A stretch of DNA of 64,000 nt. Source: Pandoraea fibrosis (GTDB taxonomy: Bacteria > Pseudomonadota > Gammaproteobacteria > Burkholderiales > Burkholderiaceae). Under the pieces are notes generated by a model that worked only from the letters and a program-made list of their open reading frames with translations, was not told where the DNA came from and searched no databases. Location of the stretch: positions 2,232,001 through 2,296,000 of the forward strand of contig NZ_CP047385.1 in assembly GCF_000807775.2 (NCBI RefSeq), read 5' to 3'. Shown here in pieces: positions 1-64,000 of this stretch. The stretch's first letter is position 1. Every line of letters begins with the position of its first letter. The position numbers were made by a program, and so were the translations under genes.

Positions 1-540
1 GGCAGCGGCTGGAAGGACTATCAGGCGACGGGCGCCGTGTGCGGCGTGAAGCTGCCCGCCGGTCTGCAAAACGCGCAACAACTGCCTGAACCGATCTTCA
101 CCCCGGCGGCCAAGGCCGAGCTGGGCGAGCATGACGAGAACATCAGCTTCGACGACATGGTGAGCCGTATCGGCCGCGAACTCGCCGAGCAAATCCGCGA
201 AATCTCGATTCGTCTGTACAAGGAAGCGGCGGCCTACGCGGCCACGCGCGGCATCATCATCGCCGACACGAAATTCGAATTCGGTCTGGACGACGATGGA
301 AAGCTGCATCTGATGGACGAAGCGCTGACGGCCGATTCGTCGCGTTTCTGGCCTGCCGACTCTTACGCCGTGGGCAGCAACCCGCCGTCGTTCGACAAGC
401 AGTTCGTGCGTGACTGGCTCGAGACCCAGCCGTGGGGCAAGACGCCGCCGGCACCGAAGCTGCCGGACGAGGTCGTCGAGAAGACGGCGGCCAAGTACCG
501 CGAGGCGCTCGAGCGCCTGACCGGCCAGCAACTGGCCTGA
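1..540 (+). CDS. purC: Phosphoribosylaminoimidazole-succinocarboxamide synthase, C-terminal part (5' end outside window)
   Basis: SAICAR synthase joins CAIR and aspartate with ATP use in de novo purine synthesis, in the cytoplasm. The frame is open from base 1, so only the last 179 codons are present. Visible family features are the helix-rich C-terminal segment, the stretch '[12 protein letters not shown]' that shapes the nucleotide/substrate site, and '[13 protein letters not shown]' followed by a conserved 'DKQFVRDWL'. purE and purK follow at once on the same strand (15-bp and 41-bp gaps), which supports a purCEK operon. The internal GTG at 37 is not a real start. Confidence 0.96.
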
Positions 541-555
541 GCAGGACACGACGAC

Positions 556-1062
556 ATGAGCGAGAAACAAGCCGTGGCCCCGCGCGTTGGCGTGGTAATG
601 GGGTCCAACTCGGACTGGGAAGTGATGAAGAACGCGGCCGCGATTCTGGCCGAGTTCGGGGTGCCCTACGAAGCACAGGTCGTCTCCGCGCATCGCATGC
701 CGGACGACATGTTCCGTTACGCCGAGGCCGCCCGCGAGCGAGGCCTCGTCGCGATCATCGCGGGGGCGGGCGGTGCCGCTCATCTGCCGGGCATGATCGC
801 CGCCAAGACGACCGTGCCGGTGCTGGGTGTGCCGGTGCCGAGCAAGTACCTGCGTGGCGAAGATTCGCTGCTCTCGATCGTCCAGATGCCCAAGGGGGTG
901 CCGGTCGCCACGTTCGCCATTGGCGAAGCCGGCGCCGCTAACGCGGCATTGTTCGCAGTCGCCATGCTGGCGGCCGGCGACAAGACGCTGGCCGACAAGC
1001 TCGATGCGTTCCGTGCGAAGCAGACCGAAGCCGCGCGCGGCATGACGCTGCCTGCGCTGTAA
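556..1062 (+). CDS. purE: N5-carboxyaminoimidazole ribonucleotide mutase
   Basis: PurE class I moves the carboxyl of N5-CAIR to give CAIR, the step that follows PurK. The 168-residue length is normal. The N-terminal '[13 protein letters not shown]' phosphate-binding loop and 'SAHRMPDDM' with the catalytic His are both visible, followed by the glycine-rich '[14 protein letters not shown]' motif. It lies 15 bp after purC and 41 bp before purK, fitting the two-enzyme bacterial route. Start ATG at 556 follows a weak 'GGACACGACGAC' leader. Confidence 0.97.
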
Positions 1063-1103
1063 AAGAAAAGTCCGTCCCCGCTACTGTCAGCGCCTCAACG
1101 AAG

Positions 1104-2297
1104 ATGAATTCTGCCTCCGCTACGCCTGTCCTTCCCGGCCAATGGCTGGGCATGCTGGGCGGCGGCCAACTCGGCCGCATGTTCTGTTTTGCCGCGCAAT
1201 CGATGGGTTACCGCGTCTGTGTGCTGGACCCGGACCCTCGCTGTCCGGCCGGCGCCGTTGCCGACCGTCTGATCGTTGCCGATTACCGTGACGAGACGGC
1301 GCTCACCGAGCTGGCCGCGCTGTGCCCGGCCGTGTCGACCGAGTTCGAAAATGTGCCGGCCCAGTCGCTCGACTTCCTCGCCGCTTCCACGACCGTGAGC
1401 CCTGCGGGGCGTTGCGTCGCGATTGCGCAGGATCGGGTGGCGGAAAAGCGATTCATCGAAAGCTGCGGCGTGCCCGTGGCCCCGCATCTGGTCATCGAAT
1501 CGAACGAGGCGCTTGCCGCCATCGGCGACGCCGCCATCGCGAGCGTGCTGCCGGGGATTCTGAAGACCGCGCGTCTGGGCTATGACGGCAAGGGGCAGGT
1601 GCGGGTGAATACCGTGGCCGAGGCCCGTGACGCTTATGCCGCGCTGGGCGGTGTGCCTTGCGTGCTGGAGAAGCGTTTGGCGCTGGCCTTCGAGGTCTCG
1701 GTGTTGAGCGCGCGCGGGGCCGATGGCACCGTGGCGACTTACCCGCTCGCACAGAACGTGCATATCGACGGCATTCTCGCCACCACGACGGTACCTGCTC
1801 CCGATGCCGACCCGGCCATTGCCGACGCGGCGCGCGCGGCAGCGGCGACGATTGCGTCGAAAATGGGCTACGTGGGCGTGCTGTGCGTCGAGTTCTTCAT
1901 TCTCAAGGACGGCTCGCTCGTCGCCAATGAAATGGCACCACGTCCGCACAACAGCGGTCACTACACCATCGATGCCTGCGCGGCCAGCCAGTTCGAGCAG
2001 CAGGTGCGGGCGATGGCCGGACTGCCGCTGGGCGAAACACGTCAACACTCGCCGGCCGTGATGCTCAACGTGCTCGGCGACGTGTGGTTCGAAGGCGCCG
2101 CCAAGGATCAGCCGCGCACGCCGGCATGGGCTGAAGTTGCCGCGCTGCCGTCGGCACGTGTGCATCTCTATGGCAAGGAAGACGCCCGCGTGGGTCGCAA
2201 GATGGGCCACATCACGTTTGCCGGTGCGTCGTTGGACGAAGCCCGTGAGGCGTGCGTGACGGCCGCAGCGAGCCTCAACATCCCGCTGGAAGACTGA
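1104..2297 (+). CDS. purK: N5-carboxyaminoimidazole ribonucleotide synthase
   Basis: PurK is an ATP-grasp enzyme that makes N5-CAIR from AIR, bicarbonate and ATP. The 397 residues begin with the nucleotide-like fold '[19 protein letters not shown]', then the ATP-grasp core with '[13 protein letters not shown]' and the metal-binding 'CVEFF...[18 protein letters not shown]' typical of PurK. It is the third gene of the purCEK run, and sua5 starts 3 bp after its stop, which suggests co-transcription and perhaps translational coupling with sua5. Confidence 0.97.
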
Positions 2298-2300
2298 ACG

Positions 2301-3353
2301 ATGACGTCGCCTCACGCGCCGCGCATCGTCATGCCGCCGGCCGACGCCATTACGCTGGCCGCCGAACAACTCGCGGCCGGCGAACTGGTCGCGTTCCCGA
2401 CGGAAACGGTCTACGGCCTCGGTGGCGACGCGGAGAATCCGGCGGCGGTCGCGGCGATCTATGCCGCGAAGGGCCGTCCGGCGAATCATCCGGTCATCGT
2501 GCACTTTTCGCCGGAAGGCGACCCCGGTTATTGGAGCGACGACGTCACGCCTGCGGCGCGCAAGCTGATGGACGCGTTCTGGCCCGGCCCGCTCACCTTG
2601 ATTCTCAAGCGTGCACCGCACATCCCGGATGCCGTGTCCGGCGGACAGGATTCGGTTGGCGTGCGTTGTCCGTCGCATCCGGTGGCGCAGGCGTTGCTGC
2701 GCGAGTTTGCCCGCATCAAGGGCGGGCAGGGGGGCGTGGCCGGACCGTCGGCGAATCGTTTCGGTCAGGTGAGCCCGACCGCTGCGCAGCACGTGCGTGA
2801 CGAATTCGCCGGACTGCCCGGCGTGACTGTCCATGTGCTCGACGGCGGCGAGGCCGCGGTGGGCATCGAGTCGACGATTGTGGATCTGTCGCGCGGTTTC
2901 CCGGCGTTGTTGCGTCCGGGCCATATTTCGCCCGGGCAGATTGCCGAGGTGTTGGGCGAGATGCCGCGCTTGCCGGGGCAGGACAGCGACGCGCCGCGTG
3001 CCTCGGGCACCCTCAAGGCACATTACGCGCCGCGCACGCCGCTGTATCTGTGCGAGGCCGGGCAGTTTGCGCCGGCGTTGGCCGTGCGTCCCGACGCAGA
3101 GCGTGTGGCGGTGGTGGCTTTCGCACCGACGCTGGCGACCTTGCCCGCGAGTGTCGCGACGTCGAACGATGTCGTGAAGATCGTGTTGCCTGCCACGCCC
3201 GCTGCGCTGGCCACCGATCTTTATGCGATGCTGCGCCGACTCGATCGTGCCAACGTCACGCACATTCTGTTTGAACGTTTGCCGGACACGCCCGAGTGGG
3301 CCGCCGTCGGCGACCGGCTCGGGCGCGCCGCCGCCGCTTTCGAGCGCGCGTAA
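2301..3353 (+). CDS. L-threonylcarbamoyladenylate synthase, Sua5 type
   Basis: This protein makes threonylcarbamoyl-AMP from threonine, bicarbonate and ATP for the t6A37 modification of ANN-decoding tRNAs. At 350 residues it has the YrdC domain (about 10-215) with 'FPTETVYGLGGDA', 'KGRPANHPVIVH' and 'GPSANRFGQVS', plus a C-terminal Sua5 domain after a linker around residue 235 ('SGTLKAHYAPRTPL'). So it is the long Sua5 form rather than the short TsaC. It starts 3 bp after purK. Convergent with the next gene, with about 50 bp between stops. Confidence 0.93.
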   Translation: MTSPHAPRIVMPPADAITLAAEQLAAGELVAFPTETVYGLGGDAENPAAVAAIYAAKGRPANHPVIVHFSPEGDPGYWSDDVTPAARKLMDAFWPGPLTLILKRAPHIPDAVSGGQDSVGVRCPSHPVAQALLREFARIKGGQGGVAGPSANRFGQVSPTAAQHVRDEFAGLPGVTVHVLDGGEAAVGIESTIVDLSRGFPALLRPGHISPGQIAEVLGEMPRLPGQDSDAPRASGTLKAHYAPRTPLYLCEAGQFAPALAVRPDAERVAVVAFAPTLATLPASVATSNDVVKIVLPATPAALATDLYAMLRRLDRANVTHILFERLPDTPEWAAVGDRLGRAAAAFERA

Positions 3354-3401
3354 GGCGTCAGCCGCCGCTCCGTAACGGAATTCGGCAGTCGGGACGACGC
3401 G

Positions 3402-4367
3402 TCAAAGCGCTTTGTGCGACGCCCCCGCGCTGCCGGTATTGCCGACCTTCCCGGACGCTCCCTCCTCCGATGGCATCGCCGTCGATCCGACGCTCGCCGA
3501 GGCGAACTGTGTCGGTTGCGTCAATGGCATCGCCTGCCAAGTGTGCCGCCACTCCGGTGGGCCGAACAACGCCATCCCCTTGTTGCGCCATCCCTTCATC
3601 GTGACGACGTCGCGCGCCATCGTGCGCCATTCGTGAAACGTCAGCGTGATCGGGTTGTGCGTGTGAATCTGATCGACGATGCCGAACTCGCACGGCTCGG
3701 TCTCGCTTTCCTCGACATAAGACCCGAACATCCGGTCCCAGATGACCAGGACGCCCGCATAGTTGCGGTCGATGTAACGCGGATTGCGAGCGTGATGCGC
3801 CCGGTGGATCGACGGCGTATTGAGTACGTACTCGAGCCAGCCCAGTTTCGGAATCGCCTGCGTGTGCACGAAGAACTGGAAGGCGAGATTGAGCAGCACC
3901 ACGCCGACGATCTGCGTCGGCGTGAAGCCAATGAGCGCCATCGGCGTCCAGAACAGCCACATGCCTGCGACCGGATACATCAGGCTCTGACGGAATGCCG
4001 TCGACAGGTTGAGTCGCTCCGACGAGTGGTGCACGACGTGTGCGGCCCACAACCAGCGGATGCGATGGCTGGCACGATGAAACACGTAGTAGAGAAAGTC
4101 CTGCACGAGGAAGAGCAGCAGGAAACCGAGCCATCCGGTGGGCATCGTGTAGAACCGGTGATGGTCGTAGAGCCACGCGTAGAACGGCACGATGAGCAGC
4201 CACGCCAGCTTGTCCGCGCCCTGATGCATGAGCGCGAGCGTAGCGTTGCTGATGGTGTCCTTCAGGCTGTACATGCCGGGACGGCGGCGGCGCCAATACA
4301 ACGCTTCGATGCCGATGCACAACACGAACACCGGCGCGAGCACCAGCAGAATCAACTCGACGTTCAT
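3402..4367 (-). CDS. Sterol desaturase / fatty acid hydroxylase superfamily membrane protein
   Basis: A membrane di-iron oxygenase of the fatty acid hydroxylase superfamily, 321 residues. Histidine clusters that bind the iron pair are visible as 'HRASHR', 'HHSSERLN' and 'HRAHHARN', set between hydrophobic segments near residues 5-20, 50-65, 80-100 and 135-155. The start at 4367 is chosen because 'AGGAGACACGAGGTC' lies just before it; an upstream in-frame ATG at 4442 has no such site and would add 25 residues unlike a membrane N-terminus. Substrate cannot be read from sequence. The C-terminal tail (last 45 residues) is low in conservation signals and likely disordered. Confidence 0.88.
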   Translation of the reverse strand: MNVELILLVLAPVFVLCIGIEALYWRRRRPGMYSLKDTISNATLALMHQGADKLAWLLIVPFYAWLYDHHRFYTMPTGWLGFLLLFLVQDFLYYVFHRASHRIRWLWAAHVVHHSSERLNLSTAFRQSLMYPVAGMWLFWTPMALIGFTPTQIVGVVLLNLAFQFFVHTQAIPKLGWLEYVLNTPSIHRAHHARNPRYIDRNYAGVLVIWDRMFGSYVEESETEPCEFGIVDQIHTHNPITLTFHEWRTMARDVVTMKGWRNKGMALFGPPEWRHTWQAMPLTQPTQFASASVGSTAMPSEEGASGKVGNTGSAGASHKAL

Positions 4368-4583
4368 GACCTCGTGTCTCCTCACGATGGGGTCATCTGA
4401 ACCGGTGCTCCCGCCTCTGGTAGGTGTGGGCGAAGGTGGCACCGATGGAACGTCTATTCTGACCTGAATGCAGCGGGTCGGCGTGGTGGTTAGAGGGAAA
4501 CGTCAAATGCCACGATGTGCTCACCTGGGCTCGCGTTCTCGTCTTCCTGCCTTGCTATCCGCCGCCGGACGATGGCGACGGTT

Positions 4584-6101
4584 TCAGCGACCGTTCTCGT
4601 ACACCCATGAGATGAGCGCATCGTGGAACGCCCGCGCATTGCCCGCGCGCGGATCGTTCACCAGCGAGACCACGACATAGGTGTCGCCTGAGCGCGTGCC
4701 GACATAGCCCGCGACCGCGCTCACGTCGTCGAGCGTGCCGGTCTTGATATGGGCGTTGCCGGCCACGTCACGGTTCATCAGGCGGTTGCGCATGGTGCCG
4801 TCGACACCGACCGTCGGCATCGACTCGACCAGTACCTGCCCGGTCGGGCTGTTGATGCCGTGTTGCAGCAGACGGGCCAGTTCGGCGGCGCTGATGCGCT
4901 CGATGCGCGACAGGCCCGAGCCGTTCTCGACGACGAGTCCCGGCATGGCGAGATCGTTCTTGTCGAGCCAGCGATTGAGGACATCGCGCGAGCGGGCAAG
5001 GCTGGCGGGCGTGCGATTGTTGTCGGCCGCGAGGCCCAGCGTCAGGAACAACTGGCGCGCCATCACGTTATTGCTGAACTTGTTCATGTCATGCACGACT
5101 TCGGCCAGCGTCTGACCGCGATGCGTGACGAGCAGACGCGCCCCCGGCGGCACGACGCCCGTGCGCACATTCCCGTTGAACTGGCCGCCCGACGCTTGCC
5201 ACAAGGCGCGGAAGCCGCCGAGGAAGAAGCGATCCCGGTCGGGTGCCGCCACGTTCCATCCCTTGTCTTCGCAAGCGGCCGGATACGTGCCCGAGAAATG
5301 TGCGACATACGCGCCGTCGGGTGTCGTGTTCAGCGTGGGATGAATGCGCGTGAGCCAGTCGCCGCAGTTGCCGGCCGCAGACGACGACATCTCGTTCGCG
5401 ATCTGCAGATTTGCCAGCGGCGGCAGCACGTTCACGTCGACGGTGCCGTTCGGATTGCCGGTGAAGCTGAACGACACGGCCTTGAACGAGTACAGCAAGG
5501 GGTCGGGCGCGACGTTGTACGGCCGGTCGTCGCCACCGTCGATGGCGCCGAGTGCGCCAATGTCCGAGCTGTAGGCCGAGCGATCGAGCACGAGGTCGCC
5601 GTTGATGTTAGCCACGCCCGCGTTATGCAACTCGGCGACGAACTTCTCCATCTCTTCGGGCACGAGCTTGGGATCGCCCGAGCCCTTGAAATACAGATTG
5701 CCGTTGAGCGTGCGGCCATCCGATGTGCCGTCGGTGAACGCCTGCGTGCGCCAGCGATAGTCCGGGCCGAGCGTGTCGAGTGCGGCAATCGTCGTGACGA
5801 GTTTCATCGTCGAGGCGGGATTGCGCGGCACGTTCGGATTCACGGCGAGCAGCGGCGCCGCGATTTGTCCGCGCGTTTGCAGCGGATTGTCGACCTTCGC
5901 AACGATCACGCTCACATGCGAAGCAGGCACCTTGCTGGCCGCAAGCGCGCGCGACAACTCGGCGGGCAGCGGCGTGGCGCGCGCGGCGGCGACGGGCACC
6001 TTCGGCGTCTTCGCGTGCTTGGCGGGCTTCGCCTGCACGGGGGCACTCATGACCATCGCGAGCGTCAGCGCCGAGCAGCACAGGCGTGCAGCGTCGCTCA
6101 T
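4584..6101 (-). CDS. dacB: D-alanyl-D-alanine carboxypeptidase/endopeptidase, PBP4 type
   Basis: A class C low-molecular-mass penicillin-binding protein (peptidase family S13) that trims and cuts peptidoglycan cross-links in the periplasm. From the ATG at 6101 it is 505 residues with a signal peptide ending near 'SAPVQA-K'. The three active-site motifs are present: SxxK as 'STMK' (residues 97-100), SxN as 'FSNNVMARQ', and 'KTG' in 'HIKTGTL' near the C-terminus. An in-frame ATG at 6176 would add 25 residues and has a distant GGAG; the shorter form gives a more typical signal peptide, but the start is uncertain. It is monocistronic here. Confidence 0.93.
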   Translation of the reverse strand: MSDAARLCCSALTLAMVMSAPVQAKPAKHAKTPKVPVAAARATPLPAELSRALAASKVPASHVSVIVAKVDNPLQTRGQIAAPLLAVNPNVPRNPASTMKLVTTIAALDTLGPDYRWRTQAFTDGTSDGRTLNGNLYFKGSGDPKLVPEEMEKFVAELHNAGVANINGDLVLDRSAYSSDIGALGAIDGGDDRPYNVAPDPLLYSFKAVSFSFTGNPNGTVDVNVLPPLANLQIANEMSSSAAGNCGDWLTRIHPTLNTTPDGAYVAHFSGTYPAACEDKGWNVAAPDRDRFFLGGFRALWQASGGQFNGNVRTGVVPPGARLLVTHRGQTLAEVVHDMNKFSNNVMARQLFLTLGLAADNNRTPASLARSRDVLNRWLDKNDLAMPGLVVENGSGLSRIERISAAELARLLQHGINSPTGQVLVESMPTVGVDGTMRNRLMNRDVAGNAHIKTGTLDDVSAVAGYVGTRSGDTYVVVSLVNDPRAGNARAFHDALISWVYENGR

Positions 6102-6495
6102 GACGCGGCGCGATGCCGTCGAGTGCGGTGAAGAGGAGGCGTGTGAGGCGCTGCTGAGCAAGCGAGGGACGCGCATGACGGGCGAGGTTCTCCAGTGTTG
6201 CGCGCAGCGAAACCGTACGGCCCGAGGGCGGAAAATACCCGGGCAAAGCGATGCGGACGCGGCGGCGAAGCGATGATCTGAGGTCGCGGACCGCGATGTG
6301 CGTCTGACATCGCGGTAGCATGCGTGCCATTGTAAGTCGGTCGTGCAACGAACTGTCGCTACAATGAGTCGAAATCCGGTGAGTGTCACGCATAGGCAAC
6401 ATCGCGCAGGCCAGACGAGGTTGCCGATACGGCCGACGGCCAGTGCGGTTGACGCTCGGTGACGTCCGGAGAAGGTATTAACCGGTGCCCAAGCC
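6102..6495. other. Divergent intergenic region between dacB and the two-component operon
   Basis: About 394 bp without a convincing gene. It must hold the promoters of dacB (minus) and of the response regulator (plus). Part of it may encode an N-terminal extension of dacB up to 6176. A 'GGAGAAGG' stretch about 20 bp before 6496 is the only ribosome-binding-like signal towards the regulator. I could not see a clear inverted repeat or a PmrA-type box here. Confidence 0.5.
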
Positions 6496-7179
6496 ATGCG
6501 AATTTTGTTGGTGGAAGACGATGCGATGATCGCTACGGCCGTCATGAAAGGTCTGCGCCAGGACGGCTGGACCGTCGATCATGTCGGCGACGGCCAGCGT
6601 GCGCTCGATGCCCTCGCGCTCGAGTCATACGATGCACTGTTGCTCGACCTCGGCCTGCCGCGTCGCGACGGCATCGACGTGCTGCGCACGCTGCGCGCAC
6701 GGGGGCAGACGTTGCCGGTACTCATCGCCACGGCCCGCGACGCGGTCACTGAGCGCGTGAAAGGACTCGACGCCGGGGCCGACGATTACCTCGTCAAGCC
6801 GTTCGATCTCGACGAGTTAGCCGCACGCTTGCGTGCACTGGTTCGCCGTCAGGCCGGGCGCAGCGAACCGTTGCTGCGTCACGGCGGCATCGTGCTCGAT
6901 CCCGCAACGCGCCAGGTCACGTGCGGCGGTGCCCCTGTGGTGCTCTCCGCGCGTGAGTACGCCGTGCTCGAAGCGCTGCTCAACCGGCCGGGCGCGGTGC
7001 TGTCCAAGGCGCAACTTGAAGAACGCATCTATGGCTGGGGCGAAGAAGTGGCGAGCAATGCCGTCGAAGTGCACATCCACGGGCTACGCAAGAAGCTGGG
7101 GGCTGACGCCATTCGCACCGTGCGTGGCGTCGGCTACATGATGCCTGCGCCGGGCACGACGTCTGCGGAGGCCAACTGA
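6496..7179 (+). CDS. OmpR/PhoB-family response regulator (QseB/PmrA subgroup)
   Basis: A 227-residue DNA-binding response regulator. The receiver domain (1-115) has the acidic pair at 8-9, the phospho-acceptor D51 in 'LLLDLGLPRRDG', and the conserved 'LVKPFDLDELAAR' lysine. The winged-helix domain (125-220) carries 'LSAREYAVLEALLNRPG' and 'VEVHIHGLRKKLG...IRTVRGVGYMM', typical of the QseB/PmrA/TctD subgroup. Its stop overlaps the start of the kinase gene (TGATG), so the pair is translationally coupled. A PmrA-type direct repeat upstream of htrA (9363-9379) is a plausible target. Confidence 0.94.
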   Translation: MRILLVEDDAMIATAVMKGLRQDGWTVDHVGDGQRALDALALESYDALLLDLGLPRRDGIDVLRTLRARGQTLPVLIATARDAVTERVKGLDAGADDYLVKPFDLDELAARLRALVRRQAGRSEPLLRHGGIVLDPATRQVTCGGAPVVLSAREYAVLEALLNRPGAVLSKAQLEERIYGWGEEVASNAVEVHIHGLRKKLGADAIRTVRGVGYMMPAPGTTSAEAN

Positions 7180-8591
7180 TGCGCTCGATTCGCCGTCGTC
7201 TTCTCGTCGGGTTGCTGATCACGCTGGTGGTGGCGTTGCTGCTCGCGGGCATCGCGATCTTCCGTCAGGCGCGCACTGAGGCCAATGCGTTATTCGATTT
7301 CCAGTTGCAGCAGATGGCGCTGTCGCTACCGGCGGAGCCGTTTTCGAGCGTGCCGGGCGAGCACAGCGACGCAGGCGGACTGGTCATTCAGATATGGAGC
7401 CGCAACGGCGTCGAGTTGTATTACTCGCATCCGCGCACGCCGCTGCCACCGCGTGCCGAACTCGGCTTCACCACCGTGCAGACGCCTGCCGGCGACTGGC
7501 GCGTGTATGCGGCGCTCGTTGGCGATAACGTCGTGCAACTGGCGCAGCCGATGGTCATTCGCGACTCGCTTGCCGTATCGATGGCGCTGCGCACCTTGTT
7601 GCCGCTGGTGGTCGCCATGCCGGTGTTGGCGCTGCTTGTCTGGATCGTCGTCGGGCGCGGTCTGCAACCGCTGCGCCGTGTGACGAAGGCGCTCGATGCG
7701 CGTGCGCCGGGAGCGCTGGAGGCATTGCCTGAAGCCGGGTTGCCTGACGAAGTACGCCCGCTGGTGCGCGCGCTCAACAGCCTGCTTGGCCGGCTCGATG
7801 AAGCGCTGGTGCAGCAAAAAGCCTTCGTGGCCGACGCGGCCCACGAACTGCGCACGCCGCTCGCTGCGTTGCAACTTCAGGTGCAATTGCTCGACCGGGC
7901 GAATACGGAGACAGAGCGCGCCGAGGCGATGCGTGATCTGCGAGAGGGCGTGCGGCGCGCCTCGCATATGGTGGCGCAACTGCTGACATTGGCGCGACAG
8001 GAACCGGACGTCACGCGGGCGGCAGCGTCGTTCGCCGAGATGCCGCTCGTCCCATTGCTGCAAGCGGTCGTGGCGAATCATGCGGCGCTGGCTGTCGCTC
8101 GCGGGATCGATCTCGGGCTGGATGCCCCCGAGGCGTTGGCTGCGATCAGCCGCGTGCGCGGCGATGCAAACGCGTTGCAGACGCTCTTCGGCAATCTCGT
8201 CGACAACGCGCTGAAATACACGCCGCGTGGCGGTCGTGTGGACGTTCGTCTGGTGGCGGCAATGCCGGCACCGGTGGTTGAGATCGAAGACACCGGGCCG
8301 GGCATTGCACCGGCCGAGCGCGAGCGCGTGTTCGACCGCTTCTTTCGCGGTGGGGCGGCATCGGCGGACGGGGACGGGACAGCGCATCCGGTGTCGCCGT
8401 CCGACGCCCAGATGCCGGACGACACGAGCGCGCCGCGTGCGCAGGGCAGTGGATTGGGTCTCGCCATCGTGCGTAACATCGCGCTTGCACACGGCGCGCG
8501 CGTGGAATTGTTCGACGCTCGCAACGGCCAGGGGCTGCGAGTGCGCGTGAGTTTCGGTGGCGCGGCGTCGGCGCCACCGCCCGCGCTTTGA
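7179..8591 (+). CDS. Sensor histidine kinase (QseC/PmrB-like)
   Basis: The membrane partner of the preceding regulator, 470 residues. A transmembrane helix at about 8-28, a periplasmic sensor of about 110 residues with no recognised ligand pocket, and a second helix at about 139-159 lead to a HAMP-like linker. The H-box is 'FVADAAHELRTPLAAL' with phospho-acceptor H222; the N-box 'LVDNALKYTPRGG' and the ATP-lid glycines 'DTGPGIAP' and 'GSGLGLAIVRNI' follow. An insertion of about 25 residues rich in Asp, Ser and Pro sits between the F-box and the G2 box. The start overlaps the regulator stop. Confidence 0.94.
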   Translation: MRSIRRRLLVGLLITLVVALLLAGIAIFRQARTEANALFDFQLQQMALSLPAEPFSSVPGEHSDAGGLVIQIWSRNGVELYYSHPRTPLPPRAELGFTTVQTPAGDWRVYAALVGDNVVQLAQPMVIRDSLAVSMALRTLLPLVVAMPVLALLVWIVVGRGLQPLRRVTKALDARAPGALEALPEAGLPDEVRPLVRALNSLLGRLDEALVQQKAFVADAAHELRTPLAALQLQVQLLDRANTETERAEAMRDLREGVRRASHMVAQLLTLARQEPDVTRAAASFAEMPLVPLLQAVVANHAALAVARGIDLGLDAPEALAAISRVRGDANALQTLFGNLVDNALKYTPRGGRVDVRLVAAMPAPVVEIEDTGPGIAPAERERVFDRFFRGGAASADGDGTAHPVSPSDAQMPDDTSAPRAQGSGLGLAIVRNIALAHGARVELFDARNGQGLRVRVSFGGAASAPPPAL

Positions 8592-8744
8592 CACTGGCCG
8601 TGAGGCGCACGACGTCTCGCGCGCGTGCCGTCCCCGTCTCTCGTTGCCTGACATCGATGCGCTGCGCCGTAACGACAAGCGGCCGAGTGCGACAGGACAT
8701 CGCGCGGTGCATCGACGCACCGCGCCTTCGGTGAAAGCCCGAAC

Positions 8745-9182
8745 TCATCCGCGCGTCACGCTCGTGACTTTGTCGTTTTCGATCGTCAGGGTGCGGCGAT
8801 CCGGACGATAGTCGCGTGTGGTCGGCATGGCCTTGCCGTCTTGCATGCCAATGCGCCACGGGCAGCCCTGCAACATCGTTTTCGCTTCCGTGAGCGACTT
8901 GCCGACGATGGCCTGATCGCTGGGCGTGTCCGGCGTGCAGTTGCCGTTCTGGCTCTGCATTTGTCCCGGCATCTGGGCTTGCCCCTGCGCCTGCATCTGC
9001 GTCGAATCGGCGGGGCCCTGCGTGCCCATGCCGTCGCCACGCGAGCCATTGCCGGGAGCGGCGTTCACGGCAATGGCGAAGGTGAGACATAACGTCGCGC
9101 CGGCACATCCCATCCAGCGAACTGCGGGGCGGTTGTGGCGATCCGTGCACGTGCGGCGAAGTGTCGTTTCGGTCGTAGCCAT
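8745..9182 (-). CDS. Secreted peptidase inhibitor I78-like protein
   Basis: A 145-residue exported protein. After an N-terminal basic stretch and a hydrophobic helix ('GATLCLTFAIAVNAA') comes a Gln/Met/Gly-rich spacer, then an I78 (EcoI78-like) domain: 'AIVGKSLTEAKTML', 'WRIGMQDGKAMPTTRDYRPDRRTLTIENDKVTSV'. The pattern of 'TxDYRPDR' and a final beta strand is what identifies the family. Start 9182 is chosen because AGGAG lies 7 nt upstream; an ATG six bases earlier would sit too close to it. It lies between a two-component operon and divergent htrA, so a periplasmic protease-control role is possible but not shown. Confidence 0.8.
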   Translation of the reverse strand: MATTETTLRRTCTDRHNRPAVRWMGCAGATLCLTFAIAVNAAPGNGSRGDGMGTQGPADSTQMQAQGQAQMPGQMQSQNGNCTPDTPSDQAIVGKSLTEAKTMLQGCPWRIGMQDGKAMPTTRDYRPDRRTLTIENDKVTSVTRG

Positions 9183-9362
9183 CGTCATTCTCCTGAAGTC
9201 GAAAACTTGCGACGCGGAATTGCGCCACCCCGCCACCGTAGGCAGCGGTAGGCGTCGCACGCAAGGCGAACCACGCGAGACGTTCCTTCAAACGCCTGCC
9301 GTCGTCACGCATAGCACGCAAGATCGCGCATGCCGGTATTCAATGAGTCACGATTTACGCGT

Positions 9363-9379
9363 CTTAAGGTTGCCTTAAG
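9363..9379 (+). promoter_or_regulatory. PmrA/QseB-type direct-repeat box upstream of htrA
   Basis: CTTAAG-GTTGC-CTTAAG, two identical 6-mers with a 5-bp spacer (11-bp period), which is the arrangement known for PmrA-family boxes. It ends 56 bp before the htrA start. A -10-like TACGAT lies at 9390-9395, so the box would overlap the -35 region as in activated OmpR-family promoters. The only response regulator gene in the neighbourhood (6496-7179) is of this subgroup. Confidence 0.7.
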
Positions 9380-9435
9380 GGAGCCTCTCTACGATGACAG
9401 TCATGTCAAACGTGGTCGTCAGTAAGGAGAGACTC

Positions 9436-10980
9436 ATGCGGACCTCGAAGCTCACTCGTACGCTCGTTGCCAGTGCCGTGCTCGTCGCGTTGACGGGCGG
9501 CTACGTGGCGGGGCGCCAGCACTGGCAGGCGCCGATCGCCTCGGAGATGGTCAGCGACGCCAATGCGGCCAATCCAGCGCTGGCGACGCCGGTCGCAGGC
9601 GCGCAGAACACCCCGAATACCGCACCACGCATGCTGGTGCCGGACTTCTCGCAACTGGCGGAACAATACGGACCGGCCGTAGTCAACATCAGTGTGACGC
9701 ACGATGGGAAACCTACGGCGTCACGCGGTTCGGCGGCCACGCCGATGCCGCCGGGCATGGATCAGAACGATCCGCTGTTCCAGTTCTTCCGCCGCTTCTA
9801 CGGCGCACCGGGCAACGATGGCGGTGGCGACGAGGGTGACGACGGCAGCAGCGGGCCGACGCGCAGTCTCGGCTCGGGCTTTATCGTGAGCCCGGACGGC
9901 TACATCCTGACCAACGCGCACGTCGTGGACGATGCGAGTCAGGTCACGGTGAAGCTCACCGACAAGCGCGAATACAAAGCGAAGGTCGTGGGCAGCGACA
10001 AGGCGAGCGACGTGGCGTTGCTCAAGATTGCCGCAACGGATCTGCCGACCGTGAAGATCGGCGATCCGGCGAAATCGAAGGCCGGCGAATGGGTAGTGGC
10101 CATCGGATCGCCCTACGGTTTCGACAACACCGTGACGGCGGGCATCGTGTCGGCGAAGGCACGCGCCTTGCCGGACGAGAATTACACACCGTTCATTCAG
10201 ACGGACGTGCCGGTCAACCCAGGTAACTCGGGCGGACCGCTGTTCAATCTGAACGGCGAAGTCATCGGCATCAACTCGATGATCTATTCGCGCACCGGTG
10301 GCTTCCAGGGCTTGTCGTTCGCGATTCCGATCGACATGGCGATGAAGGTCAAATCGCAGCTCCAGCAATACGGCAAGGTGAGTCGCGGGCGAATCGGTGT
10401 GGCGATTCAGGAAGTGAACCAGTCGCTGGCGAAGTCGTTCGGGTTGCCCAAGCCGACGGGGGCGCTCGTGTCGTCCATCGACAAGAACGGCCCTGCGGCG
10501 AAGTCGGATCTGAAGCCGGGCGACGTGATTCTGGCCGTCAACGGCACGACTATCGACGATTCGGTGCAGTTGCCCGAGAAGATCGCGGATATGCGTCCGG
10601 GTCAGAAGGCAACGCTGACGGTCTGGCGCAACGGCGCGAAGCAGGACGTGAGCGTGACGGTGGCCGCGTTGAACGAGAAGAAGGACGTTGCGAGCAACGA
10701 CGATTCGGCCACGCACGGCCGGTTGGGTCTCGCGGTGCGCGACCTCTCGCCCGACGAGAAGCGCGCTGCGCAGGTCACGAACGGTCTGCTCGTGGCGCGT
10801 GTGGGCGGACCGGCGGAGCAGGCGGGCGTGCAGCCGGGCGACATCATCCTGTCGCTCAACGGCACGCCGGTGACGAGCGCCTCGCAACTGAGCGACAAGC
10901 TCAAGAAGGCGGGCAATAATGTCGCGTTGCTCGTGCAGCGCGACGGGCAACAGATTTTCATCCCGGTCGATCTCGGCTAA
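9436..10980 (+). CDS. Periplasmic Do/HtrA-family serine protease with two PDZ domains
   Basis: An envelope quality-control protease, 514 residues. An N-terminal signal/anchor helix (6-27) is followed by a trypsin-like domain with catalytic H162 ('TNAHVVDD'), D192 ('SDVALLKI') and S265 ('NPGNSGGPL'), then PDZ1 (about 365-450) and PDZ2 (about 455-510, 'GPAEQAGVQPGDIILSLNG'). A Gly/Asp/Glu-rich loop at about 125-142 corresponds to the Q-linker/LA loop. Start 9436 has AGGAG 7 nt upstream; an ATG at 9394 lacks one. The PmrA-type box just upstream suggests control by the adjacent two-component system. Confidence 0.95.
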   Translation: MRTSKLTRTLVASAVLVALTGGYVAGRQHWQAPIASEMVSDANAANPALATPVAGAQNTPNTAPRMLVPDFSQLAEQYGPAVVNISVTHDGKPTASRGSAATPMPPGMDQNDPLFQFFRRFYGAPGNDGGGDEGDDGSSGPTRSLGSGFIVSPDGYILTNAHVVDDASQVTVKLTDKREYKAKVVGSDKASDVALLKIAATDLPTVKIGDPAKSKAGEWVVAIGSPYGFDNTVTAGIVSAKARALPDENYTPFIQTDVPVNPGNSGGPLFNLNGEVIGINSMIYSRTGGFQGLSFAIPIDMAMKVKSQLQQYGKVSRGRIGVAIQEVNQSLAKSFGLPKPTGALVSSIDKNGPAAKSDLKPGDVILAVNGTTIDDSVQLPEKIADMRPGQKATLTVWRNGAKQDVSVTVAALNEKKDVASNDDSATHGRLGLAVRDLSPDEKRAAQVTNGLLVARVGGPAEQAGVQPGDIILSLNGTPVTSASQLSDKLKKAGNNVALLVQRDGQQIFIPVDLG

Positions 10981-11109
10981 ACGCCGGGCGCGACATTCCC
11001 GGGATGCCACGCACTACCTTGTGTGCCGGTGCGGTGGCGGTCGCGATATCGCGGCTGTCGCAGCACCGGTGCGATCCGGCATCGTGATGACATGAACGGG
11101 AGGTCGAAC

Positions 11110-11556
11110 ATGTGGCAACAATGGCAACGCTGGTCCGTGGCTGCTGCGGCAGCCACGGTAATGGTTGGGAGTCTGGGCGGCATATCGGTTGCCCATGCGC
11201 AGGGCGGCATGCTGCCGCCGTCGATGCAGCAGGGCAACGTCACGTATGTCTCGGGCGGTATCGACAGTGACGAGTCGGGGGCTTTCAAGCGCGAAGCGTC
11301 GCGCTGGCCGCTGTCCATCGAGATGGCGGCACGCGGCGACGGCGCGAACGAGTATGTCGCCGATGCGCAGGTGCAGATCATGCAGGGTGGCACCACGGTG
11401 CTCGATACGCGCTCGAAAGGGCCGTTCATGCTCGTGAAGCTGCCCGAAGGTCACTACACCGTGAAGGCGACGTATAACGGCAAGCCCATGACGAAGGATG
11501 TGAGTGTGTCCGGCAAGGGGCACGCGGCAGCAACATTCCTGTGGCCGCACGACTGA
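11110..11556 (+). CDS. Secreted carboxypeptidase-regulatory-like (beta-sandwich) protein, function unknown
   Basis: A 148-residue exported protein. The signal peptide ends near 'SVAHAQGG'. The mature part has 'QVQIMQGGTTVLDTRSKGPFMLVKLPEGHYTVKATYNGKPMTKDVSVSGKG', a pattern of short beta strands like a carboxypeptidase regulatory-like or PEGA-type fold. No catalytic residues are seen. Start 11110 has GGGAGG 7 nt upstream and is preferred over 11092. It follows htrA by about 130 bp on the same strand and ends before a strong terminator. The link to envelope stress is by position only. Confidence 0.75.
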   Translation: MWQQWQRWSVAAAAATVMVGSLGGISVAHAQGGMLPPSMQQGNVTYVSGGIDSDESGAFKREASRWPLSIEMAARGDGANEYVADAQVQIMQGGTTVLDTRSKGPFMLVKLPEGHYTVKATYNGKPMTKDVSVSGKGHAAATFLWPHD

Positions 11557-11639
11557 TGTGCCGATCGGTCGTGTCGGAGGAAGGGCTGCGGATGACGAGG
11601 TAACCCAGGTAGTACCACTCAGCAACGAGTGAGCGAGTT

Positions 11640-11674
11640 GCGCCGCCATGTTGGATATGGCGGCGCTTTTTTTT
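11640..11674 (+). terminator. Rho-independent terminator after the 11110 gene
   Basis: Perfect 10-bp stem GCGCCGCCAT / ATGGCGGCGC (11640-11649 and 11657-11666), 7-nt loop, then eight T. It closes the htrA-side plus-strand transcription unit. Confidence 0.92.
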
Positions 11675-11722
11675 GTGCGGCGGGAAGTGAAGGGTGGGCG
11701 ATCTGCCCGAAGCGTTTGCCGC

Positions 11723-12742
11723 TCAGGCGGCGCTACGGCACTCGGAGGCTTCGCTCTCGGCGGTATCTTCGCTCGCGCGTGCCGAGAAGGTTTGCTTGAC
11801 GGCAATGCCATTCTTGATTGCCGTCATCTCAGCCAGAATCGCCACGGCAATCTCCGCCGGCGTGCGGGCGCCGAGGTGCATGCCGACCGGCCCGTGCAGC
11901 CGTTCGATTTCCGTCGAACTCAGATCGAACAGCGACAGCCGCTCACGGCGTCGCGCATTGTTCACGCGTGAGCCGATGGCGCCGATGTAGAACGCCGGGG
12001 ACTTGAGGGCTTCGAGCAGCGCCATGTCGTCGAGCTTCGGGTCGTGGGTGAGCGTGAGCACCGCGCTGTGCGAGTCGAGTTGCAGGCGCACGATCAGATC
12101 GTCAGGCATCTCGCGCGACAGTTCGGTGCCCGGCACCTGCCATTCGTCGGCATATTCGCTACGCGGATCGCAGACGATGACGTGATAGTCGAGCGCGCAC
12201 GCCATGCCTGCCACGTATTTCGAAAGTTGACCGGCACCGATGACCACCAGCCGGTGGCGCGGGCCGTGCGAACTGATCAGGCATTTGCCGTCGAATTCGA
12301 GCGACGGCGTATGGTGCCCCGGCGCAATGCGTACCGCGCCGGTGGCCATGTCCAGTTCGCGCACGACGAGGCGGAATTGCGCAATGGCGTCGAGCAGATC
12401 CGGAATGCGCGAGGCGTCGCTCAGCGGTTCGAGCACCAGTTGCAGCGTGCCGCCGCACGGAAGCCCGAAGCGGTGCGCTTCTTCGGCGCTCACGCCGTAG
12501 CTGGTGAGTTGGGGACGGTCCTGTGGCCAGTCGCCATCGCGAATGCGGGCGACGAGGTCGTCCTCGACGCAGCCGCCCGAGACGGAGCCGACCAGATGGC
12601 CGTCCTCGCGAATCGCGAGCATCGAGCCCACGGGACGCGGGGCGGAACCCCAGGTGCGCACGACGGTGCCCAGCGTGACGAAATAGCCCGCGCGGGTCCA
12701 CTGTACGGCGGACTTCAGCACTTCCAGATCGACACTGTCCAT
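11723..12742 (-). CDS. XdhC/CoxI-family molybdenum cofactor insertion chaperone
   Basis: XdhC/CoxI proteins bind molybdenum cofactor, help its sulfuration and deliver it to xanthine-dehydrogenase-family enzymes. The 339 residues show the N-terminal XdhC/CoxI domain ('TLGTVVRTWGSAPRPVGSMLAI...GSVSGGCVEDDLVARI') and the C-terminal Rossmann-like domain ('LVVIGAGQLSKYVAGMACALDYHVIVCDPR...LTHDPKLDDMALLEAL...YIGAIGSRVNNARRRERL'). Start 12742 has AAAGGA 8 nt upstream. No xanthine or CO dehydrogenase subunit is in the window; divergent coxG and the modE/modABC genes share the molybdenum theme. Confidence 0.92.
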   Translation of the reverse strand: MDSVDLEVLKSAVQWTRAGYFVTLGTVVRTWGSAPRPVGSMLAIREDGHLVGSVSGGCVEDDLVARIRDGDWPQDRPQLTSYGVSAEEAHRFGLPCGGTLQLVLEPLSDASRIPDLLDAIAQFRLVVRELDMATGAVRIAPGHHTPSLEFDGKCLISSHGPRHRLVVIGAGQLSKYVAGMACALDYHVIVCDPRSEYADEWQVPGTELSREMPDDLIVRLQLDSHSAVLTLTHDPKLDDMALLEALKSPAFYIGAIGSRVNNARRRERLSLFDLSSTEIERLHGPVGMHLGARTPAEIAVAILAEMTAIKNGIAVKQTFSARASEDTAESEASECRSAA

Positions 12743-13030
12743 AGCACGGTTCCTTTGGCAATACGCGAGCGGCAGCGTGTGGGGGCGAGGCATGGGGCCG
12801 CCGCCGTCACTTCACCGCTCGATGTGATCCGGCGAGTATATCGCGCCTTGGCTTGCGCTGTATTTGCGCCGATACTCCGCCTATTGCCGATCCATCACCC
12901 GTCCAATCCCCCGTCTTCCGGGCCGCTGGCGCGCTTGCGAGGCCCCGGGCGGGTGTCGGACCCGATGTCGCAGACGTGATCTGACGCGAGGTAACTCGTG
13001 TCACAATACTTCGAGGTTCGAGATATCGCC

Positions 13031-13052
13031 GCAACACCGACGCAACACCGAC
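13031..13052 (+). repeat. Two tandem 11-bp repeats upstream of coxG
   Basis: GCAACACCGAC occurs twice head to tail (13031-13041 and 13042-13052), about 30 bp before the coxG start. It may be a small local duplication or part of a regulatory site; sequence alone does not decide. Confidence 0.6.
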
Positions 13053-13082
13053 GAGTTTTCCTATCGCGTTTCGGGAGGGGCA

Positions 13083-13697
13083 ATGGAACTGCAAAACAGC
13101 CGGCAGTTGCCGGTGGCACGAGACGTCGCATGGATCGCGCTGAACGACCCGGGCGTGCTGCGCGGGTGTATTCCGGGGTGCGAATCGCTCGAGCGTGTCG
13201 ATGACACGACATGGACGATCGTCGTGGCCGCTTCGCTTGGCCCGGTGAGCGGGCGCTGGACGGGCCGCATCACGCTCTCGGACGTGATCGCGCCAACCTC
13301 TTACACATTGAATTTCGACGGACTGGGCTCGTCGGCCGGGCACACGCGCGGCAAGGCGGCAGTGACGTTGCAATCGCAAGGACCGATGAACACATTGCTG
13401 ACGTATGACCTGAAGGCGCAATTCGGCGGCGAGTACGCCCATCTGGACGCCCCGCAGGTCGATAGCGCGGCCCACGCGCTCGCCGACGAGTTCTTCCGGC
13501 GCCTGACGGTGGCCATCGCCCCTCACCACCAACTCAACGACCCCGTGACCACCGACGGTGAAGTGGCGGCCGTCCTCGCAACGCGTGCCCCGCGCGATAC
13601 GTCTTCCGCACGCGGCAAGATGGCGCGCTGGTGGCCGTGGGCGGTGGCGGTCGTGATCCTCGTGCTTATCGTGTTGTGGGGCAACCATGCCAGTTGA
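13083..13697 (+). CDS. CoxG-like SRPBCC protein with C-terminal membrane anchor
   Basis: A 204-residue protein of the carbon monoxide dehydrogenase subunit G family (START/SRPBCC fold), with 'MELQNSRQLPVARDVAWIALNDPGVLRGCIPGCESLE' at the N-terminus and 'GKAAVTLQSQGPMNTLLTYDLKAQFGGEYA' later (given here only as motifs). A basic stretch precedes a single C-terminal helix ('WWPWAVAVVILVLIVLWG') that would anchor it to the inner membrane. In CO dehydrogenase operons CoxG recruits the enzyme to the membrane. Here no coxMSL is present. GGGAGGGG lies 2 nt before the start. It overlaps the ModE-like gene by 11 bp. Confidence 0.86.
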   Translation: MELQNSRQLPVARDVAWIALNDPGVLRGCIPGCESLERVDDTTWTIVVAASLGPVSGRWTGRITLSDVIAPTSYTLNFDGLGSSAGHTRGKAAVTLQSQGPMNTLLTYDLKAQFGGEYAHLDAPQVDSAAHALADEFFRRLTVAIAPHHQLNDPVTTDGEVAAVLATRAPRDTSSARGKMARWWPWAVAVVILVLIVLWGNHAS

Positions 13698-14223
13698 GCG
13701 TCGTCAGAGGAAAGCGGGACGTCCAGAGGCGGCAAGCAAGGTCGATATCGCCCTGAGCTCGGACGTTCATGACACCGACGCCCTCGCACGCGAGTTGCTC
13801 GCCGCCGCCGAAGCGCTGGAAGCAGCGGGCAAGGCCGCAGCGCCTGCGGGGGTCGCGAGCTACGACGTGCGCGTGCGTATTCGCGATGGCGACACGCCGG
13901 TGTTCGGGCCGGGGCGTCTGACGTTGCTGCGTGCCATCGACGCGACGGGGTCGATTTCTGCGGCGGCGCGCCGCATGGGCATGTCGTACCGGCGGGCGTG
14001 GCTGCTCGTCGAAGCGATGAACCACGAGTTTCGCGAGCCGCTCGTCACGCGCCATATCGGCGGTGTGTCCGGTGGCGGTGCGCAACTCACGCCCTTCGCG
14101 CAGAACCTCACGGCACACTACGACACGCTCATCAAGGAAATCCGCTTGCTGCTCGACGCCCATGTCCCGACTTTCGACGCCTATCTCAAAGGCGGCAAGG
14201 CTGTCGACCCGGACGAGGGGTAA
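13687..14223 (+). CDS. ModE-like winged-helix regulator without Mop domains
   Basis: A 178-residue protein with an N-terminal extension of about 55 residues (Ala/Glu-rich, likely helical), then the ModE/LysR-type winged helix: 'GRLTLLRAIDATGSISAAARRMGMSYRRAW' with the recognition helix, and 'LVTRHIGGVSGGGAQLTPFAQNL'. Full ModE has two C-terminal Mop domains that bind molybdate; none is present here. Such short forms are common in proteobacteria. Its start lies inside coxG, so the two are coupled. It may read the ModE-type operator at modA (19266-19291), but molybdate sensing would need another part. Confidence 0.87.
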   Translation: MPVERRQRKAGRPEAASKVDIALSSDVHDTDALARELLAAAEALEAAGKAAAPAGVASYDVRVRIRDGDTPVFGPGRLTLLRAIDATGSISAAARRMGMSYRRAWLLVEAMNHEFREPLVTRHIGGVSGGGAQLTPFAQNLTAHYDTLIKEIRLLLDAHVPTFDAYLKGGKAVDPDEG

Positions 14224-14352
14224 ACACCAGCTTCCGGTCGCTGATTCCCGCAGCCCCGACTATCACGAAAACGTTATCTCTCCGTGAGGACTTCGTCACC
14301 GGCCTGAGGCGACACTGACTCCATCGACGCGAACCCCGCGATGGAGGTCCCC

Positions 14353-14988
14353 ATGTCCAGTCTGACGAAGTCCGTGCCCCCGGCGGCACAGCCCCCGGTG
14401 CGGTCCCGGCCGGTACAGCCCGGTTGGCTTCGCGTCACCCATTGGCTGAACGTGTTGGCCGTGCTCGTGATGGTGACGAGCGGCTGGCGCATCTACAACG
14501 CGTCGCCCATTTTCGGTTTTCGCATCCCCAACGAGATCACGCTCGGCGGCTGGCTCGGTGGCGCGCTGCGCTGGCACTTTGCCGCCATGTGGCTGCTGGC
14601 GGCCAATGGGCTCATCTATCTGCTGGTCAATCTCGCCAGCGGCCGTCTGTCGCGCCGCTTCTTTCCGCTGACGTTGCGCGGTGTGTTGCGCGACGCCTTC
14701 GCCGCACTGCGCGGCCGTCTCGCGCACGACGATCCCCGGCAATACAACCATGTGCAGCGCGCGGCCTATCTGTTCGCGGTGCTCGATCTGGTGTTGCTGG
14801 TGGCGTCCGGACTCGCGATCTGGAAGCCCGTGCAACTCGGCTGGCTGTGCACGTTGTTCGGTGGTTTTCAGGGCGCGCGGCTGGTGCATTTCATCGCAAT
14901 GGCGGGCCTTGTCGCATTCGTTGCCGTGCATGTGGCGATGGTGGCGCTGGTGCCTCGCACGCTGCGCACGATGATTACCGGACGCTGA
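14353..14988 (+). CDS. Membrane cytochrome b (thiosulfate reductase/YedZ-like b561 fold)
   Basis: A 211-residue integral membrane cytochrome b of the b561/formate-dehydrogenase-gamma type. Four main helices are visible, with paired histidines suited to bind two b-type haems: 'VTHWLNVLAV', 'LRWHFAAMWL', 'ARLVHFIAMAG' and 'FVAVHVAMVAL'. It lies 29 bp before the YedY-like molybdoprotein and most likely passes electrons between the quinone pool and that protein. Start 14353 has GGAGG 6 nt upstream; the ATG at 14341 overlaps that site. Confidence 0.88.
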   Translation: MSSLTKSVPPAAQPPVRSRPVQPGWLRVTHWLNVLAVLVMVTSGWRIYNASPIFGFRIPNEITLGGWLGGALRWHFAAMWLLAANGLIYLLVNLASGRLSRRFFPLTLRGVLRDAFAALRGRLAHDDPRQYNHVQRAAYLFAVLDLVLLVASGLAIWKPVQLGWLCTLFGGFQGARLVHFIAMAGLVAFVAVHVAMVALVPRTLRTMITGR

Positions 14989-15017
14989 GCGCGCCGTCTA
15001 CGAGAGAGCCAACGATC

Positions 15018-15836
15018 ATGACCCTCGAACGAAAACCAGGCAACGCGTCGCCGAGTGCGCCAGTCGTGCGCGACGGTGAAGCGATTCTCCATGAAGCGCG
15101 TGCGTTGGTGAAACGCCGCGTGGCCGAGCCCTCGCGCAGAGCTTTCCTGACCCGCACGTTGTCGCTCGGTGGCGTGGCGTTGCTCTCGGGATGTTCGCTC
15201 GACGACAACCCCAGCGTGGAGTCGGCGCTCGACAAGATATCGAGATGGAACGACCGAGTGCAGGCTGCGCTGTTCCGTCAGGACGTGCTGGCGCCGACGT
15301 TCCCGGCATCGAGCATCACCCGGCCGTTCCCGTTCAACGCCTTCTATTCGATGGACGAGGCCCCGGTGGTCGACGCCGCCGATTATCAACTGGAATTGTC
15401 GGGACTGATTGCGGACAAGGCGCCGTGGCGGCTCGACGCACTTCGCGACTTCGCCAGTCCGCGAGCGGCAGAGCAGATCACGCGTCATGTCTGCGTGGAG
15501 GGATGGAGCGCCATCGGCCGCTGGGGCGGCGTGACGTTCTCCGACTTCCTGCGGCGTATCGGCGCCGACACGACGGCGCGCTACGTCGGTTTCAAATGCG
15601 CCGACGACTACTACACGAGTATCGACATGCCGACGGCACTGCATCCGCAGACGCTGCTCGCATTCACTTACGACGGCCAGACGCTGCCAAGGGAGTACGG
15701 CTTCCCGATGAAGCTACGTATCCCGACCAAGCTCGGCTACAAGAATCCCAAACATATCCGCGCGATTTTCGTGACGAACACCTATCCGGGCGGGTACTGG
15801 GAGGACCAGGGTTACAACTGGTTCGGCGGCAGTTGA
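15018..15836 (+). CDS. YedY-like sulfite-oxidase-fold molybdopterin protein, Tat-exported lipoprotein
   Basis: A 272-residue molybdopterin-dependent oxidoreductase. The N-terminus has a twin-arginine motif (R40-R41 in 'SRRAFLTR') followed by a hydrophobic helix and a lipobox ending at C59 ('LLSGC'). The sulfite-oxidase-fold domain has the molybdenum-ligand Cys C159 in 'ITRHVCVEGWSAIGRWGGV', and 'GFKCADDYYTSIDMPTAL'. So it should be a folded, cofactor-loaded, membrane-tethered periplasmic enzyme. Substrate is unknown; MsrP-type methionine sulfoxide reduction is one option, but the gene pairs with a b561-type cytochrome, not MsrQ. An MXKDX protein follows. Confidence 0.9.
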   Translation: MTLERKPGNASPSAPVVRDGEAILHEARALVKRRVAEPSRRAFLTRTLSLGGVALLSGCSLDDNPSVESALDKISRWNDRVQAALFRQDVLAPTFPASSITRPFPFNAFYSMDEAPVVDAADYQLELSGLIADKAPWRLDALRDFASPRAAEQITRHVCVEGWSAIGRWGGVTFSDFLRRIGADTTARYVGFKCADDYYTSIDMPTALHPQTLLAFTYDGQTLPREYGFPMKLRIPTKLGYKNPKHIRAIFVTNTYPGGYWEDQGYNWFGGS

Positions 15837-15917
15837 CGCTGAGGCGCGACTGCTGGATGAACGGAGCACTGTCGTGGTGTTCCGGCAGCACACACTCACT
15901 CTTGGAGGACTACGGCA

Positions 15918-16211
15918 ATGAAGATGCGATATCTGGCGGTGATGGCGATGGGGCTGGCGCTCGGCACCGGTGCGGCGTTTGCACAGGACGCGATGAGCAA
16001 GGGCGATGCCATGAGTAAAGGCGACGCCATGTCGAAGGGCGATGCAATGGGTAAGAGCGGCGCCATGAGCAAAGACATGGACAAAAGCGGCAAGATGTCC
16101 AAAGGCGACGCGATGGGCAAGGGAGGTGCGATGAGCAAGCACGACGCCATGGGCAAGATGGACAAGGGCGACGGCATGTCCAAGGGCGACGCGATGGGTA
16201 AGGGCCAGTAA
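15918..16211 (+). CDS. Pentapeptide MXKDX repeat protein
   Basis: A 97-residue secreted low-complexity protein. After a signal peptide ending near 'GAAFAQ-D', the mature part is almost only Met, Lys, Gly, Asp, Ala and Ser, with 13 M-x-K units ('DAMSKG' and 'DAMGKG' forms). This matches the MXKDX repeat family. GGAGGA lies 9 nt before the start. It sits 80 bp after the YedY-like gene and before a strong terminator. The role is unknown; a Met-rich periplasmic protein beside a redox molybdoenzyme could be a methionine-oxidation sink or a metal buffer, which is inference. Confidence 0.88.
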   Translation: MKMRYLAVMAMGLALGTGAAFAQDAMSKGDAMSKGDAMSKGDAMGKSGAMSKDMDKSGKMSKGDAMGKGGAMSKHDAMGKMDKGDGMSKGDAMGKGQ

Positions 16212-16230
16212 GTCGGGCGCGGTAAAGCCT

Positions 16231-16267
16231 AAAGGCGTCGTAACGGGAATCCGTTGCGACGCCTTTT
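16231..16267. terminator. Bidirectional hairpin terminator between the MXKDX gene and modC
   Basis: Stem AAAGGCGTCG-T-AACGG / CCGTT-G-CGACGCCTTT with a 4-nt loop GAAT and one central mismatch, followed by T residues on the plus strand and preceded by A residues for the minus strand. It separates the convergent molybdoenzyme and modABC operons. Confidence 0.88.
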
Positions 16268-16296
16268 CTGTGGCTGCGGCTCCCGCTCCCGCTGCC

Positions 16297-17412
16297 TTAT
16301 CGGGTCAGCGCGACCGATTTGATCAGCAGGTACACCTCGCGGCCCGCCGTCAGTTGCAGTTGGTCGGCCGAGAAGCGCGTGATGCGTGCGCGCAGCGTTG
16401 TGCCTGTTGTCCCTGTGGCATCGCCGGTGAGCGCTGCCTCCACTTCCACCGAATCGCCCAGGTCGCGCAGCGTGATCACGCGTGCGGGCAGCACGTTCAG
16501 CACACTGGTATCGACGGGGGGGGCCGTGGCCACGGCGACGTCGCGCTCGCGCACGAGAATGCGGCAGGCATCGCCCATCTCGCCGCTCGCACGCGGTACA
16601 CGCAGCCGAATCGTGTCGCTGCCATTCACGGCAAGCTCCGTCAGCCCGTAATGTGCGTCGTGCGCAACGATGCGTGTCTCCAGCACCGTGCCCGGCGTGT
16701 CGCTGGCGCCGTCGAGCGCGTCGCGATGCGTATTGAGCACGTCGGCCGGCGCACCTTGCGAGACGGTACGACCGTCCTTGAACAACACCACCTGATCGGC
16801 CAGCCGCATCACCTCGTCGAGCGAGTGTGTGACGTACAGTACCGGCAACTTCAACTCGTGACGAATGCGGTTGAGGTAGTCGAGCACTTCGAGGCGCCGG
16901 GCGTGATCGAGCGACGCGAGCGGCTCGTCCATGAGCAGCATGCGCGGGCACGACAGCAACGCACGGCCAATGCCGACGCGCTGCTTCTCGCCGCCCGACA
17001 GTGCGCCGGGACGGCGACTCAGCAGATGTCCCAGATTCAACACATCGACGATATGTTCGAGCGCAATGGCGCCGGTGCCGGCGGCGGCCACATCGCGGCG
17101 GCGCAACCAGCGGCCGAAGAGCAGGTTCTGGCGAACGGTCAGATGCGGCAGCAGGCGCGAGTCCTGAAACACGTAGCCGATCCGACGACGCCAGGTCGGC
17201 AGCGCCACGCCTGCCATGCTGTCGAAGAGGACGTCGTCGCCGACGACGATTCGTCCGGTATCGGGCCTGAGCAGGCCGGACACGGCGTTGACGACCGTGC
17301 TCTTGCCGCTGCCCGACGGCCCGAACAGTGCCGTCACGCCCATGCCTGCGGCGAATTCGGCGTCGAGCCGGAAGTCGCCGAACCTATGCTGGAGTCGAAC
17401 TTCAACCGTCAT
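16297..17412 (-). CDS. modC: Molybdate ABC transporter ATP-binding protein
   Basis: The ATPase of the molybdate importer, 371 residues. Walker A is 'GPSGSGKST', the signature is 'LSGGEKQRVGIGRALL', Walker B is 'MLLMDEP', and the H-loop is 'YVTHSLDE'. The last 75 residues ('RVITLRDLGDSVEVEAALTG...LTAGREVYLLIKSVALTR') form a TOBE/Mop domain that binds molybdate and can regulate transport. The start overlaps the end of modB by 11 bp, so the two are coupled. Confidence 0.95.
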   Translation of the reverse strand: MTVEVRLQHRFGDFRLDAEFAAGMGVTALFGPSGSGKSTVVNAVSGLLRPDTGRIVVGDDVLFDSMAGVALPTWRRRIGYVFQDSRLLPHLTVRQNLLFGRWLRRRDVAAAGTGAIALEHIVDVLNLGHLLSRRPGALSGGEKQRVGIGRALLSCPRMLLMDEPLASLDHARRLEVLDYLNRIRHELKLPVLYVTHSLDEVMRLADQVVLFKDGRTVSQGAPADVLNTHRDALDGASDTPGTVLETRIVAHDAHYGLTELAVNGSDTIRLRVPRASGEMGDACRILVRERDVAVATAPPVDTSVLNVLPARVITLRDLGDSVEVEAALTGDATGTTGTTLRARITRFSADQLQLTAGREVYLLIKSVALTR

Positions 17413-18106
17413 AGCCGAGCGCCTTGCGATTGCCGAAGCGGATCAGCACTTCGGAGAAGATGAGCGTCGCCACGGCCAGCACGACCGAGATGGCGCACAG
17501 ACGCCAGACCAGCGCGTCGCCATTGGGTACCTGAGTGGCCGTGTAGATCGCGAGCGGTAGTGTCTGCGTCTGTCCGGGAATATTCGAGACGAACGTGATC
17601 GTTGCGCCGAACTCGCCGAGCGCACGGGCGAACGCGAGCACGAAGCCGTGCAGCACGCCGGTGGCGCTGAGCGGTAGCGTCACTGTGAAGAAGGTGAGCC
17701 ACGGGCCTGCGCCAAGCGTTTGCGCGGCTTGCTCCAGCTTGGTGTCGGACGATTCGAGCGCTTGCCGGATCGCTCGCACAAGCAGCGGGAACCCCATCAC
17801 GCCGGCGGCGAGCGCGGCGCCCGTCCAGCGAAACGCGAAGGTGAAATTGAACCACTCGCGCAGCAGTTTGCCGATGGCGCCTTGTGCACCGAACAGCACG
17901 AGCAGCGCGAAGCCGACGACGACCGGCGGCAGCACGAGCGGCAAGTGCAGGACGGCATCGAGCAGTGCCTTGCCGGGGAAATGCCGGCGAGCGAGCAGCC
18001 AGGCGGCGGCATAGGCGAAGGGCAGGCTGCAGAGCGTGCCCCATAGGCCGATGCGCAGGCTGAGTTCGACGATGCCCCATTCTTCCGGGCTGAGACTCAT
18101 GAACAT
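17402..18106 (-). CDS. modB: Molybdate ABC transporter permease
   Basis: The membrane channel of the molybdate importer, 234 residues with about five to six helices. The ABC-permease EAA loop appears as 'QAAQTLGAGPWLTFFTVTLPL', and 'FARALGEFGATITFVSNIPGQTQTLPLAIY' is typical of ModB. The start is at 18106, or at 18100 with a second ATG; neither has a strong ribosome-binding site. It lies 215 bp after modA, with a hairpin in the gap. Confidence 0.95.
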   Translation of the reverse strand: MFMSLSPEEWGIVELSLRIGLWGTLCSLPFAYAAAWLLARRHFPGKALLDAVLHLPLVLPPVVVGFALLVLFGAQGAIGKLLREWFNFTFAFRWTGAALAAGVMGFPLLVRAIRQALESSDTKLEQAAQTLGAGPWLTFFTVTLPLSATGVLHGFVLAFARALGEFGATITFVSNIPGQTQTLPLAIYTATQVPNGDALVWRLCAISVVLAVATLIFSEVLIRFGNRKALGYDG

Positions 18107-18190
18107 TCGGGCGAGCAGTTGAGAGTGACGGAGTCGGCCGGACGCTTACGCGCCGGTCCTGCGGGTCCAGCCGGTCTTACATGAGGCAAT

Positions 18191-18217
18191 GCCGAAACCG
18201 TCAACGACGGCTTCGGC
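18191..18217 (-). other. Hairpin in the modA-modB intercistronic gap
   Basis: GCCGAA-A-CCGTC, loop AAC, GACGG-C-TTCGGC: an 11-bp stem with one mismatch. It lies between the binding-protein gene and the permease gene and has no T-tract. Such hairpins often protect the 3' end of the binding-protein message and lower downstream expression. Confidence 0.6.
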
Positions 18218-18321
18218 GGCCAATGCATCAGAGGGATACCGGGAATGTAGCGGATCTCGCCCGTATGAGCGCGAAATGGTTTCCCGGTAGGCGTGCTGCG
18301 AGTGTGACAGGCGTTGCGAAA

Positions 18322-19134
18322 TTACGGATGGCTGAAGCCGAAGCGCTGGAACGTTGCCTGTGCCGTCGGCGTTTGCAGGAATTTGTAGAACGGATCGGCA
18401 TCGGCGCGGTTGGCCTGCTTCGTCACGGCCACCGGATAGACGATCGGTGCGTGGCTGTCGGCCGGGAACGTGCCGGCGATGCGCACACGCTTCTCGGCGT
18501 TGGCATCGGTCTTGTACACGATGCCGTAAGGCGCTTCGCCGCGGGCGACCAGCAACAGGGCGTTGCGCACGTTGTCCGCTGCGGCGACCTTGCCTTGCAC
18601 CTTCGACCAGATGCCGAGCTTCTCGAGCGCAGCCTTGCCGTATAGACCGGCCGGCACGTGAGCGGGATCGCCCATCGCGAGTTTGCCGTTACCGAGCTTG
18701 GCGTCGAGATCGGCGCCCGACTTCAGATCGATGTCGCCCGTGGTCGTGGCCGGCGCGATCAGCACCAGCTCGTTGCCGAGCAGGTTGCGACGCGTGCCTG
18801 TATCGATCAGGTCGTGCTTCTGGGCATAGTCCATCCAGTCCTGGTCGGCCGAGATGAAGACGTCGGCCGGCGCACCTTTCTCGATCTGACGCGCGAGCGT
18901 CGAGCTGGCGCCATACACAAGCACCGGCTTCTTGCCGGTTTCCTTGGTGTAGGCGGCCGACAGATCGTCCAGCGCGTCTTTCATGCTGGCGGCGGCGAAG
19001 ACTTGTTGGGCCGCCGCGTGGCCGGCAAACAACAGACTTGCGCCGACGGCGGCTACGCCCAGTACGCGGCGCAGCATCGTGCCGGTCTTGTGCGGGGCTT
19101 GGGACTTGAGGCTAGCGATAACGACAGCTTTCAC
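18322..19134 (-). CDS. modA: Molybdate ABC transporter substrate-binding protein
   Basis: The periplasmic molybdate/tungstate-binding protein, 270 residues from a GTG start. The signal peptide hydrophobic core is 'VLGVAAVGASLLFAGHAAAQ'. Family motifs are 'VFAAASMKDALDDLSAAYTKETGKK', 'YGASSTLARQIEKGAPADVFISADQDWMDY', and the C-terminal 'YPVAVTKQAN...FYKFLQTPTAQATFQRFGF'. The GTG at 19134 has GGAG about 9 nt upstream; the ATG at 19077 has none, so the GTG is chosen, though the n-region then is long. The promoter carries a ModE-type operator. Confidence 0.94.
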   Translation of the reverse strand: MKAVVIASLKSQAPHKTGTMLRRVLGVAAVGASLLFAGHAAAQQVFAAASMKDALDDLSAAYTKETGKKPVLVYGASSTLARQIEKGAPADVFISADQDWMDYAQKHDLIDTGTRRNLLGNELVLIAPATTTGDIDLKSGADLDAKLGNGKLAMGDPAHVPAGLYGKAALEKLGIWSKVQGKVAAADNVRNALLLVARGEAPYGIVYKTDANAEKRVRIAGTFPADSHAPIVYPVAVTKQANRADADPFYKFLQTPTAQATFQRFGFSHP

Positions 19135-19265
19135 GAATAAGGTCTCCAGCGTGTGGTGGCTAGGTCGGCTCGATGTCTGGCGGCGAACGGATCGTGCGCC
19201 CTGAGCTGACTCGTGGATGCAATCGGGCGGCGAGGCCGGATTGCCGGTCGCGCAGTGCGCGCAAC

Positions 19266-19291
19266 GCGTTGTGTAGGATTATATATAACGC
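19266..19291 (-). promoter_or_regulatory. ModE-type operator (Mo-box) over the modA promoter
   Basis: Inverted repeat CGTTGTGTA-N6-TATATAACG, with G and C flanks extending it to 26 bp. This matches the known ModE box layout CGxTATATA-N6-8-TATATxxCG. On the minus strand a perfect TATAAT (19283-19278) lies within the box, with a TGTACA -35-like element 16 bp upstream (19305-19300). Bound regulator would block the -10, as in ModE repression of mod operons when molybdate is plentiful. The leader before the modA GTG would be about 135 nt. Confidence 0.72.
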
Positions 19292-19504
19292 TTCGACGCT
19301 GTACAGGTATACGCCGTATCACGGCACCCGAATGCGATCCGATGCGGCAACGCCGCGCCGTGAAACGGAGAAATCGGGACGAACTGCGTCAGTTGACGCC
19401 CGAATGAGGCGAAAGCGAACAGGCGCCCGGTCGAGGGCGCCTCCTAATTAATATATGTAGTAAATCCGGGGGGGAGCGGCGGAAGGAGCGGACGGGGTCG
19501 CCCG

Positions 19505-20170
19505 TCAGGCGAGGGCGACTTGTGGCGTTTTGCCCGCCGGGCGCAGCATCGCCGGGCTCGTGCGCAGCATATCGAAGAAGCCGTCGACGACGGCATCGCA
19601 TTCCGCACCCAGGTCGTAGTCGGGCAGGAACAACCAGTCCGACATCATGCCGACCACAAGCGCGTGCAGCATGATCGCTGCGCGACGGGTATCGAGATTT
19701 TTCGGCAACTGATCGCGCTCAATGGCGCGTTCCATGTCGCGCATGATGCGTTGCTTGCCGTCGGCGCACGCCTCGCGCTGGCGCTCGAGCACGGAGAGCA
19801 TCTCGTTCGTGTATTCACATTTGTGGAACAGAATGTCGAGCACGCGGCGGCGGCGCTCGTTGCGCGCCGTCTCCTTGAGGACGAGCTTGCAGATATCGTG
19901 CATGCGCTCCATGGGGTCGCCATTCTCCGACTCGGCGCATTCTTCGTCGATCATGCGCTCCATGGGCAGACGAATGCGGTCCGTCATGGCGTTGAACAGG
20001 TCGATCTTGTTCTTGAAGTGCCAATAAATGGCGCCGCGGGTCAGACCGGCGGCTTCGGCGATGTCGGCGAGCGATGTGCGCGACACGCCTTTCTGTGCGA
20101 ACACCGTCTCGGCGGTGTCGAGCAACAGATTGCGGGTCTCGATCGCTTCCTCTTTGGTTCTGCGGGCCAT
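19505..20170 (-). CDS. TetR/AcrR-family repressor of the RND efflux operon
   Basis: A 221-residue AcrR/BpeR-like regulator. The N-terminal helix-turn-helix is 'TSLADIAEAAGLTRGAIYWHFKNKIDLFNAM', near-identical in style to AcrR and AmeR. The rest is the all-helical ligand domain with 'VLDILFHKCEYTNEM' and 'WLFLPDYDLGAECDAVVDGFFDML'. Start 20170 (ATG before ARRTKEEA) is chosen because that is where AcrR homologues begin; the open frame runs on upstream into the operator. Divergent from the efflux genes, with an AcrR-type operator between them. Confidence 0.93.
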   Translation of the reverse strand: MARRTKEEAIETRNLLLDTAETVFAQKGVSRTSLADIAEAAGLTRGAIYWHFKNKIDLFNAMTDRIRLPMERMIDEECAESENGDPMERMHDICKLVLKETARNERRRRVLDILFHKCEYTNEMLSVLERQREACADGKQRIMRDMERAIERDQLPKNLDTRRAAIMLHALVVGMMSDWLFLPDYDLGAECDAVVDGFFDMLRTSPAMLRPAGKTPQVALA

Positions 20171-20247
20171 CGTCGTGTCACAGGGGCGGCGGAAATTTGC
20201 GAAATGCGATGTAAACCGGTGCGCACTTTGGTGCGACGCAATGTGAT

Positions 20248-20276
20248 TTACATACATTCATGAATGTATCTATAAT
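20248..20276 (+). promoter_or_regulatory. Efflux operon promoter with AcrR-type operator
   Basis: Perfect 18-bp palindrome ATACATTCATGAATGTAT at 20252-20269 within a 24-bp site (20249-20272) that closely resembles the E. coli AcrR operator as I recall it. A TATAAT -10 lies at 20271-20276 and a TTACAT -35 at 20248-20253, 17 bp apart, so the operator fills the spacer and -35. It also lies 79 bp before the repressor start, allowing autoregulation. Confidence 0.85.
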
Positions 20277-20510
20277 AGCAGCCGCTTGCTCAATTGCACA
20301 GGGAACATTTAAGCTCCTTCGTCTAAGGGAAAAACCTCACGGATGTGAGGGAGCCATTTGAGGCCAGATCACCCGGGCCTCAGGCACTCGCCGACCCGTC
20401 TTTGTGCGACAGGATTGCCGAGCGGACTTTGCCGCAGCAGTCGTCGCCACCGCAATCGTCGCAACGTATCGTCATTTTGTTTGACCGCATTCCATTTATC
20501 GGGGGCGTAT

Positions 20511-21743
20511 ATGCACGTCAAGAGAAGTTCACTGGGGATGGTCACGGCCGTGGCACTCGCGGTATTGACCTTGGCCGCGTGCGGCAAGAAGCCGCAGCAG
20601 CCGCAGGGCATGGTGCCGGAAGTCGGCGTCGTGACACTGCAACCCCAGAACGTAACACTGACGACCGACCTGCCCGGACGCACCTCGCCCTTCCGCGTTG
20701 CCGACGTGCGGGCGCGTGTCGACGGCATCGTGCTCAAGCGCGATTTCACCGAAGGCGGTGACGTCAAGGCAGGCCAGCGTCTGTACAAGATCGACCCGGC
20801 AACGTATCAGGCGGCTTACGACAACGCCAAGGCCACGCTGGCCAAGGCCGTCGCGAACCAGGCCTCGACCAAGCTGTTGGCCGATCGCTACAAGCAACTG
20901 GTCGCCGTCGAGGCTGTCTCGAAGCAGGACTACGACAACGCCGTCGCGTCTGCCCTGCAGGCCGACGCCGATGTGCAGTCCGGCAAGGCCGCGGTCGAAA
21001 CGGCACGCATCAACCTCGGCTACACCGACGTGCCGGCTCCGATCTCGGGCCGCACCGGGCTGTCGCAAGTGACCGAAGGCGCTTACGTGCAATCGGGCGC
21101 CGCCACGCTCATGACGACCGTTCAGCAGATCGATCCGATGTACGTGGACGTGACGCAATCGGCCGCCGAGGGGCTGCGTCTGCGCCGTTCACTGGCCGAC
21201 GGCAAGCTGCAAAGTGCGGGCAAGAACGCCGCCAAGGTCGAACTGACGCTGGAAGACGGCACGAAGTACCCGCTCGAAGGCAAGCTGCAGTTCTCCGACA
21301 TCACCGTCGATCAGACGACCGGCTCGGTGACGGTGCGCGCGATCTTCCCGAACCCGAACCGCGAGTTGTTGCCCGGCATGTTCGTGCACGCCAAGCTCCA
21401 GGAAGGGGTGAAGGAAGGTGGTCTGCTCGTGCCGCAACAGGGCGTCACGCGTGACCAGAAGGGTCAGCCGACGGCACTGATCGTGAACAAGGAAGGCAAG
21501 GTCGAACTGCGTCAACTCGTGACCGATCGCGCGATCGGCGACAAGTGGCTGGTGAGTTCGGGCCTGGCAGCGGGCGATCAGGTGATCGTGTCGGGGCTGC
21601 AGAAGGTGCGCCCGGGTGCGCCGGCGAAGGCTGTGCCGGCACAACAACCGGGGGCGGCGCCGGCGCCGGCGGGTGCCAGCGCACCGGCCGCTGCGGCACC
21701 TGCCTCGCAGGCGAGCACTGCCTCGGCCGCCAACGCTCAATAA
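20511..21743 (+). CDS. RND efflux periplasmic adaptor (AcrA/BpeA-like lipoprotein)
   Basis: The membrane fusion protein that links pump and channel, 410 residues. The signal sequence ends in a lipobox 'TLAAC' (lipidated Cys at about 24). Next come the barrel-sandwich hybrid 'RVADVRARVDGIVLKRDFTEGGDVKAGQRLYKIDP', a helical hairpin (about 100-170), and 'APISGRTGLSQVTEGAYV'. The C-terminus ends in a Pro/Ala-rich tail after residue 380. Start 20511 is chosen by the lipoprotein signal. The transporter gene follows after 15 bp. Confidence 0.95.
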   Translation: MHVKRSSLGMVTAVALAVLTLAACGKKPQQPQGMVPEVGVVTLQPQNVTLTTDLPGRTSPFRVADVRARVDGIVLKRDFTEGGDVKAGQRLYKIDPATYQAAYDNAKATLAKAVANQASTKLLADRYKQLVAVEAVSKQDYDNAVASALQADADVQSGKAAVETARINLGYTDVPAPISGRTGLSQVTEGAYVQSGAATLMTTVQQIDPMYVDVTQSAAEGLRLRRSLADGKLQSAGKNAAKVELTLEDGTKYPLEGKLQFSDITVDQTTGSVTVRAIFPNPNRELLPGMFVHAKLQEGVKEGGLLVPQQGVTRDQKGQPTALIVNKEGKVELRQLVTDRAIGDKWLVSSGLAAGDQVIVSGLQKVRPGAPAKAVPAQQPGAAPAPAGASAPAAAAPASQASTASAANAQ

Positions 21744-21758
21744 CGCGGAGCCTTATTC

Positions 21759-24700
21759 ATGGCAAAGTTTTTTATCGATCGCCCGATTTTTGCGTGGGTG
21801 ATCGCGATTGTCATCATGCTGGCCGGTGCGCTTTCGATTCTGAAGCTCCCGGTCTCGCAATATCCGCCCATCGCACCGCCTTCGGTGCAGATCACCGCGA
21901 CTTACCCGGGCGCTTCGGCGCAGACCGTTCAGGATACGGTCACGCAGGTGATCGAGCAGCAGATGAACGGTATCGACAACCTCGAGTACATGTCGTCGAC
22001 GTCTGACGGCTCGGGTACGGCACAGATCACGCTGACCTTCTCGCAGGGCACGAACCCGGACATCGCACAGGTGCAGGTGCAGAACAAGCTGCAACTTGCC
22101 ACGCCGCTGCTGCCGCAGCAGGTGCAACAGCAGGGTATCAAGGTGGCCAAGGCGACCAAGAACTTCTTGCTGGTGATCGGTGCGTATTCCGACGACGGTC
22201 AGATGACCGACATCGACCTTGCCAACTACATCGCCGCCAACGTGCAGGACCCGATCAGCCGTGTGAACGGTGTGGGTCAGGTGCAGCTCTTCGGTTCGCA
22301 GTACGCGATGCGTGTCTGGGTCGATCCGCAGAAACTGAACGGCTACAACCTCACCGTCATCGACGTTTCGAACGCCATTTCGGCGCAGAACGTTCAGATT
22401 TCGGCGGGTGAGTTGGGCGGTGCACCGGCAGTGAAGGGGCAACAGCTCAATGCCACCGTGACGGCACAAAGCCGTCTGCAAACGCCGGAGCAGTTCCGCA
22501 AGATTCTGCTCAAGGTCAACAAGGACGGCTCGCAAGTGCGTCTGGGTGACGTGGCACGTATCGAGCTGGGCGGTGAGTCGTATCAGGTGGTGGCACGCTA
22601 TAACGGCAAGCCGGCCGCCGGTCTGGCCATTACGCTGGCCACGGGCGCGAACGCGCTGCAAACCGCGACAGCAGTCAAGCAGGCCGTCACCGAGCTGGAG
22701 CCGTACTTCCCGGCGGGCATGAAGGTCGACTACCCCTACGACACCACGCCGTTCGTGAAGATCTCGATCGAGGAAGTGATCAAGACCCTCATCGAAGGTA
22801 TCGTGCTCGTGTTCCTGGTGATGTATCTGTTCCTGCAAAATCTGCGGGCAACGATCATCCCGACGATTGCCGTGCCGGTCGTGTTGCTGGGGACGTTCGG
22901 CATCATGGGCGCGGCGGGCTTCTCGATCAACACCTTGTCGATGTTCGGGCTGGTGCTGGCCATTGGTCTGCTCGTTGACGATGCCATTGTGGTGGTGGAA
23001 AACGTCGAGCGGGTGATGGCCGAAGAGGGCTTGAGTCCGAAGGAAGCGACGAAGAAGGCGATGGACCAGATCGTCGGCGCGCTGGTGGGCGTGGCGCTCG
23101 TGCTCTCGGCGGTGTTCGTGCCGATGGCGTTCTTCGGCGGCTCGACGGGGGCCATCTATCGTCAGTTCTCGTTGACGATCGTGGCGGCCATGGCGTTGTC
23201 GGTGCTGGTGGCTATCGTGCTCACGCCGGCCATGTGCGCGACGATTCTCAAGCCGATCAAGAAGGGCGAAGTGCACGAGAAGCGCGGCTTCTTCGGCTGG
23301 TTCAACCGCACGTTCGACAAGGGCTCGAAGAAGTATCAGGGTCAGGTCGAGCGGATTCTGAAGCGCAGCACGCCGCTCGTGATCGTATATGTCGTGATCG
23401 TGGCGGCGGTGGGCTTCCTGTTCGTGCGCATGCCGACAGCGTTCTTGCCGGACGAAGATCAGGGCTACTTCTTCAACCTGGTGCAATTGCCGCCGGGCGC
23501 GACGCAAGAGCGCACGCTCGACGTGATGAAGCAGGTCGAGAAGCACTACCTCGAGAAGGAAAAGGACGCCGTGCGTTCGATCTTCACGGTGACGGGCTTC
23601 GGCTTTAACGGCCGTGGTCAGAACGTGGGTCTCGCGTTCACGATGTTGCGTCCGTGGGAAGACCGTCAGTCGTCGGATCTGAAGGTGCAGGCGGTGATCG
23701 CGCGGTCGTACCAGGCCTTCGCGAGCGTGAAGGACGCCATGATCTTCGCGATCAACCCGCCGTCGGTGCCTGAACTGGGTAACGCGGGCGGTATCGACTT
23801 CGAACTGCAGGATCGCGCAGGCCTGGGCCACGACGCGTTGATGGCCGCACGTAACCAGCTTCTCGGATTGGCGGCAAAGAATCCGAATCTGGCGAACATG
23901 CGTCCGAACGGTCTCGACGACACGCCGCAGTACAAGGTGGACGTCGACGAGGAAAAGGCCGCTGCACTGGGTCTGTCGATTGCCGACGTGTACACCACGC
24001 TCTCGGCCTCGTGGGGTTCGTCCTACGTGAACGACTTCATCGACCGTGGTCGTGTGAAGAAGGTGTACGTGATGTCGGAGGCGAAGGACCGCATGCTGCC
24101 GCAAGACATCAACAAGCTGTATGTGCGCAACGCGAGCGGAACCATGGTGCCGTTCTCGGCCTTCGCGACCGGCAAGTGGACTTACGGCTCGCCGCGTCTG
24201 GAGCGTTACAACGGTGTGCCTGCGGTGGAAATCCAGGGGATGCCGGCACCGGGCAAGTCGTCGGGTGACGCCATGAAGGCCGTGGAGGAAATCGCCAAGC
24301 AACTGCCGGCGGGTATCGGTCTGGAGTGGACGGGGCTGTCGTTTGAAGAGCGCATTTCGGGCTCGCAGGCACCGGCGCTGTATGCCATCTCGATCCTGAT
24401 CGTGTTCTTGTGTCTGGCCGCGTTGTATGAAAGCTGGTCGATTCCGTTCTCGGTGATTCTGGTGGTGCCGCTGGGTGTGTTGGGCGCACTGCTTGCAGCG
24501 ACGCTGCGTGGATTGTCGAACGACGTGTACTTCCAGGTGGGTCTGCTGACAACCGTGGGTCTGTCGGCGAAGAACGCGATTCTGATCGTGGAATTCGCCA
24601 AGGATCTGCAAGAGCAGGGCCGCACGCTGATGGAAGCGACGATGGAAGCGGTGCGACTGCGTTTGCGCCCGATTCTGATGACGTCGATGGCGTTCATTCT

Positions 24701-24932
24701 CGGGGTGTTGCCGCTCGCGATCTCGAACGGTGCCGGCTCGGCTTCGCAGCACGCTATCGGTACCGGCGTGATCGGCGGTATGCTGGCGGCGACGTTCCTC
24801 GCGATCTACTACGTGCCGGTCTTCTTCGTGATGGTGCGCAAGCGCTTCGCCCATGAAGATCTGGATACCGTGGAGCATCCGGAATTGCGTCATGAGCAAC
24901 CGGACGCCGGCCCCGCCAAGGAAGGAAACTGA
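21759..24932 (+). CDS. RND multidrug efflux transporter, HAE1 family (AcrB/BpeB-like)
   Basis: The inner-membrane proton-driven pump, 1057 residues, full length for the family. '[23 protein letters not shown]' is the classic HAE1 N-terminus. '[17 protein letters not shown]' carries the Asp pair of the proton relay in TM4, and '[17 protein letters not shown]' the TM10 Lys. Two large periplasmic loops lie at about 30-330 and 560-870. By order and repressor it resembles BpeAB-OprB/AcrAB, which export macrolides, aminoglycosides, fluoroquinolones and acyl-homoserine lactones in relatives; actual substrates are not readable here. Confidence 0.96.
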
Positions 24933-24934
24933 CT

Positions 24935-26425
24935 ATGAAGCACAAAGCATTGCCGATTGCCTTGGCGGCAGCGTTCCTGGCAGGCTGTACCCTCGCGCCG
25001 CACTATGAGCGGCCCGAGGCACCGGTTGCCACGTCGTTCCCCACTGGCCCGGCTTACAAGACGCCCGGGGCGGCGAACCAGAACGGCACGGCCGGCAGCA
25101 ATGCCCTGGTGGCTGCCGATCTGGGTTGGCGAGATTTCTTCACCGATCCCCGCCTGCAAAAGCTGATCGAGATCGCACTGGAGAACAACCGCGATCTGCG
25201 AGTCTCGATGCTCAACATCGAAGCGGCGCGTGCGCAGTATCAGATCCAGCGCTCTGCGCTGTTGCCCTCGGTTGGGGCGGCAGGGCAGGCGTCGATCCAG
25301 CGTTCCCCGGCAGACTTGTCGTCGTCGGGACGCGCGGGGGTCAGCCGCAGTTATCAGGTGGGTGTGGGTTTTACGTCGTATGAACTCGATCTGTTCGGTC
25401 GTATCCAGAGCCTGAAGGATCAGGCATTGGAGACGTATCTGGCGAGCGAGGACACGGCCAAGGCAGCGCATATGACGCTGATCTCGGAAGTGGCCACGGC
25501 GTACCTCACCTGGCTGGCGGATCAGGAACTGCTCAAGCTCACCGCCGACACGCTCAAGAGCCAGGAATCGTCGTATAACCTGACCCTGCGCAGCTTTAAC
25601 GTGGGCACGGCCTCCGGGCTGGATCTGCGTCAGGCGCAAACGCCGGTCGATACGGCGCGGGCGAATTTTGCGCAATACACGCGTCAGGTCGCACAGGACG
25701 AGAATGCGCTGACGCTGCTCATCGGCCAGCCGTTGCCGGCCGATCTGCCGCCGGGACGTCCGCTCGACGGGCAGGGTTTGCTCACCGACCTGCCGGCCGG
25801 GTTGCCTTCGGATCTGCTGCTGCGTCGTCCGGATGTCACGGCGGCCGAGCACACGCTCAAGGGGGCCAACGCGAACATCGGTGCTGCGCGTGCCGCATTC
25901 TTCCCGTCGATCTCTTTGACGGCGAGCGCCGGGACGGCCAGCGCCTCGTTGAGCAATCTGTTCAAGGGCGGGCAGGGCGCATGGTCGTTTGCGCCGACGA
26001 TTACGCTGCCGATCTTCGCGGGTGGGCAGAACATCGCCAACCTCGACTTGGCCAAGGTGCAGAAGCGTATCGAGATCGCCAATTACGAGAAGGCGATTCA
26101 GACTGCGTTCCGCGAAGTGTCGGACGGGTTGGCCGCGCGCGGCACGCTCGACGATCAGGTCGCGGCGCAGGAGTCGCTCGTCAAGGCGAGCGACGAGAGC
26201 TACAAGCTCTCGGATCTGCGCTACCGCAACGGCGTCGACAGCTACCTGAACGCGCTCGTTTCGCAACGCGCGCTGTACTCGGCGCAGCAAACGCTGATTG
26301 CCACGCGCCTGTCGCGCTGGACCAACCTCGTCACGCTGTACAAGGCGCTTGGCGGCGGTTGGGAAGAGCGCTCGGTTCCGGCCAATGCCGGAACGGCGTC
26401 GGCACCGGCAGCAGCATCGTCGTGA
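24935..26425 (+). CDS. RND efflux outer-membrane channel, NodT/OprM-type lipoprotein
   Basis: The TolC-like trimeric outer-membrane exit duct, 496 residues. The lipobox 'FLAGC' gives a lipidated N-terminus, then '[13 protein letters not shown]'. Two outer-membrane efflux repeats are seen: '[33 protein letters not shown]' (about 65-97) and '[38 protein letters not shown]' (about 290-330). The transporter stop is 2 bp upstream, so the three genes form one operon. A strong terminator follows. Confidence 0.95.
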
Positions 26426-26520
26426 TGGGGGCGAGGGTGTCGGCGATGTTGTGAGGCGGGCGGCGGTGTGAGCCGCTCAACTGTCTCGCAACGGCGCAAG
26501 ACCTCACCTTCGAGGTATCG

Positions 26521-26555
26521 GAAACGCCCGGCCAAGTGCCGGGCGTTTCTTTTTT
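26521..26555 (+). terminator. Rho-independent terminator of the efflux operon
   Basis: Perfect 12-bp stem GAAACGCCCGGC / GCCGGGCGTTTC (26521-26532 and 26538-26549), loop CAAGT, then six T. Confidence 0.93.
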
Positions 26556-26765
26556 GTGCGTCATGTCGCGCGAACAATAAGCTCAGTTCCCGAGAGGTTT
26601 AGACGCCGGGTTCTACGCTCGCCCCTACCTTGCGTAGCGCTTCGTCGCTATCCTTGATCGCGTTGTATTCGCAACACCCCGAGCGTCGACGCGAGCGTTC
26701 CATGACACTCGCGAACTGATGCACGGGACACATATAAGCTGACTGCTTTTCCAGGGAGAGACACC

Positions 26766-27023
26766 ATGAGCGATCTTCAAGCACGCTTCGACGAGGCGGT
26801 AGCCCAATCCAAGACGCTGCCCGAACGCCCCGACAATTTCACGTTGCTGCGCATCTATGCGCTTTTCAAGCAAGGCACCGAGGGCGATGTGTCCGGCACG
26901 CGTCCCGGCATGACGGATTTCGTCGGTCGCGCCAAATTCGATGCGTGGGAAATGCTCAAAGGCAAGTCGAAGGAAGAGGCGCAGGAAGCTTATGTCGCCC
27001 TCGTCGACGAGTTGAAGGGATAA
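26766..27023 (+). CDS. Acyl-CoA-binding protein
   Basis: A small cytoplasmic carrier of long-chain acyl-CoA, 85 residues, the usual size. The four-helix ACBP pattern is clear: 'LQARFDEAVAQSKTLPERPDN', 'LRIYALFKQGTEGDVSGTRPG' (the conserved YxLFKQ-type core) and 'KFDAWEMLKGKSKEEAQEAYVALVDEL'. It has a GGGAGAG ribosome-binding site and stands alone, closed by a terminator. Confidence 0.95.
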   Translation: MSDLQARFDEAVAQSKTLPERPDNFTLLRIYALFKQGTEGDVSGTRPGMTDFVGRAKFDAWEMLKGKSKEEAQEAYVALVDELKG

Positions 27024-27101
27024 CGCTGGCGGGCACTTCGTTGCCCGGCCTGCGACGATGAGGCGGTGCCGAACCTGTTCGGCGCGATCGGCCTGATCGG
27101 C

Positions 27102-27132
27102 AAAAAAACGGCGGCTTCGGTCGCCGTTTTTT
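27102..27132. terminator. Bidirectional terminator with UUCG tetraloop
   Basis: ACGGCGGC-TTCG-GTCGCCGT stem-loop (one G-U pair) flanked by A7 on one side and T6 on the other. Closes the acyl-CoA-binding protein gene. Confidence 0.92.
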
Positions 27133-27463
27133 CATGGGCGTCCGCCGTCGAGCGAAGCCTCGCGTATGAGAAGTGAGGTGGCGTATGACGGGGTGAGTTT
27201 TGCGGTGTGGTCCGATTGGCGAGTGGCGGAGGGTGCGCGACGATGAACACGTCATCAACGAGACGAGAGACTGCACCATGCAACAGGATCGACGACACTC
27301 GCGGCGTCACGCCGATCGTCAGGCGCTGCGCGATGCACTTGCCAATCGCAGCTATCCATCCAGGCGAATCGATCCGCGAATGCCTTCGCGTGAGGCAACG
27401 CGACGTCGGGGCCGGGGCGTGTGGCTATTGCCGCCGCGTGCGCGGGGGCAGCCGGCTGGCGAG

Positions 27464-27703
27464 ATGACGGCAGAGGCGACGTCGATCGGCGCTCGGCGAG
27501 GCAAGCCTCGTTGTCGAGGCGCGGCACTGCTCGACGTCATGTTCACGTTGGCGGCGCTCATGGCGGGCATGCAGGGCTTTGCCCAGTGGCAGGCGGCGGG
27601 AGGCACGACATCTGCTGCGCTTGGCTCGGCGACGAAAGCTGTCGCGATGGCCTCGCCGGTGCAGGCAGGAGGCAACGCGTGGCTCGTTCGTCGACAACCG
27701 TGA
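27464..27703 (+). CDS. Short prepilin-like protein (PilV position)
   Basis: A 79-residue protein with a prepilin-like N-terminus: basic leader ending in Gly, then 'AALLDVMFTLAALMAGMQGFAQWQA'. The usual Glu at +5 of mature pilins is Asp here. Only about 55 mature residues follow, far less than normal PilV. An upstream ATG at 27278 would add 62 residues with no pilin character. It overlaps the PilW start (TGATG), which supports translation. The role as PilV is inferred from its place before pilW and pilX. Confidence 0.6.
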   Translation: MTAEATSIGARRGKPRCRGAALLDVMFTLAALMAGMQGFAQWQAAGGTTSAALGSATKAVAMASPVQAGGNAWLVRRQP

Positions 27704-28662
27704 TGTGGGCACCGAGCGCCGTACCGCGTGCTCGGCCCGGCGCGCAACGTATGGCGGGTTTTACGCTGCTCGAATGGGTGCTGGCGATGCCGCTCGGGCT
27801 GCTGATCGTGACGGCGGCCATCGCGATCTATCTCGCCGGCATTCGGCTGTGGCGGGTGCAGGCGGAGCGATACGACGTCACCGAGCGCGCTATCTTTGCG
27901 TTGACCCAACTTACCCGTGCCGTGAGTGTGGCGGGATACCGGAACTGGGACCCGATGGAGGGGGCGATCTGGCCACCGGGAGCCGGGACGGCGAAGCGCG
28001 AATGGCCGTCGTTGCGCGCGAGCGCGGCGTGTGCGAGCACGGTCGACACCTGTCCGCGACAGGGCTGGCAAGGCAGTTCGTTGCTGGAGGTGCAGTTTCA
28101 GGGCGCCGGGCTGTCGACCGGCAATGGCGCGATGCAGAACTGTGCCGGCTTGCGCGCCCGGGCGACGGGGCGTCTGGATGATCGACACGTCAGCATCTTC
28201 TATGTCGACAAGGGGGAAGACGAGATTCCGTCTCTCTATTGCCGCTATGGCGAGCGTCAGATGCTCTCGACGGATCTGCATCCGGCGCAGGTGCTGGTCA
28301 GCGGTGTCGAGGCGATGTACGTTCGGTTAGGTTTTCGCGTCGGTGGCACGGGGCCTTTGCGTTGGGTCGAGCCCGTAAGGAGTGTGCGTCGCAGACCGCC
28401 TAGCCCGCCGCCGGGGGAGGGGGGATGGGAGAACGTCGCGGCCGTGGCGTTTTCACTGGTCTTGCGCGGCGCGCCGCGACGCGGAGGCAAGCCTCGAACG
28501 GTACGCGTGGTCGAAGTCTTCGACGCGGCAACCGGCGGCCGTGAGTACAAGCGGTTGGGCAATGCCGGAGACGTTCACCTGCACGTATTCAATGCGGTGG
28601 CCTATCGTCGCAACGATGGCGGCATTGGCGAGGAGGCGAAATGGTTGGCGTCTTCATGGTGA
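27703..28662 (+). CDS. pilW: Type IV pilus minor pilin PilW-like
   Basis: A 319-residue prepilin-type protein. The leader is basic and ends in Gly before 'FTLLEWVLAMPLGLLIVTAAIAIYLAG', with Glu at +5. The long C-terminal part contains PilW-like segments ('ERAIFALTQLTRAVSVAGYRNW', 'LSTDLHPAQVLVSGVEAMYVRLGF', 'VEVFDAAT'). A proline/arginine-rich insert (about 228-243) is unusual. It is coupled to the upstream short pilin and overlaps pilX by 22 bp. Minor pilins prime pilus assembly at the inner membrane. Confidence 0.82.
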   Translation: MWAPSAVPRARPGAQRMAGFTLLEWVLAMPLGLLIVTAAIAIYLAGIRLWRVQAERYDVTERAIFALTQLTRAVSVAGYRNWDPMEGAIWPPGAGTAKREWPSLRASAACASTVDTCPRQGWQGSSLLEVQFQGAGLSTGNGAMQNCAGLRARATGRLDDRHVSIFYVDKGEDEIPSLYCRYGERQMLSTDLHPAQVLVSGVEAMYVRLGFRVGGTGPLRWVEPVRSVRRRPPSPPPGEGGWENVAAVAFSLVLRGAPRRGGKPRTVRVVEVFDAATGGREYKRLGNAGDVHLHVFNAVAYRRNDGGIGEEAKWLASSW

Positions 28663-29285
28663 TGTGGCTGGCGGCATTGATGACGCTCGCCGCATCCGGC
28701 ATGCAACAGCGTCAACTGGCCGCCCGCTTTGTCGCTTATACGAATGACCGCGCGGGCGCATTTGCGGCGGCGGACCAAGCGCTGGCCGAGGCTCGCGATT
28801 GGCTGACGCACGAGACGCGTGCGGCCGAGATTGCCGGCGTATCGACGTTCGAGGCGGGACCCTACGGTGTGCTTGAGGCGAACCATCGCGACGACATCTG
28901 GTATCAGCGTCGTGTGCCGAGATGGCGGACGGTCGAATGGAATGGCAGTGCCGCCGTTGTGACGACGCACAAGGCGCGCTACTTCATCGAGAGAATTGCC
29001 TTTTCCGCCTATCGCGCGGGCGAACCGGAGGCACGCGACATGCCGGTGCGCCGGTACCGTGTGAGTGCAATGGGGTGTGGCGACCTGCCTGGCACACGCG
29101 TGTATTTGCAGGCGGTCTATGAAGTCCGGCAGGTCAGGCAACGACCGACAGATGCGCGCAGCGGTGGCCTGCCGCCGACATTTTCATCCCGGTCATTGAG
29201 TTGGCGCGAGGTCGCTGCGTGGCGTGACGACGCGGTGGTACCGCTCGCGCAGGACAATCGTGGCGAGCATTGCGATGCGTCGTGA
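28641..29285 (+). CDS. pilX: Type IV pilus assembly PilX-like protein
   Basis: A 214-residue protein with an N-terminal hydrophobic helix ('VFMVMWLAALMTLAASGMQQRQLAARF') and then a soluble domain ('DQALAEARDWLTHETR') of the PilX kind. It lacks an obvious Gly/Glu prepilin cleavage motif, as is common in PilX. It overlaps pilW by 22 bp and the FimT gene by 11 bp, so the four genes are one tight operon. The tail after residue 165 is Pro/Arg/Ser-rich. Confidence 0.75.
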   Translation: MVGVFMVMWLAALMTLAASGMQQRQLAARFVAYTNDRAGAFAAADQALAEARDWLTHETRAAEIAGVSTFEAGPYGVLEANHRDDIWYQRRVPRWRTVEWNGSAAVVTTHKARYFIERIAFSAYRAGEPEARDMPVRRYRVSAMGCGDLPGTRVYLQAVYEVRQVRQRPTDARSGGLPPTFSSRSLSWREVAAWRDDAVVPLAQDNRGEHCDAS

Positions 29286-29793
29286 TCTACGTTCCGCACG
29301 CGGCTTCACGATGCTGGAGTGCTTGATTGCAATGGCGGTGCTTGCCGTCGCGATGATGGCGGTCCGGCCTTCCATCGACGCGGTGCGCCACCGTGTCGCC
29401 GTGGACATCACGGCGCGGGCGTTTCTGGCCTCGATGCAGTCGGCGCGTGCGGAGGCCTTGGGGCGGCACCGTCGTGTTGCGCTGGCGCCGCATGACGGCG
29501 GAAGTCTCAACAGTGGCTGGGTAACGTTCGTCGACGAGAATCGCAACGATCGTTTCGACGCGGGGGATCAATTGCTGGGGCGACATGCACCGTTGCCGCC
29601 GGGCGTCAGCGTGGAAGTGAGATGGGGGTTGTACAACACCGAGGGCCTCGCGTTCGCGGAAAACGGCTTCATGCGAACGGAGACACGCGGATGGTTGTCG
29701 GGGAATGTGCGAATCGAGGGGCATGGGCGACGCGTTTGCATCACCATCAATGCCTACGGCCGCGCCCGTGTGGCTCGACGCTGCCGTGCGTGA
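29275..29793 (+). CDS. GspH/FimT-family pseudopilin
   Basis: A 172-residue minor pilin. The leader 'MRRDLRSARG' precedes 'FTMLECLIAMAVLAVAMMAV' with Glu at +5. The globular part has the GspH/FimT pattern: 'RAFLASMQSARAEALGRHRRVAL', 'SGWVTFVDENRNDRFDAGDQLL', and a final 'VRIEGHGRRVCITINAYGRARV'. Start 29275 is chosen because the leader is then normal; a GTG at 29224 would add 17 residues. Last gene of the pilin operon; no pilY1 or pilE follows, since a convergent gene ends 14 bp further on. Confidence 0.86.
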   Translation: MRRDLRSARGFTMLECLIAMAVLAVAMMAVRPSIDAVRHRVAVDITARAFLASMQSARAEALGRHRRVALAPHDGGSLNSGWVTFVDENRNDRFDAGDQLLGRHAPLPPGVSVEVRWGLYNTEGLAFAENGFMRTETRGWLSGNVRIEGHGRRVCITINAYGRARVARRCRA

Positions 29794-29807
29794 GCCGGGC
29801 GCAGCCC

Positions 29808-30311
29808 TTACATCACCGGTGGCGTGCCGTTGTCGTTGACGTGGGACGCGCTCGACGTGGAAGTGTTGGCCACATCGGTCGCACTGGCATTAGGGGGCGG
29901 CGGTTTGGTCGACTCCTGCCACAGCTTGATGCCTTGCCAGGCGAGAACGCCAAGGCTGCCCCATTTGAGGCTACGGCGTAGCACGCGTCCGACGGGCGTA
30001 TGCGACAGCCCGGTGAGCGCCAGCGATGCCACCGAGCTGACCAGCGGATAGCGTTCAAGCAGCCCGCCGAGCTTCAGTCCGGAATTGGCAATGCCGCCAA
30101 TACCGGAGAACTTGGAGAAGGCACCAGGCAGCAGATAGCGCACCCAGCGGAAGTTGCGCAGGCGCTCGCGAGTGACGTGCGAGGCCTGAATCAGTTCGGC
30201 ACGCTCCACGGCGATACGCGTGAGCACGAGCTCCTTGCGAATGGCGAGGAGGTCGTGACGCGAGCGTCGTGACGGTCGCGTGCGGCGAGGGCGGTTCGGT
30301 TCCAGCGGCAC
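29808..30311 (-). CDS. YqjK-like / DUF3318 membrane-associated protein
   Basis: A 167-residue protein of unknown function, third in a DUF883/holin-like/YqjK-like trio. The N-terminal third is very basic ('RPRRTRPSRRSRHDLLAIRKELVLTRIAVERAEL'), likely helical. Two hydrophobic segments follow ('YPLVSSVASLALTGL' and 'KWGSLGVLAWQGI'), then a Pro/Thr/Ser-rich tail. The GTG at 30311 is taken as start because AAGGAG lies 8 nt upstream, overlapping the stop of the holin-like gene. Confidence 0.72.
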   Translation of the reverse strand: MPLEPNRPRRTRPSRRSRHDLLAIRKELVLTRIAVERAELIQASHVTRERLRNFRWVRYLLPGAFSKFSGIGGIANSGLKLGGLLERYPLVSSVASLALTGLSHTPVGRVLRRSLKWGSLGVLAWQGIKLWQESTKPPPPNASATDVANTSTSSASHVNDNGTPPVM

Positions 30312-30324
30312 GGGCAGATCTCCT

Positions 30325-30708
30325 TCAGTCCGGACGCAGGGCGTCGCGGTCCTTTTCGAACTCGGCCAGTGTGGCCTCGAACGGCATCGGGGCATCGCGC
30401 AGGATGTTGCGAGCGCGCAATGCGCACCCGGCGGCGATCAGCAGATACACGATGAAAATGCCGGTCATGGCCTGGAGACGATAGGTGTCCCAGAAAATCA
30501 CGATCACCAGCGCGGTCAGCGACACGAGGGCGAGAACGCCGAAGAGCATCGCGGCAAGGCCGAGGAAAGCCACGCCCATCAGGCGTTCCTTCTCTTCGGT
30601 CAATTCGATGCCGATGAGTTCGATGCGCGACTGCAGGATCTCGAGCAACGCACCGGCGAGGCGCCGCAGCGAAGGCCGCGGCGGGGTCGTGCGATCATTG
30701 TCGGTCAT
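30325..30708 (-). CDS. Phage-holin-superfamily-6-like (YqjE-type) membrane protein
   Basis: A 127-residue inner-membrane protein. After 'LRRLAGALLEILQSRIELIGIELTEEKERL', the signature of the YqjE/holin 3-6 family, there are two hydrophobic hairpin helices ('AMLFGVLALVSLTALVIVIFW' and 'AMTGIFIVYLLIAAGCAL'). Despite the name this is a chromosomal family, not a prophage mark. It lies between DUF883 and YqjK-like genes on the same strand. In enterobacteria the matching genes are RpoS-linked; that is not testable here. Confidence 0.82.
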   Translation of the reverse strand: MTDNDRTTPPRPSLRRLAGALLEILQSRIELIGIELTEEKERLMGVAFLGLAAMLFGVLALVSLTALVIVIFWDTYRLQAMTGIFIVYLLIAAGCALRARNILRDAPMPFEATLAEFEKDRDALRPD

Positions 30709-30802
30709 GGGCTGGACTCGGGCGGCCCACCTGACCCGTCGCACCGGTCAAGTGAGTCCGCCTTGGGCTGAATAGGCGAGAGAGCGACTTGCGTCGGCCA
30801 GC

Positions 30803-31078
30803 TTACTTGCGGTTGAGCAGCAGGCCGATCACGACGCCGATACCGGCGGCGATGCCCACGGCTTGCCACGGATGGTCGTGAACATAATCGTCGGTCGCGC
30901 GAGCGGCTTGCTTGCTCTTCTCGACAACGACGACCTGCACGTCGGATGCCTTTTCCTTGGCTTGCTTGAGCAACGCCAGTGCCTTGTCGCTCAATTCGGA
31001 GGCGCGCTCACCGGTCGTGTTGGCGGCTTGTTTGAGCAGGTCTTCGGCGTCGGCCAATACGGATTTGATATCGGTCAT
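30803..31078 (-). CDS. DUF883 (ElaB/YqjD-type) ribosome-associated membrane protein
   Basis: A 91-residue protein with a long amphipathic helix/coiled coil ('DIKSVLADAEDLLKQAANTTGERASE...ALLKQAKEKASDVQ') and a C-terminal tail anchor with glycine zipper ('HPWQAVGIAAGIGVVIGLLLNRK'). Family members bind inner membrane and stationary-phase ribosomes. Start 31078 has AAGGAG 7 nt upstream; the ATG at 31111 does not. First gene of the trio. Confidence 0.92.
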   Translation of the reverse strand: MTDIKSVLADAEDLLKQAANTTGERASELSDKALALLKQAKEKASDVQVVVVEKSKQAARATDDYVHDHPWQAVGIAAGIGVVIGLLLNRK

Positions 31079-31316
31079 AAACTTCTCCTTGTTGGTGTGC
31101 ATTTGCGACATGGTCGTTACCCGGTTCTGGGAGGAAAATGCGAGGGGGTATGAGTGTTATCGTAACGCTTTCAACGAGCCGTTGCCAGAAAACAACACCC
31201 CGGAAGTCGGTATATTTCGAATAATTATGTGCAATCAATTTTTTATTCGTTCTTGCAAAGCTTAGCATCCTTTAGTCTTTACCCCACTGAGTGGAAGGTT
31301 CTCAAGGAGACCGTAA

Positions 31317-31955
31317 ATGACATTGCGTTTGGGTGACATTGCTCCCGATTTCGAGCAAGACTCGTCGGTTGGCAAAATCAAGTTCCATGAATTCCTTGGC
31401 GATGGTTGGGGCGTGCTGTTCTCGCACCCGGCGGATTACACGCCGGTGTGCACGACCGAACTGGGTCTGACCGCGAAACTCAAGGGTGAGTTCGAAAAGC
31501 GTGGCGTGAAGGCCATCGCGTTGTCGGTCGACGACGCCGAATCGCACAAGGGCTGGATCAACGACATCAACGAAACACAGAACACCACGGTCAACTTCCC
31601 GATTCTGGCGGACGGCGATCGCAAGGTTTCCCAGCTTTACGACATGATCCATCCGAATGCCAGCGAAACCGTGACGGTGCGCTCGCTGTTCGTGATCGAT
31701 CCGAAGAAGAAGGTGCGTCTGATCATTACGTATCCGGCCAGCACCGGCCGCAACTTCGACGAGATCCTGCGTGTGATCGACTCGTTGCAACTGACCGACA
31801 ACTATTCGGTTGCCACGCCGGGTAACTGGAAGGATGGCGAAGATGTCGTGATCGTCCCGTCGCTCAAGGACGAAGCCGTGCTGAAGGAAAAATTCCCGAA
31901 GGGATACAAGGCCGTGCGCCCGTATCTGCGTCTCACGCCGCAGCCGAACAAGTAA
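31317..31955 (+). CDS. 1-Cys peroxiredoxin (Prx6 type)
   Basis: A thiol peroxidase that reduces hydrogen peroxide and alkyl hydroperoxides. In its 212 residues the only Cys is the peroxidatic C45 in 'HPADYTPVCTTELG', with the supporting Thr and a later Arg ('VRSLFVIDPKKKVRL'). The long C-terminal domain ('NYSVATPGNWKDGEDVVIVP') is the Prx6 mark. AAGGAG lies 8 nt before the start. It stands alone between its own promoter region and a strong terminator. Confidence 0.95.
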   Translation: MTLRLGDIAPDFEQDSSVGKIKFHEFLGDGWGVLFSHPADYTPVCTTELGLTAKLKGEFEKRGVKAIALSVDDAESHKGWINDINETQNTTVNFPILADGDRKVSQLYDMIHPNASETVTVRSLFVIDPKKKVRLIITYPASTGRNFDEILRVIDSLQLTDNYSVATPGNWKDGEDVVIVPSLKDEAVLKEKFPKGYKAVRPYLRLTPQPNK

Positions 31956-31986
31956 TCCGGCCCGCGTCTCGGAAGACGGCAGACGA

Positions 31987-32018
31987 AAAAAAGCCAGCTC
32001 GACAGAGCTGGCTTTTTT
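31987..32018. terminator. Bidirectional terminator between prx and gcdH
   Basis: AAAAAAGCCAGCTC-GACA-GAGCTGGCTTTTTT: 8-bp GC core extended by A/T pairs. Serves both convergent genes. Confidence 0.94.
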
Positions 32019-32168
32019 GTTTGGTACGCGCCGTCGCCCGGGGGATTGACGGCCCGCGAAATGCGGCCTGAGAAACGACGCGTACCAGACAAATCACAAG
32101 TCGCATGAACCGCGAGGCGCTGCACCTTCGTGTGCGGTTCATGCAACCCGGTCCATCGTGGCGATCGA

Positions 32169-33362
32169 TCAGAAGAACGCCTGGATGCCGGTCTGTGCAC
32201 GGCCGAGAATCAGCGCGTGGATGTCGTGGGTGCCTTCGTAGGTGTTGACCACTTCGAGGTTCACGAGGTGACGCGCGATGCCGAATTCGTCGGAGATGCC
32301 GTTGCCGCCGAGCATGTCGCGCGCGAGACGGGCGACATCCAGTGCCTTGCCGCACGAGTTGCGCTTCATGATCGAGGTGATCTCGACGGCTGCCGTGCCT
32401 TCGTCCTTCATGCGGCCCAGACGCAGGCAGCCTTGCAGGCCGAGGGTGATTTCCGTCTGCATGTCGGCGAGCTTCTTTTGGATCAACTGGTTGGCGGCGA
32501 GCGGGCGCCCGAACTGCTGACGGTCGAGCACGTACTGACGTGCCGTGTGCCAGCAGAATTCGGCGGCACCCAGTGCGCCCCAGGCAATGCCGTAGCGCGC
32601 CGAGTTCAGGCAGGTGAACGGACCCTTCAGGCCCGAGACGCCCGGCATCAGATTGTCTTCCGGTACGAAGACTTGATCCATCACGATCTCACCGGTGATC
32701 GACGCGCGCAGACCGACCTTGCCGTGAATTGCCGGCGCCGACAGACCCTTCCAGCCCTTTTCCAGAATGAAGCCGCGGATCTTCTCGTCGCCATTCTCGT
32801 CGGCGAGCTTGCCCCACACCACGAAGACGTCGGCGATGGGCGAGTTGGTGATCCACATCTTGCTGCCGCTCAACTCATAGCCGCCAGCGACCTTCTTGGC
32901 GCGCGTGGTCATGCCGGCCGGATCGGAGCCGTGGTTCGGTTCGGTCAGACCGAAGCAGCCGATCCACTCGCCGCTGGCCAGCTTCGGCAGGTACTTCTGC
33001 TTTTGCGCTTCGCTGCCGAATTCGAAGATCGGCACCATGACGAGCGACGACTGCACCGACATCATCGAGCGATAGCCCGAGTCCACGCGCTCGACTTCGC
33101 GCGCGATCAGACCGTAGGCGACATAGTTCAGGCCCGGGCCGCCGTATTGCTCGGGAATCGTCGGGCCGAGCAGGCCGATCTCACCCATCTCGCGAAAGAT
33201 GGCGGCGTCGGTGCGCTCATGACGGAATGCTTCGAGCACGCGCGGCGCGAGCTTGTCGTTCGAGTACGCGGCCGCGGCGTCGCGAATCATGCGCTCTTCG
33301 CTCGTGAGCTGTGCGTCGAGCAACAGCGGATCTTCCCAATGAAACTGTGCATTGCCTGCCAT
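32169..33362 (-). CDS. gcdH: Glutaryl-CoA dehydrogenase
   Basis: Converts glutaryl-CoA to crotonyl-CoA and CO2 with FAD, in lysine and tryptophan breakdown. The 397 residues start '[24 protein letters not shown]', typical of GcdH. Other motifs are '[16 protein letters not shown]', '[23 protein letters not shown]', '[15 protein letters not shown]' and the catalytic Glu in '[20 protein letters not shown]'. It is divergent from an IclR regulator with two palindromes between them. Confidence 0.96.
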
Positions 33363-33483
33363 GACCTATCTCCTCCGACGTTCTCGAAAAATATGCCGAC
33401 GCCATCCTCATCGTCCCGTTTGGCACATGTGTGGCATCGCTTGCGACTTGCCACACCGGGAAAGCACTTCGACTTGACGAAAG

Positions 33484-33500
33484 TTCCGCAATGCGGAACA
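33484..33500. promoter_or_regulatory. IclR-type palindrome upstream of gcdH
   Basis: GTTCCGC-AAT-GCGGAAC, perfect 7-bp arms around a 3-nt centre, 122 bp before the gcdH start and 96 bp before the divergent iclR start. The size and TTCCGC/GCGGAA arms suit IclR-family operators. Confidence 0.65.
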
Positions 33501-33520
33501 ATGTTCTGAAATCGAAGTTA

Positions 33521-33536
33521 GTTTAGCACTAAACTT
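33521..33536. promoter_or_regulatory. Second palindrome in the gcdH/iclR divergent region
   Basis: AGTTTAG-CA-CTAAACT, perfect 7-bp arms, 60 bp before the iclR start and 20 bp from the first palindrome. Its sequence differs from that site, so it may bind another factor or be a promoter element. Confidence 0.5.
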
Positions 33537-33595
33537 TTTTCTCAGGCAACGGCCAGTGTGTGCACTGGCCGAACTCATTTGAAGCGGAGTGCGCG

Positions 33596-34444
33596 ATGGT
33601 TGTGGTCAAAACGTCCCTGTCAGCCTTTGCCGGTGCTCCGGCGCACGGTGTGCCGCCGTCGCATGACGAGCGCAAGTTCGTGACCGCGCTGGCGCGCGGT
33701 CTCGAACTGTTGCGCGCTTTCGGTCCCGACGATGTCCTGCTGGGCAACCGCGACTTCGCGGCCCGCACCGGATTGCCCAAGGCGACCGTCAGTCGCCTCG
33801 CCTACACGCTCACGGAGTTGGGGTATCTGCGTTATGACGCCGAGCTTGGCAAATACGCCCTAGATGCAGGCGTGCTGGCCCTGGGATACGCGTTCCTGAG
33901 CGGTACCGACATGCTGACGCTCGCGCGTCCGCACATGCGGGCGCTGGCGAAGGAAATGGGATGTTCCATTTCGCTGGGTTGCCGAGAGGGCATCGACATG
34001 ATGTATCTCGAAACCATCCGCAGCGATTCGGCACACCTCACGCTGGGACTGACGGCGGGCTCACGCCTGTCGATGCTGACAAGTTCGATGGGGCGCGTCT
34101 ACCTCGCGGCCATGACGCCGACTGAGCGCGAGACGATGCTCGCCGATCTTCGCGATGCCTACGACGCGAATCCGGCGGCACTGCGCAACGTGGGCTGGGA
34201 TGTGTTGCAGTCCGGCGTCGACAAAGGGATCGAGTCGTATAAGCGCGAGGGCTGCTGCTACTCGTTTCGCGAGTGGCATGAAGGCGTGAATGCGGTGGCC
34301 GTGCCGTTGCGTGACGTGCGGCAGAACCGTTGGCTGGCGATCAGTTGCAGCGGGCCGTCTTCGTCGATTCCGGATGCGGTTTTCCGTGAAGAGATCGGCC
34401 CGAGATTGAAGCAGCTCGCGGCGCGGCTTACCGGGCAGGTGTAG
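33596..34444 (+). CDS. IclR-family transcriptional regulator (next to gcdH)
   Basis: A 282-residue regulator. The N-terminal winged helix is 'FVTALARGLELLRAFGPDDVLLGNRDFAARTGLPKATVSRLAYTLTELGYL' (motif only), and the C-terminal IclR effector domain includes 'ALAKEMGCSISLGCREGIDMMYLETI' and 'CCYSFREWHEGVNAVAVPLRD'. Start 33596 has CGGAG 8 nt upstream and is preferred to the GTG at 33560. The divergent layout with gcdH and a palindrome between them suggest it controls gcdH. Confidence 0.92.
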   Translation: MVVVKTSLSAFAGAPAHGVPPSHDERKFVTALARGLELLRAFGPDDVLLGNRDFAARTGLPKATVSRLAYTLTELGYLRYDAELGKYALDAGVLALGYAFLSGTDMLTLARPHMRALAKEMGCSISLGCREGIDMMYLETIRSDSAHLTLGLTAGSRLSMLTSSMGRVYLAAMTPTERETMLADLRDAYDANPAALRNVGWDVLQSGVDKGIESYKREGCCYSFREWHEGVNAVAVPLRDVRQNRWLAISCSGPSSSIPDAVFREEIGPRLKQLAARLTGQV

Positions 34445-34486
34445 GTAAATCCCGAACACCTACCTAACACTTAACACCCGTGGTCC

Positions 34487-34556
34487 ATCGGGTTGGGGGC
34501 CGCCCGCGGCGCTCCAATGCCTGTTAAGTCGCACCGCAGGCGGCCCCCAACCCGAT
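34487..34556. repeat. Large inverted repeat (18-bp arms) in the iclR-kynA convergent gap
   Basis: ATCGGGTTGGGGGCCGCC (34487-34504) and its exact complement (34539-34556), 34 bp apart. The loop contains TGTTAAGTCGC. No T-tract follows, so it is not a standard terminator. A second hairpin follows at 34633-34684. The gap of about 300 bp holds no gene. Confidence 0.85.
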
Positions 34557-34632
34557 CCGCAACCGCCATCGATCCGTCGACACCTCGTCGACGCGATGAC
34601 GGCTGTGCGATTGGGCACACGATGGTGGTTGT

Positions 34633-34684
34633 CCGTCCCCTGACGTAGCGACTTAACAAGCGTTGGCGCGGAGGCAGGGGACGG
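34633..34684. repeat. Second inverted repeat (10-bp arms) in the same gap
   Basis: CCGTCCCCTG (34633-34642) and CAGGGGACGG (34675-34684). Its loop holds GCGACTTAACA (34648-34658), the complement of the motif in the first loop. So two hairpins carry the same 11-mer in opposite orientation. Confidence 0.8.
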
Positions 34685-34748
34685 GCGGGCACCGGGCACC
34701 GGGGTGCTCGCCAAATCTATGCGGTGGGTGTTCTCACCGCAAACGACA

Positions 34749-35714
34749 TCACAGCAACGTTCGCACGTGCCACAACTCGGGGAACAGCACCACATCGAGC
34801 ATCTTGCGAAGGTAAGGCGCGCCATTGGTGCCACCGGTGCCTTGCTTGAAGCCGATGATGCGCTCGACGGTTGTCACGTGGCGGAAGCGCCACTGCCGGA
34901 AGGCGTCTTCGAGATCGACCAATTCCTCAGCCATCTCGTACAACTCCCAGTGCTGCGACGGATTGCGATACACCTCAAGCCACGCCGCCTCGACGGTCTC
35001 GTCGTGAGGCGTCGGCTGTGTCCAGTCGCGCTCCAGCCGGGCTGGCGCAATCGCGAAGCCGCGACGAGCCAGCAGGCGCACCACTTCATCGTAAAACGAC
35101 GGCGCGTTGAGCGCCGCTTCCACCTGCTGGAATAGATCCGGGCGATGCGAATGCGGCTTCAACATCGCCGCATTCTTGTTGCCCAGCATGAACTCCAGAA
35201 TGCGGTACTGATACGACTGGAAGCCCGACGAGCTACCCAGTGACGGACGCATCGACGAATACTCCGACGGCGTCATCGTCGCCAGCACGCTCCACGCCTG
35301 CACCAGTTGTTCAAGAATGCGCGACACGCGTGCGAGCATCTTGAAGGCGGGTGGCAGTGCGTCGTTGTGAACCGCGGCACGCGCTGCCTGCAGTTCGTAC
35401 AACGCCAACTTCATCCACAACTCACTTGTCTGATGCTGAATGATGAACAGCATCTCGTTGTGATCGGTCGAGCGCGGATGTTGCGCATTCAAAATCGGAT
35501 CGAGCGACAGATAATCGCCGTAGCTCATGCTCTTGGAGAAGTCGAGCTGAGCGTCGTGCCATTGGGTCGCTTCGGCCGGTGCACTTTGCGCGGCGTTCGT
35601 GTTGCCCGCCGCGTTCTCGCCACTCTGATGCCCGAACGGGCACCCGCCCTGTGCGGGCGTGGCGTCCGTCGGCGTGTCGCGAGGGTCGTTTGCGGAAGAG
35701 GGAGTCTTGCTCAT
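34749..35714 (-). CDS. kynA: Tryptophan 2,3-dioxygenase
   Basis: A haem enzyme that opens the indole ring of tryptophan to N-formylkynurenine. The 321 residues have '[17 protein letters not shown]', '[24 protein letters not shown]' with the haem-pocket His, '[27 protein letters not shown]' and '[28 protein letters not shown]'. The first 45 residues are a Pro/Thr-rich extension that includes 'GGCPFGHQ'. Last gene of kynBUA; 16 bp after kynU. Confidence 0.97.
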
Positions 35715-35730
35715 ACTGACGATTCCTCTC

Positions 35731-36984
35731 TCAGGTCACCGTGCCGCGACGATGAAATTCGGGCTTGTCCCACGCGCCCGTGGCCAGCACCTCGCGCAGA
35801 ATTTCGACGGAATCCCAGACATCGGCAAAGCTCGTGTACAGCGGCGTCATACCGAAGCGCATGATGCGCGGCTCGCGATAGTCACCGATGACACCTCGTG
35901 CAATCAGCGCCTGAATCACGGCAAACCCCTCCGGATGCTCGAAGCTCACCTGCGAACCTCGCGCGGCATGATCGCGCGGCGTCACCAGCGTGAGCGGGAA
36001 TTCGGCGCAACGCTCTTCGACCAGCTTGATGAACAGATCCGTCAGCGCCAGCGACTTGCTGCGCAGGGCTTCCATCGACGTCTGCGCGAAGATGTCCAGA
36101 CCGCATTGCACAAGCGAGAGCGAGACGATCGGTTGCGTGCCGCACAGGTAGCGTCCGATGCCATTGTCCGGCGTGTAGTCCGGATGCATGGCGAACGGCG
36201 TGCGATGGCCCCACCAGCCCGACAACGGCTGCCAGAACTCGTCCTGATGTGACTTGTTGACCCACACGAAGGCCGGTGCACCCGGGCCGCCGTTCAGATA
36301 CTTATATGTGCAGCCCACCGCGTAGTCGGCCTTGGCACCGTTCAGATCGACGGGCACGGCGCCCGCCGAATGGCAAAGGTCCCACACCGCCAGTGCTCCC
36401 GCGGCATGAATCTCTGCCGTGCGTGCGGCCATGTCGTACATCGCGCCGCTGCGGTAGTTCACGTGCGTGAGCAGCACCACAGCGACATCGTCGCGCAGCG
36501 CGTTCGGCAGGTCTTCCGGCGCATCGATCAGACGCAACGAGTAGCCGTCGTCGAGCAAGCGCGTGAGGCCCTGCACGATGTAGAGGTCGGTCGGGAAGTT
36601 GCTGCGCTCGGAGACGATCACCTTGCGTTGCGGTGCTCGCGTGCGCTGCATGTCGAGGGCGGCAGCCATCACCTTGAAGAGGTTGCTCGACGTGGTGTCG
36701 GTCACCACGACTTCGCCTTGACCGGCACCGATGATCGGAGCGAGGGCGTCGCCGAGCTTGCGCGGCAGCGCAAACCAGTCGGCGTCGTTCCAGCTACGGA
36801 TGAGATCCCGGCCCCATTCGGCGGTAATCACTTCCTGAGCGCGCTTGGCCGACGCCAGCGGGCGGGCACCCAGCGAGTTTCCGTCGAGATAGATCACGTC
36901 GGGCGGCAGATCGAATTGTGCGCGCAGCGGGGCGAGCGGATCGGCCGCATCGAGGGCCAGGCAATCGTTGCGAGAAGACGTCAT
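35731..36984 (-). CDS. kynU: Kynureninase
   Basis: A PLP enzyme that cuts kynurenine to anthranilate and alanine. The 417 residues include '[13 protein letters not shown]', '[14 protein letters not shown]', '[12 protein letters not shown]', '[17 protein letters not shown]', and the PLP-lysine in '[16 protein letters not shown]'. It is the middle gene of kynBUA, with 16 bp to kynA and about 69 bp from kynB. Confidence 0.97.
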
Positions 36985-37053
36985 GGTTTGCGTTTTATGA
37001 GTGAATGCAATGAAAAAAATCGTTTGCCGTGAGGCCGACGCGGGCTGTCCCGT

Positions 37054-37731
37054 TCAGAGGGAGCGCAGCACGGCGCGGACCGGGCTTGCGTCGAGCCGCA
37101 TGAACTTCAGCGGCAACGCAATGAGTTCGTAATCGGCCGGGAGAATCGCGTCGAGCACCAGCCCTTCGAGAATGGCCATGCGATGCGCGCGAATGCGGTG
37201 GTGCGCGTCCATCGTCTTGCTTTCCTGCGGATCGAGCGACGGCGTGTCGATGCCCACCAGCTTCACGCCATGCGACGCGAGCAGATCGATAGTCTCTGGC
37301 GCTACCGCGCAAAACGCGCTATCCCAACGAGCCAACGGCGCCCGCTCATACGTGCGCAACAGCACACGCGGCGGCACATCGCTCAGGTGCGGCGCCACCA
37401 TCTCGGGGGTGACGACCGGAGAGGCGCCAAGACAATGAATCACCCGGCACGGTCCCAGATACGTATCCAGCGAGACCTCGCCAATGAAGGCGCCATCGTC
37501 GTCGTAATGACGCGGGGCATCCGCATGAGCCCCCGTGTGAGGCGACAACGTGATGCGCCCGACATTGACCGGACAACCCGGCCCGATCTGCCAAACCGCT
37601 TCTTCCGAGAACGGTGTGTCACCTGGCCAGACGGGCGTGTTGCTGGAGAGTGGGGCGCTGATATCCCAAACGCGGCGCTCGTTGCGCGCGTCGGCTGGGT
37701 GATGGCTGGGTGCGGTCATGGACGTGCGCAT
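37054..37731 (-). CDS. kynB: Kynurenine formamidase (arylformamidase)
   Basis: A metal-dependent cyclase-family enzyme that turns N-formylkynurenine into kynurenine and formate. The 225 residues carry '[19 protein letters not shown]' and the metal motif '[18 protein letters not shown]'. '[25 protein letters not shown]' is also typical. The start is 37731 or 37719; neither has a clear ribosome-binding site. First gene of kynBUA; two inverted repeats lie 105-165 bp upstream. Confidence 0.96.
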
Positions 37732-37836
37732 TAGCGGGAATCGATATGCGCATCTTAGAAGAATTCGCGTTGCAAGTGCTTGCGTATTCGCCGATCGCGA
37801 TCCGTGAAATTGATAGTGGAAATGCGATTTTTGTGA

Positions 37837-37893
37837 ATTGTCGATAGAAAATTCGACAATATGGCAAAGGGGTCGAATTTTTGACGATTCGAC
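37837..37893 (-). promoter_or_regulatory. Two inverted repeats with 8-bp spacers upstream of kynBUA
   Basis: ATTGTCGA-N8-TCGACAAT (37837-37860) and GTCGAAT-N8-ATTCGAC (37872-37893). Both share a TCGA core and equal spacing, and lie 105-165 bp before kynB in a clearly AT-rich stretch. Kyn operons of relatives are controlled by the Lrp-type KynR; no such gene is in the window, so the binding factor is unknown. Confidence 0.6.
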
Positions 37894-37945
37894 GCGCGAC
37901 GTGATTCGTGTTTTCGGACACGTCCGTGCGCGAAGCGGAAACGGC

Positions 37946-38404
37946 CTAACGAGGGAGTTGGGTTCCCTGCGCCATCTCGTCGATCAGGCGGCGCAACGTG
38001 TCTTTGAGGAGGGTGGATTGTTCGGCACCGAAGCGCGCGAGCACCCCGGCTTCGTGCCGGCGTGCGCTGGCGAGCAACGGCGCCACGCGTTCGCGGCCCG
38101 CGTCGGTGAGCGAGACAAGCGACTGGCGGCGATCCGTTGTGCTCTCGCCGCGCACGACGTCGCCGGTCGCTTCCAGCCGGTCGACAACCTTGGTGAGCGT
38201 CGGCTGCTTGGCAAGCACGATGTCGGCGAGTTGATTGATGGTGCGCGCCCTGCCATCGGAAAGCGTGGCAAGGACTCGCCACTCAGACACACCGAGGCCC
38301 GCTGCTGCCACTTCGCGATGAAACTCATCGGAGACCAGCGTGCTCGCACGAGCGAGCAGATACGCCAGATAGTCGTCGACGAACGGCGCTCCGGCGGCTG
38401 ACAT
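37946..38404 (-). CDS. MarR-family regulator of the flavin reductase / NicX-like unit
   Basis: A 152-residue MarR regulator: '[68 protein letters not shown]' (motif summary) shows the winged helix and the beta-wing '[10 protein letters not shown]'. It starts 6 bp after the flavin reductase stop and so is in its operon. NicR and PicR, which control nicotinate and picolinate breakdown, are also MarR proteins. The palindrome at 38973-38986 is its likely site. Confidence 0.92.
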
Positions 38405-38410
38405 GGGACT

Positions 38411-38929
38411 TTAACCGAGAGATTGCGGCTTGTGGAAGCCGCCGGCGTGGAAGATCAGCGGCATGCGATCGGCAACGTTCGCATGAACGCCGCAACGCTC
38501 GACCTCGCCGACGAAGATGACGTGGTCGCCTTCGTCATAACGGCTGCGGTTATGACACTCAAACCAGGCCAGCGCCCCGTCCAGCACCGGGGTGCCCGAC
38601 GCCGACAACGTATAAGGTACGCCCGCAAAACGGTCACCCTTCACCGTGGCGAATCGCTTGCAGATGTCAAGCTGATCGGCCGCCAGTACATTCACGGCAT
38701 AGTGGGAGTTTTCGCGGAAGACGGGCATGCTGCCCGCGCGCGTGGCGAGACTCCACAAGATGAGCGGCGGCGTGAGCGACACCGAGTTGAACGAACTGGC
38801 GGTAATACCGATGAGCGAACCGTCGTCGGCGCGCGTGGTGATGACTGTCACCCCGGTCGCAAACTGACCGAGCGCATGACGAAAGGCTGCGCTGTCGAAA
38901 TCTGGCACTGCGGCGCGTTTGGCGTTCAC
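38411..38929 (-). CDS. Flavin reductase (NAD(P)H:FMN/FAD oxidoreductase, HpaC type)
   Basis: A 172-residue flavin reductase. Family motifs are 'FRHALGQFATGVTVITTR', 'GITASSFNSVSLTPPLILWSL', 'YAVNVLAADQ', and 'DHVIFVGEVERC'. Such enzymes supply reduced flavin to a partner monooxygenase. The divergent operon holds an acyl-CoA-dehydrogenase-fold flavoprotein without the normal catalytic Glu, which is the most likely partner. First gene of a two-gene unit with marR. Confidence 0.94.
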   Translation of the reverse strand: MNAKRAAVPDFDSAAFRHALGQFATGVTVITTRADDGSLIGITASSFNSVSLTPPLILWSLATRAGSMPVFRENSHYAVNVLAADQLDICKRFATVKGDRFAGVPYTLSASGTPVLDGALAWFECHNRSRYDEGDHVIFVGEVERCGVHANVADRMPLIFHAGGFHKPQSLG

Positions 38930-38972
38930 TGTCCCTGCACTCCCGTCCGGCTAATTTGATCGGGTTGATTTG

Positions 38973-38986
38973 TATGAATATTCATA
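38973..38986. promoter_or_regulatory. Perfect palindrome between the divergent catabolic arms
   Basis: TATGAATATTCATA, a perfect 14-bp palindrome in an AT-rich patch 43 bp before the flavin reductase start and 106 bp before the NicX-like gene. A -10-like TATACT (38985-38990) overlaps its right end. Size and place fit a MarR dimer site controlling both arms. Confidence 0.68.
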
Positions 38987-39092
38987 TACTATGGCACGAA
39001 CAACAGATCGACAAGACGCATGACGGCCAGCAGCGTGCCACGGGGCGAAGCAGCCCCCGGCGGGCGAGAGGGTCAGACGCTCAGGAGACGAT

Positions 39093-40142
39093 ATGCTGAT
39101 CGAGCGAATCGAGCATAAGTGGATCGAGGTATTTGCCGAGACCTTGCGGCGCTGCGACATACGACCCGGTGATGTGGTGGCGATTGTAGCCGAAACGCAA
39201 TCCCGGCCTGTCAACGTGGAATTAGCACAGCTTGCGGCGGAATCGCTTGGCGCCAAGCCTTTCCGGCTGATTGTGCCGAGTCCGCGCGTGAGTGCCCCGG
39301 TGCCGGTGCGCTCGACGGGCGCCAGCGACGCACTGGGGCAACTGGCCCCGGTCGTGGCGGCGCTACGGGCCGCAACGCTGGTCGTCGACTGCACCGTAGA
39401 AGGGTTGCTGCATGCGCCCGAACTGCCCGACATTCTGGGCGGCGGCGCGCGCGTGTTGATGGTCTCCAACGAACATCCCGAAATTCTGGAACGCTGCGCA
39501 ACCGACCCGGCGCTCGAGCCGAAGGTGCGTGCGGCGATCAAGCGTTTGCGCGGTTCGGCACAAATGCATGTCACCTCCGCCGCTGGCACCGATCTGCGCA
39601 TCGGGCTGCGTGACGCGCGCGTGGGCGGTGTCTGGGGTTGGTGCGCCAAACCGGGACAGGTGGCCCACTGGCCGGGCGGTCTGGCGTTGGCGTTCCCCGC
39701 TGCGCACAGTGTGAACGGCCGACTCGTGCTCGCGCCGGGGGACATCAATCTGACGTTCAAACAATACCTGCGCGATCGTATCGAACTCACGGTCGAGGAC
39801 GACTATGTCGTCGCTATCGACGGTGAAGGCGTCGACGTCGATCTCATGCGCGAGTACTTCGCGGCGTGGGGCGATCGCGAAGCCTACGCCGTCTCGCACG
39901 TTGGCTTCGGTCTGAACCCGCGTGCGCGTTGGGATGCACTCGCCTGCTACGACAAGCGCGATTGCAACGGTACGGAGCAGCGCGCGTTCGCGGGCAATTT
40001 CCTGTATTCGACGGGCGCGAACGAAGTGGCGGGACGTCACACGCTCGGTCACTTCGACTTGCCATTGCGCCGTTGCACCATCGCGCTCGATGGCGATGTG
40101 GTCGTGCGCGATGGTCAACTGCAAGGCGAGTTCGCATCATGA
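39093..40142 (+). CDS. NicX-like 2,5-dihydroxypyridine dioxygenase family protein
   Basis: A 349-residue protein of the M29-peptidase-like fold that includes NicX, the Fe(II) enzyme that opens 2,5-dihydroxypyridine. NicX is about 350 residues and, as I recall, binds iron with His265, His318 and Asp320. Here H269 ('SHVGFGLNPRARW'), H320 and D322 ('GRHTLGHFDLP') keep the same spacing. AGGAG lies 5 nt before the start. The next gene overlaps by ATGA. Nicotinate genes nicC, nicF and nicE are not nearby, so the substrate may differ. An aminopeptidase role is less likely given the context. Confidence 0.82.
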   Translation: MLIERIEHKWIEVFAETLRRCDIRPGDVVAIVAETQSRPVNVELAQLAAESLGAKPFRLIVPSPRVSAPVPVRSTGASDALGQLAPVVAALRAATLVVDCTVEGLLHAPELPDILGGGARVLMVSNEHPEILERCATDPALEPKVRAAIKRLRGSAQMHVTSAAGTDLRIGLRDARVGGVWGWCAKPGQVAHWPGGLALAFPAAHSVNGRLVLAPGDINLTFKQYLRDRIELTVEDDYVVAIDGEGVDVDLMREYFAAWGDREAYAVSHVGFGLNPRARWDALACYDKRDCNGTEQRAFAGNFLYSTGANEVAGRHTLGHFDLPLRRCTIALDGDVVVRDGQLQGEFAS

Positions 40143-40945
40143 CGCTTCCCGTACCCGCCTGTCGCATGGCGGGCGACGGCCCGCTCACGCTGGTGCTGCT
40201 GCACGGCATTGGTGGCAACCAGCATGTCTGGCCCGCGCAATTCGAGACTTTCGTGACGGCGGGCTATCGCGTGGTGGCCTGGGACATGCCCGGTTACGGC
40301 GAGAGCGCCATGCCTGCCGAGCCGACCATGGCGTCGCTGGCCGACAGTCTGCGGGCGCTGCTCGACGCATTGGGGCCATCGCGCTCGTCGCGATTCGTGC
40401 TCGTCGGTCACAGCATGGGTGGCATGGTCGCGCAGGAGCTGATGGCGCGCGGCGAGCCGTTCACGCGCGATATCGCGGCGCTCGTGTTGTGCGGCACGTC
40501 CCCCGCATTCGGCAAGCCGGATGGCGACTTTCAACGTGAATTCGTGCGTCAGCGCACTGCGCCGTTAGACGCCGGTAAAACGCTGCGCGAGATGGCGCAA
40601 GCGATCGTGCCGGGCATGCTCGGTGAGCCGGATGCCGCCACGCGTGCGAGTGCGCAGGCGCTGGCCGTCGACGCGATGGGCGCGCTCACGCCCGACGCAT
40701 ACCGCGCCGCGCTGCAAGCGCTCGTGGGCTTCGAGCAACGTGCTGCGCTTGCACGTCTCGCCGTGCCGGTGTTGCTGATCGCCGGCGAGCACGACACCAA
40801 TGCGCCACCGAGAGTCATGGCGCGCATGGCCGAGTCCATTGCACAGGCGCGCTATGTCTGCCTGCCCGGCGCCGGACACCTCATGAATCTGACGCACCCG
40901 GCGGCCTTCGACGCCGAGGTGCGCGCTTTCCTCGCAACACTCTAG
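40139..40945 (+). CDS. Alpha/beta hydrolase (NicD/ring-cleavage product hydrolase-like)
   Basis: A 268-residue hydrolase. 'LVLLHGIGGNQHVW' forms the oxyanion loop; the catalytic triad is S92 in 'LVGHSMGGM', D219 in 'LLIAGEHDTNAPP', and H247 in 'LPGAGHLMNLTHP'. Its start overlaps the stop of the NicX-like gene (ATGA). In nicotinate breakdown the matching enzyme NicD removes formate from N-formylmaleamate, so a similar role after ring opening fits. Specificity cannot be read from sequence. Confidence 0.88.
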   Translation: MTLPVPACRMAGDGPLTLVLLHGIGGNQHVWPAQFETFVTAGYRVVAWDMPGYGESAMPAEPTMASLADSLRALLDALGPSRSSRFVLVGHSMGGMVAQELMARGEPFTRDIAALVLCGTSPAFGKPDGDFQREFVRQRTAPLDAGKTLREMAQAIVPGMLGEPDAATRASAQALAVDAMGALTPDAYRAALQALVGFEQRAALARLAVPVLLIAGEHDTNAPPRVMARMAESIAQARYVCLPGAGHLMNLTHPAAFDAEVRAFLATL

Positions 40946-40954
40946 GAGACTACC

Positions 40955-42199
40955 GTGGCCTATCAGCCCCCTTCGATCGTCGGCGAGCATTACCCGTTCA
41001 CGGACAAGCAACGGCGTTTGCTGGCGCTGGCCGAACAGGTGGGGCGCGAGTCGCTCGCGCCACGCGCCGCCCGCTGGGATCGTGAAGCGTCGTTCCCGTT
41101 CGAGAACTACGACGACATGCGCGCCGCCGGCTTGCTGAAGTTGTGCATTCCCGAATCGGACGGTGGCCTGGGCGCCGATTTCGCCACGTACATGATGGTC
41201 TCCGCCGAGCTGGGCCGCCACTGCGGTGCTACGGCGCTCACATTCAATATGCATACGTGCTCGATGATGTGGACGGGCATTCTTGCCGACGATCTCGACA
41301 TGACTCCCGAGCAACGCACTGAGCATGCGGGCTATCGAAAGCATCACTTCTCGCGCGTCATTCAGGACGGCGCGATCTACGCGCAGCCGTTCTCCGAGGG
41401 CAGTGCGGCGGCGGCGGGCAAGGCACCGTTCGGTACGACCGCGACGAAGGTGGAGGGGGGCTGGAAGATCAACGGTCGCAAGATCTTTGCATCGCTCTCG
41501 GGCGCGGCGAACTACTACGGCGTGCTGTGCACCGAAGACAAGCCCGAGTTGTCGATGAAGGACACGTTCTACATCGCCGTGCCGGGCGACGCGCCGGGCG
41601 TGACCGTCACCGGCGACTGGGACCCGCTGGGCATGCGCGGTACGGTGTCGCGCACGTTGCTCTTCAAAGACGTGTTCGTTCCCGACGAACTGCAATTGAT
41701 GCCGCGTGGCGTCTACTATCAGGCCGCCAGCCGCTGGCCACACATGTTCATGACGCTCGCCCCGACGTATATGGGGATCGCGCAGGCCGCCTACGATTTC
41801 ACGGTGCGCTATCTGCGTGGCGAAGCCGACGGCATGGGCGCACCGGTCAAGCGTCGTATGTATCCGACCAAGCAGATTGCCGTTGCACAAATGCACATCA
41901 TGCTTGAGCAAACGCGCGCGCTGTTTTTGCGCGCCTTGCAGGACGGTCGTGCAGATCCAGGCAAGGAGGCGCGTCTGCGGGCGTATGCAGCGCAGTACAC
42001 GATCATGGAGAATGCGAACGAGTTGTGCCGTCTCGCCATCCGCACCTGCGGCGGGCAGTCGATGCTCAAGACGTTGCCGCTCGAACGTATGTATCGCGAT
42101 TCGCGTTGCGGCGCGCTGATGCTGCCGTGGACTGCGGAATTGTGCCTCGACCGTATTGGCCGCGAGGCGCTCTACGAACCGGGCGAGCGCGACGAGTAG
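40955..42199 (+). CDS. Acyl-CoA-dehydrogenase-fold flavoprotein, canonical catalytic Glu replaced
   Basis: A 414-residue protein with the full acyl-CoA dehydrogenase fold: 'GLLKLCIPESDGGLGAD', 'AQPFSEGSAAAAGKAPFGTTATKVEGGW', 'GWKINGRKIFASLSGAANYY', 'WDPLGMRGTVSRTLLFKDVFVP' and 'CGGQSMLKTLPLERMYRDSRCGALMLPWTAE'. At the place of the usual 'YEGT' with its catalytic Glu it has 'LPWT' (390-393). That is seen in fold members that act as flavin-dependent monooxygenases, though some true dehydrogenases carry the base elsewhere. GTG start with TAGGAG 7 nt upstream. Confidence 0.85.
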   Translation: MAYQPPSIVGEHYPFTDKQRRLLALAEQVGRESLAPRAARWDREASFPFENYDDMRAAGLLKLCIPESDGGLGADFATYMMVSAELGRHCGATALTFNMHTCSMMWTGILADDLDMTPEQRTEHAGYRKHHFSRVIQDGAIYAQPFSEGSAAAAGKAPFGTTATKVEGGWKINGRKIFASLSGAANYYGVLCTEDKPELSMKDTFYIAVPGDAPGVTVTGDWDPLGMRGTVSRTLLFKDVFVPDELQLMPRGVYYQAASRWPHMFMTLAPTYMGIAQAAYDFTVRYLRGEADGMGAPVKRRMYPTKQIAVAQMHIMLEQTRALFLRALQDGRADPGKEARLRAYAAQYTIMENANELCRLAIRTCGGQSMLKTLPLERMYRDSRCGALMLPWTAELCLDRIGREALYEPGERDE

Positions 42200-42283
42200 A
42201 AACAAGGTAAGCGACGTGAGTGGCACGCGGGCCCCGGTTCGCTGGACTCATGCGTTGTCGTCTCTCTTGTCACGGAGAACAAG

Positions 42284-43834
42284 TTGACGCCTTTTGTAGA
42301 AGCGCTTGCCCGTCATGCACGCGCCACGCCTGAGCGGCTGGCATTGCGTTGTGGCATTGGCGATGAATCGGAGCGGACCGACTACGCTGCGTTGTGGCGA
42401 CGCGTCGAGCGGGTGGGGGGGCATTTGCGCAGCACCTGGCGCATCGCACCGGGCGATCGCGTCGCCTGTCTCGGTCTGAATGACGAGTTGCAACTGGCGC
42501 TGCTGTTTGCCTGCGCCCGTGCCGGCGCCATTTTCCTGCCGCTCAATTTCCGTCTAGCCGTTCCCGAACTGGCCGCGATCGTGCGCCATGCGGGCGTGCG
42601 TGTGCTGTGGTTCGACGCTGTGCATCGCGACGCTGCGCGTCAGATCCGCGACTCGCTCGAACAGCACGCCATCACCGACCTGCCGCCGCCCGCCATTGCA
42701 CCGATCGAAGGACTGATCGCGGTGCCGTCGACAAAACCCGTCGACTATCCCGATGTCGCTGCCGATGCGCCTGTACTGCTCGCCTATACGTCCGGCACGA
42801 CGGGCGAACCCAAGGGCGCGCTGCATACGCAGGCCGGCTTGCTCGCCAATGCCGAAGCCAGTTGGTGGGCGCACGACATGCGTGCCGACGACCACATCCT
42901 GTCGACACTGCCGATGTTTCATGTCGGCGGCCTGTGTATTCAAACGCTGCCTGCGCTGTTGTGCGGGGCGAGCGTCACGCTGCATCCCCGTTTCGATCCG
43001 GCAGCGTGGCTGGCGGATGTCGCGAAGCACCGTCCGACGCTCTCTCTGATGGTGCCCGCGACGATGCGAGCGGTGCAACTGCATCCGGCGTGGTCGACGA
43101 CTGATCTGTCGTCGCTGCGCGGCGTGATGGCCGGCTCCAGCGTTGTGCCGATGTCCGCCATCGATGCATTCCACGCGCGTGGCATTCCGCTCGGGCAGGT
43201 GTATGGCGCGACGGAAACCGGTCCGGTATCGATTGCGCTGCGCTTTGGCGAAGCGAAAGCGTATCCCGGTGCGGTGGGCCGTGCGTGCCCGGGCGTGGAA
43301 GTGCGGCTGACGGATGTGAGCGGGCAGGACGTCGCGGCCGGTGAGGTCGGCGAGATTCTCGTGCGTGCACCGAATGTGATGCGCGAGTACTGGCGTGCGC
43401 CCGGACACGCCTCGTTCGAGGGCGGCTGGTTCCACTCCGGCGATCTGGCGCGCTTGCGTGAGGATGGGTGTTTCGAAGTCGTGGGCCGCAGCAAGGACAT
43501 GATCATCTCGGGGGGCGAGAACATCTACCCGGCGGAAATCGAGAATGCGCTGGTCGACTGCCCGGGGGTACTGGAGGCCGCTGTCGTTGGCGTGCCGGAC
43601 GAGCGATGGGGCGAGGTGCCGGTGGCGGTCATCGTACCGACGCCCTCGGCCGGTGCGACGTCTCAGACCGTGCTCGACTTCCTTGGCGAGCGCATCGCTC
43701 GCTTCAAATTGCCGCGACGCGTTGTGATTCTCGATGCGCTTCCCAAAAGCGCGCTTGGGAAAGTGCAAAAACCGATTCTCATTGGCTGGTTATCTGCGAC
43801 GCAGGAATTGCAAACGTCGACTGCAAGTCGGTAA
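42284..43834 (+). CDS. AMP-forming acyl-CoA ligase
   Basis: A 516-residue ANL-superfamily ligase. 'LLAYTSGTTGEPKGALHTQAGL' is the P-loop motif A3, 'GQVYGATETGP' is A5, 'WFHSGDLARLREDGCFEVVGRSKDMIISGGENIYPAEIE' (motifs A7-A8) follows, and the catalytic Lys is in 'LPKSALGKVQKPIL'. It activates a carboxylic acid to its CoA ester. The TTG start is chosen because CGGAG lies 6 nt upstream and the N-terminus matches the family. It ends the plus-strand arm, before a terminator. Confidence 0.92.
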   Translation: MTPFVEALARHARATPERLALRCGIGDESERTDYAALWRRVERVGGHLRSTWRIAPGDRVACLGLNDELQLALLFACARAGAIFLPLNFRLAVPELAAIVRHAGVRVLWFDAVHRDAARQIRDSLEQHAITDLPPPAIAPIEGLIAVPSTKPVDYPDVAADAPVLLAYTSGTTGEPKGALHTQAGLLANAEASWWAHDMRADDHILSTLPMFHVGGLCIQTLPALLCGASVTLHPRFDPAAWLADVAKHRPTLSLMVPATMRAVQLHPAWSTTDLSSLRGVMAGSSVVPMSAIDAFHARGIPLGQVYGATETGPVSIALRFGEAKAYPGAVGRACPGVEVRLTDVSGQDVAAGEVGEILVRAPNVMREYWRAPGHASFEGGWFHSGDLARLREDGCFEVVGRSKDMIISGGENIYPAEIENALVDCPGVLEAAVVGVPDERWGEVPVAVIVPTPSAGATSQTVLDFLGERIARFKLPRRVVILDALPKSALGKVQKPILIGWLSATQELQTSTASR

Positions 43835-43860
43835 TCAGAATATTTATTCAGTTTTTGCTT

Positions 43861-43904
43861 AAAAACGCCGAAGTCCTTGCTGTACAAGGGCTTCGGCGTT
43901 TTTT
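43861..43904 (+). terminator. Rho-independent terminator of the catabolic operon
   Basis: AAAACGCCGAAG-T-CCTTG / CAAGG-G-CTTCGGCGTTTT stem with one mismatch, 5-nt loop, and seven T. Confidence 0.93.
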
Positions 43905-44077
43905 TATGCTGACGTTCCGCGATGCATAAGGGAAAATCCCTATGCGTAACCGCTCGATTTGTTACCATCCGGTGAGAATCTCATTTTTTACTTTGGGAAT
44001 TGCATCGCAAGATAGCGCCCATGTCGTCATCGGCGGCTAGCCCGCTGATTTTTTTGCTTTCTTTTGTTTTCAAGACG

Positions 44078-44824
44078 ATGGACACCACCGAAGCTCATTC
44101 GGTCTCTGAACGCGTTCTGCAAGTCCTTGTGACTGTGGCGCGTCATGGACGACCGATCGCGGCACGCGAGATCGCCGCGCAAACGAGCCTGCCGCTCTCC
44201 ACGGTTTACCGCCACCTCGTGCCGCTCAAGAAGTGGGGCCTGGTGCAGGAGCACGCCCATGAGGCGCTCTATGAACCGGGTCCGGTCGGCGTGCAATTGG
44301 CGTGGGGTTTCGACCACAACTCGCATCTTGTCACCCAGGCACGTGAGGAAATCGACGCCCTCGTGCAGCGCACCGGCGAGACTGTCGGTCTGCTTGTGGC
44401 CGCCAACGGCCAGGTCGTCTGCCTCGACATGCACGAGAGCGAGCAATCGCTGCGTTGCTCCTTTGCCAAGGGGCGTGCGCATCCGCTGGTGCATGGCGCG
44501 TCTGCCAAGGCACTGCTCTCGTTCCTGCCCCAGGCGACCCGCGAAAGCCTGATCGGCCGCCAATTGGCGGGCCAGCCGGTCGCGCAGGAGCGTCTCGTCG
44601 CGCAGGTCGAAGAGATTCGCAAGCAGCGATACGCGGTGTCCGAAAGCGAAGTGGATTTCGGCGTCTGGGGCGTGTCGGCCCCTGTGTTTGCCGCCAAGGA
44701 GCGTCTGGAGGGCACCATCACGCTGATGGCGCCGGCCGTGCGTGTGGCTCAGCGCCACGAAGAGCTGATCCGCCTCACGGTGGCAGCAGCCGAGCGTATT
44801 TCGAATCGATTGCAGTACTTTTAA
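44078..44824 (+). CDS. IclR-family regulator of the amino acid transporter operon
   Basis: A 248-residue IclR regulator. The winged helix is 'SVSERVLQVLVTVARHGRPIAAREIAAQTSLPLSTVYRHLVPLKKWGLV' (motif summary); the effector domain has 'REEIDALVQRTGETVGLLVAANGQVVCLDMHES' and 'VDFGVWGVSAPVF'. The start is uncertain: the frame is open to a TTG at 44000 and an ATG at 44021, but that stretch is hydrophobic and unlike IclR leaders, so 44078 is preferred. Its stop is 39 bp before the binding-protein gene, so the genes are probably one operon. Confidence 0.88.
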   Translation: MDTTEAHSVSERVLQVLVTVARHGRPIAAREIAAQTSLPLSTVYRHLVPLKKWGLVQEHAHEALYEPGPVGVQLAWGFDHNSHLVTQAREEIDALVQRTGETVGLLVAANGQVVCLDMHESEQSLRCSFAKGRAHPLVHGASAKALLSFLPQATRESLIGRQLAGQPVAQERLVAQVEEIRKQRYAVSESEVDFGVWGVSAPVFAAKERLEGTITLMAPAVRVAQRHEELIRLTVAAAERISNRLQYF

Positions 44825-44863
44825 CCGGTTTTAGCCGACCAAGACTACACGAAGGAGTACCAG

Positions 44864-45601
44864 ATGAAATTGCGTCACATCCTGTTCACGATGGCGCTGG
44901 CCGTCACCTGCTCGAGCAAAGTCTTCGCTGCCGACGACGTGTTGCGTGTTGCCACCGACGCGACCTTCCCGCCGTTCGAATATGTGGACAACGGCAAGCG
45001 CACCGGCTTCGACGTCGAAATGATCGAAGCGCTGGGCAAGGCCATGGGCAAGAAGGTCGAGTGGACGGATATCGATTTCAAGGGGCTGATCCCGGCCGTG
45101 CTTTCCAAACGCGTCGACGTGGCTGCTTCGGCGATCTACATCACCGACGAGCGCCTGAAGGTGGTGAACTTCACGCATCCCTACTACACCGGCGGTCTGG
45201 CGATTCTGGTGAAGGCAGATAACACGAGCATCAAGGAACCGGCCGACCTGACCGGCAAGAAGGTGTCGGTGCAGGTGGGAACGAAGTCGGTGCAATTCCT
45301 GAAGGAAAGCTATCCGAAGGTCGAGCGCGTGGAAGTCGAGAAGAACGATCAGATGTTCGAACTCGTGAAGATCGGTCGTGCCGACGCTGCCGTGACCGGC
45401 AAGCCGGCAGCGCTGCTGTACGCCAAGGCCAACCCGGGCGTGAAGGTGCTCGACAAGACGCTGACCGTTGAGCGTTATGGCTTCGCCGTGCGCAAGGGCG
45501 ACACCGAACTGACCAACGAGATGAACAAGGCGCTGGAGAAGGTTCGTGCAGACGGCACCTACGCTGCGCTGGTCAGCAAGTACTTCGGTACCGCGAAGTA
45601 A
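44864..45601 (+). CDS. Polar amino acid ABC transporter substrate-binding protein
   Basis: A 245-residue periplasmic binding protein of cluster 3 (SBP_bac_3). The signal peptide ends near 'KVFA-AD'. 'LRVATDATFPPFEYVDNGKRTGFDVEMIEAL' and 'VAASAIYITDERLKVVNFTHPYYTGGLAI' are the family marks for amino acids. Ligand is likely a polar or basic amino acid; the downstream hutG suggests histidine or a related compound. AGGAG lies 8 nt before the start. Confidence 0.93.
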   Translation: MKLRHILFTMALAVTCSSKVFAADDVLRVATDATFPPFEYVDNGKRTGFDVEMIEALGKAMGKKVEWTDIDFKGLIPAVLSKRVDVAASAIYITDERLKVVNFTHPYYTGGLAILVKADNTSIKEPADLTGKKVSVQVGTKSVQFLKESYPKVERVEVEKNDQMFELVKIGRADAAVTGKPAALLYAKANPGVKVLDKTLTVERYGFAVRKGDTELTNEMNKALEKVRADGTYAALVSKYFGTAK

Positions 45602-45623
45602 GCACGTCGCAAACGTAATACCG

Positions 45624-45665
45624 GGCGGGTTTGCCGTCACCCCGAATGGGATGACGGCGCCCGCC
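45624..45665 (+). other. Long hairpin between the binding-protein and permease genes
   Basis: GGCGGG ... GCCGTCA ... TGACGGC ... CCCGCC: outer and inner paired arms in a 42-bp element, no T-tract. Placed 22 bp after the binding-protein stop. Probably stabilises the binding-protein message. Confidence 0.65.
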
Positions 45666-45702
45666 GATGCAATAAAGCAGTAGAGCAACTGACGGAGTAC
45701 GC

Positions 45703-46371
45703 ATGGAACTCGATTTTTCGCCGGTGTGGGCAAACTGGCAGGACCTCGCGCGTGGCGCGCTCGTTACCGTCGAGGTAACTGCCTGCGCACTGGCGCTGGG
45801 CTGCGTGTTGGGTTTGCTGGTCGGCATGGGCCGCCTGAACCCGGCACATCGCATTCGCTACGGCATCTGTACCGCCTATGTCACGTTCATTCGTGGCACG
45901 CCGCTGCTGGTGCAGCTCTTTATCCTGTTCTTCGGACTGCCTCAGTTCAACATTCTGCTGCCGGCCTTCATGTGCGGTGTGCTGGGTCTGGGCATCTATA
46001 GCGGTGCCTATGTCTCGGAGATCGTGCGCGGTGCCATCCAGTCGATCGAACGCGGTCAGATGGAAGCCGCCCGCTCACTCGGCATGCCGTATGGTCAGGC
46101 CATGCGCTCGGTGATTCTGCCGCAGGCCGTTGTGCGCATGATTCCGCCGCTGGGCAACGAATTCATTGCGCTGATCAAGAACTCGGCCCTCGTGTCGCTG
46201 CTCACGATTCATGACGTGATGCACGAAGGTCAGAAAATCATCAGCGTGTCGTATCGCTCGCTGGAAGTGTATCTGGCGATTGCGTTTGTTTATCTGATTC
46301 TGACCGGTGTCACCACGCTGCTCCTGCAGCGCGCCGAGAAGTCCCTGCGTGCCGGAGGTGCCGTGCAATGA
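45703..46371 (+). CDS. Polar amino acid ABC transporter permease
   Basis: A 222-residue HisM/GlnP-type permease. '[26 protein letters not shown]' opens the fold, '[23 protein letters not shown]' is the classic family segment, and the EAA loop is '[47 protein letters not shown]'. About five helices. It overlaps the ATPase gene by 4 bp (ATGA). One permease gene suggests a homodimer. Confidence 0.95.
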
Positions 46372-47144
46372 GCGAAGTGAAAAAGGAGATCGGCGCCCCG
46401 ATCCTGAAGATCGAGGGCCTGGGCAAGGCCTACGGCAGTCATCAGGTGCTCAAGGGCATCGACTTCGAAGTCGATGCGCGTCAGGTTGTCGTGGTCATCG
46501 GCCCGAGCGGTTCGGGCAAGAGCACGTTCCTGCGTTGCTGCAACGGGCTGGAAACGGCGGAGCAGGGCACCATCGAAATCGTGGGCAAGAAGCTCGTCGA
46601 TCACGGCAAGATGATGGGCGAGAACGCGCTCAATCATCTGCGTACCGAAGTGGGCATGGTGTTCCAGTCGTTTAATCTGTTCCCGCATCTGAGCGTGCTC
46701 GATAACGTCACGCTCGCACCGCGCAAGCTGCGCGGCATGAAGAGCGCCGACGCCGAGAAGCTCGCTCGCGAATTGCTGGCGAAGGTGGGACTGGCGGCGA
46801 AGGCCGACGTCTATCCGGGCACGCTGTCGGGCGGTCAGAAGCAGCGTGTGGCGATTGCCCGCGCACTGGCCATGCAACCGCAAGTCATGTTGTTCGACGA
46901 GCCGACCTCGGCACTCGATCCGGAACTCGTGGGGGAAGTGCTTCAGGTGATGAAGGCGCTCGCAAACGACGGCATGACAATGCTGGTGGTCACGCACGAG
47001 ATGGGATTCGCCCGCGAAGTGGCCGATGTCGTGGTCGTGATGGATCAGGGGCGAATCATCGAAGCGGGCGCGCCGGAGCAGATTTTCACTGCGCCGCGTG
47101 AAGCGCGCACGCGAGAATTCCTGCAAGCGGTCATCGCACGGTAA
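46368..47144 (+). CDS. Polar amino acid ABC transporter ATP-binding protein
   Basis: A 258-residue ATPase. Walker A '[18 protein letters not shown]', Q-loop '[16 protein letters not shown]', signature '[19 protein letters not shown]', Walker B '[16 protein letters not shown]' and H-loop '[13 protein letters not shown]' are all present and typical of GlnQ/HisP. It overlaps the permease stop and is followed by hutG after 18 bp. Confidence 0.96.
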
Positions 47145-47162
47145 GGCAAGGCAGGCAAACGT

Positions 47163-48110
47163 ATGACAATTGATCGAACGGTCTGGCAAGGCCGTGTGGA
47201 TACCGGCGAAACCGGCCATACCCTGCGTCTGCATCAGGTGCTGCGCGATTACGATGCGTCGCAGGCGGCGGGCGGCGCAGTCGTGCTGGGCTTTTGCAGC
47301 GACGAGGGTGTGCGCCGCAATCATGGGCGTCAGGGCGCGGTCGCTGGGCCGGACATGCTGCGTCGCGCGCTCGCGAGCCTGCCGGTGAAGGGCACGCCGG
47401 TCGTGTTCGATGGCGGCAATATTGTGTGCGCCGACGACCGGCTCGAAGCGGCGCAAGCCGCGCTCGGCCACCGCGTGGCCGAGGTGCTGGCCGCCGGTGC
47501 GCTGCCGGTCGTGCTGGGTGGTGGGCATGAGATTGCCTATGGCACCTTCCTGGGCGTTGCCGAGCATTTCGGCGACCGTCTGCGCGACGAGCCGATCCTG
47601 ATCCTCAATTTCGACGCGCACTTCGACCTGCGTGCACAACCGACGGCCAGCTCGGGTACGCCGTTCTGGCAGATTTCGCAGTTGCTCGCGGGCCGTCAGG
47701 CGCCTTTCCATTACGCCTGTCTTGGTGTGAGCCGCTACAGCAATACCGATGCCCTTTTCGAGCGTGCGGAATCGCTGAACGTGGATTACTGGCTCGACGA
47801 CACGATGCTCGCGCATCGTTTGCCGGAAATGTGCGAGCGGCTCGAGAAGAAGCTTGCACAAGTGAGTCACATCTATCTGACCATCGACATGGACGTGCTC
47901 CCAGGCGAGAAGGCGCCGGGCGTGTCGGCACCGGCGGCGCATGGCGTGGCTCTGGAAGTTGTCGAAGCGCTCATCGGCGTGGTTCGCCGCTCCGGCAAGT
48001 TACGTGTCGCGGATATCGCCGAGTACAACCCGACGTATGACCGCGACGGTCTGACCGCGCGAGTCGGCGCTCGTCTTCTGCATCCGCTCATCACGCAGTT
48101 GAAAGGCTGA
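47163..48110 (+). CDS. hutG: Formimidoylglutamase
   Basis: A ureohydrolase that cuts N-formimino-L-glutamate to glutamate and formamide, the last step of one histidine route. The 315 residues have the binuclear Mn site: 'VVLGGGHEIAYG', 'NFDAHFDLRAQP', and 'TIDMDVLPGEKAPGVSAP'. 'RRNHGRQGAVAGPDMLRRAL' is typical of HutG. It is co-transcribed with an amino acid importer rather than with hutHUI, none of which are in the window. Confidence 0.93.
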   Translation: MTIDRTVWQGRVDTGETGHTLRLHQVLRDYDASQAAGGAVVLGFCSDEGVRRNHGRQGAVAGPDMLRRALASLPVKGTPVVFDGGNIVCADDRLEAAQAALGHRVAEVLAAGALPVVLGGGHEIAYGTFLGVAEHFGDRLRDEPILILNFDAHFDLRAQPTASSGTPFWQISQLLAGRQAPFHYACLGVSRYSNTDALFERAESLNVDYWLDDTMLAHRLPEMCERLEKKLAQVSHIYLTIDMDVLPGEKAPGVSAPAAHGVALEVVEALIGVVRRSGKLRVADIAEYNPTYDRDGLTARVGARLLHPLITQLKG

Positions 48111-48179
48111 CGCAGATCGGTAGACGCGAGTTCGCTGTAGGGTAATTTGCGCCGTTTGCAGAACTTCTGCGCGACAATA

Positions 48180-48218
48180 GGGCGGGCGATCGAACCATCG
48201 ATCGCCCGCCCTAATTTT
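48180..48218 (+). terminator. Terminator after hutG
   Basis: GGGCGGGCGATCGA-ACCA-TCGATCGCCCGCCC: a 14-bp perfect stem, then TAATTTTT. Confidence 0.92.
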
Positions 48219-48260
48219 TGTGCGCTGCCGCATAAAGCGTTGTCGACAAGCGAGGTCATG

Positions 48261-48833
48261 ATGACAGAGCAGACGAACTCCCCGAGCGATACCCGTACCG
48301 AAGTTGCCACGCTGGCGGGTGGCTGTTTTTGGTGTCTCGAGGCTTGCTATCAGCAGTTGGACGGCGTCAAGTCCGTCGTCTCGGGTTATGAAGGCGGCCG
48401 TGTCGACAACCCGACCTACGAGCAGGTCTGTGAGGGCGAAACCGGTCACGCGGAAGTGGTGCGGTTGACCTACGACCCGGAGGTTGTCTCGTTCGAAGAA
48501 TTGCTGATCGTGTTTTTCCAGATTCACGATCCGACGACCGTCAACCGTCAGGGCAACGACGTTGGCACGCAATACCGCTCTGCGATCTTCTATCAGGATG
48601 AGAAGCAGAAGGAGATCGCCGAGCATCTCATCGCCGAACTGATGGCCGAGATGACTTACCCCGCACCGATCGTCACGCAAGTGGTCCCGACGCAGACGTT
48701 CTGGCCGGCCGAGGCGTATCACCAGAACTACTTCCGTCAGCATCCCGATCAGGGTTACTGCGCTTATGTAGTCGCCCCGAAACTCAAGAAATTCCGCGAG
48801 AAGTTTGCGCGCCGTCTCAAGTCGGCGGCTTAA
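48261..48833 (+). CDS. msrA: Peptide methionine (S)-S-oxide reductase
   Basis: Repairs oxidised methionine. The 190 residues carry the catalytic 'GGCFWC' (C22 and C25), 'GYEGGRVDNPTYEQVCEGETGHAEVV' and 'YRSAIFYQDEKQ', and 'AEAYHQNYF'. Start 48261 is chosen since GAGG lies 5 nt upstream; the ATG at 48258 is too close. It stands alone, after a terminator. Cytosolic, with no signal peptide. Confidence 0.95.
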   Translation: MTEQTNSPSDTRTEVATLAGGCFWCLEACYQQLDGVKSVVSGYEGGRVDNPTYEQVCEGETGHAEVVRLTYDPEVVSFEELLIVFFQIHDPTTVNRQGNDVGTQYRSAIFYQDEKQKEIAEHLIAELMAEMTYPAPIVTQVVPTQTFWPAEAYHQNYFRQHPDQGYCAYVVAPKLKKFREKFARRLKSAA

Positions 48834-48917
48834 CCTAACCAAGTCCCTCACCGCCGTCCCCGACACGTCGAGCCTCTTGCGACGACGCGGGGCGGCGCGG
48901 TTCAGCCTGGCGTTGGG

Positions 48918-49739
48918 TTACAGAATCACACACGGACCGCTTTGCATCAGGTCGAGCGGATCGTGGTGGCGGTACGGGCCGCTCGCCCGCGGTGAACGAC
49001 CCAGATCGGAACGCTGACGGCATCGGGCCAATTGCGCGGTGAAATCGGCAAGGGTGGTGTCGTCCTTTGCCGCGAGCGTGTTGCCGGCGGGGGGGAGTGT
49101 AGTGTGTCCCCGCACTCCCGCTGCTCGGTAATGGAATCCGAGGATTGCCGCATGCGCTTCTCTGATGAGAGGCGCATGCGGATTCCCTTCATGAAGAAAT
49201 GCCAGTTCGCTCTCGCCGGCGAACAGCAACGCGTCCTCTTTCCCTTCGTCAAGCTCCGGAAACGCGAACCGTCCGATTTCGACGCTGTGCGCGCCGACGT
49301 CGTAGCTCAATGCCGTCAGTGTTCCGGGCAAGTAAGCGGGATCGTCGCGAAGGAGCGATGGCAGCCCCATTTCCTTGACTCGCGCCTCGACCGAGACTTC
49401 GGTGCCTTCCGGGTGAAACGTTAGAAGCTCACCAAGCGCCTTGCGCAGCTCGGCGTTGCTGGTGTATCGCCCGGTTCCACACGCGTTGTGCGGCGTGATC
49501 AGCTCCGCGAGCACATTATCGAAGTAGTCTCTCACTGGTATGACGCGGCACGTGAAGGCCGCGCGGCCCAAGCGAGCGTAGAGCCGCTCCGACGTTGTCG
49601 AAGCAGGGCTCCTTGCGTGAGGCCGGTTCTCGATCCTTTCCATGTCGATGGCGATTTCGTGGCGATTCGCGCGAGCGTCAATCGCATAGGAACCGGCGTT
49701 TGATAGTACGGACGAAATTACCAAGGCGAGTGGCGGCAT
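48918..49739 (-). CDS. Hypothetical protein, possible exported
   Basis: A 273-residue protein I do not recognise. The first 14 residues ('PPLALVISSVLSNAG') are hydrophobic and could start a short signal, but the n-region has no basic residue. The rest has mixed composition, with 'LTFHPEGTEVSVEARVKEMGLPSLLRDDPAYLPGTL' and 'FAFPELDEGKEDALLFAGESELAFLHEGNPHAPL' looking like ordered segments, and a basic tail. CGGAG lies 8 nt before the start, and no better frame exists here, so it is likely real. It may be in an operon with the upstream minus-strand gene at 49830-50171. Confidence 0.6.
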   Translation of the reverse strand: MPPLALVISSVLSNAGSYAIDARANRHEIAIDMERIENRPHARSPASTTSERLYARLGRAAFTCRVIPVRDYFDNVLAELITPHNACGTGRYTSNAELRKALGELLTFHPEGTEVSVEARVKEMGLPSLLRDDPAYLPGTLTALSYDVGAHSVEIGRFAFPELDEGKEDALLFAGESELAFLHEGNPHAPLIREAHAAILGFHYRAAGVRGHTTLPPAGNTLAAKDDTTLADFTAQLARCRQRSDLGRSPRASGPYRHHDPLDLMQSGPCVIL

Positions 49740-49829
49740 TGTTGGTGCTCCGTTAGGGTGAGGGACGCGGGAGGGGGCATTGGGTAAAGCGACTGAGAGT
49801 GGATTGCATGTTCTACGTGGCTATCGGCA

Positions 49830-50171
49830 TCAACCCACAACAAGGGCAGGCGCCCCACCGCTCGCCGCATACAGGATCAGACAGGGTTCGTCGACAAAGA
49901 CGGCATGCCCGTAGGCGGCGTCTAGGCTGTCGAAGAAGAAGGCTTCGGCTGCACTCGGCACCCGCTGCGTCACGATCTCGAAACGGTGGTGATCGAAGCG
50001 AATGTCGAGATACGTCAGACTCACATGAAACCAGACCACATAACCGGCAAATGGCAGCACTGACGGCAGCGTCGGAACGCCGCCGGTCGAGTGCGATTCG
50101 CCGTCCGACGCTGCGACGCCTTGCGCTTCCAGCCAACGCCGATAGTCTTCGCGCACAGGTCGATTTTTCAT
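49830..50171 (-). CDS. Hypothetical protein, 113 residues
   Basis: Unrecognised small protein with a strong AGGAG 8 nt before the ATG at 50171. 'YRRWLEAQGVAASDGES' is followed by 'VLPFAGYVVWFHVSLTYLDIRFDHHRFEIVTQRVPSAAEAFFFDSLDAAYGHAVFVDEPCLILY' (motif summary), rich in aromatic residues and likely a compact alpha/beta domain. No signal peptide or clear membrane span. It lies 90 bp before the minus-strand gene at 48918-49739. Confidence 0.62.
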   Translation of the reverse strand: MKNRPVREDYRRWLEAQGVAASDGESHSTGGVPTLPSVLPFAGYVVWFHVSLTYLDIRFDHHRFEIVTQRVPSAAEAFFFDSLDAAYGHAVFVDEPCLILYAASGGAPALVVG

Positions 50172-50711
50172 GGTCGTTTCTCCTGAGAAGTGACGACGAC
50201 GCTTCCTGAGGCGTCGAGCGATAGTGCGGCCGTTGTCAAGGCACGGATTTCGGAAACGACCGGTGCGCTGCCGAATTTGCATCGCACCGTCGAAGCGCGC
50301 GGCGTCCAGCGACGTTGCCACGTCATATGGGTGCCGGCCGCACGCGCTGAAGCCCGACGCAATCTAAGTCCTTTGCGCGGCATCGTTCGGTGTCCGGTCA
50401 ACGATATCGATGATGCCCGGTGTGCCGACTTCCGGGATGAAGGAGCGTCTGAAAGGGGTATCGGACAACACCCGATTCCGGGGCTACCGGCGCCCAAAGC
50501 GGGTCGCCCCCAGGGTGAACGTGGTGCCGACGGCCGTTGAAATTCCCTCACGGGGGGCCTGACATGAGAGCTCGCGAGGGCAGAAGACCAGACGCCAAGG
50601 CCGTCCAGGCGAATCGGTCCGGAAACCCGCATGGCACCTGAATGTTCATATATTCATTATTTTTCGCATAAAATACCGGCTTCCCTCCATGAAGTCTTCA
50701 GGTAGTCCGCC
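50172..50711. other. 540-bp region without a convincing gene
   Basis: No frame here has both a ribosome-binding site and a protein-like translation. The right end is AT-rich and holds a promoter-like stretch for the transporter gene: TGAAT-N8-ATTCA (50639-50656) and a TAAAAT -10-like element near 50670. The rest (50200-50620) may be a decayed gene or a long leader. Confidence 0.5.
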
Positions 50712-52286
50712 GTGCGCCCCCTGCCTTTCCGCGATGCGTTGATGGCCATGATCGGCATCGCGCTCGTCAATATGCTGGTCGCTCTCGACCAGACCGTTGT
50801 CAGTACAGCACTCCCGTCCATCGTCGCCGAACTCAAAGGGTTCGAGTATTACGCCTGGATTGCGAGCATTTACCTGTTGGCCTCCGTGGTCACCGTGCCG
50901 GTATTCGGCCGGCTAGGGGACTATTTCGGCCGACGGCAGTTCGTGATCGCTTCGGTACTGACCTTCACCATCGCCTCGCTGCTGTGCGGGCTGGCCCCCA
51001 ACATGCCGTTCCTCGTGTTTGCACGCGGGTTGCAGGGGATCGGCGGCGGCATGATGGTCGGTACGGCCTTTGCTTCGGTGCCGGACCTGTTCCCCGACGC
51101 CCGCTCACGCGTGCGCTGGCAGGTCGTGATTACCACGGCTTACGGCATTGGCACGGCCGCCGGGCCGTCGCTGGGCGGGCTGCTCTCCGAGCATTTCGGC
51201 TGGCGTTCGACGTTCTTCGTGAACCTGCCGGTCGGTCTGGCGGCGTTGTACTTCGTATGGCGATACCTGCCGAAATTCCCGCCGGCGCATCGGGGCGAAG
51301 TTCGGGTGGACTGGCGCGGCGCGGCGTGGATCGCGATCGTGCTCGGTGGCTTTCAGGTGTTTATCGAAAACGTGCCGGCGCATGGCGCTTCGCTCGGGAA
51401 TCTGCTGCTGATCGCTGCCGTCGTGTTCGGCTTCTGGGCGTTGCTGCGCACCGAGCGCCGGGCCACGCACCCGATCGTGCCGCTCGATATGTTCCGGCAC
51501 CCGCAACTCATCGTGCTCTTCACGCTGTCGGTGCTGATCGGTTTTGTGATGTATTCGCTGATTTTCTTTGCGCCGCTGCTGTTGCAGGGCGGATTCGGCC
51601 TGAGTCCGCAGGGCGCAGGCCTGATCGCGACGCCCATTGCGGCATGTATCGCGCTGGGCAGCTTCATCAATACGCCAATCGTGGTGCGCCTCTCGCGGCC
51701 CACCAACATGCTGATCCTAGGGTTTTGTCTGCTCGCGGTGGCGTCGGCGGGCGTGGGGCTGGCGCATCGGGATACGTCGCACGGCCTGCTGGCATTGATG
51801 ATGGCCTGTGCGGGCATCGGCATTGGTTTCATCCTGAACAACATGAACGTGTTCGGACAGGAAATCGCGGGGCGCGAGCGTTTCGGCATTACCACCGCGC
51901 TGTTGCAGTCGACGCGGATGGTCGGCGGCATGCTGGGCACGACCATCGTGGGCACGCTGGTCAATCACTGGTACGCCAACGGCGTGGCCGGTGCCGTGTC
52001 GGGTTACGACGGCACCCCGGCGGCCCACGCGGTCGCACGGGCGCTCGATCCGCGCATCCTGATCGATCCGGCCCTGCGTGCCGATTTGCTGATGGACCTG
52101 CGCGCCATGGGCATCGACGGTGCGCCGTTGGTGGAAACCGCTCGCCAGACGCTCGTGAACGCTGTGCACGCCGGGGTGTTGCTGACGGGCATTGCGGCGA
52201 TCATTGCTGCCGTGCTGGTGCGCCGCATTCGGCAGATCCAGTTTCCCAAGCATATCGACCGTTCGGCGGTCGCCGCGCCGGAATAA
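50712..52286 (+). CDS. DHA2-family MFS multidrug transporter (EmrB/QacA type)
   Basis: A 524-residue, 14-helix drug/proton antiporter. 'LVNMLVALDQTVVSTALPSIVAEL' is the DHA2 motif D1, 'GRLGDYFGRRQFV' motif A, 'RGLQGIGGGMMVGTAFA' motif B, and 'AYGIGTAAGPSLGGLLSEHFGWRSTFFVNLPVG' motif C. The GTG at 50712 is taken as start; an ATG at 50742 is an alternative. No EmrA or outer-membrane partner is adjacent, so it probably works alone. An imperfect palindrome lies in its promoter, but no regulator gene is beside it. Confidence 0.93.
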   Translation: MRPLPFRDALMAMIGIALVNMLVALDQTVVSTALPSIVAELKGFEYYAWIASIYLLASVVTVPVFGRLGDYFGRRQFVIASVLTFTIASLLCGLAPNMPFLVFARGLQGIGGGMMVGTAFASVPDLFPDARSRVRWQVVITTAYGIGTAAGPSLGGLLSEHFGWRSTFFVNLPVGLAALYFVWRYLPKFPPAHRGEVRVDWRGAAWIAIVLGGFQVFIENVPAHGASLGNLLLIAAVVFGFWALLRTERRATHPIVPLDMFRHPQLIVLFTLSVLIGFVMYSLIFFAPLLLQGGFGLSPQGAGLIATPIAACIALGSFINTPIVVRLSRPTNMLILGFCLLAVASAGVGLAHRDTSHGLLALMMACAGIGIGFILNNMNVFGQEIAGRERFGITTALLQSTRMVGGMLGTTIVGTLVNHWYANGVAGAVSGYDGTPAAHAVARALDPRILIDPALRADLLMDLRAMGIDGAPLVETARQTLVNAVHAGVLLTGIAAIIAAVLVRRIRQIQFPKHIDRSAVAAPE

Positions 52287-52484
52287 GTGGGGATCAGTTG
52301 AATCAGTTGGAATCAGCGCGAAAGCGGCCCGGTGTTGTCCTAACGGGCGATGCCAACTGGCGCAAAACCGCAGCACAGGGCAAGCCAACGCCCGTCAAAA
52401 TGCCGGGCCGGGTCCGACCTCGTTTACAATGCGCGGTGTTTGCCGGGTGAGCCGGCATCAACGAATTTTGTGAACGAGGTTTCC

Positions 52485-53678
52485 ATGATCATCAAGCCAC
52501 GCGTGCGCGGCTTCATCTGCGTCACCACCCACCCCGTCGGCTGCGAAGCCAACGTCAAGCAACAAATCGAATATGTGAAGGCACAAGGCCCGATCGCGAA
52601 CGGCCCGAAGAAGGTGCTCGTGATCGGCGCGTCGACCGGCTATGGCCTGGCCGCGCGCATTACCGCCGCCTTCGGTGCCGACGCGGCAACGCTGGGTGTG
52701 TTTTTCGAGCGCGCGGGCAGCGAGACCAAGCCGGGAACGCCGGGTTGGTACAACACCGCTGCCTTCGACAAATTCGCTACCGAGAAGGGCCTGTACGCGA
52801 AGAGCATCAACGGCGACGCGTTCTCCAAGGAGATCAAGGCCAAGACCATCGAGACGATCAAGAACGATCTTGGTCAGGTCGATCTGGTCGTATACAGCCT
52901 GGCCGCGCCGCGCCGCACGCATCCGGAAACGGGGCAGGTGTTCAGTTCGGTGCTCAAGCCGATCGGCAAGTCGGTGACGCTGCGCGGCATCGATACGGAC
53001 AAGGAAGTCGTCAAGGCGTCGGTGTTCGAGCCGGCGTCGCAGGAAGAAATCGATAACACCGTGGCCGTCATGGGTGGCGAAGACTGGCAGATGTGGATCG
53101 ACGCGCTTGCCGAAGCCGGCGTGCTCGCGCCGGGGGCCAAGACGACAGCATTCACCTATCTCGGCGAGAAGATCACGCACGACATCTACTGGAACGGTTC
53201 CATTGGCGCCGCCAAGAAGGACCTCGACGAGAAGGTGCTGGATATTCGCGCCAAGCTCGCCGCGAACGGGGGCGATGCCCGCGTGGCCGTGCTCAAGGCG
53301 CTGGTCACGCAGGCCAGCTCGGCCATTCCGATGATGCCGCTCTACCTCTCGCTGCTGTTCAAGGTCATGAAGGCCAAGGGCACGCACGAAGGCTGTATCG
53401 AGCAGATCTATGGTCTGTACAAGGACAGTCTGTACAGCGCTACGCCGCGCCTCGACGACGAAGGCCGTGTGCGCACCGACCAGAAGGAACTCTCGGCGGA
53501 TGTGCAGGCGGAAGTCTCGGCGCTGTGGGATAAGGTGACGGACGAGAACCTGTACGAGTTGACGGATTTCGTGGGCTACAAGCACGAGTTCCTGCGTCTG
53601 TTCGGCTTCGAGATCGACGGTGTCGATTACGAGGCCGACGTGAATCCGGACGTGCCGATTCCGCACCTCGTGGCGTAA
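52485..53678 (+). CDS. fabV: Enoyl-ACP/enoyl-CoA reductase FabV
   Basis: NADH-dependent reduction of trans-2-enoyl-ACP, the last step in fatty-acid elongation. The 397 residues begin '[21 protein letters not shown]', then the Rossmann segment '[16 protein letters not shown]'. The Y-(x)8-K active site is '[10 protein letters not shown]'. This long enzyme class is often insensitive to triclosan, unlike FabI. Start 52485 matches the usual N-terminus. It stands alone with a hairpin downstream. Confidence 0.96.
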
Positions 53679-53734
53679 GCCATCAGCACGCCCCGCACGG
53701 GCGTAGTGAGACTTAGCGAGACGTAGTGCGATGG

Positions 53735-53780
53735 CGAAGGCCTGAGTCCGGCGAAAGCCGGCTCAGGCCTTCGTCGTTTC
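53735..53780 (+). terminator. Hairpin terminator after fabV
   Basis: CGAAGGCCTGAG-T-CCGGC, GAAA loop, GCCGG-CTCAGGCCTTCG: 17 paired bases with one bulge, then a weak T-rich stretch (TCGTCGTTTC). Confidence 0.7.
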
Positions 53781-53838
53781 AGCGCATGCCGGAGGGGGCA
53801 GATGGCCGCGAAATCGGCGTTAGTCGGTTTCCGTCGAC

Positions 53839-54972
53839 TTAATCCGCACTCGCAGCAGGCGGTGCCTCGGAGAGTTCGGTGATGCGTTCGGCCAGCGCGC
53901 TGCACGACAGCGGTGACGAGCCTTCGGCTTTGTTGTTGATGATCACGTAGACCGGATGCCCGGCCATCGCGTAGTGCGTGGCGAGGGCGGCGAGTACGTC
54001 GCGCGTTGTCGGATCGGGATCGACGATCTTGTCGAACGGCGCGTACTTCGCTTTGGCTTGCTCGTAGCGGTGCGCGCTGTTCAGATTCCAACGCACGACG
54101 AGTGGGCCTGCGCCCGCTTCGTCGAGCATGGCGAGCGCTGCCGCCTGACGTTCCACATGAGGCATGCGAGCGTGCAAGCCAATGCAATAGCGCACGCCCA
54201 ACTGTCCCAATGCTCGCATGAGACGTGGCGTAAGCAGCGCGCCATCGCGAATTTCCAGTGCGTAACAAGGCCCGGGGGCGGCATTGCCGTCGGGCAATGT
54301 CGCCCCCTGCGGCAGAGGCGGCAGCGCAGCAAAAAACGCTTCGAGGCGTTGGATCAACGCAGGAATGTCGCGCAGCAACTCAACAGGCAATGGCGACACC
54401 TGAAACACTAATACGCCTGCTTTCGATCCGAGTCCGGCCAGACAGGGCGCGACGAATTGCTCGGTGGCAATGCGCGCATCGAGGAAACAGGGGTTCGCGC
54501 TCAGTCCTTCGCCTTTTTCGCCACGAACGACGGCATCGGTCACGACACTCGGCGCCTTGACGAGAAAGCGGAAGTCATCTGGCACCTGTTGCGCATATTT
54601 CTGATACTCGACGATCGACATCGGCTTGTAGAACGACCGGTCGATGCCGACGCAACGCAGCACCGGGTGACGGGCGTAAGCCGTGAGTCCCTGACGGGAG
54701 AGCTTGGTGTCGCTGTAGTCGTCGTCCCAGACGATGCCCTTCCACCCGGGGAACGACCACGACGAGGTGCCCAGTCGAATGTGGCCGGGCAACCGGTGGC
54801 CCAACGTCTGCATGTCGGGGGGAATGTCGGCAGCACCGACGCCGCCACGACGCGCTGCGCCTTGGCGAGGTTCGGTGCTATCCGTTGCGGGGGCGTTGCC
54901 ATCGACCTGCCTGGCATGTCCACCTGTCGGGGGATCGTCAGGCGGCGTGCCAAACAGATCGAACTGGCTCAT
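53839..54972 (-). CDS. DUF72 (YecE-like) family protein
   Basis: A 377-residue protein of the DUF72 TIM-barrel-like family, of unknown function. Motifs are 'IRLGTSSWSFPGWKGIVW', 'YARHPVLRCVGIDRSFYKP', 'FLVKAPSVVTDAV', 'LEIRDGALLTPRLMRAL', and 'PVYVIINNKAEGSSPLS'. The first 60 residues are a low-complexity extension. Its start overlaps the stop of the cyclopropane synthase gene (ATGA), so it is second in that operon. Confidence 0.9.
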   Translation of the reverse strand: MSQFDLFGTPPDDPPTGGHARQVDGNAPATDSTEPRQGAARRGGVGAADIPPDMQTLGHRLPGHIRLGTSSWSFPGWKGIVWDDDYSDTKLSRQGLTAYARHPVLRCVGIDRSFYKPMSIVEYQKYAQQVPDDFRFLVKAPSVVTDAVVRGEKGEGLSANPCFLDARIATEQFVAPCLAGLGSKAGVLVFQVSPLPVELLRDIPALIQRLEAFFAALPPLPQGATLPDGNAAPGPCYALEIRDGALLTPRLMRALGQLGVRYCIGLHARMPHVERQAAALAMLDEAGAGPLVVRWNLNSAHRYEQAKAKYAPFDKIVDPDPTTRDVLAALATHYAMAGHPVYVIINNKAEGSSPLSCSALAERITELSEAPPAASAD

Positions 54973-56189
54973 CGACTCTCGTGGTTGTCGTACATGTAAC
55001 GGCGTGACCAGGGCAGACGCGTGGCCGGCAGGCCCGCCTTGCGGCAAACGATTTGATAGATCGAGACGTGATCGTGCTCGAACGCATACGCGCAACCCGC
55101 AAGATACACGCGCCAGACACGGAAGCGCTCTTCGCCGGCCAACTGGCGCAGCGTGGGAGCGTGCGCTTCGAAGCGTTCGGACCAGAGCGTGAGCGTGCGG
55201 GCGTAGTGACGGCGCAGACTCTCCACGTCGCTCGCCTCGAGCCCGCCGCGCTGCATCGATTCCAGTGCCAGGCTGATGTGCGGCAACTCGCCGTTGGGGA
55301 ACACGTACTTGTCGATGAACTCGCCGCCCCCCATCGCCGTCTCGCCGCTATCCGGATCGGTCGATGTGATGCCGTGGTTCATGGCGACGCCGTCGTCCTT
55401 GAGCAGCGACGCGATCTTGGCGAAGTAGTCCTTCAGGTTCTTGCGCCCCACATGCTCGAACATCCCCACGCTCGTGATGCGGTCGAACTCACCTGTCACG
55501 TCGCGATAATCCTGAATACGGATTTCGATCTGGTTCTCGAGGCCGAGTGCCTTCACTCGCTGGGTGGCGAGATCGAACTGGTTCTGAGAGAGCGTGACGC
55601 CGACACACTTCGCACCGAATTTCTGCGCAGCGCGAATCACCAGTGCGCCCCAGCCGCAACCGATATCGAGCAGGGTCTGCCCGGGCTGCAACTGGATCTT
55701 GGTGAGGATGTGATCGATCTTTTTCTCCTGCGCCGTGTCGAGGTCTTCGTCGCCGTTTTCAAAGTAGGCACACGAATAGACCATGTTCTTGTCCAGCCAG
55801 AGCTGGTAGAACTCGTTCGACACGTCGTAGTGAAATTCGATCGAGCGTTTGTCGGACTTCTTGCTGTGATTGAAGTGGCGTACCGCCCGCTCCAGCGGAC
55901 CGATAGTCGAGAGACTGCTACCGGCGAGCGCGTAGCTCATGTCGATGACGTCGGCGAGCTTGCCCTCGACGTCGATTTCGCCCTTCACGTAAGCCTCTCC
56001 GAGATTGTCGAGGCTCGGACTCAGCAGACGCGTCATGGCCGCAGGGCCGTTGATGCGCAACGTTACGCTGGGGTTGTCGAAGGCACCGAAATCATAGTGC
56101 TGTCCATTCCAAAGCGCGAGCCGGATCGGCAGATTCGAAGACGTCTTGACGCCGCTGACCCAGTTTTCGAGTTTTTTCTCCCACAACAT
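54969..56189 (-). CDS. cfa: Cyclopropane-fatty-acyl-phospholipid synthase
   Basis: Adds a methylene from S-adenosylmethionine to double bonds of membrane lipids. The 406 residues include 'HYDVSNEFYQLWLDKNMVYSCAYF', the SAM motif 'TLLDIGCGWGALVIRAAQ', 'GVTLSQNQFDLA' and 'SVGMFEHVGRKNLKDYF', and a C-terminal 'FRVWRVYLAGCAYAFEHDHVSIYQIVCRKAG'. About 24 residues longer than the E. coli enzyme. Coupled to the DUF72 gene. It often helps acid tolerance in stationary phase. Confidence 0.95.
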   Translation of the reverse strand: MLWEKKLENWVSGVKTSSNLPIRLALWNGQHYDFGAFDNPSVTLRINGPAAMTRLLSPSLDNLGEAYVKGEIDVEGKLADVIDMSYALAGSSLSTIGPLERAVRHFNHSKKSDKRSIEFHYDVSNEFYQLWLDKNMVYSCAYFENGDEDLDTAQEKKIDHILTKIQLQPGQTLLDIGCGWGALVIRAAQKFGAKCVGVTLSQNQFDLATQRVKALGLENQIEIRIQDYRDVTGEFDRITSVGMFEHVGRKNLKDYFAKIASLLKDDGVAMNHGITSTDPDSGETAMGGGEFIDKYVFPNGELPHISLALESMQRGGLEASDVESLRRHYARTLTLWSERFEAHAPTLRQLAGEERFRVWRVYLAGCAYAFEHDHVSIYQIVCRKAGLPATRLPWSRRYMYDNHESR

Positions 56190-56302
56190 GGATATGCTCC
56201 AAGTGTCACCAAAAAAACTTCAATCCGTACCGCAGGCACGGTGACGTCTCCTCGTCAAAACGGGCGGGCAGGCGTACCGCGTCGGCGTAGCCGACACAAC
56301 GT

Positions 56303-56950
56303 TTAGGGGGACAGGCGCGCCACGCGCCACGACCCGTCGGCAAGCCGGAAATACTTGATGCGATCGTGCAGGCGCGATTCGCGGCCCTGCCAGAACTCGA
56401 TGGTCTCCGGCACCAGCCGGTAGCCACCCCAGTGCGGCGGGCGCGGCGGAGCGTCGCCGAACTGGCGCCGGAAATCCGCTTCGCGTTGCTCGATGATGCT
56501 GCGATCGGCCACTTCGGCGCTTTGCACCGAGGCCCAGGCACCCAGACGGGAGCCCACCGGGCGCGAGTGGTAATAAGCGTCGCTCTCGGCTTCGCTCACC
56601 TTGTCGACACGACCCTCGATGCGCACCTGACGCTCGAGTTCGATCCAGTGGAACAGCAGACAGCCATAGGGCGTGGCGGCCAGTTCCTGGCCTTTGCGCG
56701 ACTCGTAATTCGTGAAGAATGTGAACCCGCTTTCGTCCGCGCCTTTGATGAGCACGATGCGCGCGTCCGGCCGGCCATCCGGCGTGACCGTGGCGAGCGT
56801 CATGGCGTTCGGCTCGGCCAGTTGGGCGGCGAGCGCTTGCTCAAACCAAAGTCGGAATTGATCGAACGGGCTGGACGCCACGTCGGTCTCTGAAAGGGAG
56901 CCGAGGGCGTAGTTTTTGCGCAGATCCGCGAGAGAAAGCGTCTGAGTCAC
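56303..56950 (-). CDS. pdxH: Pyridoxamine/pyridoxine 5'-phosphate oxidase
   Basis: An FMN enzyme that makes pyridoxal 5'-phosphate. From the GTG at 56950 it has 215 residues, near the 218 of E. coli. '[41 protein letters not shown]', '[33 protein letters not shown]' and the end 'WRVARLSP' (motifs) are diagnostic. The frame is open further upstream, but without a start or family match. No clear ribosome-binding site at the GTG. Confidence 0.94.
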
Positions 56951-57234
56951 GACGATCGATATCAGTCTGTTGCGGTTGGGGGTTGCGACACAGTATAGCG
57001 AAGAGTCGGCGAGTGTGCGCGCGTGTCGATTTGTCGCATAGCGCAGCGCAGCGATCCTTCGGGAGCCCCGTGATGCGGGCATCTCGCGCCATGTGCTTGA
57101 TATTTAAGGAGTGAAGTAGTTTTGCCGGCCAGGCGTCGCCGGTCCCGAAATCGTGCGACGTGGGGCGACAAATCCCTGAGCCTGGCATGGGCATTGCTTC
57201 GACGGAACGAAACATGCCCGAGACCATCAGGAAT

Positions 57235-59334
57235 TCACGGCGCCTCCCGGCCAGACCCGAAAGTCGGCGTCGTTGCCGCTGGCGGCGGGTTGCCGGACGG
57301 GCGTCGTTGCGAGTTCGTTCTGGCGCCGCCGGTGCCGTTGGCATCGGGCACCGGTTTGACCTTGGACGGGTTCCGGCTCGCCGGATGCTGCAGGTTGGCG
57401 AGCAACTCGCCGCACGGGCTGTCCTTGCCGGGGCCGAGTTCAAGCAACGGCACGAGGGCGGTGTAGGGGGCGAGTACGCCCAGCGCGATGGCGCCGCCCG
57501 CGCGTGCCACCAGCGTCGGCACGTTGACGCCCACGTCCGGATGTTTGAACGTGCCGCGCACGTACAGCGGCGAGCGCAACGACAGCAGACCGAAATGCTT
57601 CGGTTCCGGCCGGATCGTCAGATTGAAGTGCTCGCGCTTGAGGTCGACCTGACCGGTCACGCCGATGCTCGTGTCGTCGGTGTCGATCACGAACGTGCGG
57701 GCGTCCATCAAGCCGTCTCGCACCGCGAAGTCCGCCGCCGCACAACGCATCTCGATCTGCTTGTCGCCGAAGAGCTTGGTGAGCACGATGTTCCCCACGT
57801 TGAGCCCAAGGTATTGCAGCAACAATTTGCTCATCGAGCCGCGGTCGATCAGCGTCTTGATCTCGCCGTTCGACGAGCCGGCCAACGCGGCAATCGAATT
57901 GCCGGTCGCGGTCAATGCGGCGTCGCCGTTCACTTCGCCGACGCTCGTCTTCATCAGATCGACATCGGGCAGCAACTGCTTCATTTGCAGATGACGCAGC
58001 GACACCTGCGAATCCACCTTCATCGGTTCGCTCTGTCCGTTGAGCACCAGCGTCGAGGTGATGCGTCCCCCGGCCACGCCGAATTCCAGCGGCCTGAGCG
58101 AGAGGACGCCGTCGTCAAGCACGATGTGCGTGACGAGATTGTCGATCGGCAGGCTCTTGTCCTTGATGATCTTGCGGCCGGTGAATTGCACGTCGGCGTC
58201 GATCGCACGCCAGCGATCGGTCTTGAAGGGATCGACCGGCAGGACCTTGTCGGAGGGCGGCGCTTTGGGCTTGCCCGTCAGGTCGCTGCCGCCCGACGGA
58301 TTCTGTCCGCCCACGACCGGCCCGAGGTCGACCAGCCGCAACTGGTTCGATACGACGGCGCCTTGCAGGACGTTGCGCGGCTCGCGTTGACGGAACACGA
58401 GCGTGCCCGACAGATCGCTCTGGCCGACCTTGCCCTGGAAACGCTCATAGCGCCATACGCCCGCAGTGTGCAGCAGGTGCCCGTTGGTCTCGTAGGCAGG
58501 GGTTTCCGGCAACAGCACGCCTGTGATCGGGTAGAGGTCGGCCATCGTCGGGCCGGACAGCCGCAGGTGCATGTCCAGCGCCGAGAGCGTGGCCGGGTTG
58601 GTGAACGTTCCGTTCGCGGCGATCTGGGTGCGGCCGATGCGCACGCTGGCGTCGAGCGGGTAGGGGTCGCCAGCGTCTTCAAGCGAGAGAACGTCGCCCC
58701 CGCGCGCCTTGCCCGTGACGGCGACTTTTCGGAAGGTGCCCTTGAGCGACACGCCGATGCCGTAAGGGGCCTGCCCGTCGATGGTGGCGATGTTCGCGGT
58801 GAGGTCGAGTTGCTGGGGAACGAGGTTGGCGCGTACCACGCCGTCTTCGAGAATCAGACGGCCGATGCGCAGTTTCCACGGAGACGGTTTGCCGTCGCCC
58901 TTCGTGAAAGTCCAGTTGTTCTGTCCGTCGGCCCGTTGCTCCACGATGACCTTGGGCGCGGACAAGGCCACTTCGGGCAGCACCACATGTTTGTCGAGCA
59001 GCGGCAGCCATTCGAGCGAGAACGTGAGCCGTCCGAGCGTGATCATGTTCGGCTCCTGACTCCACGCAACGTTGCCTAACACGATATCATTCGCGATCAG
59101 GCGAGGCCGCGGCAGCCAGCGCCCCAGTCCTGGGGCCTGTGCGTTCGGCGCCAGCCAGTGCAGCGAAAGGTCGCCCCGGATTTCGAACGGGCGACCGGTC
59201 GCGGTGCTCACTTCCCGGTTGATAAAGGGCCGGGCGTAGTTCCAGTCAAACCACGTGATGAACGCCGCGAATGCCAGCACGATGGCGACTATCGTGATCG
59301 CCAGCCATTTCAAGGACGTTACCCATCGCATCAT
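57235..59334 (-). CDS. AsmA-family membrane protein
   Basis: A 699-residue protein with one N-terminal helix ('LKWLAITIVAIVLAFAAFITWF') and a large periplasmic part. The AsmA N-terminus appears as 'ARPFINREVSTATGRPFEIRGDLSLHWL', and the C-terminal AsmA domain as 'GEVNGDAALTATGNSIAALAGSSNGEIKTLIDRGSMSKLLLQYLGLNV' (motif summary). These proteins are thought to move phospholipid across the periplasm. Start at 59334 or 59331. The start codon overlaps that of divergent tcdA. Confidence 0.93.
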   Translation of the reverse strand: MMRWVTSLKWLAITIVAIVLAFAAFITWFDWNYARPFINREVSTATGRPFEIRGDLSLHWLAPNAQAPGLGRWLPRPRLIANDIVLGNVAWSQEPNMITLGRLTFSLEWLPLLDKHVVLPEVALSAPKVIVEQRADGQNNWTFTKGDGKPSPWKLRIGRLILEDGVVRANLVPQQLDLTANIATIDGQAPYGIGVSLKGTFRKVAVTGKARGGDVLSLEDAGDPYPLDASVRIGRTQIAANGTFTNPATLSALDMHLRLSGPTMADLYPITGVLLPETPAYETNGHLLHTAGVWRYERFQGKVGQSDLSGTLVFRQREPRNVLQGAVVSNQLRLVDLGPVVGGQNPSGGSDLTGKPKAPPSDKVLPVDPFKTDRWRAIDADVQFTGRKIIKDKSLPIDNLVTHIVLDDGVLSLRPLEFGVAGGRITSTLVLNGQSEPMKVDSQVSLRHLQMKQLLPDVDLMKTSVGEVNGDAALTATGNSIAALAGSSNGEIKTLIDRGSMSKLLLQYLGLNVGNIVLTKLFGDKQIEMRCAAADFAVRDGLMDARTFVIDTDDTSIGVTGQVDLKREHFNLTIRPEPKHFGLLSLRSPLYVRGTFKHPDVGVNVPTLVARAGGAIALGVLAPYTALVPLLELGPGKDSPCGELLANLQHPASRNPSKVKPVPDANGTGGARTNSQRRPSGNPPPAATTPTFGSGREAP

Positions 59335-60169
59335 GAACAGTACCCCGTCGATCGTTGTTGCTCCGGTGCCTGTCACGCCATCGGAGGAAGATTTTGACGC
59401 GAACCGCCGTTTTGGCGGCATCGCGCGCTTATATGGTGATGACGGTCTCGCACGCCTGCGTGATGCCCACGTGGCCGTCATCGGCATCGGCGGCGTCGGT
59501 TCGTGGGTCGCCGAAGCACTGGCACGCAGCGCCGTGGGCCGACTCACGCTGATCGATCTCGATAACGTCGCCGAAAGCAATACCAATCGTCAGGTGCATG
59601 CACTGGACGGCAACTTCGGGAAACCGAAAGTTACCGCGATGGCCGAGCGAATCGTGGCCATCAATCCTGCTTGCCAGCTTACGCTTGTCGAAGACTTCGT
59701 GGCGCCGGAGAATCTCGACGCCATGTTGAGCGGCGGCTTCGACTGGCTCGTCGATGCCATCGACAGCGTGCGGGTGAAGACGGCGCTGATCGCCTGGTGC
59801 GTGGCGCACAAGCAGCGTCTGATCACCGTGGGCGGGGCGGGCGGTCAGATCGATCCGACACGGATTCGTATCGACGATCTTGCCCGCACGATCCAGGACC
59901 CGCTGCTGGCGAAAGTGCGTGCGCAATTACGCAAGCAACATGGTTTTGTCCGTGGGCCGAAAGCCAAGTTCAACGTGCCCGCCGTGTACTCGGACGAGCC
60001 CTTGCAGTACCCGGAAGCGGTCTGTGCACCGGGCGACGGCGCCGATGCGGCTCCGGGGCCACAGGGCCTGAACTGTGCCGGTTTCGGCTCAAGCATGTGT
60101 GTGACAGCGACATTCGGCATGGCAGCCGCTGCTCACGTTCTGAAGCAAATCACGAAGCGTGCCGCCTGA
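59333..60169 (+). CDS. tcdA: tRNA threonylcarbamoyladenosine dehydratase
   Basis: An E1-like (ThiF/MoeB fold) enzyme that dehydrates t6A37 of tRNA to the cyclic form, with ATP. The 278 residues have 'ANRRFGGIARLYGDDGL', the nucleotide loop 'VAVIGIGGVGSWVAEALARSAVG', 'LIDLDNVAESNTNRQ', 'DWLVDAIDSVRVKTALIAWC' and a C-terminal 'GSSMCVTATFGMAAAAHVL'. The ATG at 59333 overlaps the divergent asmA start (CATG). Works downstream of Sua5 (2301-3353). Confidence 0.93.
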   Translation: MNSTPSIVVAPVPVTPSEEDFDANRRFGGIARLYGDDGLARLRDAHVAVIGIGGVGSWVAEALARSAVGRLTLIDLDNVAESNTNRQVHALDGNFGKPKVTAMAERIVAINPACQLTLVEDFVAPENLDAMLSGGFDWLVDAIDSVRVKTALIAWCVAHKQRLITVGGAGGQIDPTRIRIDDLARTIQDPLLAKVRAQLRKQHGFVRGPKAKFNVPAVYSDEPLQYPEAVCAPGDGADAAPGPQGLNCAGFGSSMCVTATFGMAAAAHVLKQITKRAA

Positions 60170-60280
60170 TGGCCTACCTGACGTGCCCCTGTTTTACCAA
60201 GGCATGCGCGCCACGTCTGTAACCAAAAGTTACCAATCGCGGTCGACGTCTCGATCAACGTTTCGATATCTGAAATGACA

Positions 60281-60304
60281 ATGGCCGGGAGTGCTCCCGG
60301 CCAT
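60281..60304. terminator. Perfect palindrome between convergent tcdA and fadD
   Basis: ATGGCCGGGAG-TG-CTCCCGGCCAT, 11-bp arms, in the 209-bp convergent gap. No T-tract on either side, so termination would be weak or factor-aided. Confidence 0.5.
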
Positions 60305-60378
60305 GTGGGTGATCGTGTAATGTCAGCGGACTTTCGGCCGTTTCGTTATGTAGGACGAAATAACCCGCCGGACAGCGA

Positions 60379-62031
60379 TCAGCGCAATTCGCGACGAAGG
60401 ACCTTGCCCACCGGCGTCTTGGGCAGGTCTTTGCGGAATTCGATCACGTGCGGCACCTTGTAGTTCGTCAGGTGCTGGCGGCAGAAGTCGATGATGACCT
60501 TCTCGGTCAGATCCTGCGACTTCTTCACGATCACGGCTTTCACCGCTTCGCCAGTCCGCTCGCTCGGCACGCCGACAACGGCCGCTTCGAGCACGCCCGG
60601 GCACATCGCCAGCACGCTCTCGACCTCGTTCGGATACACGTTGAAGCCGGACACGATGATCATGTCCTTCTTGCGGTCGGTGATGCGCACATAGCCCTGT
60701 TCATCCATCGTGCCGATGTCGCCGGTGCGCAGCCAGCCGTCAGGCGTAATCGTCTTGGCCGTTTCGTCCGGCCGGTGCCAGTAACCCTTCATGACCTGTG
60801 GGCCGCGCACGCAGATTTCGCCTTCCTGACCGAAGCCGAGCGCTTCGTTGGCGTCGTTGCGGATACTGACGTCCGTCGACGAGATCGGCAGGCCGATCGA
60901 CCCGTTGAACTCGCTGCCGAGCGGGTTGATACACACGGCGGGTGACGTCTCCGTGAGACCGTAGGCTTCGATGAGCGGATGGCCGGTGACCTTCTGCCAG
61001 CGATCGGCCACCGCACGCTGCACGGCAGCGCCACCCCCCAGCGCGCACTTGAGCGCGCTGAAGTCGAGCTGATCGAACCCGGGGGTATTGAGCAATCCGT
61101 TGAAGAGCGTGTTCACGCCGGTCATGAACGTGAACTTCCATTTGCCCAGCTCTTTCACGAAGCCGGGCATGTCGCGCGGGTTGGTGATGAGCAGGTTGAG
61201 TGCGCCCAACTGGAGGAACACCAGGCAGTTCGCCGTCAGACAGAAGATGTGATAGAGCGGCAGGGCGGTGACGATGATCTCCTTGCCTTCCTCGAGACCC
61301 GAACCGACCCACGCGCGTGCCTGCAGCATGTTGGCGATCATGTTGCGATGCGTGAGCATCGCGCCCTTGGCGACACCCGTGGTGCCGCCCGTGTATTGCA
61401 GGAAGGCGATGTCGTCGTGACCCAGTTGCACTTCCTGATGCTTGGCGCGCGCGCCTTGCGCGAGCGCCGTGCGAAACGGCACCGCGTGGGGAATGCTCCA
61501 CGCGGGCACCATCTTCTTCACATGGCGCACGACGTAGTTCACGATCCAGCGCTTGGGGGCCGGCACGAGATCGCCGATCGCCGTCGTGATGACGTGCTTG
61601 ACCGGCGTGTTGGGCAGTGCCTTTTCCAGGGTGGCAGCGAAGTTTTCGATCACGACGATGGCGCCGCACTCGGCATCTTTGAGTTGATGCTCGAGTTCGC
61701 CGGCCGTGTAAAGCGGGTTGACGTTCACGACCACCATGCCGGCCCGCAGGATGCCGAAAACGGCGACCGGATATTGCAGCAGGTTCGGCGACATGATCGC
61801 CACGCGCGAGCCGCGCTCCAGTCCGGGCAGGCTTTGCAGATAGGCGGCAAAGTCGCGTGATTTGCGTTCGAGGTCCGCAAAGGTCATCGTCACACCGAGG
61901 TTGGTGAACGACGGGCGATCCGCGAACTTCTGGCAGCTTTGCAGGAACAGATCGTTCAGCGAACGATACATGTTGACGTCGATCTCGGCCGGCACGCCGG
62001 GCGGATAGCTCTTGAGCCAGACTTTTTCCAT
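60379..62031 (-). CDS. fadD: Long-chain fatty acid-CoA ligase
   Basis: Activates long-chain fatty acids for beta-oxidation. The 550 residues begin 'MEKVWLKSYPPGVPAEID', the usual FadD start, with AAGGAGG 6 nt upstream. 'LQYTGGTTGVAKGAMLTHRN' is the P-loop, 'LIEAYGLTETSPAVC' is A5, 'WLRTGDIGTMDEQGYVRITDRKKDMIIVSGFNVYPNEVE' covers the FACS signature, and 'LPKTPVGKVLRRELR' ends with the catalytic Lys region. Confidence 0.96.
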   Translation of the reverse strand: MEKVWLKSYPPGVPAEIDVNMYRSLNDLFLQSCQKFADRPSFTNLGVTMTFADLERKSRDFAAYLQSLPGLERGSRVAIMSPNLLQYPVAVFGILRAGMVVVNVNPLYTAGELEHQLKDAECGAIVVIENFAATLEKALPNTPVKHVITTAIGDLVPAPKRWIVNYVVRHVKKMVPAWSIPHAVPFRTALAQGARAKHQEVQLGHDDIAFLQYTGGTTGVAKGAMLTHRNMIANMLQARAWVGSGLEEGKEIIVTALPLYHIFCLTANCLVFLQLGALNLLITNPRDMPGFVKELGKWKFTFMTGVNTLFNGLLNTPGFDQLDFSALKCALGGGAAVQRAVADRWQKVTGHPLIEAYGLTETSPAVCINPLGSEFNGSIGLPISSTDVSIRNDANEALGFGQEGEICVRGPQVMKGYWHRPDETAKTITPDGWLRTGDIGTMDEQGYVRITDRKKDMIIVSGFNVYPNEVESVLAMCPGVLEAAVVGVPSERTGEAVKAVIVKKSQDLTEKVIIDFCRQHLTNYKVPHVIEFRKDLPKTPVGKVLRRELR

Positions 62032-62396
62032 GAGCGCCTCCTTGAATTTGGTTTTTATCGCATCGTCGTCGCCGGGGGAAGAGCTTGGGCGCGCGGTGCG
62101 TCGTTTCATCGCATTTCCGTCGGCAATGCAAGAGGGGGCTCCGGACGTGTCGTCTCCCCAGTCCGGTCTTGCATGCGCGATGCGCGCGCCAACATCGACG
62201 CGCTGCAAAAAGTCGTAGCATACCGTGCCGTTTCCGGTGGGAGCACATGGAAAGCCCTGATTTGATGCGGGTTTGCGTGGAGTAATTGTTCTAGCGGCAA
62301 AGGCTTGCCAGTGGAGGGGATTCCGCGCTAATCCCGCACGGAATGGCCGATGCGACGGACAATCCGCAGATGTGACAAAAGAATTGCAAAAAACGC

Positions 62397-62425
62397 TTGC
62401 GTGGCGGGCTGGTTTCTTACATAAT
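62397..62425 (+). promoter_or_regulatory. Promoter for the tRNA-Arg pair; rest of 62032-62439 has no gene
   Basis: TTGCGT (62397-62402) and CATAAT (62420-62425), 17 bp apart, with the first tRNA starting 14 bp later. The whole 408-bp gap between fadD and the tRNA has no convincing gene; it also must hold the fadD promoter. Confidence 0.55.
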
Positions 62426-62439
62426 TCTGTTCTCACGAC

Positions 62440-62516
62440 GCGGCTGTAGCTCAGTTGGATAGAGTACTTGGCTACGAACCAAGGGGTCGTGGGTTCGAAT
62501 CCTGCCAGCCGCGCCA
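62440..62516 (+). tRNA. tRNA-Arg(ACG), copy 1
   Basis: A 77-nt cloverleaf including encoded CCA. Acceptor stem GCGGCTG/CAGCCGC, anticodon stem CTTGG/CCAAG with loop CTACGAA (anticodon ACG, to be read as ICG), and T-loop GGTTCGAATC. Confidence 0.97.
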
Positions 62517-62525
62517 CCTAATTCG

Positions 62526-62557
62526 AGGGTCTCCTCACGGGGAGACCCTTAGTTTTT
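62526..62557 (+). terminator. Hairpin terminator after tRNA-Arg copy 1
   Basis: AGGGTCTCC / GGAGACCCT with a 6-nt loop, then TAGTTTTT. Confidence 0.85.
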
Positions 62558-62670
62558 CGGGAGAGTCCTTCCCAGTGACGCGCCGCATGTCATGTACATT
62601 CGGCCCGCGTCGATGAGAAGGCAACCGACAGCAGCAAGATCGTCTGATCGGTGTCTCACGTGCAGTAAGT

Positions 62671-62747
62671 GCGGCTGTAGCTCAGTTGGATAGAGTACTT
62701 GGCTACGAACCAAGGGGTCGTGGGTTCGAATCCTGCCAGCCGCGCCA
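62671..62747 (+). tRNA. tRNA-Arg(ACG), copy 2
   Basis: Identical over all 77 nt to the copy at 62440-62516, with anticodon ACG and encoded CCA. The flanks differ, so it is a gene duplication kept by function or by gene conversion. Confidence 0.97.
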
Positions 62748-62759
62748 ACTCAGTTGGCA

Positions 62760-62794
62760 AAAACGCTCCAGAGGCGAAAGCTTCTGGAGCGTTT
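62760..62794 (+). terminator. Terminator after tRNA-Arg copy 2
   Basis: AAAACGCTCCAGA-GGC / GCT-TCTGGAGCGTTTT with GAAA tetraloop and one G-U pair, T-rich end. Confidence 0.9.
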
Positions 62795-62926
62795 TCGTTT
62801 GTGCGGATGAAAAGCACGGCACTCGGCACAGATCGTCGCGCGTTGGCTCACATCGGCCGGCTTCCCTCACGTCGGGCACGACGACGTCCCTCCATCGAAC
62901 GCCATCACACCCGACGCTCATCGCCG

Positions 62927-64000
62927 TCAGCCTCGCCCTGCTTGCGTTGCCGTTGCCGCTGTCGTTGCCCCTTCTGCGGCGACTTCCGGGCCGACTTGCC
63001 ATCCCAGCCCCAGCGCTTTGTGCAACGTCACGAACGACTTGAGAAGTTGCGCATCCGCAGCGATGCGGTCTTGTTCGGCGGAGAATCGCGTGCGCTCCGC
63101 ATCCAGCCAATCGAGCGTGCTGGCGGTGCCTGCGCGGTAGCGCTGTCGTGTGAGTACGGCAGCGCGCGCGGCCGACGCCTCCACGCTGCGCACCCGGTAC
63201 ACGTTTTCGCGCTGATGGCCGTAGCGCGCGAGCGCCACGTCGGCGTCTCGCAACGCGGTGAGCACCGCACTTTCATACTTCGCCTGCGCCTGATCGCGTC
63301 CCGCCTTTGCGCCGTCGACACCCGCCTGAACGCGGCCGAAGTCGAGCACATTCCATTGCAGGCGCGGCATCGTCATCCAACTGAAGTTGTCCTTGCGCAC
63401 GAGATGGCCGGGGTCCAGCGCGGAATAGCCGAGTTCTCCCATGATCGAGAGCTTCGGAAACCAATTGGCCGTCTGCACACCGATCTGTGCGTTCTGCGAG
63501 GCCAGACGACGCTCCGCAGCGCGAATGTCCGGGCGCGCCTGCAACAAGGCGGACGGATCGCCGATGGCGACCTTTGCCGGCAGGGTCGGCAGCGCTTTGG
63601 ATGTCTTCAACTCGGCGTCGAGGGTGCCCGGGGCGCGTCCGGTCAGCAATGCCAACTGATCGAGCGATTCGATGACGTCGGCTTCCAGCGGCAGTACACG
63701 CGATTGTGTTTGCTCCACTTGCGTCACGAGTCGTTCGACGTCGAGCTCCGACGCGACACCGCCCGCGCGGCGCTGACGCGTGAGGTCGAGCATTTCGCTT
63801 TCCAACTGGGCCGAGTCGCGCACCAGCGTCAGGCGGGCTTGCTGATCGCGCAACCCGACGTAAGTCTGAGCGACCTCGGCGGCAAGTTGCACATGCGCGT
63901 CGGCCAGATCCTCCGATGCGGCGTCGGCATCGGCGCTGGCGGCCTCGACAGCACGTCGCGTGCCGCCGAACAGATCGATCTCCCAACTGGCGTCGAAGCC
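62927..64000 (-). CDS. Efflux outer-membrane channel, NodT family (5' end outside window)
   Basis: C-terminal 357 residues of a TolC-like outer-membrane factor; the frame is open to the last base. Visible are 'ASWEIDLFGGTRRAVEAASAD', 'HVQLAAEVAQTYVGLRDQQ', 'LLQARPDIRAAERRLASQNAQIGVQTANWFPKLSIMG' and 'LQWNVLDFGRVQAGVDGAKAGRDQAQAKYES', the repeats that build the channel. It differs from the OprM-like protein at 24935-26425, so it belongs to another efflux operon that continues off the right end. Confidence 0.93.
   Translation of the reverse strand, partial: GFDASWEIDLFGGTRRAVEAASADADAASEDLADAHVQLAAEVAQTYVGLRDQQARLTLVRDSAQLESEMLDLTRQRRAGGVASELDVERLVTQVEQTQSRVLPLEADVIESLDQLALLTGRAPGTLDAELKTSKALPTLPAKVAIGDPSALLQARPDIRAAERRLASQNAQIGVQTANWFPKLSIMGELGYSALDPGHLVRKDNFSWMTMPRLQWNVLDFGRVQAGVDGAKAGRDQAQAKYESAVLTALRDADVALARYGHQRENVYRVRSVEASAARAAVLTRQRYRAGTASTLDWLDAERTRFSAEQDRIAADAQLLKSFVTLHKALGLGWQVGPEVAAEGATTAATATQAGRG

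Follow-up and report, generated by a model that had tools for sequence, protein, structure and literature searches.

A NicX-like dioxygenase in a conserved six-gene unit of Pandoraea fibrosis and a possible ring-cleavage route for anthranilate

Which aromatic ring would be opened by a gene unit that brings together an acyl-CoA ligase, a flavoprotein with its own flavin reductase and a relative of NicX? The question is raised by a locus at 37946-43834 of the window, by which we mean the whole analyzed stretch of 64,000 nucleotides of the Pandoraea fibrosis genome (contig NZ_CP047385.1, positions 2,232,001 to 2,296,000). The gene layout drawn in an earlier sequence-only reading was confirmed, with two divergent transcripts, one of them ended by a strong terminator (Table 1). 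The first encodes flavin reductase and MarR, and the second the NicX-like dioxygenase, an alpha/beta hydrolase, an acyl-CoA-dehydrogenase (ACAD)-fold flavoprotein and an AMP ligase. The best NCBIfam match of the MarR regulator was HpaR (58 bits, under the cut-off of 121). Of the adjoining kyn genes, kynB scored 322 bits against TIGR03035 (cut-off 223) and kynU exceeded the TIGR01814 cut-off, and the name kynA was taken from the sequence-only reading and from position. A putative glutaryl-CoA dehydrogenase-like gene, named by homology or motif, lies at 32169-33362.

Table 1. Features of the unit and its surroundings, with positions in the window.
Feature	Position	Strand	Evidence or remark
kynA, kynU, kynB (tryptophan to anthranilate)	34749..37731	-	same direction as fred-marR
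MarR-family regulator, 152 aa	37946..38404	-	PF12802 E 6.9e-10, above cut-off
NAD(P)H flavin reductase (fred), HpaC/C1 type, 172 aa, GTG start	38411..38929	-	PF01613 E 7.6e-42
Palindrome TATGAATATTCATA, probable MarR operator	38973..38986	.	between divergent transcripts
NicX-family non-haem Fe(II) dioxygenase, 349 aa	39093..40142	+	7cn3 E 2.9e-56, site mapping, model
Alpha/beta hydrolase, 268 aa	40139..40945	+	PF12697 E 3.6e-30 (scanned with 40133 as start)
Acyl-CoA-dehydrogenase-fold flavoprotein, 414 aa, GTG start	40955..42199	+	dehydrogenase base absent (P391)
AMP-forming acyl-CoA ligase, 516 aa, TTG start as listed	42284..43834	+	PF00501 E 1.3e-79
Intrinsic terminator, 19-pair stem, loop CUGUA	43861..43903	+	MFE -33.1 kcal/mol, z -6.35

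The six-gene set was sought in other genomes and recurs beyond Pandoraea, with variants in which the ligase is swapped or the reductase and MarR share one frame. Genomes of Cupriavidus and Limnohabitans strains carry the unit, and loci L115-L126 appear, from a kinship given as 'same phylum', to be alphaproteobacterial. Across 80 related loci the flavoprotein gene was present in 79, the hydrolase in 79, marR in 73, the ligase in 69 and the reductase in 66, and all five partner genes were found in 57 of the 80, some of the contigs being short. Where at least 5 kb was available on both sides (16 of the 80 loci had less on one side and were dropped from flank counts), kynU adjoins the unit in 17/17 Pandoraea and 9/9 Cupriavidus-group loci. 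The 38 other well-flanked loci comprise 24 beside genes of the 2-aminobenzoyl-CoA (abm) pathway, 3 beside both and 11 with neither kyn nor abm neighbor; these 11, all outside Pandoraea and Cupriavidus, count against the anthranilate reading developed below. The abm labels (abmLig, SDR, ECH and ACAD) were assigned by homology or motif.

In the phylum sample, an abm-type hydroxylase (E 1e-150 or better, a threshold set after inspection) was present in all 19 genomes carrying the unit's nicX, against a background of 71/398 in the whole sample (hypergeometric probability 6.5e-16 by genome and 3.1e-9 by genus, values that are too small because of kinship among the sampled genomes and likewise among the aligned rows). 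Kynureninase was found in 17/19 of these genomes compared with 109/398 overall. Since 8 of the 15 genomes holding only 32-43% identical NicX-like paralogues also have the hydroxylase (Fisher test against them 0.0012), part of the co-occurrence may reflect genome size and lifestyle. A score of at least 390 bits defined unit members, a cut likewise chosen after inspection, where scores fall from 398 to 245 bits; four weak-nicX genomes (G106, G131, G453 and G482, of which G453 has the hydroxylase) were kept out of both the unit and the paralogue group. The linkage to kyn and abm genes supports anthranilate, which had been named as a candidate substrate from the kyn genes next door.

The window's NicX-like protein, encoded by the only nicX copy found in the genome, has the homology and fold of NicX. 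The iron ligands of NicX (H265, S302, H318 and D320) are all kept, as H269, S306, H320 and D322, and among 96 clade rows (77 not from Pandoraea; rows with stops or below 85% coverage were dropped before counting) S302, H318 and D320 were conserved in 96/96 and H265 in 95/96. The residues that contact 2,5-dihydroxypyridine, H105 and H189, are also kept in the window (H107 and H192) and were found in 96/96 and 95/96 rows, respectively. However, the position of E177, which in NicX holds the pyridine N1 and O1 and whose exchange for Ala leaves 2.7% activity (excerpts of PMC7910607), is V180 in the window and Val, Thr or Asn in all 96 rows (Val in 88), and Glu in none. The position of E183 is K or R in 94/96 rows (K186 in the window). 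Without Glu177, 2,5-dihydroxypyridine is an unlikely substrate of the NicX-like protein. In a tree built from 33 selected rows, with long branches flagged, the unit's clade was separate from NicX with support of 100/100. Source databases name clade proteins 'peptidase M29' or '2,5-dihydroxypyridine 5,6-dioxygenase', and both names appear misleading in view of the active site of the clade.

The alpha/beta hydrolase has a candidate triad at motif positions S92, D219 and H247, with esterase 4uhh as its best PDB match and 3-oxoadipate enol-lactonase 2xua among its matches; a NicD-like deformylase function is proposed. In the flavoprotein, the column of the catalytic Glu base, defined by the Glu of the window's glutaryl-CoA-dehydrogenase-like protein and of an abm-cluster ACAD, holds Pro in 88 of 90 rows and a gap in the other 2, so that the base of an acyl-CoA dehydrogenase is lacking. 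This loss fits the expectation for a monooxygenase, and an ACAD fold without the base next to a partner reductase gene is what group D two-component flavin monooxygenase genes present; we propose from its sequence that the flavoprotein is the monooxygenase component. Against NF045919 (p-HPA hydroxylase reductase), the flavin reductase scored 175.8 bits (cut-off 340, not reached), and the single open frame that joins reductase and MarR-like partner at locus L118 scored 190 bits over positions 3-307 of 309.

The palindrome TATGAATATTCATA between the divergent transcripts had 1 match within the window and 0 in 100 shuffles, and its 12-base core occurs at a single place in the whole genome. Exact ATGAATATTCAT or ATGAAATTTCAT was recovered from 47 of the 72 fred-nicX gaps examined (17/18 in Pandoraea and 30/54 elsewhere). 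The palindrome is probably a MarR operator and, given its uniqueness, MarR control of both operons is plausible; MarR bound at this shared site would repress both transcripts until an aromatic acid binds the regulator.

The closest solved relative of the unit ligase was feruloyl-CoA synthetase (8wev, E 1.6e-96) and not anthranilate-CoA ligase (4wv3), which lay far down the list at E 2e-43; 4wv3 was the best relative of this genome's abm ligase (E 3.7e-82). At eight loci, with T177/P178, the ligase is replaced by a glutamine-synthetase-like gene. In a search of 14 genomes (G210, G257, G424, G451 and G470 were left out), the unit ligase was found at E 1e-90 in 0/5 genomes of the glutamine-synthetase-like type and in 8/9 others. 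The exchange of an acid-activating ligase for an enzyme usually acting on an amine suggests a substrate ring that bears both an amino and a carboxyl group, and by analogy the glutamine-synthetase-like enzyme may activate the aromatic amine. Two of these variant loci adjoin a gentisate-dioxygenase-like gene, whose product falls short of the cut-offs of the gentisate and 5-aminosalicylate dioxygenase models that it matches.

We tentatively read the unit as a self-contained module that cleaves an aminobenzoate ring aerobically, with anthranilate the likeliest substrate, a reading that is quite possible if not yet probable. The ligase would convert anthranilate to its CoA ester, and with reduced flavin from the HpaC-like reductase the ACAD-fold protein would hydroxylate para to the amino group, giving 5-hydroxyanthraniloyl-CoA. 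The NicX-family Fe(II) enzyme would then split C5-C6, and the formyl group so created would be released as formate by the alpha/beta hydrolase. The remaining six-carbon dicarboxyl-CoA, in 3-oxo (or enamine) form, would enter beta-oxidation. The unit may run beside the abm pathway, perhaps under ample oxygen or a shortage of NADH. A catabolic unit in which a NicX-type ring opener is joined by a CoA ligase and a two-component flavin monooxygenase, with a substrate different from that of nicotinate breakdown, had been suggested in the sequence-only reading, and both points are supported.

The genome has a separate abm-type cluster with hydroxylase, SDR, hydratase, ACAD, an anthranilate-type ligase and Rid, and the presence of this cluster speaks against the unit as the cell's only anthranilate route; where the abm ligase and hydroxylase already serve anthranilate, a second route would be redundant. 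The best fused 2-aminobenzoyl-CoA monooxygenase/reductase copy of the genome lies outside the window, some 270 kb further on (C1:2567448-2569775), and none is among the unit's six genes. The abm ligase was present in 18/18 genomes examined, in two only in part.

The unit could instead be an accessory of abm that salvages its shunt product rather than a parallel route, which we consider unlikely but worth weighing. Under NADH shortage, aromatic 5-hydroxyanthraniloyl-CoA would escape from the 2-aminobenzoyl-CoA hydroxylase, and a thioesterase would free 5-hydroxyanthranilate from it; the unit ligase (or the glutamine-synthetase-like enzyme) would re-activate this acid and the NicX relative would open the ring. 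Such a role is consistent with the confinement of the unit, in the phylum sample, to genomes with an abm-type hydroxylase (19/19), with a ligase unlike the anthranilate ligase, with the gentisate-dioxygenase-like gene at two variant loci and with a possible YbgC/FadM-like thioesterase gene in the Pandoraea abm cluster (32 bits, below the 69-bit cut-off). Excerpts of PMC3534580 describe a CoA ester presumed to be hydroxyanthraniloyl-CoA in anthranilate-grown Arthrobacter and cite the formation of 5-hydroxyanthraniloyl-CoA under NADH limitation, and TdaE offers the precedent of a flavoenzyme salvaging a CoA shunt product (PMC8283759, in excerpt). However, it is hard to see what the flavin monooxygenase, found in 79/80 loci, would do in such salvage, and 52 of the 71 genomes with an abm-type hydroxylase are without the unit.

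Another aromatic amino acid derivative (e.g., 3-hydroxyanthranilate, 4-aminobenzoate, 5-aminosalicylate or N-acylanthranilate) would suit the distinct ligase and the two loci beside a protein that resembles 5-aminosalicylate dioxygenase, but is rather improbable as the substrate, specific positive evidence being absent for each one. In a salicylate-type route, the ligase would yield salicyl-CoA or another hydroxybenzoyl-CoA, the flavoprotein gentisyl-CoA (2,5-dihydroxybenzoyl-CoA), and the NicX relative would open this ring, which would resemble 2,5-dihydroxypyridine with the C1-thioester replacing N1. The co-occurring abm-type hydroxylase matches the salicylyl-CoA 5-hydroxylase model above cut-off in L065 and Pandoraea, and the gentisate-dioxygenase-like neighbors point the same way, but the kyn linkage and the exchange of the ligase for a gene whose known relatives act on amines make this route quite improbable. 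That the substrate is an N-heteroaromatic acid such as picolinate or a quinoline or pyridine carboxylate, opened as a hydroxypyridine, the broader idea of the sequence-only reading, agrees with NicX family membership and with the retained H105, H189 and iron site, but is very improbable given the missing Glu177, the linkage to anthranilate genes and the lack of any nic or pic gene recognized among the neighbors identified.

For anthranilate (or its 5-hydroxy derivative), we advance with similar caution the possibility of an undescribed aerobic ring cleavage. Its ring opener would be an Fe(II) enzyme of NicX fold acting on a p-aminophenol ring that is carbocyclic and CoA-activated, in genomes where the 2-aminobenzoyl-CoA pathway already operates, and in some lineages gamma-glutamylation of the amine would stand in for the CoA ligase. 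A description of the cluster was not found in titles and abstracts of open-licence PMC papers, and no enzyme assay for any clade member came to light; subscription literature could hold a description. The gentisate branch of anthranilate metabolism runs via 5-hydroxyanthranilate (excerpt of PMC4539516), and the available part of a 2018 review states that its gene was not revealed (PMC6221969; Qu et al., 2017 on Cupriavidus sp. SHE is cited there for a 2-aminobenzoyl-CoA cluster). The unit is a concrete candidate for this branch and, if the proposal is true, would provide genes so far missing from 5-hydroxyanthranilate breakdown, widen the range of NicX-type cleavage beyond pyridines to rings of carbon only and have two activation chemistries (CoA, possibly glutamyl) serve one ring opener.

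Among known systems, NicX (2,5-dihydroxypyridine 5,6-dioxygenase of P. putida KT2440, 7cn3) has its fold, four Fe ligands, H105 and H189 in common with the window protein, with 35% identity in superposition, but differs by E177 to V, E183 to K and E308 to V, by clade and by the CoA ligase and flavin monooxygenase that accompany the unit's enzyme. NicD is the alpha/beta hydrolase gene after nicX in the nic cluster, and the unit's nicX is likewise followed by an alpha/beta hydrolase gene. p-Hydroxyphenylacetate 3-hydroxylase C1/C2, whose C1 reductase is biochemically an NAD(P)H flavin reductase, also combines an HpaC-like reductase and MarR-like partner with an ACAD-fold oxygenase; in the window, however, reductase and MarR are separate genes with scores under curated cut-offs, and the unit's operon includes a CoA ligase and a ring opener. 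The abm pathway of Azoarcus evansii is a CoA-dependent aerobic anthranilate breakdown, as is proposed for the unit (PMC4539516, in excerpt); both occur in the same genomes, and abm-type genes often form the cluster next door. There, one monooxygenase/reductase also reduces the ring before beta-oxidation, whereas the unit's genes include those of a separate two-component oxygenase and of an Fe dioxygenase. AtdA1 and NpaA1, which gamma-glutamylate aniline and 1-naphthylamine, are glutamine-synthetase-like enzymes as in the variant loci, but a Rieske dioxygenase comes next in those systems (excerpts of PMC11335346), in place of the flavin oxygenase and NicX relative of the unit.

Comparison of the window with sequence, family and structure databases found the six genes of the unit where the sequence-only reading had placed them, marR and fred (flavin reductase) divergent from nicX, abh (alpha/beta hydrolase), acad (acyl-CoA-dehydrogenase-fold flavoprotein) and lig (AMP-forming CoA ligase), and a strong terminator is indeed present at the boundary of the set. 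The nicX-like gene is the sole NicX homologue in the P. fibrosis genome (E 0.001). At the same threshold NicX matches occurred in 37/101 genomes (the window's own and 100 relatives), a count that mixes the unit type with a second paralogue type, roughly 38-42% identical. Scanning named genomes yielded 438 relatives; among the best 80 of these loci (L-numbers) acad and abh were each present in 79, marR in 73, lig in 69 and fred in 66. The complete set recurs in 57/80, some contigs being short; in L083 there is no space for abh between nicX and acad. The divergent promoter region carries a palindrome, and its core is present at a single site genome-wide. The exact core (ATGAATATTCAT or ATGAAATTTCAT) was found in 47 of 72 fred-nicX gaps examined (17/18 Pandoraea, 30/54 others) and was absent from the remaining 25.

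When 96 clade rows were mapped on NicX, the iron ligands proved to be retained, as did His105 and His189, which contact the substrate; the exceptions were Asn at H265 in L031 (a MAG) and Ser at H189 in L121. Position Glu177 is occupied by Val (88), Thr (5) or Asn (3), and Glu183 by Lys (88), Arg (6), Asn (1) or Thr (1); the picture at 177 was unchanged without Pandoraea rows (n=77; Val 69, Thr 5, Asn 3). In NicX, Glu177 contacts pyridine N1 and O1, and E177A has 2.7% activity (PMC7910607). Four paralogue-type proteins differ from the unit clade in that Glu177 is present, but 105 is Phe. The clade was set apart at 100/100 support (IQ-TREE, 33 chosen rows), with a long-branch warning in the same run. 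The divergent L121 copy also has Asn at 177 and 183, its genome (G142) yielded no unit ligase at E 1e-90, and its function has possibly changed or been lost.

Among loci with 5 kb on either side, kynU (kynureninase) adjoins the unit in 17/17 Pandoraea and 9/9 Cupriavidus-group loci (including one named only "Burkholderiaceae bacterium"), and of 38 others 24 lie beside 2-aminobenzoyl-CoA pathway (abm) genes, 3 beside both and 11 beside neither. Further away within the phylum, neighbourhood linkage recurred in L115, L116, L125 and L126; it was not seen in L117-L120 and L122-L124 (stretches of 18-20 kb). The abm-type hydroxylase scores 1438 bits in Pandoraea against the NCBIfam salicylyl-CoA 5-hydroxylase/oxidoreductase model (cut-off 1078), and is here called 2-aminobenzoyl-CoA monooxygenase/reductase because the accompanying ligase has anthranilate-CoA ligase as its nearest solved relative. 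In L031, Phd/YefM antitoxin-like and zeta-toxin-like genes separate this hydroxylase from the unit. A glutaryl-CoA-dehydrogenase-like gene with an IclR regulator recurs next to kyn and the unit in Cupriavidus; the former also occurs in L113, L125 and L126, with no kyn seen nearby, and is a possible downstream step of abm. The IclR-transporter-hutG block (hutG 300 bits, cut-off 229) also follows the unit in L032-L047, the L048 stretch ending before hutG, and is missing there in Cupriavidus loci and Pandoraea MAG L073.

Unit nicX was present in 19 of 398 sampled genomes. The abm-type hydroxylase occurred in 19/19 of these vs 71/398 overall and kynureninase in 17/19 vs 109/398 (E 1e-60; 107 above the model cut-off), with hypergeometric p of 6.5e-16 and 1.1e-8 by genome, and 3.1e-9 and 6.7e-4 by genus, values that overstate the case because of kinship among the sampled genomes. 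The hydroxylase was present in 8 of 15 genomes whose matches were of the paralogue type only (Fisher 0.0012). As 52/71 hydroxylase genomes have no unit, the genomes with the unit form a subset of the abm-type genomes sampled.

Aminobenzoate is the favoured substrate class, the best explanation being that such a compound, most likely anthranilate, would be CoA-activated, hydroxylated para to the amine and opened by the NicX relative. By inference, if the 2-NH2 and 5-OH of 5-hydroxyanthraniloyl-CoA occupied the sites of O2 and O5 of dihydroxypyridine, the thioester carbon would lie at the former N1 position, beside the residue lost at 177. Splitting C5-C6 would in that case leave a formyl group on the thioester-bearing carbon, which a NicD-like hydrolase could release as formate. 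Redundancy is the chief difficulty: the unit ligase is not anthranilate-type, and an abm-type hydroxylase (19/19 genomes) or ligase (18/18 examined) accompanied the unit wherever sought. The rival reading, salvage of 5-hydroxyanthranilate derived from a shunt product of abm, would account for the nesting, but leaves the monooxygenase of the unit unexplained. A pyridine substrate, the N-heteroaromatic option of the sequence-only reading, is disfavoured, as the pyridine-holding Glu177 is missing in 96/96 rows.

Parts of the unit are also swapped. Eight loci (L122-L126, L131 Ensifer, L132 Aminobacter, L133 Shinella) have a glutamine-synthetase-like (GS-like) gene for lig, Thr-Pro at positions 177-178 of the nicX product, and no ligase >40% identical to that of the unit (in L133 a gene 8 kb off matches it at 32%); a class-I amidotransferase gene lies beside two (L125, L126). 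The unit ligase was absent at E 1e-90 from all five GS-like-locus genomes searched and found in 8/9 others (missing in G142), at times distant from nicX (G452, G427, G382). Glutamylation of aromatic amines by GS-like enzymes is on record (PMC11335346). Gentisate 1,2-dioxygenase-like cupins lie near the unit in L132 (plasmid pAA02) and L123 (305 and 309 bits, cut-off 442); that of L132 has gentisate dioxygenase as best PDB match (E 5.9e-168) and is accompanied by a fumarylacetoacetate-hydrolase-family gene and a nitrilase (best solved relative plant NIT4). Some GS-like-locus hydrolases carry an N-terminal Polyketide_cyc2 domain, and the L125 frame continues into a TetR regulator.

Locations of the unit and of features near it or in related loci
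Feature	Location	Strand
Six-gene unit	window 37946-43834	
Glutaryl-CoA-dehydrogenase-like gene and IclR regulator	window 32169-34444	
IclR regulator, amino-acid-type ABC transporter, formimidoylglutamase (hutG), after unit	window 44000-48110	
Antitoxin-like and zeta-toxin-like genes	L031:5491-7943	
Gentisate/5-aminosalicylate dioxygenase-like cupin beside unit	L123:13168-14325; within L132:6263-9245	
Polyketide_cyc2-alpha/beta hydrolase	L122:11939-13225; L123:6861-8150; L125:6246-8249	
Flavin reductase-MarR, single frame	L118:8383-9381	-
Flavin reductase-LysR substrate-binding domain, single frame	L122:15241-16413	+
Aminobacter gene at equivalent place, annotated LysR substrate-binding domain-containing protein	L132:15701-16879	+

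In the acad flavoprotein, Pro replaces the dehydrogenase Glu in the alignment. Its best two PDB sequence matches are titled flavin-containing monooxygenase (5z8t) and putative acyl-CoA dehydrogenase (5gj7), and a fold search gave a tie between dehydrogenases and monooxygenases. In L122 a flavin reductase domain runs in one frame into a LysR substrate-binding domain, and the Aminobacter gene at the equivalent place in L132 is annotated with that LysR domain. In L118, reductase and MarR are fused in a 333-aa frame, suggesting a possible substrate-sensing role of the MarR partner for the reductase. The fused frame spans positions 3-307 of 309 in the p-HPA hydroxylase reductase model (190 bits, below cut-off), which has the same reductase-MarR layout. 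A literature search limited to open-licence papers found no description of the module; the unit is a real, conserved catabolic module and a new variant around a known enzyme family.
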